Virus record (IMG/VR): IMGVR_UViG_3300045135_002361
Span: 1-30,195 of that record
Reading direction: 5' to 3' (one strand)
Source of the DNA: a virus
DNA: 30,195 nucleotides
How positions within the stretch are numbered: the first letter of the stretch is position 1; every line of letters starts with the position of its first letter. The notes under the pieces are model-generated. The model had not been told where the DNA came from. It did not search any database and worked only from the letters and a program-made list of their open reading frames with translations. Positions 1 to 30,195 of the stretch are shown one piece after another. Both the position numbers and the translations under genes were made by a program.

Positions 1-43
1 GTAGAATTAGTGACTTTTTCGACATGACGGCATGGGGAAAGAC
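1..43. repeat. Left copy of 43-bp terminal direct repeat
   Basis: Bases 1-43 match 30153-30195 at 42 of 43 positions; the one difference is G at 21 against T at 30173. The repeat lies inside the ssb reading frame and joining the two ends restores a full gene. This is the usual mark of an overlap-closed circular or circularly permuted genome rather than a biological long terminal repeat. The mismatch changes one SSB residue (Asp on the left, Tyr on the right). Confidence 0.9.
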
Positions 44-206
44 AGCTACTTTTATTCAAGAATATTTCAAAAAAGATATGCCTATAGCCATACAAGCAAC
101 ACTTCAGAATCACAAATATGACAAGCAAGGCGTTACTGTATACACTAATAACTTTTTAATTAACAAAGTTGACTTTGTTCCACAAATTAAAAATGAAACA
201 ATATAA
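1..206 (+). CDS. ssb: Single-stranded DNA-binding protein, C-terminal part (continues from 30029)
   Basis: This is the 3' part of an OB-fold SSB; the 5' part is at 30029-30195. The frame is open from base 3 and reads RISDFF-D-MTAWGKTA, the family's conserved strand, then QEYFKKDMPIAIQATL and a final KVDFVP strand. Joined across the ends the protein is about 109 residues, short for the family, and it ends in KNETI, without the acidic DDIPF-type tail that recruits partner proteins. SSB would coat single strands during replication and Rad52-like annealing; the Rad52-like and Gp157-like genes lie just upstream. The lipoprotein-like gene starts inside its last codons. Confidence 0.9.
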   Translation, partial: RISDFFDMTAWGKTATFIQEYFKKDMPIAIQATLQNHKYDKQGVTVYTNNFLINKVDFVPQIKNETI

Positions 207-432
207 AATAATACTAATTATTATTACCTCTTGCTTTTTAGTTTGCTGTGGTAAGCTACAAACTGAAGCATTAGAAGACAATAAACGATATATAATTTCT
301 AAATATCATAACGGCATTCTTATAGATGAATATATTGCAAACACAGAAGTCTATTTAAAATTTAACGATGAATATATTATGGCAACGGGAAGCTACATAA
401 TTAAGCAAGAATCAGAAATAACTACATATTGA
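193..432 (+). CDS. Small lipoprotein-like protein (79 aa)
   Basis: I chose ATG at 193, which overlaps the end of ssb by 14 bases; an in-frame TTG at 169 would add eight residues before the signal sequence. The protein opens MKQYK, then has a hydrophobic run (about residues 6-16) ending in LVCCGK, close to a lipobox with Cys 17 or 18 as the lipidation site, though the box is not ideal. The rest (about 60 residues) looks soluble and beta-rich. Phage lipoproteins of this size often block superinfection or act as outer-membrane spanins; I cannot tell which. Its place in the early block favours exclusion over lysis. No close family recognised. Confidence 0.65.
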   Translation: MKQYKIILIIITSCFLVCCGKLQTEALEDNKRYIISKYHNGILIDEYIANTEVYLKFNDEYIMATGSYIIKQESEITTY

Positions 433-478
433 CATATACAGAAACAACAAATAAAGTACAATTCGGTTATGAAACAAC

Positions 479-519
479 AGTAGTGTTAGTTGCTCAGGCT
501 AACACTACTAATTGCTTTT
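479..519 (+). terminator. Intrinsic terminator after ssb/lipoprotein genes
   Basis: A perfect 11-bp stem (AGTAGTGTTAG at 479-489 with CTAACACTACT at 499-509) has a 9-base loop and is followed by AATTGCTTTT. The T-rich tail contains the -35 box of the next promoter (512-517). Confidence 0.8.
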
Positions 520-541
520 AATACTTTATATATATTATAAT
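512..541 (+). promoter_or_regulatory. Promoter A of the hairpin array
   Basis: TTGCTT (512-517), an 18-base spacer and TATAAT (536-541) make a good sigma70-type promoter. The -35 box lies in the T-tail of the preceding terminator. The same TTGCTT-N18-TATAAT layout recurs at 668-697 and, on the other strand, at 27265-27294. Confidence 0.7.
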
Positions 542-547
542 AAGCAT

Positions 548-677
548 AGACTATATGATAGCTGTAAGCGTCCTACTTGAGAAACTACTCTTGCAGCTAT
601 CCCCCCATAAACTATATAATTTAAACTATTGGGCTATGTTTAGTGTCTGATTTCCATAGCCCTATAGTTGCTTTTTA
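548..677 (+). ncRNA. Putative small RNA A (about 125-130 nt)
   Basis: The predicted start is just after promoter A. The RNA has a 12-bp 5' hairpin (557-568 with 590-601, one G-U pair, 21-base loop), then six C's (601-606), an A/T-rich linker, and a 14-bp 3' hairpin with one mismatch (625-638 with 655-668) whose tail TTGCTTTTT serves as both terminator and next -35. No credible ORF lies within it. RNA B has the same plan, with the shared stem core GGGCTATG/CATAGCCC. The function is unknown; nearby genes suggest control of replication or of a host process. Confidence 0.5.
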
Positions 678-697
678 CCAATTAAATATTATATAAT
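668..697 (+). promoter_or_regulatory. Promoter B of the hairpin array
   Basis: TTGCTT (668-673), an 18-base spacer and TATAAT (692-697). The -35 box begins at the last base of the preceding terminator stem. Confidence 0.7.
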
Positions 698-703
698 ATT
701 ATT

Positions 704-803
704 AAGAGATCACAATATTGGGCTGTGCATTACCCCCTTTATGCACGGCATGAATGCTTAATTGGGCTATGTGACGCATTACATAGCCCATCATTTGATT
801 TTA
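704..803 (+). ncRNA. Putative small RNA B (about 95-100 nt)
   Basis: After promoter B comes a 9-bp 5' hairpin (722-730 with 741-749, one G-U pair) whose 10-base loop holds five C's. A perfect 10-bp 3' hairpin follows (763-772 with 781-790, loop GACGCATT) with the tail TCATTTGATTTT. The plan (5' hairpin, C-run, GGGCTATG terminator) parallels RNA A, which suggests paralogues by duplication. No supported protein is encoded. Confidence 0.5.
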
Positions 804-824
804 CCAATAAGAATAATGTATAAT
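795..824 (+). promoter_or_regulatory. Promoter C of the hairpin array
   Basis: TTGATT (795-800), an 18-base spacer and TATAAT (819-824); the -35 box lies in the tail of RNA B's terminator. Confidence 0.65.
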
Positions 825-830
825 TATATT

Positions 831-876
831 GAATTTGATTATAGGCTACATATATTTTTATGTGGCCTTTTTTTTT
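831..876 (+). ncRNA. Putative minimal transcript C with strong terminator
   Basis: Only about 12 bases separate the expected start from a 9-bp stem (844-852 with 859-867, one G-U pair) followed by nine T's (868-876). The product would be an RNA of about 45 nt that is almost all terminator. Unit D repeats the stem, T9 and the GTATAATTATATTGA segment about 83 bp downstream, so the unit was duplicated in tandem. Confidence 0.45.
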
Positions 877-877
877 G

Positions 878-907
878 TTGCGTTTATGTGCTTGTATTAG
901 GTATAAT
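878..907 (+). promoter_or_regulatory. Promoter D of the hairpin array
   Basis: TTGCGT (878-883), an 18-base spacer and TATAAT (902-907). It starts one base after terminator C's T9 run. The -35 is weaker than in A and B. Confidence 0.5.
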
Positions 908-913
908 TATATT

Positions 914-957
914 GATAGTTATACGGCTGCATAAACCTTTATGTGGCCTTTTTTTTT
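914..957 (+). ncRNA. Putative minimal transcript D with strong terminator
   Basis: A 10-bp stem with two G-U pairs (925-934 with 939-948) is followed by nine T's (949-957). It is a near copy of unit C: both end in TATGTGGCC, T9, GTTG. It gives a second complete stop to transcription just ahead of the initiator's own promoter. Confidence 0.45.
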
Positions 958-958
958 G

Positions 959-987
959 TTGATATGAGCAATAAAAAGATTTATAAT
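959..987 (+). promoter_or_regulatory. Promoter E, for the replication initiator operon
   Basis: TTGATA (959-964), a 17-base spacer and TATAAT (982-987). The leader to ATG 1041 is about 47 bases and holds a short inverted repeat CACTA/TAGTG just before the Shine-Dalgarno, a possible operator or translational control site. Confidence 0.65.
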
Positions 988-1040
988 ATACACATAACTA
1001 TCACTACCAAATAGTGAAATTCTTTAATAAAGGAGTTCGC

Positions 1041-1850
1041 ATGAACAAAATAAAACATAAGAACCCGTTTACTGCTGTACCTAATGCAGTGCTAAACGAT
1101 TCAAGATTAACATTTAAGGCTAAAGGCATATATAGCTATCTATTCAGTAAACCGGATGGGTGGGTGTTTTACAATCAAGCCATTTTAAATGAAACTGCTG
1201 AGGGCATAACAAGTTTTCAGTCGGGGATAAAAGAACTTGTTAAATATGGTTGGCTAAAAAAACAACAGCTAATTGCAAAAAATGGCCAGTTTGGTGGAAA
1301 TGAATACGAATTAATGACTGAACTACCAACACAAGAAAACATATCAACGGTTAAGCTCAAAAAGTCAAAAGCTCCTTTAGAAAAACCGGTCACGGAAAAC
1401 CCGGTATCGGATAATCCGGTTACGGAAAACATACTCACATATAAAGAAATAAATAATAAAGAAATAAATAAAAGAAAAAGTAATAGTATAAATACTATTA
1501 CCAAAAAGAAGTCAATGGACGACTATGAATTTATAAAGCTGTCATGGAATACGTTTGCTAATGAATTTGGGTTATCTGAAATAAGACAGTTAACAACCAA
1601 GCGCATTAATGGAATCAAGTCTCGTCAACGTGAAGATGGGTTTGATCTACAAGAGATATTTAATTGCATACAAGCTTCCCCATTCCTTTTAGGCGCTAAT
1701 GGCAATGACTGGAAGGCTGACTTCGACTGGGTGTTTTGTAGTCCGAACAACTGGCTAAAAATCGTGGAGGGTAAATACAAAGGCGAAAAAAAACAAGAAC
1801 CACAAGATAAGCTACAAAGCATTTTTGATGAATTAACTGGAGGTAAATAA
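1041..1850 (+). CDS. Replication initiator protein with N-terminal winged helix (lambda O-like role)
   Basis: ATG 1041 has a strong AAAGGAG 6 bases upstream; a GTG at 1014 lies before it and is disfavoured. The 269-residue protein starts with the phage/plasmid initiator winged-helix segment (about residues 8-95: NPFTAVPNAVLND, LTFKAKGIYSYL, KPDGWVF). A Pro/Val/Thr/Asn repeat (PVTEN, PVSDN, PVTEN) follows, then a charged A-rich linker, and a C-terminal domain with the FLLGANGNDWKADFDWVF ... NNWLKIVEGKY pattern typical of such initiators. It would bind the iterons inside its own gene and recruit the host helicase, helped by the possible loader at 2558. No polymerase is encoded, so host enzymes must elongate. 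Confidence 0.85.
   Translation: MNKIKHKNPFTAVPNAVLNDSRLTFKAKGIYSYLFSKPDGWVFYNQAILNETAEGITSFQSGIKELVKYGWLKKQQLIAKNGQFGGNEYELMTELPTQENISTVKLKKSKAPLEKPVTENPVSDNPVTENILTYKEINNKEINKRKSNSINTITKKKSMDDYEFIKLSWNTFANEFGLSEIRQLTTKRINGIKSRQREDGFDLQEIFNCIQASPFLLGANGNDWKADFDWVFCSPNNWLKIVEGKYKGEKKQEPQDKLQSIFDELTGGK
1386..1501 (+). other. Putative replication origin inside the initiator gene
   Basis: Three back-to-back 15-bp iterons lie at 1386-1400, 1401-1415 and 1416-1430 with consensus CCGGTNNCGGANAAN; they code for the PVTEN/PVSDN/PVTEN repeat. A very A-rich purine strand follows (1431-1479), then a perfect inverted repeat GTAATAGTA-TAAA-TACTATTAC (1480-1501). Lambda and relatives carry the same order (iterons in the O gene followed by an A/T-rich melting region). 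That the initiator binds here is inference. Confidence 0.7.
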
Positions 1851-2009
1851 ATGAGTAACCGAATTTTTCTAATATTAAATGGCATACTGATAGCCGTTGG
1901 ATTATACGCACTAAATTATAATGGGCTATGGGAGTGGACACCGATTGCATTTTTGGGTTGGTATACTGTTTTTATAGAGGAATATTGGAATAAAGAAAAT
2001 GAAAATTGA
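1851..2009 (+). CDS. Small membrane protein (52 aa)
   Basis: It starts directly after the initiator's TAA, with GGAGG 9 bases upstream. The protein has one long hydrophobic stretch (about residues 4-22), a short WEWTP turn, a second (about 32-42) and a charged tail ending YWNKENEN. No family recognised. The close coupling to the initiator means the two are made together. Residues near 24-27 are encoded by ATGGGCTATG (1921-1930), which is complementary to part of putative RNA B. Confidence 0.6.
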   Translation: MSNRIFLILNGILIAVGLYALNYNGLWEWTPIAFLGWYTVFIEEYWNKENEN

Positions 2010-2193
2010 AATAAGGGAATGCTACTGGGATGACAAGATGATGGCAACTTACACAAACAGTGGTGAGATATGTTGTTGGTCATTTAATCCGAATACTAAG
2101 CAATCTTTAACATCTTATTATACAGATTCCACATTATCTGAGGCGGTGGCTAAATTTAAGAAAAAAATTAACAGAAGGAAGGGTAACAGATGA
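1999..2193 (+). CDS. Hypothetical protein (64 aa)
   Basis: It overlaps the previous gene by 11 bases and shares an ATGA overlap with the next. The Shine-Dalgarno is weak, so translation is probably coupled. The protein is soluble, with CYWDD near the N-terminus, a CCWSFN segment and a basic tail KKKINRRKGNR. No family recognised. The chain of small overlapping frames around it supports a real gene. Confidence 0.55.
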   Translation: MKIEIRECYWDDKMMATYTNSGEICCWSFNPNTKQSLTSYYTDSTLSEAVAKFKKKINRRKGNR

Positions 2194-2561
2194 ATAAAGA
2201 ATTATTAAACGAAAATTTAAATCTAATATTAGAGGGATTGAAAACGGCTATTCATACCGCAAATGCTGAACTGCCGGCTATTTTAGAGGAGATTGTTAGA
2301 TGGGGGGTGATTAAATATAGCTCTCTTTCAATCATTTTACTTGTGTTTATATTATTATCAGTTGGCTTGATAATATTTTTAATAAAAAAAAATGAAGAAC
2401 CTGGTATTTATTTTCATTTTTTACCTCATTCTATTGTTTTTACTGCATCTATATTATTAACATTGCTAGTTCATTTGACTTCTAATCTCATCAAGTTGCT
2501 TTTTGCCTTAACATCCCCAAAACTATACATCATTAACTATCTAAAGGATTTAATTCAATGA
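2190..2561 (+). CDS. Membrane protein with amphipathic N-terminus (123 aa)
   Basis: It has ATGA overlaps on both sides. The first 35 residues look like an amphipathic helix (LNENLNLILEGLKTAIHTA). Two or three hydrophobic segments follow (about 45-68, 80-95 and 98-108). Holins and small membrane-anchored early proteins can look like this, but the early location next to replication genes argues against a lysis role. No family recognised. Confidence 0.6.
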   Translation: MNKELLNENLNLILEGLKTAIHTANAELPAILEEIVRWGVIKYSSLSIILLVFILLSVGLIIFLIKKNEEPGIYFHFLPHSIVFTASILLTLLVHLTSNLIKLLFALTSPKLYIINYLKDLIQ

Positions 2562-3109
2562 ATAACTACGAAAAAACAGTGACCGCAATGATATTAAAAG
2601 CCTATGCCCTCGTAGGCCAAGAAGACAAACAAATACAAATTAAAGCATTGGCAGAAGCAATTATTGAAAGGCAGATTGATTTAAATGTACTAAGTAAAGC
2701 ATTGGATAAACATGCTGAGACATCGGAATTTGCGCCAAAGTTAAAGAATATTATGGATTATGTAAACAATATACCAGATACCCAAGTTAATGAGTTCCTA
2801 GAGCGTTTTCGTAAACAATCAAGAAACCATTATGATTGGAACCCTATTGACGATGACGTTTACACCATAAAAAAAATAATCGGAGAAGAAAGATGTGAAA
2901 ATTGTCTAGCTGAACATTGGGTATTTATTGAGAAAGAAGCCAGAGAATTATACAAGGATTTGAGAAATAACAAGATCGAGCTTATTGAAAGCCCAAATAA
3001 GCATAATATTAAACAGATTCCAGGCTCAAACACTGTTTATATTGAGTCTAAACAAAACATTAAAGATGGTTTAAATCCACTTAAAAACTTATTAAAGGAG
3101 TACAAATGA
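2558..3109 (+). CDS. Possible helicase loader-like replication protein (183 aa)
   Basis: It starts in an ATGA overlap and ends in another. The N-terminal 70 residues (TVTAMILKAYALVG, then a helical stretch ending EFAPKLKNIMDYVN) recall phage helicase loaders of the gp39/lambda P type, which open with a Lys/Tyr-rich helix and a PTxxEI-like motif. A central CENCLAEHW holds a CxxC pair. Position directly after the initiator is where a loader is expected. The likeness is by pattern only. Confidence 0.4.
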   Translation: MNNYEKTVTAMILKAYALVGQEDKQIQIKALAEAIIERQIDLNVLSKALDKHAETSEFAPKLKNIMDYVNNIPDTQVNEFLERFRKQSRNHYDWNPIDDDVYTIKKIIGEERCENCLAEHWVFIEKEARELYKDLRNNKIELIESPNKHNIKQIPGSNTVYIESKQNIKDGLNPLKNLLKEYK

Positions 3110-3483
3110 ACATAAAATTAATTTCAATAGAATATTTACAACAAAAAATTTATAGTAAAATTACAAGAATGATTAGTGACCACAGTTTCGCTAGTTATAA
3201 ACTTGCAAGAGAGTTTAAAAGCAACGCAAAAAAAATCGCAATAAATTGTTTAAAAGAGTTAGATTATAGCAATCAAGAAATCAATACAATCGTAAACGAG
3301 TATTGGCCTAAAGAATTTCTAAAAATAAAACACAGGTTTCAACTAAATTACACGAACATAGAAATGGGCAGACATAAATATTCGCCTAAAAAATATAAAA
3401 AATACATTATGCAACGCTATCACCTTGCATTTAGCGCATTAGAACAGAAAAAAATTAATTTAAATTCTAGTGGCCAGGGCTAG
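3106..3483 (+). CDS. Basic hypothetical protein (125 aa)
   Basis: It is coupled by ATGA overlap and also has AAAGGAG upstream (3094-3100). It is rich in Lys, Tyr and Asn, with a KYSPKKYKKYIMQRYHLAF segment near the C-terminus. Its charge suggests nucleic-acid binding. It is the last gene of the tightly coupled initiator run; its final codons form the left arm of an inverted repeat (3473-3480). No family recognised. Confidence 0.55.
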   Translation: MNIKLISIEYLQQKIYSKITRMISDHSFASYKLAREFKSNAKKIAINCLKELDYSNQEINTIVNEYWPKEFLKIKHRFQLNYTNIEMGRHKYSPKKYKKYIMQRYHLAFSALEQKKINLNSSGQG

Positions 3484-3520
3484 TACAACAATCAAAAAAA
3501 CAAACTATGGTTGCCCTGGC
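3473..3520. repeat. Inverted repeat between the 125-aa gene and VRR-NUC
   Basis: GCCAGGGC (3473-3480) is exactly complementary to GCCCTGGC (3513-3520) across a 32-base A-rich spacer. It is notably GC-rich for this genome. The loop is long and there is no T-tract, so a classical terminator is doubtful; an operator, processing hairpin or nuclease site are alternatives. The rest of the gap to 3557 shows only a -10-like TATTAT. Confidence 0.5.
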
Positions 3521-3556
3521 ATGGTGTGATGAGATTACAAACAATATTATAGCATA

Positions 3557-3910
3557 ATGAAAATAAATTCTGAATTAAATAAACATTTAACCGAAAAGCA
3601 GCATCAAACTCGATGTTTAAACATCCTGGCGACAAGTAAAGTTATAGCTTGGCGTAATAACGTTGGAATGGCTAAATACGAATCGAAAAATGGTCCGCGT
3701 ATGGTTAAGTTTGGTCATGCGGGAATCAGTGATATTATAGGATTCACTAACGAAGGATTGTTTTTTGCTTTTGAAGTGAAACGATACGGCAAGAAACCAA
3801 CAGCACTCCAAAGAAGTTTTCTTGATCGTGTTTTAGATAACAATGGCATATGTGGGTGGGGAACGTCGAATGATCTAATCGATCTCTTAACACTCAACAA
3901 ATTAATATAA
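3557..3910 (+). CDS. VRR-NUC domain nuclease
   Basis: The 117-residue protein is a stand-alone VRR-NUC fold: N-terminal TEKQHQTRCLNIL helix, the AWRNNVGMA segment, GHAGISDIIGF with the catalytic Asp, and FFAFEVKRYGKKPTALQRSFLDRV with the E-x-K motif. Such phage nucleases are thought to cut branched or flapped DNA during replication and recombination. There is no Shine-Dalgarno; TATTAT sits 6 bases before ATG. It converges with the leftward operon and its 3' end overlaps the 69-aa gene by 17 bases. Confidence 0.88.
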   Translation: MKINSELNKHLTEKQHQTRCLNILATSKVIAWRNNVGMAKYESKNGPRMVKFGHAGISDIIGFTNEGLFFAFEVKRYGKKPTALQRSFLDRVLDNNGICGWGTSNDLIDLLTLNKLI

Positions 3911-4103
3911 ACAAAATTACAAGGTTCATTACGATTATCATAACCACACTATATTTGAAAACATTAATGACACTATCAATGTTATTCCACCTAATTCGTG
4001 TTAAATCCTCTATAGATTTGAGTTGTAATTCTAGTTTATCGCATTGTTTTTTGAGATTAGTCACATTTTTTTTGTTTTTTGTTAAATTTTCTTCTAATTG
4101 CAT
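3894..4103 (-). CDS. Coiled-coil protein with C-terminal membrane anchor (69 aa)
   Basis: Residues 1-35 are a charged heptad-like helix (NLKKQCDKLELQLKSIEDL). Residues 48-69 are hydrophobic and end in LFILIC. This layout resembles XhlA-type lysis accessory proteins, which pair with a holin. It is the last gene of the leftward virion operon and overlaps the 71-aa membrane gene by 47 bases; a GTG at 4064 is an alternative start with a shorter overlap. No clear Shine-Dalgarno. Confidence 0.5.
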   Translation of the reverse strand: MQLEENLTKNKKNVTNLKKQCDKLELQLKSIEDLTRIRWNNIDSVINVFKYSVVMIIVMNLVILFILIC

Positions 4104-4272
4104 AAGATTTCACAAAATTATATATTAACGATAAAACAAATAGCTCTGTTATCGCTTCTGTTTTGATTCCATGACGGTAATATGCCAAGGGGCTAAGAAT
4201 CAGCACATTCCAGGCTACATCAGTTAAAACTTGTAACGTTGTTTCGCTTACGCTGCTTATTCTAGTTTGCAT
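4057..4272 (-). CDS. Small membrane protein, DUF7220-like (71 aa)
   Basis: ATG 4272 gives MQTRISSVSETTLQ, a hydrophobic helix, an HGIKTEAITE turn, a second helix and VKSYAIRRKFNKKQ. The Q-S/T-R opening, E near residue 10 and the final YAxRRxF follow a small phage membrane family I know as DUF7220, of unknown function and often near lysis genes. A TTG at 4281 would extend it by three residues. Its start lies in an 18-bp tandem repeat just after the papain-like gene's stop. Possibly a holin or antiholin. Confidence 0.55.
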   Translation of the reverse strand: MQTRISSVSETTLQVLTDVAWNVLILSPLAYYRHGIKTEAITELFVLSLIYNFVKSYAIRRKFNKKQKKCD

Positions 4273-4303
4273 AAAATACAATCATTGCATAAAATACAAT
4301 CAT
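4268..4303. repeat. 18-bp perfect tandem repeat at a gene junction
   Basis: TGCATAAAATACAATCAT occurs twice head to tail (4268-4285 and 4286-4303). On the minus strand one copy carries the stop of the papain-like gene and the other the start of the 71-aa gene, and the intervening copy brings two further in-frame stops. It looks like a recent replication-slippage duplication. Confidence 0.85.
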
Positions 4304-4770
4304 TTAGCAATGGTTTTTATTTTGGCGCCTGTTAAGATCATTCTAACATCTTTTGGGCTCGGATTTGTATTCATATTCTTTATACTAACATTTAAAACAT
4401 TTTTGGTGACGATGTCGCAAATCTCGCTACAGAAATATGCTTTTTTTGATTGTATTTTCTTTCCAAAAAATCCAGACAATAACGCTAAGTAATCATACTT
4501 TGCGCCGATAAGCGCATTTAATTCAGATACAATTTTGCTTTTTGTTTTTGTCTCCACATCCAAAACATAAGTTAAACCTATATTAGATGACATTTGCTTA
4601 GATTTTATTACACCACTGAAAAAGTTAGCTTCATAGTAAATATTATTAATTTTAATTGAAACATGATAAAAAATGTCATTTGTGAAAAACTTTATTATTC
4701 CCGTTGTGTAGAACAAAGGATTTAGAATACTAAATTTTTCGTTATGAAAATTAATATAAATTTTAGTCAA
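4300..4770 (-). CDS. Permuted papain-like (YiiX/NlpC-P60 superfamily) enzyme
   Basis: The 156-residue protein has the circularly permuted papain order: catalytic His first (His36 in FYHVSIKINN), a KYDYLALLSG segment (91-100), then catalytic Cys114 in KAYFCSEICD. Family members are amidases or peptidases acting on peptidoglycan or lipids. No signal peptide is seen. The start is TTG 4770, overlapping the previous stop (TTGACTAA), with no better upstream codon. Its place between a fibre and small membrane proteins fits either a virion-borne wall enzyme or a second lysis enzyme. Confidence 0.7.
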   Translation of the reverse strand: MTKIYINFHNEKFSILNPLFYTTGIIKFFTNDIFYHVSIKINNIYYEANFFSGVIKSKQMSSNIGLTYVLDVETKTKSKIVSELNALIGAKYDYLALLSGFFGKKIQSKKAYFCSEICDIVTKNVLNVSIKNMNTNPSPKDVRMILTGAKIKTIAK

Positions 4771-5017
4771 TTTCTAGCTTGCCTGCCATTTTATACACAA
4801 CACGACTTACTTGTTTAAGTTCTTCAAATACTTTCTTAATATTGTCATCAGTTTGGTTTTTATATTTTTCCATGTCTTTTTGTATTGAGTTTATTTTATT
4901 AAACATCTTGTAGATATAAATCCCCATAATTGCATAAGAAAAGCACAACAAAAAAAATTGTCCGCTGTCGGTTTGAATTAAAGTGTAAAGTGACGGTGCG
5001 TATCGTAGAAGTTCCAT
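4763..5017 (-). CDS. Membrane-anchored coiled-coil protein (84 aa)
   Basis: An N-terminal hydrophobic segment (about residues 19-37, FFLLCFSYAIMGIYIYK) is followed by a charged helix of about 40 residues with heptad spacing (INSIQKDMEKYKN...). This is an inner-membrane spanin or holin-accessory layout. It starts 3 bases after the fibre gene stop and overlaps the papain-like gene by 8 bases. Not recognised as a family; lysis or tail-associated role by context. Confidence 0.5.
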   Translation of the reverse strand: MELLRYAPSLYTLIQTDSGQFFLLCFSYAIMGIYIYKMFNKINSIQKDMEKYKNQTDDNIKKVFEELKQVSRVVYKMAGKLEID

Positions 5018-5020
5018 TTT

Positions 5021-5992
5021 TTATACTTCAACTAAAACAAATTGTATTGATCTAATTGTGTAAGATCCAGAAGTGGATGATCCGCTTGATCTTTTGGCCA
5101 TGAGTGTCCATCGACTAGAAGTTAAGACACTGGTTGTCGTTAAATCAAGTAGTGGCGTGTTTCCAATATTTAAATTTGTTGAATTCCCAGTATTTAAATC
5201 AAAATGCAGAGTATATATTGCAGTACTACCAATGTTACCTAATACATTGCCAGTATTTAAAAAAATCGCTGTGCCACTATTGTCTATAATCCGTATATCA
5301 ATACCGTCGCCACCAGAACCGCCTCCATTTATTTCAATGTTAAGATATACTTTGTAAATTCCATCAATTATTTTTTGTGTTGCCCATAAAAAGGGGTTAC
5401 CACCTAACTTACGTTGAGGAGTAACGTTAATCCAAGAACTATTTGAATTGAACGAAGCTCCAGTAGACCAATAAGTACGCCTGTCAATAATATTAAATCT
5501 ATCCGGTTCTTTAATATTAATATTTATTCTTGTTGCACTGACTGCCGTTCCAATTTCGAGTGGGTAATTAGTTGGTTTAGTTGAAGTTATTCCACCAGAT
5601 GTTCCAACATAATATAGTGTGCCTGCCGTCAATGAACTAAACGAATTATAAAACCCATAATCAATCTTAACTGTTCCCCCACTAGACACAGTCGTGTTGC
5701 AAACACCAACAACCGCTGTAATACCGGCACTTGTTGAATTGTCTGCTTTAAACGCCTGTCCACTACTAATTCTTACAATATCGCCGGCTGTAAGGTTTTC
5801 ACCTGCGGTTATTGTTGAAAACTGATCTGATGGTATGCCCACGTAGCTAGTAGCTGTTACCTGTGCAACGTTAAGGTCATAATTTCCGTTTGCTAATATT
5901 TCGACTGTTTTGTCTACGTTTTGATCCCAGTCTGTATTAGTAAACTTGGTCCCACTCCATTTGTTAAAATCACTTCCACTTGGTACTGCCAT
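5021..5992 (-). CDS. Tail fibre or receptor-binding protein (323 aa)
   Basis: The N-terminal 45 residues (KWSGTKFTNTDWDQNVDKTVEILANGNYDLNV) look like a virion-attachment segment. The middle is a Ser/Thr/Gly-rich beta domain of the kind seen in decoration and fibre shafts (AGDIVRISSGQAF, GTLYYVGTSGG). The C-terminal half is another beta-rich domain (GGSGGDGIDIRIID) suited to receptor or sugar binding. The TAATG junction couples it to the ejection protein. No depolymerase motif seen. Fibre is the best call. Confidence 0.6.
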   Translation of the reverse strand: MAVPSGSDFNKWSGTKFTNTDWDQNVDKTVEILANGNYDLNVAQVTATSYVGIPSDQFSTITAGENLTAGDIVRISSGQAFKADNSTSAGITAVVGVCNTTVSSGGTVKIDYGFYNSFSSLTAGTLYYVGTSGGITSTKPTNYPLEIGTAVSATRININIKEPDRFNIIDRRTYWSTGASFNSNSSWINVTPQRKLGGNPFLWATQKIIDGIYKVYLNIEINGGGSGGDGIDIRIIDNSGTAIFLNTGNVLGNIGSTAIYTLHFDLNTGNSTNLNIGNTPLLDLTTTSVLTSSRWTLMAKRSSGSSTSGSYTIRSIQFVLVEV

Positions 5993-7476
5993 TATAGTCC
6001 ACGCTCCTTTTTAATTTGTTGTAATGATCTTGGGGCTATGCCTCCGCTTTCTTGTCTTTCTATTGGTGTAACTGCCATTGCTGGCACTTTAGCTGCTAGT
6101 CTTGGCACTACTTGTGGCACTTGTACTCCCTCTTGTGCAGCTCTTAATGCTGCTCTAGCAACTGGCCCGCTCTGTATAGCCATTTGACCTATCTTTGCGC
6201 CTGCTAAAGGTAATGCAATCTCTGGTGCTACTAACGCCCCCCCGGCTAATCCATAAGGTAGTATTTTATCAAAAAACCCAGATTTTTTACTCATAGATTG
6301 ACTGATTGAATCTTGCAATGCGTTAGCTTCTATTTGATTCACAACACTTCGCTTGCCCTTGGCCTTTACTTCTTTGTCTAAGTTTTTAAGCAAATCCATA
6401 GTTCTGCTTTTAGTTTGTCGCTTTTCTTTTAGTCTCTTAATAACATCGTTTGTTAGCGTATTGACCTTAGTTTCATTAATATCTTTTCCTAAAGCTTTTT
6501 CAATATCTTTAACTAGGGTAGTTTGTTTTGCATACTTTTTATTTAGTTCTTTAAACCCTGGGTACACTTCCATAGACTTGTATAACCCATCTTTGAGTTT
6601 TCCTATTGCTATCTTATCGGCCGGTTCAATAGTGGTGCTTCGCAATACGTCAGCTAATACAGAATTTACGCTTTTTGCATCATCAAACGTTAATTGCTTA
6701 CCTGCAATAAACTGATCAATTGCATTTTGATTATACTTTTTTGTTTTAGCTCTAGTCACTGATAACAAGTCACGTATACCTGCTTTATCTAAATCTAAAT
6801 CTTTTATTATTTTACTTATGTTACTTGTGTCTGTTACTTGCTTTTTTGCAGCTTCGCTTACTTTAGTTAATGCACTGTCGTATTCACGTGATTTTTTTCT
6901 GTTAAGTATTGCAAGCGATGTTTTAATTTGATTAGAAGTATCTATATTTGTTTTAGGCTCAATCTTAGTCAATATAGGCTTTTTTATTGCTTCATCTATA
7001 ACGCCTTTTTCTGCACGTGTAGCAAACTTAGCTATCTGTTTTAGTGCCGGCTTACTTAACTTTAAGGCTTTTCCAATACCTGCTTCAACTGTACCACTTA
7101 TAGCTCCTTTTTTGATTGCTTCGGGTGCTTCTTCGCCTTCTAACAATCCTCTACCTGCACGACTAACTGCTGTTATTCCTGCCTGTGCCGGCAAACCTAA
7201 CCCTGGTACAAATCCTGCTGCAATAGGTGCTAATCTTGCGATGTCTGTAGCCACTTGTTTTGGCGTTTCCTTTATAACTTCTAATGGTGATATACCACGT
7301 ATCTTTTCAATTAATTTTGGCTCTGGTTGTGCTTGCTCAATAACATCATCAAATTCGACTTGTTCTTGATATTGTGGATATTTAGCAATCATTTTATTTG
7401 CTAATTCTAGATCGTCTATATCTTGATACTGAGGATATTTATTTTTTATATTTTGTGAAAATTGTTTATAGTTCAT
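5992..7476 (-). CDS. Internal virion / DNA-ejection protein (494 aa)
   Basis: The N-terminus has two copies of a KYPQYQ motif around IDDLELANKMIA, a small helical repeat often seen at the start of large phage internal proteins. A Gly/Ala-rich hydrophobic stretch (IARLAPIAAGFVPGLGLPAQAG) follows, then a long charged helical region, and a second Gly/Ala stretch (YGLAGGALVAPEIALPLAGA). Large helical proteins with membrane-active Gly/Ala segments, in the tail region of podoviruses, are ejected to form the DNA channel. Coupled by TAATG on both sides. Assigned by composition and position. Confidence 0.6.
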   Translation of the reverse strand: MNYKQFSQNIKNKYPQYQDIDDLELANKMIAKYPQYQEQVEFDDVIEQAQPEPKLIEKIRGISPLEVIKETPKQVATDIARLAPIAAGFVPGLGLPAQAGITAVSRAGRGLLEGEEAPEAIKKGAISGTVEAGIGKALKLSKPALKQIAKFATRAEKGVIDEAIKKPILTKIEPKTNIDTSNQIKTSLAILNRKKSREYDSALTKVSEAAKKQVTDTSNISKIIKDLDLDKAGIRDLLSVTRAKTKKYNQNAIDQFIAGKQLTFDDAKSVNSVLADVLRSTTIEPADKIAIGKLKDGLYKSMEVYPGFKELNKKYAKQTTLVKDIEKALGKDINETKVNTLTNDVIKRLKEKRQTKSRTMDLLKNLDKEVKAKGKRSVVNQIEANALQDSISQSMSKKSGFFDKILPYGLAGGALVAPEIALPLAGAKIGQMAIQSGPVARAALRAAQEGVQVPQVVPRLAAKVPAMAVTPIERQESGGIAPRSLQQIKKERGL

Positions 7477-8438
7477 TATAAAATACCTAGCGGGTCTTCT
7501 TGCTGCAGAGACAACCTATCCTGTTCTGTAATATCAATTTGTGACATTACTTTTTGCATACGCTTTTTAATTCTGTTAAGACTGGCTTCAAATGCCGTAT
7601 CGCTTAATCTTGGATCAAGTGATGCAATATCAGCTTCGATTAATCCTAATTCTTTTTCATTCATTGCCCCAAAACCTGTGGCCCCTGTTCTTGATGCATT
7701 TTTCATTTCAGTAATAGTATTTAGTGCTTTTTGTGCGAGCAATGTTTTTATCTCTTGATTGATTTGAAAACTTTTTTCGCCTTTTTTTGTTGGCAATGCC
7801 ATTCCTGATGTCCTACCTTCTATCGGGCCTACTGCAACTTCAAAACGCTTTCTTCCTGTTTTTGGGTCTTCTTTTAGTAAATTATCAATGCCAGATATAA
7901 CTTCTTGAGCTGACATAAAAGCATTTACGGCTTTCTTTTTTTCAAGCTTTTGTTTTTCTTGCAGTTCTCTTTGCTTTTCTGGGGCTTCTATTTCTGCTTT
8001 TATTAGCTCTTTTTGTCTAAATTTTTCAACATCTGCATCAATATCGGCTTGCCTCTTAGCTGTTGCCAATAACGATTCTTGTTCTTTTTGCTGTTTAGCC
8101 AATCCAAGTTTAAACTGTTCTTGTCCTTGCTGTACAATGCTAGCACCAATGGCCGGGTCTGCACCTAAGGCAACTGTTACACCTGCAAGCATGTTATTAA
8201 GTAGTAGTCGGCCTTCTGGCGTATCTTTCTGGGCATTAACAAAATCGCCAAAGCCTTGTAGTAAACCTTTTGCACCTTGCCCTAATCCACTAATTAAGTT
8301 ATCAACTGGGCTTGGTTGTTCAGGCTGCATTGGTTGTATGGGCTGACCGCTTGCAAGTAGTTCTGCTGTCATTTGTTCTTGTGTTGGCCTAGTTGGCATT
8401 TCAGCCATATTTAGTTGATTACGTGGCTGTCCCTTCAT
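7476..8438 (-). CDS. Internal virion / DNA-ejection protein (320 aa)
   Basis: A Pro/Gln-rich N-terminus is followed by a Gly/Ala region (LISGLGQGAKGLLQGFGDF ... AGVTVALGADPAIGAS), a long charged coiled coil (about 125-180) and a helical C-terminal domain with SRTGATGFGAMNEKELGLIEADIASL, a sequence style common in podovirus ejection proteins. ATGA overlap with the 174-aa gene and TAATG with the next indicate a coupled trio of internal proteins. Confidence 0.6.
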   Translation of the reverse strand: MKGQPRNQLNMAEMPTRPTQEQMTAELLASGQPIQPMQPEQPSPVDNLISGLGQGAKGLLQGFGDFVNAQKDTPEGRLLLNNMLAGVTVALGADPAIGASIVQQGQEQFKLGLAKQQKEQESLLATAKRQADIDADVEKFRQKELIKAEIEAPEKQRELQEKQKLEKKKAVNAFMSAQEVISGIDNLLKEDPKTGRKRFEVAVGPIEGRTSGMALPTKKGEKSFQINQEIKTLLAQKALNTITEMKNASRTGATGFGAMNEKELGLIEADIASLDPRLSDTAFEASLNRIKKRMQKVMSQIDITEQDRLSLQQEDPLGIL

Positions 8439-8959
8439 GCACTCTCTCCATATCTTTGTATTGGCTTTAATTGTTGTCCTAATGCTGCTAAACTACGTTG
8501 TCCTGCCATTTGTTCACGGCTTCTCTGACGTCTTAACTCTTCCTCTAATGCTAACTTTTCAACGTCAAACCCAAGCTCACGCCCTAATCGCCCCGCCAAC
8601 ATTGCAGACATTTGCGCCGCTTCTGGACCTCTAACGCCTGCCTGTTGCTGTGCTAATTGCCCACGTTTGATAGCTTGTTGTTGTTCTGGAAGTTTTTGTT
8701 GTCTAATGATTTCTTGTAGTCGTGATATTTGTTCTGGCCTACCTTCTGTAGCTGCCATGAACTGCTGTTGTGATTGTTGACCGATTTCTGATGCTCTTTG
8801 TTGTGCTTCTTCTTGGCCACGCTCAATACCTAAAAGTTGTTCTTTTTGCTGCTCTAATTTACGCTCTTCTAGCTTTCTTTGCTTTCTTTTTTCACCGCTT
8901 GAAAAAATTCCTCCAACGACTGCTCCTGCAACGCTTCCTCCAATACCTGCCCAACTCAT
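8435..8959 (-). CDS. Internal virion protein, Gln-rich helical (174 aa)
   Basis: Opens with a Gly-rich hydrophobic segment (AGIGGSVAGAVVGGIFSSG), then a Gln/Glu/Arg-rich coiled coil over most of its length, with AGVRGPEAAQMSAMLAGRLGRELG near residue 110. This layout matches small ejection proteins of the T7 gp14 / P22 gp7 class in function and composition. GGAGG lies 7 bases before the ATGA start. Confidence 0.6.
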   Translation of the reverse strand: MSWAGIGGSVAGAVVGGIFSSGEKRKQRKLEERKLEQQKEQLLGIERGQEEAQQRASEIGQQSQQQFMAATEGRPEQISRLQEIIRQQKLPEQQQAIKRGQLAQQQAGVRGPEAAQMSAMLAGRLGRELGFDVEKLALEEELRRQRSREQMAGQRSLAALGQQLKPIQRYGESA

Positions 8960-9411
8960 TGTAATTCCTCCTTATTTTTTATAGTTGTATTATTAGATCG
9001 ATTAATTTTATTGAATTCTTTTAACAATTCTTCATCTACTAAATTATTTTTATGATCTTTTATGATTTCTTTTTCAATTTCATCAACATCGGTTTTATCT
9101 GTAACGTGAAACGTGGTCCAAATAGTATCTTCTTCAATGTAAAGTAATCTTCTTGTATTTGGCTCTGTAATTCCTGTGTAAGGTGCGCTTATAGTTTCTG
9201 GTTTACTGCCGTCGTAAACAATACACTTGCCCTTGCTCACAACATACGGATGTCTCGTTTTATGTATTTTTGAAGTTAGCAGTGTACCTGCCGGCATAAA
9301 TATTTCCCTAATATACATACCGTCAGTAAAACGATGAGTTAATGGCATTTCCACCGGTTCGCCCGTTGCAATTATAGCTTCCGCATTATCTATAACCTCA
9401 TTGACAGACAT
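8956..9411 (-). CDS. Cupin-like phage protein (151 aa)
   Basis: I place the start at ATG 9411 (MSVNEVIDNAEAI), 11 bases after the hub gene stop; the longer frame upstream only shadows that gene. Residues 20-110 form a small beta-barrel pattern: THRFTDGMYIREIFMPAGTLLTSKIHKTRHPYVV, GKCIVYDG, then RRLLYIEEDTIWTTFH. This is the cupin-like protein often found among podovirus structural genes, with His residues that may bind metal. The tail is a charged helix. Its role in the virion is not known. Confidence 0.65.
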   Translation of the reverse strand: MSVNEVIDNAEAIIATGEPVEMPLTHRFTDGMYIREIFMPAGTLLTSKIHKTRHPYVVSKGKCIVYDGSKPETISAPYTGITEPNTRRLLYIEEDTIWTTFHVTDKTDVDEIEKEIIKDHKNNLVDEELLKEFNKINRSNNTTIKNKEELQ

Positions 9412-9421
9412 GTTTATTTTT

Positions 9422-11200
9422 TTAACTTGCAACAACTCTGCCCTCCAGTTTCCAACCCTTAATAACTGCTTGAGTTTGTGTAGATATTTTGAAACGCATC
9501 CAATTAGCGTATTTATTAATGTATACGACCTTATAGTCTTCTTCGTCTTCAGTTGTCTCGTAGTAGTCTTCGTCATAATAATCAAAATCATAATAAGCCC
9601 CATCGTATGTGATGGTGGCCGTTACTGTTTTTGTGCTGTCTATTGTAGCTAGTGCTGTAAGTGTATTAATGCCTGATTTATCATAATAAACATATAGATT
9701 TTTATAAAACTTCTTTTCTGTTCCCACAGCAATTTCAGGGGTCTCAAAAAATGCTGTCAATTCTTCGCCTCTATAAGTCAGTGCATTATACATTTGCTCA
9801 ACAATTCCTGCATTTTTCTGCGTGATATACAAATCTTCATTAATCTGAAAAAATCGCCAGTACGTTGGCTGATAACTCGTCGTTTTAATGAAGTACTTGG
9901 TCCATCCACTAATACGTATGTCGTACACATAAATAAACGTTTCAGCAATCAAATGATATTTATAATCAAAAAATGCTGCTTCAAGTGGGTTGTCTTTTAA
10001 TTGATTTTTTAAACTATCTTTGTCCAAAGCAATACTAAAATTATTAGTCGTTAAATTGTCAAAACTTGTCGCAAGGTTGGTAGCAATGTTACCACTAAAA
10101 ATACGAACGTCATACAAATTAGAAACAAACATAATCCCACCCTGTAATACGTCATTTTCTGGTATTCGAGCAATACTAAAACCATCAATGCATCCTACAT
10201 TAGACGTAGTTTGTTTTACACTTGTTGTTAAGCCTGATGTATCCGCCAAGTATATATGGTTTTCTGAAAAGACCACCATTTGATTATAGTCTTCAATTAA
10301 TCCGGTTAATGGTGAATTGTCATTCCCTACACCCGACACGTCATAAACGCCAGAAGTATTAAAAAAAACCTCAACTTCAAACTCTGTTACATATAAGTAG
10401 TTTGGTCTATTGGCATTTACTGCACCTATAATCTTTTCGTCTTTAACAGTAATAAACTGAGGGGTTGGGCATGAACTATTAGTACTAGAAATATTTGCAC
10501 CTAGTGATCCGTCAGCTGTATTGTCTTGGTACGTTGTCGTCGTGTTATCGTTAATGGTTGTTAGTAGTTTTAGTGTGCTTCCGCCTGCCTCTGTACGATA
10601 TATTTTTCTTTCAGTACATGTTGCTATTCCAACTGGTAGATCAAGGTCAATGCTTTTACTTGATACGGTAATTGTGTTACTAATAGTCCCTAATATAAGT
10701 TCAACGCCATCAACAACGTAGCTCATAGCGTAGTAGTAGTCACCAGTTAGTCCACCTGCAACTAATAAATCTTTAGCAGTGGGTGCGCCCATTTGTTTTA
10801 CATAAGTTCCATCGTAGACAAGCGGATAGTTTGAGCCATTGGATATAAATAATTTGTCGTTTAATATTCCAAAAGTACACTTATTCCCAGACGTTATAAA
10901 ACTGCCTGTATATATAGTAGTTGGACTTGTTAGGAAGTTTTTAATTATTGAATTGCCTTTTACAATAATTTTTTCGCTTTGGAACTGACCAACTGAATCA
11001 ATATAACGAAAATCAAAACCGCCATCAATTTGACTACTGCCAACATTATATTGAACACTAGGAGCTTTTATTCTTTGACAACCTATAATGCTGTCATAGT
11101 TCATATTTTCTATGTTGTAAAAATAATCAGGCGACACAAACTTGCGCCCCTTATCGTCTCGTAGTCCTTTAGATTGATACGATTCTACAACAAAGCTCAA
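9422..11200 (-). CDS. Tail hub / stabilization protein (592 aa)
   Basis: The start is TTG 11200 with GGGAG 8 bases upstream and a TTGA overlap with the previous stop. The protein is beta-rich throughout, with repeated strand-turn patterns (DGVELILGTISNTITV, RKIYRTEAGGSTLK, QDNTADGSLGANIS, NRPNYLYVTEFE), as in the long beta-propeller-like tail hub proteins of P22-type (gp10) and T7-type (gp12) podoviruses. It directly follows the adaptor gene, the normal order. It would close the head channel and hold the fibres. Confidence 0.65.
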   Translation of the reverse strand: MSFVVESYQSKGLRDDKGRKFVSPDYFYNIENMNYDSIIGCQRIKAPSVQYNVGSSQIDGGFDFRYIDSVGQFQSEKIIVKGNSIIKNFLTSPTTIYTGSFITSGNKCTFGILNDKLFISNGSNYPLVYDGTYVKQMGAPTAKDLLVAGGLTGDYYYAMSYVVDGVELILGTISNTITVSSKSIDLDLPVGIATCTERKIYRTEAGGSTLKLLTTINDNTTTTYQDNTADGSLGANISSTNSSCPTPQFITVKDEKIIGAVNANRPNYLYVTEFEVEVFFNTSGVYDVSGVGNDNSPLTGLIEDYNQMVVFSENHIYLADTSGLTTSVKQTTSNVGCIDGFSIARIPENDVLQGGIMFVSNLYDVRIFSGNIATNLATSFDNLTTNNFSIALDKDSLKNQLKDNPLEAAFFDYKYHLIAETFIYVYDIRISGWTKYFIKTTSYQPTYWRFFQINEDLYITQKNAGIVEQMYNALTYRGEELTAFFETPEIAVGTEKKFYKNLYVYYDKSGINTLTALATIDSTKTVTATITYDGAYYDFDYYDEDYYETTEDEEDYKVVYINKYANWMRFKISTQTQAVIKGWKLEGRVVAS

Positions 11201-12123
11201 ATTGTACTCCCTAAATTATTAACTTCCCAGTCATAGGCTCCGCCAATCATACCTGCTTGTATAACGTCTCCATATCCAGCTTGTATTTCATTTGCTGCTT
11301 GCTTATAAAAAGCTGCTGCATCAATTTTATAGCGGTCTGCCCTCGCATAATCATCAATTAGAATTAGTAATCGATACGCAACCAAATCAATAATGGATTC
11401 AATATGTTCGTCTGGAATTTCCATTTCTTTGGCTAAATCAGTTGGTGATATCGTATCGTTTGCATCAACACTGATAACAAAATGTTTTTTTCTATAATAC
11501 AAAACAAAATTATTATGTGTGACTGTATCAGAATTGCTATGACTTGCTGCGGTTGTATTTTCAATCCCTCTGGTACATCCAGTGAATGTTGTTGCTGTTT
11601 TTGCTGTGTAACGGATTTTTTCGTTATTAATTGTTATTCGTCCGTTTATATCGGGAAAATTATTAGTAGATGCTACAGTAATTGTTGTAGCGCTGTCACT
11701 AATTGCACCGTTAAGCGTGGTTGTTTGTGGACTATTTGTATTTTCAGGGTATATCGTAATTTCCTTGTCCCACACCGTAAAAAACCTTGGGATCCCTCCG
11801 TCTGTGGCATGTGGAAACTCACTCGTAACAAAATTTAAATCTTTATAATTTAAAGGGTATTTTGTTCCTGTTGCCCATATAAAAGCCATTCTATACGCTT
11901 CTGACCTTATTGCATCTGTCGGCCCTGCAACAACACGTCTTGATAAATTTACAACTGTACTATAAATATCCTCAATACCCTTAGTTGTACTTGCATACAC
12001 ATCTAAGGCATTTTTTAATTGATTAACTTTTCTTTTATTCGTAAACAAACTGCTTGTAGCTTTTGTACTGTCCTCATCGCTTATGGCCGTATTTATTCTA
12101 TCTATAACGTCGCTAACTAACAT
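11197..12123 (-). CDS. Head-to-tail adaptor protein (308 aa)
   Basis: AAGGAG lies upstream of ATG 12123. Both ends are helical, as in ring-forming adaptors (LVSDVIDRINTAIS; a final EHIESIIDLVAYRLLILIDDYARAD helix pair). The middle carries a beta insertion (about residues 130-205: TTLNGAISDSATTITVASTNNFPDINGRI ..., split by short turns), a domain often embedded in phage tail proteins. Position between portal-side genes and the hub supports adaptor. The exact family is inferred. Confidence 0.6.
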   Translation of the reverse strand: MLVSDVIDRINTAISDEDSTKATSSLFTNKRKVNQLKNALDVYASTTKGIEDIYSTVVNLSRRVVAGPTDAIRSEAYRMAFIWATGTKYPLNYKDLNFVTSEFPHATDGGIPRFFTVWDKEITIYPENTNSPQTTTLNGAISDSATTITVASTNNFPDINGRITINNEKIRYTAKTATTFTGCTRGIENTTAASHSNSDTVTHNNFVLYYRKKHFVISVDANDTISPTDLAKEMEIPDEHIESIIDLVAYRLLILIDDYARADRYKIDAAAFYKQAANEIQAGYGDVIQAGMIGGAYDWEVNNLGSTI

Positions 12124-12132
12124 ATTTTCTCC

Positions 12133-12402
12133 TTAACTGAATAAGTGCTGAATAACAATCCCAATTAAAGCCGTTGAGACAATCGCAATACCACTTATTA
12201 TGCCCTTCAATATTAATTTATGTCTATTTACATCTTTCTCAATTTTTTGAGAAAAATCATGAATCCCATACCCCATCGCATCAATTCCCATATCTATAAC
12301 AATTTTTCTATCTGCTTTTTGTTTTGCAGTCATGTCGTCGTGAATGTATTTATCCTCAAGTCTTCGTCGGTATTTATCTAACTGATCTGTTATACTTGGC
12401 AT
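12133..12402 (-). CDS. Small membrane-anchored protein (89 aa)
   Basis: Residues 1-60 are charged and helical (DQLDKYRRRLEDKY, SQKIEKDVNRHK); residues 66-86 are a hydrophobic helix (IISGIAIVSTALIGIVIQ). It sits between a fibre gene and the adaptor, an odd place for a membrane protein. It may be virion-associated or a lysis accessory. Weak GGGTAAG upstream. No family recognised. Confidence 0.5.
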   Translation of the reverse strand: MPSITDQLDKYRRRLEDKYIHDDMTAKQKADRKIVIDMGIDAMGYGIHDFSQKIEKDVNRHKLILKGIISGIAIVSTALIGIVIQHLFS

Positions 12403-12405
12403 ATC

Positions 12406-13983
12406 TTACCCAAAATACTGCGTTGCATTATCTAATGCGTACTGTACCCTTTCATCTATATAATCTTTTATAGCTTTTGCGCTTGCAAGCGTATCATGAC
12501 TTGCACTAACACTACTTAAATCTGTATCAAGTACTCCTGCTTTTAGATTTGTGACTGTTAAATTATTAATTGTGGTATTATCCGCATCAATACTTGGCAG
12601 TCTAGCTTCTGCTAGTGTTCCGCTAGATATATTGCTTGCGTTAGTCGTATCTACATTTGCTACATTCCCAAGGCCTACATCGCCTTTAGATAGACTTAAT
12701 GCTGTTTTTAGTGTTGTTGATATTGTTAAATCTTCTACGTCACCAGTTCCGGCTGTTGTTCTGCCCTTAACCGTTCCAGTGGCAACGTGTGCAATTTTTG
12801 CATTAGTTACTGCTTCATCAGCAATCGTTAAGGCTGTGGCACCAGTAACGTCACCCGTATGCGTTGCATTAGTCACTTTTGCATTATTAGTTGCTACATC
12901 TGATTCTATGGTGTCTAGGTCAACCGCTTGTGTAACAGATATATAGCCTAGCTTAGTTTGTTCTGCACTTGTTATTGTTGTGGGTTTATTAAGTATTTGT
13001 GCATCACCACTAACCGCGTTCCAGTCGGCATTAACATTGACTTCTGCGCCCGATGCAATGCCGTCTAGCTTAGTATTGTCGCTAGCTGTAAAATGCTTGT
13101 TTGTGGCTGTCTCTGATATATCATCAAGGGTTAAACCTCTAGTTATAGCACAACCTGTTGCATCACCTATAAACACATTACCTTCGTTTAAGTTTGGCAC
13201 GTCGTTTGTACGGCCTGCACCACCGACTTTTATTGATCCACTTGTGGCATGTACTCGCTGAACTTTTCCAATGTTTTGAATTAGTGACGATTCTGTTTTT
13301 GGCCGTGTATCTGTTAATGTTCCTGTATCAGATACATATAAAACATCCCCTAAGCTAAATGAGCTAGTATCTAATCCCGACAATGTACCAAACGTCACAA
13401 CATTAACGGAAGCATTTAGTGATACTGTGCTTTCAGCTAAACCAAACGCCGGCATTTTGTTTGTGTCATTTGCATCAGCAATGCCAACAACAGGGGTGTT
13501 TCCGGTTACATCAAACCCTGAAATATATAATGGGTCACCTTTTGTTATTGCTTCTCCTGCCTTTGCCTTAAACTGTACCTCTCCACGTAAACCACCAATA
13601 AAGTTATCAGCTTCAACGTTGCCATTAACTGTAAGAGCTTCTGCTAGTGTCGTTGTGCCAATCCCTACTTGGTTGTTAGTAGAATCGACATATAGCGTAT
13701 TTGTATCAACAGTTAAGTCACCTGTCAGTGTGCCTGAGCCTGTTATATTTATATTGCCTGTACCTGTGATATCACTGGCATTTAAATCTAAATTACCACC
13801 GAGCTGTGGCGTTGGATCTTCTATTACTTCTTCTAAGTATCGTCCGTCTAGGTCAACTGTTCTTGTTGCGCTATCGTTCATTGTAGCAGTTAAAAGCCCA
13901 GTGCCAGTGTTAAAGCCTAATGATGATAAAAACTTATCTGTACCGCTACCGCCTCCTTCAGTAGGGTTGTAGATGTAAGTCAT
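12406..13983 (-). CDS. Tail fibre protein (525 aa)
   Basis: N-terminal YIYNPTEGGGSGTDKFLSS, then the fibre-shaft signature LDGRYLEE ... PQLGGNLDLNASDITGTGNI and many short beta repeats (TLTGDLTVDTNTLYVD, VGIGTTTLAEALTVNG), common in trimeric fibres. Its C-terminus is a helical region ending SAKAIKDYIDERVQYALDN. No enzyme or chaperone domain is seen. It overlaps the previous gene by ATGA. Two fibre genes (this and 5021) imply a two-part receptor apparatus. Confidence 0.75.
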   Translation of the reverse strand: MTYIYNPTEGGGSGTDKFLSSLGFNTGTGLLTATMNDSATRTVDLDGRYLEEVIEDPTPQLGGNLDLNASDITGTGNINITGSGTLTGDLTVDTNTLYVDSTNNQVGIGTTTLAEALTVNGNVEADNFIGGLRGEVQFKAKAGEAITKGDPLYISGFDVTGNTPVVGIADANDTNKMPAFGLAESTVSLNASVNVVTFGTLSGLDTSSFSLGDVLYVSDTGTLTDTRPKTESSLIQNIGKVQRVHATSGSIKVGGAGRTNDVPNLNEGNVFIGDATGCAITRGLTLDDISETATNKHFTASDNTKLDGIASGAEVNVNADWNAVSGDAQILNKPTTITSAEQTKLGYISVTQAVDLDTIESDVATNNAKVTNATHTGDVTGATALTIADEAVTNAKIAHVATGTVKGRTTAGTGDVEDLTISTTLKTALSLSKGDVGLGNVANVDTTNASNISSGTLAEARLPSIDADNTTINNLTVTNLKAGVLDTDLSSVSASHDTLASAKAIKDYIDERVQYALDNATQYFG

Positions 13984-14366
13984 CCTTCGGCACCTACTAG
14001 CGTTTTACTTCCGTTAGCTGATATAGCATTTACAACACCTTTAAATATTGGGTTATCTAATGCCAACGCCCCACCGCTTGCGTTTAGTCGAATGCCGTTA
14101 TTAAGCGAAGCTGTTGCACCTAATGATACATAAATAGGCTCATCGCTGTCATTAACTAATATTAGTAATTTTCTGTTACTATTTGCAGCTAACACTTGAG
14201 TGCTACTTGTGCCAACAGACACATTAAAATTAGTAATACTAGATACTTCTTCGGCACTAATTGCCGTAGAAGTTGATGGAATGTAAGGGTCTGCATCTGT
14301 ACCAGTTCCAGTTGACTTAAAGTACTTAATTCCATTGTTTGCAATTATATCTTGGTAATTTGCCAT
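13980..14366 (-). CDS. Small beta-barrel virion protein (128 aa)
   Basis: The core pattern SSTQVLAANSNRKLLILVNDSDEPIYVSLG, followed by GIRLNASGGALAL and a final SANGSKTLVGAEG, is a small jelly-roll seen in many phages next to capsid or fibre genes. It may be a decoration or fibre-base protein. A GC-rich hairpin precedes its start; the Shine-Dalgarno is weak. It is coupled to the fibre gene by ATGA. Confidence 0.6.
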   Translation of the reverse strand: MANYQDIIANNGIKYFKSTGTGTDADPYIPSTSTAISAEEVSSITNFNVSVGTSSTQVLAANSNRKLLILVNDSDEPIYVSLGATASLNNGIRLNASGGALALDNPIFKGVVNAISANGSKTLVGAEG

Positions 14367-14378
14367 TATCTTAGTTGT

Positions 14379-14402
14379 GGGGGTGGCACATGGCCACCAC
14401 CC
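14379..14402 (-). promoter_or_regulatory. GC-rich hairpin after the capsid/decoration genes
   Basis: On the minus strand GGGTGGTGGC (14402-14393) pairs with GCCACCCCC (14387-14379) around a CATGT-type loop, nine pairs with one bulged T. No T-tract follows. It lies 9 bases past the decoration gene stop and 12 before the next ATG. It may protect the abundant capsid mRNA or partly end transcription. Confidence 0.5.
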
Positions 14403-14411
14403 AAATATCTA

Positions 14412-14918
14412 TTAAGAAGCTGCTACAGCTACTACGTTACCTGATAATACGAAAGATGCTGAACCACCGCTAGTTGCAGTAGTTGCGATTCCAACGGAAC
14501 CTGCACCTTCAGCAGTTGAACCAGAAACACCACCATCTAATTTTAGTCCAGTGCCTGCGTTCAATACTTCGGCGTAGTCACCTGCTGCAAAAGTGTCAGT
14601 GGTTAATACGGTACCAACACCTTTGACTAAGAACCAAGCATAATACCCAGAACTTACAGCTACTTGAGGAACAACAACAGTGGCACCACTTGCAGTAGTT
14701 GCAGGGGCTTTAGTTGAAACTTCTGCTCCGGCAGTGTTTAAAACTGATAACTGATATGGTTGGTACTGTGTTAATCCGCCATGTGCTTTAGCGTATACGT
14801 ATTCTTTGTTGATTGCATTTGTATCGTTGTAGTCAACAAACTTAGCACCAAGATCATATTTTCGGTTGCTAGATGGGTTAACTAAATCATCTGTGTCAAT
14901 TGCGTTAATGTATGACAT
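14412..14918 (-). CDS. Head decoration protein (168 aa)
   Basis: AAGGAG lies upstream of ATG 14918. The protein opens MSYINAIDTDDLVNP and is beta-rich with Ala/Thr/Gly repeats (TAGAEVSTKAPATTASG, VLTTDTFAAGDYAEVLN, GVSGSTAEGAGSVGIA). This is the DUF2190-like/decoration style, and it directly follows the capsid gene, where decoration proteins usually sit. It would bind the outer capsid and stabilise it. No cysteines; no catalytic pattern. Confidence 0.65.
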   Translation of the reverse strand: MSYINAIDTDDLVNPSSNRKYDLGAKFVDYNDTNAINKEYVYAKAHGGLTQYQPYQLSVLNTAGAEVSTKAPATTASGATVVVPQVAVSSGYYAWFLVKGVGTVLTTDTFAAGDYAEVLNAGTGLKLDGGVSGSTAEGAGSVGIATTATSGGSASFVLSGNVVAVAAS

Positions 14919-14943
14919 ATTTTACTCCTTTTTCTAAATTTTA

Positions 14944-15939
14944 TTATGATTGTAAATTTTTGAAGACACCATTGTATCTGCGAGCTTTACAAACCAAATT
15001 GTAAGCCATGTCGTGCTTAGATAAAACCGCTGACTGATTGGGCAATGGAGCATTCATGTTTGTTGGGGCGTTTTTGCCTTCAAAACCATACTTATACTTG
15101 AGGCTCATTGTTTCAGGAGCAATGATATACAAATGGTTATCTGCCGTAGATCCATCTCCTGACCCTTGACAATATTCGTCAACAAACCAGTCAATATTTC
15201 TGAATTTAACGCCGGCAAACCCAGATTTTAAATCGTTTTCACTTGTGAAGCGTTGCTGTGACTGCTGCGAATTTAAAAACTTATCTTGTACATATGAGTT
15301 AGATATCATTAATTTAGGTGCGTACCGTTGACCACCTTTATTAATTAATTTCCCTACGAGGCCGTTGATGTTTGCAAAATTGATTGTGTTTGTAGATGTG
15401 TCAATTTCGGTTAACCAAGTAGTACTATCGTCAAAATCTGTGTTAGTTAATCCACCATAAGCAGTTCCAGAAGCTGCGAAAATGTCTTCAAATCCATTGA
15501 TTGCAAAACCGTCACTATCAGAACCTGAACCAAACAATCCTTCAGCCATAACGTTAGCAGCATCTTGTGCAGCTAATTTTACTTTTTCTTCAATTAAACT
15601 GACAACTGCGTTTGCTCCTGAAGTAAGGGCAATCTCTTTTAAGGTTGTAGTAACTGAGTAATCTTGATATTTCAGATCAAATTTAGCATTCGTAATTAAT
15701 TGATTAGAGCTAATGTCTCTCTGATCGAATCCACCACTGAAAAAACCGCCAGATTTATTTTTAGCTTTTTGAACTGGAATCTGAATATCAGCTCCACCGT
15801 CAAAATATTCAAGAACAGGTTTTTTAGTAACTGTGTTTAAAAGTGCAGTAGTTACTAACAATTGATTTATAATTTCTTTTTCAATTGCAGAAGGTACTAC
15901 CGCATAAACTTGATTTAGTTGGTCGGCTGTAAATGCCAT
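14944..15939 (-). CDS. Major capsid protein (HK97 fold)
   Basis: The 331-residue length is usual for a capsid protein made without a long delta domain. AAAGGAG precedes ATG 15939. Features typical of the family: N-terminal helix with EKEIINQLLVTTALLNTV, a GADIQIPVQKAK strand, DLKYQDYSVTTTLKEIALTSG, a long spine helix (VSLIEEKVKLAAQDAANVMAEGL split by small residues), the KLINKGGQRYAPKLMISNS P-domain segment and a C-terminal MAYNLVCKARRYNGV. It follows the scaffold gene, the normal order. It assembles the procapsid. Confidence 0.85.
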   Translation of the reverse strand: MAFTADQLNQVYAVVPSAIEKEIINQLLVTTALLNTVTKKPVLEYFDGGADIQIPVQKAKNKSGGFFSGGFDQRDISSNQLITNAKFDLKYQDYSVTTTLKEIALTSGANAVVSLIEEKVKLAAQDAANVMAEGLFGSGSDSDGFAINGFEDIFAASGTAYGGLTNTDFDDSTTWLTEIDTSTNTINFANINGLVGKLINKGGQRYAPKLMISNSYVQDKFLNSQQSQQRFTSENDLKSGFAGVKFRNIDWFVDEYCQGSGDGSTADNHLYIIAPETMSLKYKYGFEGKNAPTNMNAPLPNQSAVLSKHDMAYNLVCKARRYNGVFKNLQS

Positions 15940-15978
15940 TTTTTTTACTCCTTTATACTTTTAAGAACAAGTTTTTAT

Positions 15979-16767
15979 TTAATTCGCACCCACAGCATTT
16001 CTTAAATCTTGTCTCCAATCATTATTGGGAACGCCATTACTAATCTTACTTGTTCCAATTGGAACACTTTGCGTAGATTGTTTTTTTTCGCTTGCTTGCT
16101 CGGCAACTTTAGTACCATGTTTAGCAATTACTTGATCAAACACGTTTGCCTTATACTCGTTATACCAAAGATGTTTAGGAATTTGAGCTTTATTCATTTC
16201 AGCAATAAATTGATTTTTATCGTAGGCGATTGCATACTGATCGTTTAATTTATCAATCTTTGAAAAAGCTTCATTTTGCTGTTGGGTTTCGTAATGTGAC
16301 AAGGCTTGTTTTTCAATGCTTTCTTTCCACGACAATAAATCATTTAGTCTATCATCTTGAATAGAATTTTGTGGGGGAACTTGTTCTTGATTACCTTTAT
16401 TATATTTTTCTATTACGTCTATTAATTCACTTCCTAGTTGTGGATGATTAAACAACTGTTCCATGTCTGTATAGTCGCTTTTATATTTTTGGAGTTCTTC
16501 AACTTGCGATTTGTAATCATTAATCTGTCTGTCAAAGTCACCTTGTCGTTTTTCATGATAACGTAGTGATTCGTACATTTTGTTTGGGTCTTTGGCCCAG
16601 TGCGATTCAAAACGCTTATCTCCTTCCCATGAATTTATAGACTCGCTTTCAACTTGTCCATTGTTATTGCCCAAAGTGTCCGTATTCTCGCCTTGCCCAA
16701 ATGTAACATGGGTGACTTCTGGTTGGACTTGCTCCGTTGCAACATCAGCTTGGATGTCTTCTGCCAT
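15979..16767 (-). CDS. Scaffolding protein
   Basis: AGGAGG lies 8 bases before ATG 16767. The 262-residue protein is acidic at the N-terminus (MAEDIQADVATEQVQPE), carries SWEGDKRFESHWAKDPNKMYESL, a segment common in podovirus scaffolds, then long helical and Gln-rich regions (FDRQINDYKSQVEELQKYKSD in two parts), and ends with a basic/Asn region (NDWRQDLRNAVGAN). Composition and position just before the capsid gene define it. It shapes the procapsid and leaves before DNA packaging. Confidence 0.8.
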   Translation of the reverse strand: MAEDIQADVATEQVQPEVTHVTFGQGENTDTLGNNNGQVESESINSWEGDKRFESHWAKDPNKMYESLRYHEKRQGDFDRQINDYKSQVEELQKYKSDYTDMEQLFNHPQLGSELIDVIEKYNKGNQEQVPPQNSIQDDRLNDLLSWKESIEKQALSHYETQQQNEAFSKIDKLNDQYAIAYDKNQFIAEMNKAQIPKHLWYNEYKANVFDQVIAKHGTKVAEQASEKKQSTQSVPIGTSKISNGVPNNDWRQDLRNAVGAN

Positions 16768-16788
16768 CGGTTTTCCTCCTAATTTTTT

Positions 16789-17106
16789 TTAAGATAGTGA
16801 CTGTTTAAGGTCGTAAAATGGGTCTGTCTGCAATGAACTGTCCGGGTCGTTTTCTGGTAACTGTTTACCCGTTATCCGAACAATACATGAATCAAGAGCC
16901 ATTATAGCCTCTTTAGTACTACCTTTAGCAATTGCATCCTTGGATTCTTCTAGCTTATTAACTAGCTCCATAGGCGTATATCCCCCGAAATCTTCTCTCG
17001 TATATTCTAATCGAGATTGTGATTTTTCTTCTTTGTTATCTTTTTCGTTTTCTTCTGGTTTAGAACCAAAAATAACCATAATCTTATCTTTTTTATCTTT
17101 ATTCAT
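16789..17106 (-). CDS. Hypothetical head-region protein (105 aa)
   Basis: It overlaps the SAP-like gene by 8 bases. The first half is very charged (EENEKDNKEEKSQSRLEYTRED), the second helical (YTPMELVNKLEESKDAIAKGSTKEAIMALDSCIVRITG). It lies between the SAP-like gene and the scaffold. A small assembly or head protein is likely by context. No family recognised. Confidence 0.5.
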   Translation of the reverse strand: MNKDKKDKIMVIFGSKPEENEKDNKEEKSQSRLEYTREDFGGYTPMELVNKLEESKDAIAKGSTKEAIMALDSCIVRITGKQLPENDPDSSLQTDPFYDLKQSLS

Positions 17107-17485
17107 TTACTGGTCCTTCAAGAATCTTAATTAGCTCATCTTTTTTAAGTGAGCTGCAATCTTTGCCAGGGAATGCAGTATGAACCATGTGAATTAACTC
17201 ATCTTTTTTGAGTTTAGATAAATCATTAATTTTATTAGCAGATTCTTCTTGAATTAACTCATTAACTGGCGATACTGGCTCTTCGACTATAATCTCTGAA
17301 ACTTTATACTCTTCAAACATTTCTAAAACTATTCTTTCGGGTAGCTTGATTACTGCACTTCCAAATCTAATTTTATAGTGCTTTTCGGTATAACCAGACT
17401 GTCCCGCAGGCAGTATACCATCACATATAAAAGTCATATCTACATTTTCTTTGACTTGCAATAGTTGTCCGTATCGAATATCCAT
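17099..17485 (-). CDS. First gene of virion operon; SAP/HeH-like C-terminus (128 aa)
   Basis: The N-terminal half is a small beta-rich domain (residues 1-70). The C-terminus carries two LKKDELI motifs (LSKLKKDELIHMV and SSLKKDELIKIL) spaced like a SAP/HeH/LEM helix-extended-helix fold, which usually binds DNA or a partner protein. It heads the leftward virion operon. There is no Shine-Dalgarno; TATTAT at 17493-17498 lies 7 bases before ATG, so the message may be leaderless. Confidence 0.55.
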   Translation of the reverse strand: MDIRYGQLLQVKENVDMTFICDGILPAGQSGYTEKHYKIRFGSAVIKLPERIVLEMFEEYKVSEIIVEEPVSPVNELIQEESANKINDLSKLKKDELIHMVHTAFPGKDCSSLKKDELIKILEGPVNE

Positions 17486-17611
17486 ATATTAAATAATATA
17501 TTTATTGATTCTCAATTGCATTTTATTAATTTTTATATTTATTAAAAATATTTTATCAAAAAATATAATAAAACAAAAAAATGGTTTTATTATATATAGT
17601 ATTATAAAGCA
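17486..17611. promoter_or_regulatory. Divergent late-promoter region between virion operon and portal block
   Basis: This 126-base stretch is almost wholly A/T. Leftward, TATTAT lies at 17493-17498 before the 128-aa gene; rightward, TATTAT lies at 17600-17605, 6 bases before the portal ATG. Neither has a convincing -35 at 17-18 bases, so an activated or altered RNA polymerase may be used. TATAAT at 17564-17569 is a further candidate. Confidence 0.45.
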
Positions 17612-19603
17612 ATGGATAATAGGTTAATTAAATATATAAATGCGTTGTATAAAGTTGCAGAGAAAAATAATTTTACAAAAAATTTCAAAAAATACAAAGA
17701 TTATTATGATGGAGTGTTTGCACCTATCACTGGTTTATCTGGTACAGAGCAAACATTAGGAGAAACTAAAAAAGGAAACGCTCAATACAATATCATTAAG
17801 CCAATCGTAGAAACTAAATGTACAACTGCTTTAGATGCTATGATCACAACAAGCGTAAAACCGGCAACCCTATCCCACCAAAATTTCGATAATTTAAATC
17901 AATTGGAATCCATAGCAGATATACTGAACGACTGTTGGGAAAACATTAAAAAGAATAGTGAGCTATCTAACATTAATCAACTTATCATGCGTGATGGTGA
18001 AATATATGGAATTGGAATAGCTAAAATTATATGGAATCAATCTATTAATAATGGTTTAGGGGATGTGCGAATTGAAAGAGTAAACCCGTGTAATTTTTAT
18101 CCTGAGCCGGGGGCGACAAGCATTGAAAATTGCAACTATATTTTTGTCAAACGTGTTATAAGTCGTTTTGATCTAATAAATCAATATAAAAACAATCCAG
18201 AAGTACTTAAAAAAATTGATAAATTAAGTAAACCATCGGCAACTGTTGGCATGGACTCCCCAAACAATAGAGTAATATCAACTAAGCTTACGGATGGTGA
18301 TGTAACGACATCGAATCAAATGTATGCCAATCAAAGTGAGGTTATTCCAAGTGGAACTGAACACAATATAGAGATAATTGAATGCTATATAAAAGATGAT
18401 ACGGTGCTTGTTCCATTAGATGACGATTCAGTAGAAGATAAAGAAATGAAAAAAGAAGAGCGGTTTAAGTATCCTAATGGACGCTTAATTATATATAGTG
18501 GACAAGAAACAATTGAAGATCGGGTTATTGATTATCCTTTTGGATTTCCTTTCAGCACGTACAGTCCAACACATAGCGATACCTTAATTGGTCAGGGAAC
18601 AGTTGAAGAACTAATGCATATACAGCAGAAATTAACTTATGCATATTCAAAATTACAAGAATTAACCATGAAATATAAAAGCATGCTTATAATTCCTAAG
18701 ACTTATGAAAAGGAGTTTAAAGGAAATTTTGATTTAATTTATTCGAAACCAGGTGATCCACTAATACAACCATTACTTGTGACAAACAAATTAACTCAAG
18801 ATATTAGCCTATTACGACAGCATATACAAGATTTGAAACAAGATGCATACAAAATTGCACGTATTAATGAAATTATGTTATCTGGTGAACGCCCAACCGG
18901 TGTAAACAGTGGGCAGATGGTTCGTGACTTAATTGAATCTCCAATGTCATCTATAAGAGAGATGCAACGCAATTTTAAGACATTCGTTACTAATTTAAGT
19001 AACAAGGCAGTCGTGTTAATACAGTTATATTATAATCAGCCAAGAATTATTAGAATGGCAAGCGGCTCACAATTTATTTCAATGGAACTTGATGAAAACG
19101 GAGAAATGAATATTAATAAGTACGATAAACAAATAAATAATGAATTGCGTTCGTCTATCGACACGATTAAATCCGATTTAACGCTTGGTGAGTACGAAGT
19201 AGAGATAACGGCAGGCAGCTCATTGCCACAATCACAATCGGCAATAGCAGCAACCACACTTCAACTAGCGCAGCAAGGCATATTTGGTGATATTAATAAC
19301 CCAGATGTTAAAGAGCTAATATTAAAGACACTGGATTACCCAAATTACAGAGCAATCATAAACAAGATTAAAGAAGAGCAAGACGAGCAGGCGCAAGTGC
19401 CATTACCTGAACCAGACTTTAATGCATATATTAAAAACGTAAATATGAGTTTAAAAGACATTATTGAATTGATTGCTGTATTACCTATAGAACAACAAGT
19501 ATCTGCAATCAGCACTATAACTGACAGCTTAGGACTAACAATGCCACAACCTGTAGCACCTGAACAGCCTGTTCAACCAAGCTTTATTACAGGGATTGGC
19601 TAA
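17612..19603 (+). CDS. Portal protein (P22-like)
   Basis: The 663-residue size fits P22-type portals. Typical segments are ITGLSGTEQTLGETKKGN, YNIIKPIVETK, RDGEIYGIGIAKIIWN, the wing motif RVNPCNFYPEPGATSIENCNYIFVKR (in two halves), and later a long stem/crown region with PTGVNSGQMVRDLIESPMSS and helical segments. It forms the 12-fold DNA channel at one vertex and docks the terminase. It lies on the strand opposite both the terminase and the capsid genes. No Shine-Dalgarno; a TATTAT 6 bases upstream suggests a leaderless start. Confidence 0.88.
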   Translation: MDNRLIKYINALYKVAEKNNFTKNFKKYKDYYDGVFAPITGLSGTEQTLGETKKGNAQYNIIKPIVETKCTTALDAMITTSVKPATLSHQNFDNLNQLESIADILNDCWENIKKNSELSNINQLIMRDGEIYGIGIAKIIWNQSINNGLGDVRIERVNPCNFYPEPGATSIENCNYIFVKRVISRFDLINQYKNNPEVLKKIDKLSKPSATVGMDSPNNRVISTKLTDGDVTTSNQMYANQSEVIPSGTEHNIEIIECYIKDDTVLVPLDDDSVEDKEMKKEERFKYPNGRLIIYSGQETIEDRVIDYPFGFPFSTYSPTHSDTLIGQGTVEELMHIQQKLTYAYSKLQELTMKYKSMLIIPKTYEKEFKGNFDLIYSKPGDPLIQPLLVTNKLTQDISLLRQHIQDLKQDAYKIARINEIMLSGERPTGVNSGQMVRDLIESPMSSIREMQRNFKTFVTNLSNKAVVLIQLYYNQPRIIRMASGSQFISMELDENGEMNINKYDKQINNELRSSIDTIKSDLTLGEYEVEITAGSSLPQSQSAIAATTLQLAQQGIFGDINNPDVKELILKTLDYPNYRAIINKIKEEQDEQAQVPLPEPDFNAYIKNVNMSLKDIIELIAVLPIEQQVSAISTITDSLGLTMPQPVAPEQPVQPSFITGIG

Positions 19604-19936
19604 ATGTTGACGGCTGAGGAGAAATATAAGCGTTATGACCGAAGAACAAATAAAAGAATGGCTGATTATAATCGGTCAGGTGGTAATGTTGCTCGCCCCG
19701 TTAGGGATGTTTCTAGTGCTTCTCCAGCTAGAAAGCTGACAAGAGGAAAGTTTTTACTTCGCAAGGCAACGCAGATTTTAAAGCAAAGCCAACCATTAAA
19801 GGACAAAAAAGGCAGACCAACACCAGCAGCTATGCAATTTAAAAGATGGGATGCCCCAATACCTAAAAACTATGACAGCGTTAGACGATTAAAACAAATT
19901 GGTAAAAACATCGTAGAACGATATAAAAAAAAGTAA
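19604..19936 (+). CDS. Small basic phage protein (110 aa)
   Basis: Starts directly after the portal TAA, in the same frame, with AGGGA about 9 bases upstream. It is strongly basic. It has YDRRTNKRMADYNRSGG near the start and ends with the pattern KKGRPTPAAMQFKRWDAPIPK ... SVRRLKQIGKNIVERYKKK (split at YD), which recalls the C-terminus of small basic podovirus proteins (DUF6321-like). Role unknown; next to the portal it may be a minor head or DNA-binding protein. Confidence 0.6.
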   Translation: MLTAEEKYKRYDRRTNKRMADYNRSGGNVARPVRDVSSASPARKLTRGKFLLRKATQILKQSQPLKDKKGRPTPAAMQFKRWDAPIPKNYDSVRRLKQIGKNIVERYKKK

Positions 19937-20275
19937 GTGGATAAAGTAAATAATATAATTAAATATATAACTATCAAAAAAGTAGAAAAAAAAATAAGTG
20001 CATACAAACAAGATTACAGTACTCGAAATATTGATGCAGATAAAAAAATATTGCAATTAAAAACTGAGCTAGAACTAAAAAATTTAGGATATAGTTCTAA
20101 TGATTCACTAAATTTTAGAAAAAACCTAGAAAAAAATTACTTAAAAAAATATGAGGACATATTTCATTGTAGTAGTGAAATAAAAACAAAAATAAAAAGT
20201 GAATTACCTCAACTTTATCAACGAATTATGATTTCTCGTTACACAAGATTAAATGAACATTTAAAAAGTTTGTAG
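19937..20275 (+). CDS. Hypothetical basic protein (112 aa)
   Basis: GTG immediately follows the previous TAA, again in the same frame, and there is no Shine-Dalgarno. It could be made by reinitiation, or as a stop-readthrough extension of the 110-aa protein. It is rich in Lys, Tyr and Leu, mainly helical, and ends with QLYQRIMISRYTRLNEHL. No family recognised. Its stop codon overlaps the left arm of a hairpin. Confidence 0.5.
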   Translation: MDKVNNIIKYITIKKVEKKISAYKQDYSTRNIDADKKILQLKTELELKNLGYSSNDSLNFRKNLEKNYLKKYEDIFHCSSEIKTKIKSELPQLYQRIMISRYTRLNEHLKSL

Positions 20276-20294
20276 GGGTAAAATTAATTACCCC
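20275..20294. terminator. Hairpin between converging operons
   Basis: GGGGTAA (20275-20281) pairs with TTACCCC (20288-20294), a perfect 7-bp stem with a 6-base loop, lying between the rightward portal block and the leftward lysis operon. T-tracts are poor on both sides, so it may be a weak two-way terminator. Confidence 0.5.
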
Positions 20295-20333
20295 AATGAA
20301 CATAGCGCTCATACTTTTCCAATATTTATTTTA

Positions 20334-20792
20334 CTATTTATCGACATACAATATCAATTCTTTTTTTACTTTTAATAAATTGGTAATTTGATGAAATGCT
20401 TGTTTGTCTCTGTTTTTTATTCCTATACAACCTCTAGTACCTTCCACGCCACCATCGGGATGTATCAACAATTTTGATCGATTAGTCTTAAATTGAGGTG
20501 TTAATGTAGCCACCCATGCAAACTCTTTGCCTGTATAAGCCTTAACCTTATTAATTATTACAACTTTTCCGTTTTTAATTATAACTTTTCCGTTTTTATC
20601 TTTTTTCTCTTTCATTACTTTCTTTAGCTTGTAGCACTTATCAAGTGTGTACATACCCTTAGGCAAGGCGCCTAGGCCATGCTTGCCGCTTACACACGCA
20701 TATTTTTGATCGTTTATACAAAGAAAACCTAGCTTTGCATTTGCAAATGTGTCTTTAACATTAAACAATAGATCATATTTTAAAGGGGTCAA
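20334..20792 (-). CDS. L,D-transpeptidase-fold (YkuD-like) wall enzyme; probably made as a frameshift fusion
   Basis: Numbered from the only candidate start, TTG 20792 (no Shine-Dalgarno), the 152-residue domain has the LDT signature KLLIHPDGG ... GTRGCIGI with catalytic Cys122 and His111. Family enzymes cut or join peptidoglycan peptides; as a phage lysis gene it may act as an endolysin. The frame is open upstream to 20879 and overlaps the end of the holin gene; a -1 shift on the holin's A10 run enters it and adds a Ser/Thr/Asn-rich linker. A 7-codon internal duplication (NGKVIIK/NGKVVII) lies at 20562-20598. Confidence 0.75.
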   Translation of the reverse strand: MTPLKYDLLFNVKDTFANAKLGFLCINDQKYACVSGKHGLGALPKGMYTLDKCYKLKKVMKEKKDKNGKVIIKNGKVVIINKVKAYTGKEFAWVATLTPQFKTNRSKLLIHPDGGVEGTRGCIGIKNRDKQAFHQITNLLKVKKELILYVDK

Positions 20793-20860
20793 ATTCGACT
20801 GGTTTATATTAGATTCTGTTTTAGTCGTGACTATTTTAGATTCTGTTATGTTTTGGTCAT

Positions 20861-21313
20861 TTACCGTTTTTTTTTTAGTTTATCGATTGAACCACCTAGG
20901 AATATGCGTAAAACATCTTTAAGTCCTAGCGTTGATACAAGTATCCCAACAATACCAAACTCGAACCACCATGCAGTATCATTTAATGCTTTCCATCCTT
21001 GCGCCATTGTTGCCTGTGTAGCAGGAATGAACGTCAGAATCATAATAATGAAAAACCCTACAATAATGAACTCATCAATTAAGGATTCACGTCTATTTTT
21101 TAGTACTTGCATGTCGTAACTCATGTCATTCTCTGCTTGTGTTTCTTGTTGTTTTACCTGTGCTTGCAACTTAGATATCGCCAAATCAATTTTTGCTTGC
21201 GCAATACTAAGCTTACCTTTTTGTTTTATTTCTTTAATTGCCTGATCTTTTTTAACTACGTCGCCAACTGTATTAATAACCCCACCCAGAAGATTTCCTA
21301 AAATATTAAGCAT
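20861..21313 (-). CDS. Three-helix holin (GTA_holin_3TM-like)
   Basis: 150 residues. An amphipathic/hydrophobic N-terminus (LGNLLGGVINTVGDVV) is followed by a charged coiled coil (about 22-70) and two strong membrane helices (EFIIVGFFIIMILTFIPA; WWFEFGIVGILVSTLGLKDV). The pattern matches the 3TM holin family first described for gene transfer agents. The C-terminus is IDKLKKKR, encoded by CTA-A10-run-CGG-TAA. It would permeabilise the inner membrane and time lysis. It overlaps SNase by 8 bases and the LDT frame at its 3' end. Confidence 0.75.
   Translation of the reverse strand: MLNILGNLLGGVINTVGDVVKKDQAIKEIKQKGKLSIAQAKIDLAISKLQAQVKQQETQAENDMSYDMQVLKNRRESLIDEFIIVGFFIIMILTFIPATQATMAQGWKALNDTAWWFEFGIVGILVSTLGLKDVLRIFLGGSIDKLKKKR
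20867..20876 (-). other. A10 slippery run at the holin/LDT overlap
   Basis: On the minus strand the holin reads GAT AAA CTA AAA AAA AAA CGG TAA. The run contains A AAA AAA, a known -1 slippery heptamer, and ten A's are also prone to polymerase slippage. A -1 shift (or one added A) gives AAA ACG GTA AAT GAC and stays open through to the LDT domain. The predicted fusion is about 326 residues. Confidence 0.6.
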
Positions 21314-21671
21314 TTTTTAAAAAACCTTTTTCTTCTAGCATGTCAGCAATAGACACACCATCTATATACACCTTAGCTAAATAACGGCCGAACTTACCTT
21401 TTTTATCTTGTATCGTTTCTACAATAACAGATGCTTTGTTTGCATGTGCTTTCTTAAAAGTTTCTTCGCAAAAATCTTTGGCTTTTAAACCTTTTATTTT
21501 TTCTTCTGGCGTTGTATTCCCACGAAGACTACTTTCGTATGCATCTACGCCAAATAGCCTAATTCTATGCTTAACGCTAATATCAAAACCTAAATCAATT
21601 ATTACATCATAGGTATCTCCATCGACGACATTATATACTTGTGCTTTATATTTATATTCTGTTTTTTCCAT
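21306..21671 (-). CDS. Staphylococcal nuclease-like (SNase) protein
   Basis: The 121-residue protein carries the SNase pattern: VYNVVDGDTYDVIIDLGFD near residue 11, HRIRLFGVDAYES with the catalytic Arg, an acidic Glu after it, and KFGRYLAKVYIDG with the second Arg. The fold cuts DNA or RNA using calcium. No signal peptide, so it probably acts in the cytoplasm, perhaps degrading host DNA or superinfecting DNA. It lies between the small 64-aa gene and the holin in the packaging/lysis operon. Confidence 0.85.
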   Translation of the reverse strand: MEKTEYKYKAQVYNVVDGDTYDVIIDLGFDISVKHRIRLFGVDAYESSLRGNTTPEEKIKGLKAKDFCEETFKKAHANKASVIVETIQDKKGKFGRYLAKVYIDGVSIADMLEEKGFLKNA

Positions 21672-21678
21672 AGTTACC

Positions 21679-21873
21679 TCAATTTATATTAATCCAAATG
21701 CCATTTATTTTTCTTAGATCGTTTAAATGCTTCAAAATATTTAAATCCTCAAAAAACAAATCACGTTCACAAAGTGCTAAGTAGTATTTTCCTTCAAAAA
21801 TTGTATAGAATAAGAACTCTATAGACGTAAAATCTATTTGTCCGTATTCATTAAGATTTTTTGAGTTTAGCAT
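21679..21873 (-). CDS. Hypothetical protein (64 aa)
   Basis: Overlaps the zinc-ribbon gene by 7 bases (ATGTCATGCTAA). A compact acidic/aromatic protein: IDFTSIEFLFYTIFEGKYYL, CERDLFFEDLNILKHLN. No family recognised. Small size, tight coupling and position in a gene run support it. Confidence 0.5.
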   Translation of the reverse strand: MLNSKNLNEYGQIDFTSIEFLFYTIFEGKYYLALCERDLFFEDLNILKHLNDLRKINGIWININ

Positions 21874-22232
21874 GACATTTTACAAATCTTTTTTATTTCA
21901 TTATCGATTGATTTGTGCAAATTTTCACTATTTTTTTTTTCAATATATTTTTTATTTTTTGCTGCTTCTTTTTTAGCATCCTCGTGACCTAAATATACTA
22001 ACTTTTCTTTTTTTTCAATTTCTTTAATTTGTGCCATGGTCAGCTCCCCTTCTAAGCCTCTAGGGTCTGGATAAGTTGTAAATCCATGAACAGCTATATT
22101 ATTGTTACCCATATATCTATATGTATGTGTACTTAGACATTTTACACAATTGGCTCTGTGTTCATCATGCACGCTGAAAAACTTTGTGAATATGTGTTCA
22201 CAAGACCTACACTTAAAATCATAATCAGGCAT
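21867..22232 (-). CDS. FmdB-like zinc-ribbon protein (121 aa)
   Basis: The N-terminus is the classic FmdB/CxxC regulatory zinc ribbon: MPDYDFKCRSCEHIF, then ANCVKCLS, giving two CxxC pairs. A GFTTYPDPRGLEGELTMAQI segment and a charged helical tail follow. Phages often carry this near lysis or packaging genes, sometimes as a regulator. Shine-Dalgarno GAGGAGG lies inside the 3' end of the HTH gene, with an 8-base overlap. Confidence 0.7.
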   Translation of the reverse strand: MPDYDFKCRSCEHIFTKFFSVHDEHRANCVKCLSTHTYRYMGNNNIAVHGFTTYPDPRGLEGELTMAQIKEIEKKEKLVYLGHEDAKKEAAKNKKYIEKKNSENLHKSIDNEIKKICKMSC

Positions 22233-22806
22233 TTTTTGCCTCCTCTTGTTGTTTTATTATGTTTTCTAAGTAAATTTTTAATTCGTTTTTAACTTTTAAG
22301 CTTTTAGTTTTTCCATTAAGCCACGTATAAACTGTTGGAATTGAAACATTGAAGTGAGCAGCTATCTTGTCATGTGCTACGCCCGATTTATCGTAAAGAT
22401 ATTTCAAATGCTCACCTGTGATTTCAGCTTCGATATATTTGTTTTGAATTAATTTTTCTACGTTATTGCAAACTTCTTGTAATTTAGTTTGACTGCTTTG
22501 AAATGCATTATTAAGATGCTGCATAGATTCATATAAACCGTATCCATTTGTATTTATTTTAAGGTCTTGCAGTGCTTGGTAGACATCTTTATAGAGCCTT
22601 GTTAATTGTTCAACAGACAGTGGTTTTTCTACGGTTATATTTTCTATTGCTTTAAGATGATTGTTTACATTGTACTCAATACTATTTGCAATCTCTGACT
22701 TAACAGCCATAGAGATGCGCGAATCAATGCTCTCATTCACATTATTTATTGCCTTATGGACTTTATTTTCAATTTGGCTTAACGCCATTTGTACATCATT
22801 ACTCAT
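22225..22806 (-). CDS. Coiled-coil protein with C-terminal helix-turn-helix (193 aa)
   Basis: Residues 1-125 are helical and Gln/Asn/Glu-rich (IENKVHKAINNVNESIDSRI). Residues about 130-180 form an XRE-like HTH: HLKYLYDKSGVAHDKIAAHF, NVSIPTVYTWLNGK. The layout resembles plasmid KfrA-type proteins and phage regulators. It may control late transcription or bind DNA in packaging. GGAGAAT precedes the ATG. The gap before it holds a 12-codon ORF and a palindrome. Confidence 0.65.
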   Translation of the reverse strand: MSNDVQMALSQIENKVHKAINNVNESIDSRISMAVKSEIANSIEYNVNNHLKAIENITVEKPLSVEQLTRLYKDVYQALQDLKINTNGYGLYESMQHLNNAFQSSQTKLQEVCNNVEKLIQNKYIEAEITGEHLKYLYDKSGVAHDKIAAHFNVSIPTVYTWLNGKTKSLKVKNELKIYLENIIKQQEEAKNA

Positions 22807-22832
22807 TTTTTATTCTCCTTATCAAGCAGTCG

Positions 22833-22847
22833 TCCGGAATTTCCGGA
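22833..22847. repeat. 15-bp palindrome upstream of the HTH gene
   Basis: TCCGGAATTTCCGGA is a perfect odd palindrome (7-base arms around one base). It is GC-rich against its surroundings and lies 27 bases before the HTH gene's ATG, so it could be that protein's operator or an RNA hairpin affecting its translation. Confidence 0.55.
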
Positions 22848-22859
22848 TTTCTTAATCTT

Positions 22860-22898
22860 TTAATATTTTTTTGGTTTCTTTTTTTGGTTTTTATTCAT
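22860..22898 (-). CDS. Lysine-rich 12-residue mini-ORF
   Basis: AAAGGAG lies 8 bases before ATG 22898; the frame reads MNKNQKKKPKKY and stops. The strong Shine-Dalgarno on so short a frame suggests a leader peptide or the remnant of a lost gene. The preceding 20 bases copy the terL/239-aa junction. Translation is not proven. Confidence 0.35.
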   Translation of the reverse strand: MNKNQKKKPKKY

Positions 22899-22924
22899 TT
22901 TTAAACTCCTTTTTGTTTTTTGAT

Positions 22925-22946
22925 TTTTTTTAAGCTCTCCCTTTCA
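22925..22946. repeat. Copy 2 of the VKGRA gene-end repeat (copy 1 at 23649-23669)
   Basis: TTTTTAAGCTCTcCCTTTCAC here matches 23649-23669 (g in place of c) at 20 of 21 bases. Both encode the last residues VKGRA plus TAA of neighbouring genes (the 239-aa protein here, the large terminase there). The likeness continues as an A-rich stretch past each stop, so the junction itself was duplicated. Confidence 0.75.
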
Positions 22947-23649
22947 CTGAATTACGTAATTTAAGTTTATATGTTATATACCACACCCTAAAACGAGCAT
23001 ATTTTCTTAATAAAGCTACCCTTTGTTGATTGTCTAGTGCGGAAGTCAATTCATATAAATATCTTTCAATTTCGTCTTGTTCACGATGAAGGTTATCAAA
23101 CTCTACCTTGCTTAGTTCATTAGCATACAAAACCAAAAGATCAATCCTTTCATCACTAATATTTACAATTTGGTTATTTGGATAATCCTTTTTAATTGAT
23201 TTAATAACTAAAAGCATATCTCTGCATTTTTTATTTGTTATATCTAAATCGGTTATGAAATAATCTAATTCACCTTTTTCAATCCTAATTCTAGGCTTAC
23301 TTGTGTCTTTGGCATGAATGCGTATAACACGATCTATCTTTATTTGTCTATTAGTGTCTGGGCATTCCATATAAATATTTAACAACACCCTTGGAATAAG
23401 TTGTTCAATTTCATATTGCTCCCTTCTCTTAAAATCTGCTTCTTGGTCTCTTGTTAATTTGTTATTTATTAATGAATTAAAATGTTCTTTGCTTACAGTA
23501 AACATGCCATCGATAGTACTCATTACTATGCCAAGATCATCCTCGAATGCTTCGGTTGTGCATACATAACTAAATTCAATTTTGGAAATATCATTTAATG
23601 TTACATTTTTCGATTTTAATATATCTTTAATTTCTTGTTTTTGGCTCAT
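22930..23649 (-). CDS. Hypothetical protein after large terminase (239 aa)
   Basis: ATG 23649 is 2 bases past the terL stop. The protein is soluble and charged, with mixed alpha and beta regions: IEFSYVCTTEAFEDDLGIVM, then ADFKRREQYEIEQLIPRVLL, a beta segment IRIHAKDTSKPRIRIEKGEL, and a helical end RVALLRKYARFRVWYITYKL. It ends SVKGRA, like terL. Not recognised. Its position between terminase and regulatory genes suggests a packaging-related or late role. Confidence 0.6.
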   Translation of the reverse strand: MSQKQEIKDILKSKNVTLNDISKIEFSYVCTTEAFEDDLGIVMSTIDGMFTVSKEHFNSLINNKLTRDQEADFKRREQYEIEQLIPRVLLNIYMECPDTNRQIKIDRVIRIHAKDTSKPRIRIEKGELDYFITDLDITNKKCRDMLLVIKSIKKDYPNNQIVNISDERIDLLVLYANELSKVEFDNLHREQDEIERYLYELTSALDNQQRVALLRKYARFRVWYITYKLKLRNSVKGRA

Positions 23650-23651
23650 TT

Positions 23652-24938
23652 TTAAGCTCTGCCTTTCACGTAGTCGTCTAACGTTGGCCCGTTGTTAAAC
23701 AATCCCCATTTAGCACTTGGGTTTTGTACTTCAACATTCTTTAAATGCCTAACCGCATACTGAACAGCATCACAAGAGTGATCGTTTTTCTTAACAACCT
23801 TAAACTGATCATCATTCGCGTGTAACTTGTCTACATACATGTAGTTTTTATGTTGGTCTATGACGTACTCTACATTATCAAAAAAGAATAGTTTGTTTTG
23901 AAATAATAATTGATTTACTAATAGTATGTTTCCCGACTTTTCTTTAACCGATTCAATAAGGTTTAGCCCATGTGATTTTAAATCGTTCCACCATGAACCA
24001 TAATCACGATCCTGCACCTTCATCGAAAAATCTGCAATAATTGGCTGAGGACCGTATTTGTGACAAGCTGTCACGATTTCATTAATTGTAGGCTGTGACT
24101 TGTGCCATTCATCATAGATATAAACACGCCCTGATTCATCCTTTGCCATAAACACTATACTAGTATCAACACGTGTTCCATGGTCGAGACCAATGCATTT
24201 ATACCAATGATCGTGTATCTGTTGTCTAGGGATAATGTGATGACTCATTAATTGATCATACACTGCATTTTGGGTTGAATCCCAATTGCCCTCAAGAAAC
24301 TGTTGTATATAACTTGGTGGAAAGTTTTCTTCCATGTTTTTTATGTAGTCTTTAGGCAAGTTTTTTTTGTTGCTAAAAGTTGTTGCTCTTATGTATAAGC
24401 ATCCTTCCGGAGGGGGATTGTCATGATATCGTTTCTTACACCACCCCTGCCTTGGGTTTCCCTCCGTAAATATGAATCTAACAGGTAAAGCCGTACCTCT
24501 CATTCGCCCAAGAACTCCATAAAAATGTTCTTCTTTAAGTTCTTCTGCCTGAGACATAATAACCACATCATATTTTCCACCAAATATTTTATGTGGTTGG
24601 TCAAATGATCGAAACATTATATTGCTACCATTTTGAAAAATAAACTTAGGTGGTTGTATATGATATCTATAATCGTACTTTTCTGGCGGAAATGCCTCTA
24701 AAAACTGTGCTATACACGTATCTTGTAATTGGACTTTACTATATCGTGTGATTACAAGTTGAACGTTACGATATTTATGACATATATAATATGCCACTAA
24801 GATAGTTATCCAACTTTTACCTGATCCAAATCCACCCCAAAAAGCGATTTCTCTAGGACAATCATGCTTTATTGTCATATCTTCATTAAATATGGCATTA
24901 AAAATAATTGATTGATTATAATTAAGCGTTGCTTTCAT
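23652..24938 (-). CDS. terL: Large terminase subunit
   Basis: 428 residues with ATPase and nuclease halves. Walker A is GGFGSGKS (35-42); the Walker B region is YDVVIMSQAEEL (123-134), in which the usual Asp-Glu is replaced by Gln-Ala-Glu-Glu; the coupling segment FTEGNPRQGW follows. Nuclease acidic residues lie in GLDHG (Asp252), IADFS (Asp303) and DHSCDAVQYAV (Asp390). It drives DNA into the procapsid through the portal and cuts concatemers. It overlaps the 66-aa gene by 17 bases. The portal it docks to lies on the opposite strand, 4 kb away. Confidence 0.9.
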   Translation of the reverse strand: MKATLNYNQSIIFNAIFNEDMTIKHDCPREIAFWGGFGSGKSWITILVAYYICHKYRNVQLVITRYSKVQLQDTCIAQFLEAFPPEKYDYRYHIQPPKFIFQNGSNIMFRSFDQPHKIFGGKYDVVIMSQAEELKEEHFYGVLGRMRGTALPVRFIFTEGNPRQGWCKKRYHDNPPPEGCLYIRATTFSNKKNLPKDYIKNMEENFPPSYIQQFLEGNWDSTQNAVYDQLMSHHIIPRQQIHDHWYKCIGLDHGTRVDTSIVFMAKDESGRVYIYDEWHKSQPTINEIVTACHKYGPQPIIADFSMKVQDRDYGSWWNDLKSHGLNLIESVKEKSGNILLVNQLLFQNKLFFFDNVEYVIDQHKNYMYVDKLHANDDQFKVVKKNDHSCDAVQYAVRHLKNVEVQNPSAKWGLFNNGPTLDDYVKGRA

Positions 24939-25122
24939 ACATTAATAATTTTTTTGCTTCATGCACATTGATTCGACGCCTCTTTTGTCGCTCAACATCA
25001 ATAAATACACAATAGGCATGAGCATAGTTCGATTCTGAACTAAGACCAATAAACGTATAAATTCCATCGTCATCCTTAAATTTGTATTTTGCATTTATTT
25101 CGAACCCACGTCTAAACGGCAT
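24922..25122 (-). CDS. Hypothetical protein (66 aa)
   Basis: ATG 25122 (MPFRRGFEINAKYKF) overlaps the previous stop by 11 bases; the longer upstream frame only shadows that gene. It is a small beta-rich domain (FKDDDGIYTFIGLSSES, AHAYCVFIDVERQKRRRINV) with a helical end. Its size and pattern suit a small SH3-like fold, but that is a guess. Coupled translation is likely. Confidence 0.5.
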   Translation of the reverse strand: MPFRRGFEINAKYKFKDDDGIYTFIGLSSESNYAHAYCVFIDVERQKRRRINVHEAKKLLMYESNA

Positions 25123-25333
25123 TAATTTTTTTATATTCTTCGTTGTTTTTAAAAACGTCTTCAATTGAATTGCTTTCTTTTTTAAATGCCTGTATCGGGT
25201 CTTGATAATTTTTGACCATGAACATGATTCGAAAAGCAATAAAAGTATTTAGGATTATAGTTCCACTGACAATTATACAGGTAATTAATAAATGAAAACT
25301 ATTCCATAAATCACTTAGAATAATATCAAGCAT
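25112..25333 (-). CDS. Small membrane protein (73 aa)
   Basis: Residues 14-38 are hydrophobic (HLLITCIIVSGTIILNTFIA), then a soluble charged tail (KKESNSIEDVFKNNEEYKK). One membrane helix is clear. It overlaps genes on both sides (8 and 11 bases). No family recognised. Confidence 0.5.
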   Translation of the reverse strand: MLDIILSDLWNSFHLLITCIIVSGTIILNTFIAFRIMFMVKNYQDPIQAFKKESNSIEDVFKNNEEYKKINAV

Positions 25334-25544
25334 TGAGTTGCTCTAATTCCTCAATAACGTTTGCTTTTTCTTGCTCTTTTAATGATATTTGCATACGCTT
25401 TTTAGTTGCTTCTAATCCCTGAATTGCCACACTAAATCTTTGTTTTTCGTCATTTGTCAAAGATCCATTTAGTAACGACTTGTCTTTAATTGCCCTCAAC
25501 CTTAAAGACTCTATGATATCAATATGTTTTTGTGTTGTTTGCAT
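25326..25544 (-). CDS. Small helical protein (72 aa)
   Basis: ATG 25544 has AAGGAG about 6 bases upstream; a longer in-frame extension to 25610 lacks a site. The protein is a helical hairpin (IDIIESLRLRAIKDKSLLNG; IQGLEATKKRMQISLKEQE). No family recognised. It lies in the terS-terL run. Confidence 0.5.
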   Translation of the reverse strand: MQTTQKHIDIIESLRLRAIKDKSLLNGSLTNDEKQRFSVAIQGLEATKKRMQISLKEQEKANVIEELEQLNA

Positions 25545-25591
25545 TTTTATTCTCCTTTTTTTTTTAAGTTTATTAAAGTCTAAATCATTGT

Positions 25592-26047
25592 CTACTTCCC
25601 ATATAACCATGTAACATCAACATTTTCAGTCACTAGTTCGCATAGAGCGTAACTAATTTCTTTTTCTATATCTAACCCAAAAATTTTTAGCTCATCTAAC
25701 ATAGTTTTATTTTCTTCATTAAATATAGTCATTTGTCTTTTTATGACTTTAGTTGCATGCTGAAATATAAGCCTGTTTTGTCCTATAATTCGTCTAAACT
25801 CTGGTCTTTGCCTTACATCGGGATTAACCATCATTGCGCCTCGTGTGCTATGGTGCGGCACGTAAATATCAAGACCTAAATCATTTTCAATTTCATCTTG
25901 TAGCTGATTACGTTTCTCAACTATTTCAAGCAGTTCTTCATCTCCATATCTAAACCAATGCTCAAGAAATTGGACTTTAAGTAGTTGTTTATATCCTAGC
26001 CATCCCGAAAAAACAGCTGTTTTATTGTCTCTAACTATCTTGTTCAT
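25592..26047 (-). CDS. Hypothetical protein (151 aa)
   Basis: ATG 26047 has GAGGAAG upstream and overlaps the small terminase end by 17 bases. The helical protein contains LGYKQLLKVQFLEHWFRYGD, LGLDIYVPHHSTRGAMMVNP and RRIIGQNRLIFQHATKVIKR. The HH-S-RG segment is striking but I cannot tie it to a fold. Between terS and terL it could be a terminase accessory. Confidence 0.55.
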   Translation of the reverse strand: MNKIVRDNKTAVFSGWLGYKQLLKVQFLEHWFRYGDEELLEIVEKRNQLQDEIENDLGLDIYVPHHSTRGAMMVNPDVRQRPEFRRIIGQNRLIFQHATKVIKRQMTIFNEENKTMLDELKIFGLDIEKEISYALCELVTENVDVTWLYGK

Positions 26048-26432
26048 CTTTTTCTTCCTCATCCTTAACTAAATTCAACGTTATCTCATGTTTTGGCGCT
26101 TCGACAGCTGCCCTAATACTTGTATCGTATATTGCCTCCTTCTCTTCTTTGTTTGCTAGTAGCTTATAATAGAATATCCTTTCAGCAGGTGATGCATGTG
26201 GCGACTTCCAAACTTTACGCAGTAATTGCTTTGTTTTCATTTTTCTTTTCTCAATTGCCCTTTTAATTATGTCATACTCGTCAGAATCTATTGGGTAATA
26301 CTTATAAAATGTTTCTTTACTTATCGGCAGATATGTAACTAGGTCCTCAATTGTTGTTACATCTTCTTTTTCTAGTGTTTCCAAACACAATTTGTACACT
26401 TTTTCTATGTTCTTGTCTCTATCGTATGGCAT
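26031..26432 (-). CDS. terS: Putative small terminase subunit
   Basis: 133 residues with an N-terminal HTH (VTTIEDLVTYLPISKETFYKYYP, the second helix ISKETFYKYY), a central helical pair (IIKRAIEKRKMKTKQLLRKV) and an acidic tail KDEEEKDEQDS. DNA-binding N-terminus, helical oligomerisation core and position a few genes ahead of terL match small terminases. GAGG lies before the ATG. It would recognise the packaging site, whose position I cannot see. Confidence 0.6.
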   Translation of the reverse strand: MPYDRDKNIEKVYKLCLETLEKEDVTTIEDLVTYLPISKETFYKYYPIDSDEYDIIKRAIEKRKMKTKQLLRKVWKSPHASPAERIFYYKLLANKEEKEAIYDTSIRAAVEAPKHEITLNLVKDEEEKDEQDS

Positions 26433-26445
26433 TATTTAACCTCGT

Positions 26446-26526
26446 TCAACTTTTTTTAATTTTAACCCAATGCTTTTCAATTACTACGCAATCCCTGCAA
26501 TTATAGCAATCATCAGAAAACCTCAT
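26446..26526 (-). CDS. Cys-rich mini-protein (26 aa)
   Basis: ATG overlaps the previous gene's TAA (TAATG), with GGAG about 10 bases upstream. The frame reads MRFSDDCYNCRDCVVIEKHW then a basic tail; Cys7, Cys10, Cys13 and His19 could hold one zinc. Without it the gap before terS would be empty, unlike the rest of this operon. Expression is unproven. Confidence 0.4.
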   Translation of the reverse strand: MRFSDDCYNCRDCVVIEKHWVKIKKS

Positions 26527-26705
26527 TAATCTCTAACTCCAATTTTTAAACACCAATCTAAAAGATCCTCAATAACATACAAAATCCCAATTGTAATAAA
26601 GAACCCAATAACAAAAGGGATGCCAACGCTTTCTAAAAACAGTATGACACTGAAAAAAAAATACATCGCGATAAACGCTGTAATTATGCTAATAAACTCA
26701 CTCAT
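26526..26705 (-). CDS. Small membrane protein (59 aa)
   Basis: ATG 26705 sits in an ATGA overlap with the ParB-like gene stop. Two membrane helices fill the protein (SIITAFIAMYFFFSVILF; VGIPFVIGFFITIGILYVIE) before the tail DLLDWCLKIGVRD. No family recognised. The overlap pattern on both sides supports it as a real gene. Confidence 0.6.
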   Translation of the reverse strand: MSEFISIITAFIAMYFFFSVILFLESVGIPFVIGFFITIGILYVIEDLLDWCLKIGVRD

Positions 26706-27256
26706 GACTTAACACTCACTTTTAACCCCTTGGATGTCAACTCATCAACCAAAGACAACAACAATACCTGTTCCCCCTCAACCTTTAAGTAAGTCTCTTT
26801 TTCTTCTTCATTATCAACGCTCTCTGGCGTAATAGGCTCCCACTCTGGCAGATCATACCCCCACTCATGTAATTCCGTAGCATCCCATTCATTAGCCAAT
26901 AGATCATCGTCATGTTCGCCATAGTTAGTATTGGCCTGTAATACAATCTGCCGATAAATCTCTGGCTCTAAGTCATCCCTCAAAACATTACAAGGAACCT
27001 CTTTTACTTTTAATTCTTTCAATGCTCTTAGCCTCTGATTACCAGATAACACAATATACTTGCCCTCATGCTCTATAACATCAAGTGGCCTTATCTGTGT
27101 TAGATTACTCTTCTCTAATGACTGTAACAATAAGTTATACTTGTCTTTTGTTATTTTTCTTGGGTTTGTAGGTATGCCTTTATCAACTAATTGTCCTCTG
27201 TTAGCCCTTATATTGGACACCGGCAATACCATATGTATATGTAGCACATCAACCAT
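26702..27256 (-). CDS. ParB-like nuclease/DNA-binding domain protein (184 aa)
   Basis: Residues 10-100 hold the ParB N-domain: VLPVSNIRANRGQ, NLTQIRPLDVIEHEGKYIVL, then the signature SGNQRLRALKELKVKEVPC. The later part has WDATELHEWGYDLPEWEPI, common in phage ParB-like proteins, and an acidic tail. No ParA partner is encoded. Heading the packaging operon, it may regulate transcription or mark DNA rather than partition it. It has no Shine-Dalgarno; TATAAT ends 8 bases before ATG. Confidence 0.8.
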   Translation of the reverse strand: MVDVLHIHMVLPVSNIRANRGQLVDKGIPTNPRKITKDKYNLLLQSLEKSNLTQIRPLDVIEHEGKYIVLSGNQRLRALKELKVKEVPCNVLRDDLEPEIYRQIVLQANTNYGEHDDDLLANEWDATELHEWGYDLPEWEPITPESVDNEEEKETYLKVEGEQVLLLSLVDELTSKGLKVSVKS

Positions 27257-27264
27257 ATTCCAAA

Positions 27265-27294
27265 ATTATACAAAACTTTTAAACAAAAAAGCAA
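27265..27294 (-). promoter_or_regulatory. Leftward promoter of the packaging/lysis operon
   Basis: On the minus strand: TTGCTT, an 18-base spacer, then TATAAT ending at 27265, the same layout as promoters A and B. Transcription should start at about 27257-27259, at or next to the ATG (27256), giving a leaderless or nearly leaderless message. Confidence 0.65.
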
Positions 27295-27311
27295 ATATAT
27301 TATAATACGTA

Positions 27312-27347
27312 TTTACAATAACAATATATTGTATTAATATATTAATA
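27312..27347 (+). promoter_or_regulatory. Rightward early promoter with palindromic operator candidates
   Basis: TTTACA (27312-27317), a 17-base spacer and TAATAT (27335-27340) precede AAAGGAG and ATG 27369. Two palindromes cover it: ACAATATATTGT (27321-27332) and TATTAATATATTAATA (27332-27347). A repressor bound there would block this promoter; the RHH protein encoded at 28179 is a candidate. Confidence 0.5.
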
Positions 27348-27368
27348 TAAAAAAACAAAGGAGATAAC

Positions 27369-27674
27369 ATGAAAATAAAAGAAAGTGGATTAATTCATAA
27401 TAACAAATTTACAAAAAAAGCAGAGGTATACAACGAAATTAAGACAAATTATTATAAGAACATAAATTCCTTGCATAAACAATGTATCAACTACACAGTT
27501 ATTCAGAAATATAAAAAAGAAAAAGCCATTATAGACAATTTAGATATAACAAAGCATCAAAAAATTGCTGAGTATAAAAACAATATCATTGTTGTTGAGC
27601 CACATTTCCTTGAAATGAAAAACGGCAAAATAACTAAAAAGGAATATAAATGCAGCCAAGACTTGCAGCAATAG
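27369..27674 (+). CDS. First early gene, hypothetical (101 aa)
   Basis: AAAGGAG lies 7 bases before ATG. It is a basic, Lys/Asn/Tyr-rich protein (KAEVYNEIKTNYYKNINSLH; VIQKYKKEKAIIDNLDITKH). Its single Cys residues are scattered. No family recognised. As the first gene behind the early promoter it may act on the host at once. Confidence 0.55.
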   Translation: MKIKESGLIHNNKFTKKAEVYNEIKTNYYKNINSLHKQCINYTVIQKYKKEKAIIDNLDITKHQKIAEYKNNIIVVEPHFLEMKNGKITKKEYKCSQDLQQ

Positions 27675-27784
27675 GAATCATAATATTGATATTATTAGGC
27701 GTAATGGCATTGTTCGGGTTGAGCTATTGGATTGTATTGATTTTTATGGGGTGGTTCATAATTAAATATGGAGGTAAATATTGA
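27650..27784 (+). CDS. Small membrane protein (44 aa)
   Basis: ATG 27650 lies within the end of the previous gene (25-base overlap), with AAGGAAT upstream. Nearly all of it is hydrophobic (AAIGIIILILLGVMALFGLS; WIVLIFMGWFIIK), giving two membrane helices. Its TGA overlaps the next start (TTGA). No family recognised. Confidence 0.55.
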   Translation: MQPRLAAIGIIILILLGVMALFGLSYWIVLIFMGWFIIKYGGKY

Positions 27785-28149
27785 AGCTAGGCGGAATTAT
27801 TGCATTTGTCTTTGCAATTAAATTTTTTATTTTAGATAAACTTGTAAAAAAAAACAATGAATACGGTACAAAAATACAGATTAGGGGAAGTAAAAAGTTC
27901 GGAAATAACAAAGATCTGTATGAGTTCTATTCGAACGCTTGGGCGTACTATGATGACGGACAAGCATATTCTATTGATATGGATGGTGTTCTTATAGATA
28001 GGCGTGGCCGGCCTTATAGAGTTACGTCATGGGGAATTGAAATAGATCCAGATCAAATTAATATGGATTATGAATTAAAAACCAATAGACATCTTAGATC
28101 GCAGAGCAAAACAATGTTTGTTGAAAAAAATGTTGTCAAAGGTAAGTAA
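27781..28149 (+). CDS. Membrane-anchored hypothetical protein (122 aa)
   Basis: TTG start supported by GGAGG 7 bases upstream and a TTGA overlap. A hydrophobic N-terminus (GGIIAFVFAIKFFILDKLV) leads to a soluble beta-rich domain: WAYYDDGQAYSIDMDGVLID, RRGRPYRVTSWGIEID. It looks like an anchored cytoplasmic or periplasmic domain. No family recognised. Confidence 0.55.
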   Translation: MKLGGIIAFVFAIKFFILDKLVKKNNEYGTKIQIRGSKKFGNNKDLYEFYSNAWAYYDDGQAYSIDMDGVLIDRRGRPYRVTSWGIEIDPDQINMDYELKTNRHLRSQSKTMFVEKNVVKGK

Positions 28150-28178
28150 AAAAATAAAAACAATAAGGAAAATAAAAA

Positions 28179-28331
28179 ATGAAAAAACAAAATAAAATTG
28201 CAGTCACTTTTAAAATGGATTCGGACTTGCACCAAAAACTAATAGAGATTACAGAAAAAGCACCATGGGTAACTAAGTCCTGGATTATTAATACTGCACT
28301 TCGTGAATATATTAATAATAATTATGAATAA
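28179..28331 (+). CDS. Ribbon-helix-helix DNA-binding protein (50 aa)
   Basis: AAGGA lies 10 bases before ATG. The whole protein is an Arc/CopG-type RHH: a beta strand IAVTFKMD, helix 1 DLHQKLIEITEKA, a PWVTKSW turn and helix 2 IINTALREYINN. Such proteins bind operators as dimers. Likely an early regulator; candidate sites are the palindromes at 27321-27347 and the GTATTG/CAATAC repeat just downstream, which share a CAATA/TATTG half-site. Confidence 0.8.
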   Translation: MKKQNKIAVTFKMDSDLHQKLIEITEKAPWVTKSWIINTALREYINNNYE

Positions 28332-28332
28332 A

Positions 28333-28369
28333 GTATTGACATCGACAATACGTTATATTACTATATAAT
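28333..28369 (+). promoter_or_regulatory. Promoter with GTATTG/CAATAC operator candidate
   Basis: TTGACA (28336-28341), a 17-base spacer and TACTAT (28359-28364); TCGACA-N16-TATAAT (28342-28347, 28364-28369) is an overlapping alternative. The -35 lies in an inverted repeat of GTATTG (28333-28338) and CAATAC (28346-28351). It would drive the Cys-rich to ssb genes under repressor control. Confidence 0.5.
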
Positions 28370-28394
28370 TATCAAAAAAACTATGGAGGTACAA

Positions 28395-28532
28395 ATGGAT
28401 AGATTTCAAATTCCAACTTATTACGAGGAGATATGCCACATGTGCAAAGATCCGGACTGTAATGATATAGATTGCCAAGGTGTGGACTGGGAGCATGTTA
28501 TAGAATTCGAGGAGTCTTTAAATGTTGCTTAA
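28395..28532 (+). CDS. Cys-rich small protein (45 aa)
   Basis: GGAGG lies 6 bases before ATG. It reads EICHMCKDPDCNDIDC, giving CxxC-x4-C-x4-C (Cys14, 17, 22, 27), a probable zinc site, with an acidic C-terminus (EHVIEFEESLNVA). No family recognised. It is first in the recombination run. Confidence 0.55.
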   Translation: MDRFQIPTYYEEICHMCKDPDCNDIDCQGVDWEHVIEFEESLNVA

Positions 28533-28701
28533 AAAATTACTTAATGCGCTTAATATTATACCTGACAATACAACTTATATTGATTGCAATGGTTATGGAG
28601 ACGTTTGCATATATCACCAAAACAAAAAAACTATTGCAACAATCAATTTAAAACAGTCTGTAATAAAAAAATTACCGATAAACGATGAGGTACCATTCTA
28701 A
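28522..28701 (+). CDS. Hypothetical protein (59 aa)
   Basis: Overlaps the previous gene by 11 bases; GAGGAG lies 8 bases before ATG. It is a small beta-rich protein (TTYIDCNGYGDVCIYHQNKK) ending INDEVPF, an end recalling the acidic-phenylalanine tail of SSB-type proteins. No family recognised. Confidence 0.55.
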   Translation: MLLKKLLNALNIIPDNTTYIDCNGYGDVCIYHQNKKTIATINLKQSVIKKLPINDEVPF

Positions 28702-28853
28702 TGCAAGAAATAGAAATATATGATATGGACGCCGAGCCAAGTTTGATTGCCCGCTTTTTTGATAATGATTTGTTGATGTATCGCAGTGTTATGTCTCGTG
28801 ACGAGGCAGTACACTTTGCAAAAAAGATATTGGAGGTAATGGACAATGACTAA
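28701..28853 (+). CDS. Hypothetical protein (50 aa)
   Basis: TAATG junction with the previous gene and an 8-base overlap with the Rad52-like gene. It is acidic (MQEIEIYDMDAEPS; RFFDNDLLMYRSVM) with an amphipathic C-terminal helix. No family recognised. Confidence 0.5.
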   Translation: MQEIEIYDMDAEPSLIARFFDNDLLMYRSVMSRDEAVHFAKKILEVMDND

Positions 28854-29505
28854 TTACAATAGACTTAGAGAGGCATTTAATGATTGTGAGCTAGAGTGGA
28901 AGCCTCAATCCGTTGGCATTAAAAATGGCAAACCTTGGGCGATGATTCTATGCTATGTACAAGCTAGGGCAATACAAAACAGGCTAGATGAGGTCTTTGG
29001 GCCAATGAATTGGAAGGACGAATACCGATTTGAACAAAATGGTGTTATTTGCCGATTAAGTGTGTACTGCAACGAAAAAAAAGAATGGATATCAAAAGAG
29101 AATGGAAGTCCAGAAACAGATATTGAATCGTTTAAAGGGGGCATATCTGGGGCATTTAAGCGTGTTGCTAGTTCTGGGTATGGTATTGGCCGATATCTAT
29201 ACGAATTAGATACAACCTTTGCGGAGTGTTCTATGACTAAACAAAAAGGATACAAACAAGCTAAAACGAAAGACAACCAATATTTCTATTGGAAGGTTCC
29301 GACAAGTATTGATAGTGCATCCAAGTCACAACCTACACAACAAAAGCCAAGAGAGAAAAACGATTGGGAAAATAAGCTATTAAAACAAGCGAATAATGAT
29401 GAGTCCGTATTGCTTAGCATTAGTGACTCATGGAAAAATGGCATTGTGAGCGAGAAACAATACAATTGGTTTTCTAAGCAACTAATTGATCGCAATTACA
29501 AATAG
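28846..29505 (+). CDS. Rad52/22-like single-strand annealing protein
   Basis: 219 residues with GGAGG before ATG. The N-terminal 130 residues follow the Rad52 family: YVQARAIQNRLDEVFGPMNW, then EYRFEQNGVICRLSVYC, and the SFKGGISGAFKRVASSGYGI helix ending GRYLYEL. It anneals complementary single strands in phage recombination, likely working with SSB encoded two genes on. The C-terminus is variable and charged. No partner exonuclease is visible unless VRR-NUC serves. Confidence 0.85.
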   Translation: MTNYNRLREAFNDCELEWKPQSVGIKNGKPWAMILCYVQARAIQNRLDEVFGPMNWKDEYRFEQNGVICRLSVYCNEKKEWISKENGSPETDIESFKGGISGAFKRVASSGYGIGRYLYELDTTFAECSMTKQKGYKQAKTKDNQYFYWKVPTSIDSASKSQPTQQKPREKNDWENKLLKQANNDESVLLSISDSWKNGIVSEKQYNWFSKQLIDRNYK

Positions 29506-29528
29506 AGCTAAATAAAAGGAGAATTAAA

Positions 29529-30017
29529 ATGTCACTTTGGACTATAAAAAAAGAATACGAAATAATTTTAAACGATATCATTGATGATGATGGCGTGGTA
29601 TCAGAACAAGCAGAACAATTATTAGCAATTAATGTTGAAAAGCGTGATGATACAGCTACTAATTATTACTACATCATTAACAATCTTCAACACGAAAACG
29701 GACAAATCGATGAAGAAATTAAACGCTTACAAGCACTAAAAAAACGCAATAAAACAAAAATAGAATTGCTATCACGCTCAATCATTGGATTAATTAATCT
29801 ATACGGTGAATTTAAATCAAATCTCCTTAATTTCAAAACAAGAAAATCAACCATTGTTGAAGTAGATGAAGATTCTATCAATGAGCTATTAGAAGAATAC
29901 ACAACAATTAAAACAACAATAGCACCAAACAAAACAGCTATAAAAACAGCCTTAAAAAATGGATTAGAAATAACAGGTTGCCGACTAGTTGAAAAGCAAA
30001 ATCTAAATATTAAATAA
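29529..30017 (+). CDS. Sipho_Gp157-like protein
   Basis: 162 residues matching the Gp157 family in order: SLWTIKKEYEIILNDIIDDD, EKRDDTATNYYYIINNLQHE, the coiled-coil EEIKRLQALKKRNKTKIELL, a RKSTIVEVDEDSINELLEEY segment, PNKTAIKTALKNGLEITGC, and the ending RLVEKQNLNIK. The family sits beside SSB and annealing genes in many phages. In streptococcal phages it was linked to phage resistance, but its biochemical role is not settled. AAGGAG lies 6 bases before ATG. Confidence 0.88.
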   Translation: MSLWTIKKEYEIILNDIIDDDGVVSEQAEQLLAINVEKRDDTATNYYYIINNLQHENGQIDEEIKRLQALKKRNKTKIELLSRSIIGLINLYGEFKSNLLNFKTRKSTIVEVDEDSINELLEEYTTIKTTIAPNKTAIKTALKNGLEITGCRLVEKQNLNIK

Positions 30018-30028
30018 GGAGAATTAAA

Positions 30029-30195
30029 ATGCAAAACTTTACATTAATAGGAATAATTTCAAAAGATACAGAATATCGAATGACCGAAAAAGGGGATGCA
30101 ATGGTTCGTATATCTGTTCGAGTCTCAAGTAATAGGAAAGACGATCAAGGGCGTAGAATTAGTGACTTTTTCTACATGACGGCATGGGGAAAGAC
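30029..30195 (+). CDS. ssb: Single-stranded DNA-binding protein, N-terminal part (continues at 1)
   Basis: AAGGAG lies 6 bases before ATG. It opens MQNFTLIGIISKDTEYRMTE, a normal SSB start, then ISVRVSSNRKDDQGR and RISDFFYMTAWGK. The gene runs off the window and resumes at position 1 (see 1-206). The right-end copy has Tyr where the left has Asp. Confidence 0.9.
   Translation, partial: MQNFTLIGIISKDTEYRMTEKGDAMVRISVRVSSNRKDDQGRRISDFFYMTAWGK
30153..30195. repeat. Right copy of 43-bp terminal direct repeat
   Basis: Same as bases 1-43 except at 30173 (T against G at 21). Supports circular closure; the unique length would be 30,152 bp. Confidence 0.9.

What the first reader, a model, noticed from the sequence alone, without database searches (positions are those of the whole stretch)
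479..1040. Chain of five promoters, four with short hairpin/terminator units, nested end to end
Seen: four units of TTGNNT-N18-TATAAT (512, 668, 795, 878), each followed by one or two strong hairpins and a T-tract, then a fifth promoter (959, N17) for the initiator. The terminator tail supplies or abuts the next -35 box. Units A and B share a plan (5' hairpin, C-run, GGGCTATG terminator); C and D are near copies. No credible ORF lies inside. Inference: a cluster of phage small RNAs of about 45-130 nt, or a set of RNA polymerase-trapping units insulating or tuning initiator expression.
Basis: partly seen in the sequence, partly recalled or inferred. Interest (0 to 1): 0.78.

Follow-up and report, generated by a model that had tools for sequence, protein, structure and literature searches.

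The report
Phage mini-RNAs that match initiator mRNA
Just before its replication-starter gene, this uncultivated phage encodes a string of tiny RNAs; the last one is a mirror-image match to the very start of that gene's message, related phages have changed both halves together, and an extra copy matches a different phage's message, so it looks like an RNA switch that controls replication and perhaps shuts out rival phages.

Summary
Unit D's predicted RNA (about 44 nt: a 10-12 nt 5' tail plus terminator hairpin) has a tail that is the exact reverse complement of the first 10 nt of the initiator mRNA. Nine distinct related loci form six tail/leader types. In all six the pairing is perfect (10-14 bp); every variable position 4-10 shows matched changes, including matched length changes, and only 1 of 720 tail/leader assignments scores as well. 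Among 535 terminator-like sites in 4.8 Mb, only this family shows the arrangement, apart from one chance hit. Folding predicts that tail binding opens a leader hairpin whose freed arm then covers the ribosome-binding site: a translation OFF switch (9 of 9 loci). Unit C does not match its own leader but matches another type's perfectly (14 nt); a second phage carries an extra unit matching a third type (12 nt). Best reading: a same-strand antisense sRNA controlling the initiator, with extra units perhaps excluding rival phages. No RNA data exist. Targets of units A and B are unknown.

The parts
512..541 (+). Promoter A, TTGCTT-N18-TATAAT
   Evidence: same spacing as the sRNA promoters of all relatives
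544..674 (+). Predicted RNA A, about 125 nt, 5' hairpin (557-601), C-run, terminator hairpin (about 624-669); target unknown
   Evidence: z -4.7; its 5' half, but not its terminator, is kept in the L011 group
591..620 (+). Sixth promoter-like site TTGCAG-N18-TATAAT; the equivalent site precedes unit B in the L011 group
668..697 (+). Promoter B, TTGCTT-N18-TATAAT
701..799 (+). Predicted RNA B, about 97 nt, hairpin, then terminator 763-790; target unknown
   Evidence: z -4.1
795..824 (+). Promoter C, TTGATT-N18-TATAAT
830..876 (+). Predicted sRNA C: tail TGAATTTGATTATA (830-843) plus terminator 844-867 and T-tract. Tail does not match this phage's leader; it matches the L008 leader over 14 nt
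878..907 (+). Promoter D, TTGCGT-N18-TATAAT
913..957 (+). Predicted sRNA D (cognate): tail TGATAGTTATA (913-923) plus terminator 925-948 and T-tract
959..987 (+). Initiator promoter TTGATA-N17-TATAAT
   Evidence: conserved position in relatives
994..1003 (+). Target: first 10 nt of the predicted initiator mRNA, ATAACTATCA, reverse complement of the D tail
1001..1017 (+). Leader hairpin 1, TCACTA-CCAAA-TAGTGA
1014..1042 (+). Alternative helix: GTGAA(A)TTCTTT pairs with AAGGAGTTCGC, covering the Shine-Dalgarno sequence and the bases up to the start codon
1041..1850 (+). Replication initiator / helicase loader (O-like; DnaD-like)
   Evidence: PHROG 345, E 5.5e-23; PHROG 10469, E 6.2e-19

Best explanation
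Unit D makes a minimal small RNA: a single-stranded 5' tail of 10-12 nt followed directly by its own terminator hairpin. It lies upstream of the initiator gene on the same strand. The tail pairs in trans with the first 10 nt of the initiator mRNA. Pairing opens leader hairpin 1; the freed arm then pairs with the Shine-Dalgarno sequence and the bases up to the start codon, so the initiator is not translated. Because sRNA dose rises with genome copies, this is a negative feedback on phage replication, and a resident genome would silence an incoming one of the same type. Tail and leader co-evolve into separate specificity types. Extra units such as C, whose tails match the leaders of other types, would extend the block to rival phages. 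Shown: sequence anatomy, base-pair covariation, cross-type matches. Inferred: transcription, repression, dose feedback, exclusion of rivals (this last step about 0.4).
For: Six tail/leader types in nine loci, all perfectly complementary over 10-14 nt; positions 4-10 change on both sides with no mismatch or G-U pair; 1 of 720 assignments reaches the observed sum. Cognate duplex -10.6 to -13.3 kcal/mol, non-cognate -0.7 to -8.6. The tail sits at the predicted RNA start, 7 nt after TATAAT, and the target at the predicted mRNA start. Architecture almost unique among 535 terminator-like sites in 4.8 Mb. sRNA and leader folds. Blocking the 5' tail raises the opening cost of SD..AUG in 9 of 9 leaders, against about 0 in shuffles. 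Unit C matches the L008 leader over 14 nt and L002's extra unit matches the L011/L016 leaders over 12 nt. Matched length changes and swapped initiator N-terminal domains argue for RNA pairing over a protein site.
Against: No transcript data. Types T2/T3 and T4/T6 differ by a single base pair within the helix, so specificity is graded. The size of the predicted switch depends on how much downstream sequence is folded (0.3-4.1 kcal/mol with longer sequence), and the nine leaders are related. The predicted leader for a third extra tail was not found. Units A and B have no identified target.
Confidence: 0.74

Rival explanations
1. DNA operator pair: the inverted repeat at the starts of promoter D and the initiator promoter is bound by a repressor or by the initiator itself, perhaps with looping; no RNA pairing is involved.
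For: Both arms lie at transcription starts, a usual place for operators, and a protein site could also change in step in two places.
Against: Arms are not palindromic; types differ in arm length as well as sequence; loci with the same initiator N-terminal domain carry different arms (L007 and L009; window and L004). The gap between arms varies from 67 to 75 bp. Unit C has no partner arm in its own genome. It does not account for the leader switch.
Confidence: 0.1
2. Cis only: the two arms pair within read-through transcripts that run from the upstream promoters into the initiator gene, keeping such transcripts silent; no free sRNA acts in trans.
For: A read-through RNA 913-1060 folds with exactly this pairing and a covered ribosome-binding site (z -5.3).
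Against: Strong terminator with 8-9 T and a separate initiator promoter between the arms; tails of extra units match leaders of other phages, not their own.
Confidence: 0.08
3. RNA polymerase-trapping or insulating chain: promoters and terminators serve only to limit or tune transcription entering the initiator gene.
For: Head-to-tail promoter/terminator units immediately upstream of the gene.
Against: Does not predict base-by-base covariation of the unit's 5' tail with the initiator leader or the leader's switch.
Confidence: 0.04
4. The sRNA part is right, but extra units such as C are only remains of module swaps at the shared terminator/-35 junction and have no role against other phages.
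For: Units are near copies joined at TTTTTTTTGTTG; L004 looks like a C/D fusion, with the promoter of one unit and the tail and hairpin of the other.
Against: The extra units keep a full promoter, terminator and a perfect 12-14 nt match to a present-day leader of another type. T4 and T6 are close, so this is suggestive only.
Confidence: 0.45

Closest known systems
c4 RNA of phages P1 and P7 (PMC12197685)
   Same: Phage antisense RNA of about 77 nt that pairs with target mRNA around the ribosome-binding site, blocks translation and underlies heteroimmunity between related phages. From own knowledge: encoded upstream on the same strand as its target, with short complementary stretches.
   Different: c4 targets an antirepressor message, pairs through loops and (own knowledge) is cut from a longer transcript. 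Here the RNA has its own promoter and terminator, pairs through linear 5' tails, and the target is the replication initiator. Not in the Rfam matches.
RNAII of plasmid pMV158 (PMC4485353)
   Same: 48 nt; 5' single-stranded tail, one terminator hairpin, U-rich end; the tail drives binding and inhibits translation of a rep gene; causes incompatibility.
   Different: RNAII is transcribed from the opposite strand and is complementary over its whole length. Here the RNA is on the same strand, does not overlap its target, and only the 10-14 nt tail matches.
P4 satellite CI RNA immunity (own knowledge)
   Same: Small same-strand RNA that pairs with a leader upstream of replication genes and gives immunity.
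   Different: CI RNA is processed from the leader transcript and causes premature termination; here a separate promoter and predicted covering of the ribosome-binding site.
pT181-type antisense attenuators (own knowledge; discussed in PMC3753616, PMC4878617)
   Same: Antisense binding to a rep leader switches between two mutually exclusive leader folds.
   Different: The pT181 antisense RNA is a countertranscript and the switched fold is a terminator.

Membership tests
c4-type same-strand phage antisense RNA | Antisense RNA encoded on the same strand, upstream of its target | tested here: met
c4-type same-strand phage antisense RNA | Target is an antirepressor (ant) message | tested here: not met
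   Target gene is an initiator / helicase loader
c4-type same-strand phage antisense RNA | Matches an Rfam model at this locus | tested here: not met
   No Rfam match at gathering score; weak list has no c4-like family
Plasmid-type countertranscribed antisense RNA (pMV158 RNAII, CopA, RNAI) | Transcribed from the strand opposite to the target and overlapping it | tested here: not met
   Both on the + strand, arms 71 bp apart
Plasmid-type countertranscribed antisense RNA (pMV158 RNAII, CopA, RNAI) | Controls a replication initiator | tested here: inconclusive
   Target is the initiator leader by sequence; control itself not measured
RNA-based heteroimmunity / superinfection exclusion | Specificity types whose RNAs match only their own target | tested here: met
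   6 x 6 matrix: 10-14 paired nt cognate, 3-8 non-cognate; energies graded
RNA-based heteroimmunity / superinfection exclusion | A resident phage actually blocks a matching incoming phage | not testable with these tools
   Uncultivated phages, host unknown; no integrase found in nine records, some of them fragments

The most novel reading that the evidence does not exclude
A modular array of minimal tail-plus-terminator sRNAs works as an RNA immunity library between competing phages: the unit next to the initiator is 'self', and units stacked upstream carry tails matching the initiator leaders of other phage types and silence their replication on co-infection. Units are exchanged at the shared terminator/-35 junction.
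Probability: 0.38. Interest if true: 0.9.

Novelty: new variant of a known kind. Interest (0 to 1): 0.78.

Why it matters
It would be a very small antisense system controlling phage DNA replication, with a simple tail-to-leader code readable from sequence alone. The six specificity types and the cross-type units make a long-standing question (how related phages without a recognisable protein repressor tell self from rival inside one cell) directly testable with reporters. The tails and leaders are also a ready natural set of RNA switches of differing specificity.

Tried and rejected
Rfam: no family. DNA similarity of 1-1900 to known phages and plasmids: none; portal protein in known phages: none. 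Genome collection: no relative of the initiator's C-terminal domain or of the portal, so the host is unknown. Leader-pattern scans and the sRNA-start pattern found only the known family plus chance matches, checked by reading contexts. The predicted leader for the TGATCGAATCAGATTATA tail was absent from viral contigs. Own-genome targets for units A, B and C: nothing convincing; a 12-nt match of D's tail at 19966 inside a gene was taken as probable chance. Integrase: none in nine records. The polymerase-trap reading was rejected as the main explanation because it does not predict covariation. Literature searches on phage sRNAs found no description of this arrangement in the held library, which misses most subscription papers.

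Full report
Observation. Shuffled sequence gives 0.02 such sites on average and never more than 2 in 2,000 trials. Terminator-like sites are in excess (8 against 1.6 expected), and the predicted RNAs of units A to D fold far better than shuffles (z -4.7, -4.1, -4.9, -3.9). The initiator promoter is at 959-987. A sixth promoter-like site lies at 591.

Setting. The window is a virus record of 30,195 bases, 34% G+C. Its two ends share about 43 bases with one mismatch, which suggests a complete, circularly mapping genome of about 30.15 kb. It carries a P22-like portal, terminase and Rad52, a Gp157/Gam-like protein and, judging by its sequence, an SSB gene across the ends. The gene behind the array is a replication initiator / helicase loader. 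No close relative is in the phage, plasmid or genome collections, but IMG/VR holds about twenty relatives.

Key finding. Comparing the regions upstream of the initiator shows that the unit next to the initiator promoter always has the same plan: TTGNNT-N18-TATAAT, a 5' tail (U)GA-N-UUAUA (UUUA in one type), a GC-rich terminator hairpin, and T8-9 followed by GTTGA, which is the -35 box of the initiator promoter. The initiator mRNA always starts AUAA-N-UCA, continues into a conserved hairpin UCACUACC..UAGUGA (slightly shifted in L009), and then AAUUCU, AGGAG and AUG. In every locus the tail is the reverse complement of the first 10-13 nt of the mRNA.

Covariation. Six tail/leader types exist: T1 TGATAGTTAT (window, L002), T2 TGATTAGTTATA (L004), T3 TGATAAGTTAT (L007), T4 TGAATTTGATTATA (L008), T5 TGAATATGTTAT (L009, L051), T6 TGAATTTGTTTA (L011 group, L016). 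Counting from the UGA/UCA anchor, the cognate pairs have 10, 12, 11, 14, 12 and 12 consecutive Watson-Crick pairs; non-cognate pairs have 3 to 8. Positions 4-10 all carry changes on both sides, without a single mismatch or G-U pair, and length differences are matched on both sides. Only the true assignment out of 720 reaches the observed sum. Types are partly close: T2/T3 and T4/T6 differ by one compensatory pair within the helix, so cross-type duplexes of -6.8 to -8.6 kcal/mol exist beside cognate ones of -10.6 to -13.3.

Specificity of the architecture. A scan of 4.8 Mb (both strands of all held loci, 535 terminator-like sites) for a tail before a terminator with its complement shortly behind found this family and one chance case. 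In the whole records of relatives, the strict unit (TTGNNT-N18-TATAAT followed by a GC-rich terminator with a T-run) appears only upstream of the initiator.

Mechanism. Co-folding predicts that the tail pairs with the mRNA 5' end in all nine loci and, in nearly all, opens hairpin 1 so that the released GUGAAAUUCU arm pairs with AGGAGUU and the bases up to the start codon (in L011 a shortened hairpin 1 remains beside the covered site). Making the tail site unavailable raises the cost of opening SD..AUG by 2.2-4.4 kcal/mol; shuffles of the region between average about zero and reach the observed value in at most 2%. The loci are related, so these are not nine independent tests. With longer downstream sequence the effect is smaller but has the same sign in nine of nine (0.3-4.1). 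I therefore infer translational repression. Feedback on copy number and silencing of a same-type incoming phage follow if the sRNA is made constitutively; this is inference.

Extra units. Window unit C is a complete unit whose tail does not fit its own leader (-1.7 kcal/mol) but fits that of L008 over 14 nt (-13.3). The extra unit of L002 fits the L011/L016 leaders over 12 nt. A third extra tail (L002, L004, L016) has the same format, but its predicted leader was not found in viral contigs. L009 and L017, two different types, come from the same metagenome by their record names, so types probably coexist. Either these units exclude rivals or they are remains of module swaps at the shared TTTTTTTTGTTG junction; I cannot separate these with the data at hand.

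Rivals. A DNA operator pair would also give a covarying inverted repeat. But the arms vary in length and sequence between loci that share the same initiator N-terminal domain, the gap varies from 67 to 75 bp, and unit C has no partner in its own genome. A cis-only role in read-through RNA is possible but does not explain cross-phage matches. Polymerase trapping does not predict covariation.

Comparison. It works most like c4 RNA of P1/P7 (phage antisense RNA giving heteroimmunity; PMC12197685) with the body plan of pMV158 RNAII (48 nt, 5' tail plus one hairpin, acting on a rep gene; PMC4485353). It is not a member of either: RNAII is a full countertranscript, c4 targets an antirepressor, and no Rfam family matches. 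I rate it a new variant of a known kind, with a more novel reading (an exclusion array) still open.

Noticed in passing
1041-1850; L007, L008, L011, L016: The initiator's C-terminal domain is conserved (70-87% identity) while the N-terminal part is replaced by unrelated domains in relatives, sometimes with an extra ORF in front: domain swapping behind the same leader.
   Followed up: partly
1-43 and 30153-30195: The two ends of the window share about 43 bases with one mismatch; the record is probably a complete, circularly mapping genome with the SSB gene across the ends.
   Followed up: partly
544-799: Units A and B are well-folded predicted RNAs without any target found in this phage or its relatives; relatives carry different units in the same place.
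   Followed up: partly
L002 1-440, L004, L016: A small ORF before the array in these relatives resembles the winged-helix N-terminus of the window's initiator (KAKGIYSYLFS against EAKGVYCYLYS), perhaps a truncated relic; an unrelated small lipoprotein-like ORF (193-432) holds that place in the window.
   Followed up: no
19966-19977: A 12-nt complement to unit D's tail (TATAACTATCAA) lies about 30 nt into the ORF 19937-20275 on the + strand; probably chance in AT-rich DNA, but a possible second target.
   Followed up: no

Follow-up and report, generated by a model that had tools for sequence, protein, structure and literature searches.

In the gpG/gpGT pair of phage lambda and in dnaX-type recoding, a single start followed by a slip gives two products in a fixed ratio. 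Slippage on a homopolymer can also take place at the RNA level, as in Citrobacter rodentium tssM1, where an A11 run gives 20–25% slippage and both resulting forms are needed (PMC4256274). A wall enzyme joined to a holin has likewise been described: Clostridium sporogenes carries a natural holin–endolysin fusion of the TpeE holin family, encoded in one frame, and its authors propose that the C-terminus flips across the membrane (PMC9527704). Here we describe a viral gene, found in uncultured phages, that probably yields both a free holin and a fusion of this holin to an L,D-transpeptidase (LDT) domain, through a slip of either RNA polymerase or the ribosome on a run of adenines, and for which we propose a role in lysis. 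It resembles tssM1 and Yersinia tssM3 in being a membrane-protein gene with a long run of A's and with short and C-terminally extended forms; in those genes extra A's open a second frame, as we propose for the holin–LDT gene (PMC4256274). With the Clostridium sporogenes protein it shares a wall enzyme at the holin C-terminus (PMC9527704).

The holin–LDT junction and its two domains

The stretch analysed (the window) comprises all 30,195 nt of IMG/VR record IMGVR_UViG_3300045135_002361 (positions 1–30,195). It is close to full genome size, as a related contig of 31.4 kb (G002) repeats its ends. The features used below are as follows.

21306–21671, minus strand: staphylococcal-nuclease-like endonuclease gene, upstream, overlapping the holin start
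20861–21313, minus strand: holin-type membrane protein, 150 aa (phrog_2524; weak GTA_holin_3TM match)
20867–20876, minus strand: slippery A10 run, holin codons cta AAA AAA AAA cgg
20863–20861, minus strand: holin stop codon TAA
20334–20879, minus strand: open −1 frame, comprising the linker and the LDT domain
20784–20867, minus strand: linker of about 28 residues, TVNDQNITESKIVTTKTESNINQSNLTP, without ATG or GTG
20787–20800, minus strand: palindromic DNA element AGTCGAATTTGACC, within the linker
20790–20792, minus strand: first TTG of the LDT frame, without a Shine-Dalgarno sequence and not kept by relatives
20334–20783, minus strand: L,D-transpeptidase/Tlde1-type domain (Pfam PF10908 and fold match)
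20460–20462, minus strand: predicted catalytic His, the invariant H of HPDG
20427–20429, minus strand: predicted catalytic Cys, the invariant C of TRGCIGI
20336–20334, minus strand: LDT-frame stop codon TAG
4300–4770, minus strand: 156-aa protein with an H...YFCSE pattern recognized by eye and conserved in two relatives

On the minus strand the holin ends GAT AAA CTA AAA AAA AAA CGG TAA. One additional A in the run, or a −1 shift there, leads into ...KLKKKTVNDQNITES... and gives a 326-aa fusion (149 + 177). The first-pass annotation of this DNA had proposed an ending of exactly ten A's, an LDT frame at −1 to the holin that is open from 20879 to 20334, and a fusion of about 326 residues; our recomputation, which places the A10 run at 20876–20867, agrees on all three counts. 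It had also listed a single TTG, at 20792, as the only candidate start; there is a second at 20768, and neither is preceded by a Shine-Dalgarno sequence, as had been said of the first.

The C-terminal part of the open −1 frame matches PF10908 (Tlde1_dom) with an E value of 6.9e-7. Read from the TTG at 20792, the frame scores 30.2 bits, above the curated cut-off of 30.1, and the longer frame scores 29.6 bits, just below it. A YkuD match is found in 17 of 27 relatives. The catalytic His and the (S/T)xGC motif are present (HPDGGVEGTRGCIGI), and their H, T, G and C are invariant in all 27 aligned proteins. A structure model of the LDT alone (pLDDT 87) has as its best structural matches only L,D-transpeptidases or L,D-carboxypeptidases (Csd6, LdtMt1, Pgp2, Tlde1a, Bd1075 and DpaA; Z about 8–10), with Z of 9.2–10.3 to Csd6, LdtMt1, Pgp2 and Tlde1a. 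With this model, Foldseek by itself returned only weak matches. A model of the whole fusion was poor over the holin, and the fold search made from it was meaningless. The LDT-only model and the motifs support the prediction that the C-terminal domain has an L,D-transpeptidase fold.

The assignment of the N-terminal part as a holin leans on weak profile matches. The protein matches phrog_2524 in PHROGs; against GTA_holin_3TM (PF11351) it scores 15.9 bits, below the curated cut-off of 24.8, and 4 of 14 relatives match that profile weakly (best E 0.0019). Endolysin or lysozyme genes are found next to, or close to, relatives of the holin in Pseudomonas phage TC6, Puniceispirillum phage HMO-2011 and a Vibrio tectivirus, and the ACA1 homologue carries a GTA_holin_3TM annotation; in the window the neighbour of the holin is the LDT itself. 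The holin relatives in isolated phages have no A run. The protein had been described as a three-helix holin; we find that two of its segments are clearly transmembrane and that a third, at the N-terminus, is weakly hydrophobic.

Searches of the window with Pfam and PHROGs returned no standard endolysin. The 156-aa protein with the H...YFCSE pattern may be a permuted NlpC/P60-type (YiiX-like) enzyme, and for this reason we do not claim the LDT as the sole wall enzyme. PHROGs names this protein enoyl-CoA hydratase-like. It is preceded by an 84-aa single-transmembrane protein, and the two (4300–5017, minus strand) are a possible second wall-active pair.

Conservation of the run, the frame and the linker

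Scans of IMG/VR that used the LDT, the holin and alignments of each gave 29 distinct junctions, the window included. In all 29 the holin gene closes with a run of nine A's or more: A9 after CTT or GTT, A10 after CTA-type contexts, and A11 in two contigs. The LDT lies in the −1 frame in 27 of the 29. The departures are found only at tree tips, and all deeper lineages hold −1. In the two A11 contigs (L016 and L017) the holin and LDT frames are merged into one, and their LDT protein is identical to that of an A10 relative (L014). In a group of four contigs (the L024 group) the run is one A shorter and the LDT lies in +1; the sister contig (L029) has A10.

The −1 layout persists across considerable divergence. 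It is kept with holins about 40–44% identical, from two subfamilies (L001, L041, L044 and L045), with holins about 35% identical (L084 and L085), and in L087 despite a very different LDT. Among relatives, every Lys codon of the run (76 of 76) is AAA, whereas outside the run these holins use AAA for 82% of their Lys codons; this count carries no formal probability because related sequences share ancestry. The Lys codon just 5′ of the run varies freely. A10 runs are not rare in this AT-rich phage, and two more lie inside window open reading frames (21931–21940 and 25556–25565, minus strand). As a control, these two were compared among relatives and are not conserved, unlike the run in the holin.

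The frame that links the run to the LDT is kept open. In the linkers ahead of any start codon, the LDT frame has no stops in 1,139 codons, while the other two frames have 121 and 168. Over the whole stretch up to the catalytic core there are no stops in 1,525 codons, against 154 and 207, with a pN/pS of 0.46. In the A9 versions a TAA of the −1 frame straddles the first A's and the TAA of the holin frame lies one codon past the run, so that stops on both sides leave the run as the only place where the frame could change.

The conservation of the linker DNA is of a different kind. Across the window (20784–20867) and contigs L001, L029, L041 and L009, the 85 nt 3′ of the run are 92–96% identical between phages with holins 43–46% identical and LDT domains about 67% identical. 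The strict linker has a pN/pS of about 1.08, which is consistent with a lack of protein-level constraint beyond staying open. It contains a palindrome with the consensus ACCrGTCGAAwTCGACCCCTTTA, which unrelated viral contigs carry as well, most of them in a single copy: TTTAAACCnGTCGAAwTCGACnCCTTTA is found in about 30 viral contigs outside the family, usually as one copy each. Two distant members carry the palindrome as a tandem pair away from the holin. (The places recorded are window 20787–20800, minus strand, L206 9673–9727, and L209–L254.) Given these unrelated contigs and off-holin sites, the palindrome seems to be a DNA element in its own right that has come to lie in the linker. Since L084, L085 and L087 have the recoded layout without it, layout and element are independent. 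The ends of IS21 were considered as a source of the palindrome and are not supported, as IstB is present in 1 of 16 palindrome-carrying contigs. The conserved linker block may help phages to swap holin and LDT types.

The comparative check suggested in the first-pass annotation thus comes out in its favour: the 29 distinct junctions all conserve the A run, the open linker and the absence of a usable start (treated below), and no relative has an interrupted run together with an ATG and a Shine-Dalgarno sequence before the LDT. A scan for the junction pattern also returned four contigs outside the family; they have no holin or LDT at the site and are chance matches. An additional scan with the holin profile found no wider relatives. 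A tblastn search of 50,697 phage records with the LDT gave no match and a search in bacteria gave one distant match only, and on these grounds no cultured member is known to us. That a family of uncultured phages conserves a layout read here as recoded is well supported by these comparisons. Among other genes, relatives carry a diaminopimelate-epimerase-like gene (L201 12797–13519), a Cpn60-like gene that directly precedes the holin (L206 14515–15906) and DUF4116 repeat proteins (L206 10979–13112).

Slippage and the other readings of the junction

From the conserved layout we infer that both proteins are produced. One start would serve for both. The majority of translation would end at the TAA one codon past the A run, giving the free holin, and a minority of transcripts would gain an extra A by RNA polymerase slippage on the A9–A11 run; alternatively, a minority of ribosomes would slip by −1 on A AAA AAA. 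Slipping would produce the holin–LDT fusion of about 326 aa, and the run would determine its ratio to the free holin.

The −1 recoding on the run proposed in the first-pass annotation is borne out by conservation; as to mechanism, we lean somewhat towards transcriptional slippage rather than a ribosomal −1 shift, because the run is long and no stimulatory structure is conserved next to it. A homopolymer of at least nine A's, a mark of transcriptional slippage sites, is present in all junctions (A9–A11), and RNA polymerase slippage would also serve the L024 variant. Ribosomal −1 frameshifting is the less probable of the two routes, though a serious one: the heptamer A AAA AAA stands in the holin frame in every version, the default relation is −1 in nearly all junctions, and the stop one codon after the run in nearly all of them is the usual layout of bacterial −1 sites. 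Yet the run exceeds the length that a heptamer needs, and the L024 group would need +1, outside the reach of a −1 site. Neither a conserved stem at the usual distance nor a conserved upstream Shine-Dalgarno sequence accompanies the run: at a spacing of 5–9 nt no stimulatory RNA structure is conserved, the folds being weak and unlike among relatives, and the GG-rich codons 5′ of the run are not conserved among relatives. Some −1 sites function without stimulators, so this lack only lowers the standing of the ribosomal route. Sequence by itself cannot choose between the two.

The change of frame could instead lie in the DNA, with replication slippage turning entire phage genomes from a holin-only to a fusion state and back. 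In keeping with such phase variation, A10 and A11 occur with identical LDT proteins (L014 and L016), and both lengths occur within one assembly, G002 (IMGVR_UViG_3300021379_001448), in which the holin–LDT junction was assembled at both ends (L201 and L202), with A10 and A11; this pair permits either DNA-level variation or library slippage. In addition, six contig ends lie no more than 160 nt from the run, against an expectation of about 1.9 (P ~0.014), a bias that is weak and may come from PCR or assembly. Free switching would, however, mix the three frames, and the lineages hold −1 apart from the exceptions at the tips. We therefore regard phase variation as improbable.

Still less probable, in our view, are two separate genes, with the LDT translated on its own from a weak TTG or non-AUG start coupled to the holin stop. 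The two TTGs of the window (20792 and 20768) lie before the core, one or two start codons are present in several relatives, and L084 and L085 have an ATG inside the linker. But 12 of the 29 distinct junctions have neither ATG, GTG nor TTG ahead of the catalytic core, and in the remaining junctions the start codons are scattered, their positions are not conserved and none has a Shine-Dalgarno sequence. The ATG directly after the holin stop falls in the holin frame, not in the LDT frame, and on this reading nothing would keep the stretch back to the run free of stops. Stand-alone LDT relatives in other phages (L176 and L177) do have their own ATG, so the holin-linked clade appears to have lost its start.

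Lastly, a sequencing artefact, the true gene being one continuous frame with A11, is very improbable: L016 and L017 do show A11 and one frame, and homopolymers are prone to errors, but many independent assemblies from metagenomes agree in the frame relation, with A9 after CTT and with A10 after CTA alike, which does not fit random length errors.

A proposed role in lysis and comparison with known systems

By the charge pattern and the positive-inside rule, both ends of the holin are predicted to be cytoplasmic. The fusion would tie the enzyme to the membrane pore: the holin would tether it to the membrane, and peptidoglycan would probably be reached only once the holin lesion opens. With a cytoplasmic C-terminus, the enzyme would either reach the wall through the lesion or hinder lesion formation as a timer. 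At the lesion, the fused enzyme would trim or exchange stem peptides; alternatively, the bulky tail would modulate hole formation. Known enzymes of this type catalyse tetrapeptide trimming or terminal D-amino-acid exchange (PMC9638812). By analogy, the reaction of the LDT is likely to be the trimming of tetrapeptides or the exchange of their last D-amino acid. Such reactions weaken walls and leave ordinary 4-3 cross-links uncut, so the fusion may act as an aid to an endolysin and not as a substitute for one. In this way the fusion would act in lysis, in which position an L,D-transpeptidase-type wall enzyme is unusual.

Holins are normally thought to work apart from the enzymes they release. 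If our reading is true, fusion by conserved recoding would couple membrane and wall attack, and set their ratio, in a new way. A more specific version, to which we give even chances, is a lysis module that unites lesion formation and wall attack in a single gene: its ratio of free to enzyme-bearing holin would be set by transcriptional slippage on the conserved A run and tuned by the length of the homopolymer, and phages would exchange holin and enzyme types around a conserved linker. The gene is also a clear case of one that annotation pipelines split or truncate.

As far as we have searched, a recoded holin–LDT gene is previously undescribed. In agreement with the first-pass annotation, which knew of no described lysis cassette of this design, the open-access literature searched describes no holin fusion or lysis cassette made by recoding or slippage, and the accessible part of a review on recoding mentions neither holin nor endolysin (PMC5009743).

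The nearest relatives in mechanism and in domain content each differ from it. The lambda gpG/gpGT and dnaX products are tail chaperones or polymerase subunits, and the classic cases are ribosomal shifts. The tssM genes, among which tssM1 is the nearest case with measured slippage, are not lysis genes, and slippage has been demonstrated in them and is here inferred; moreover, the holin–LDT gene adds a complete enzyme domain, unlike tssM (PMC4256274). The Clostridium sporogenes fusion is unrecoded: it has a continuous frame, belongs to another holin family and gives no free holin from its gene (PMC9527704). The Tlde1/DUF2778 L,D-transpeptidases (PF10908), such as Salmonella Tlde1a, share the domain family, the fold and the invariant His and Cys, but Tlde1a is a secreted type VI effector (PMC9638812). 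Stand-alone phage members of the family also occur, namely L176, L177 and gp41 of Burkholderia phage JC1 (PMC9144972). The Tlde1/DUF2778 members have their own start codon, and the LDT hung on the holin appears to have given its start up.
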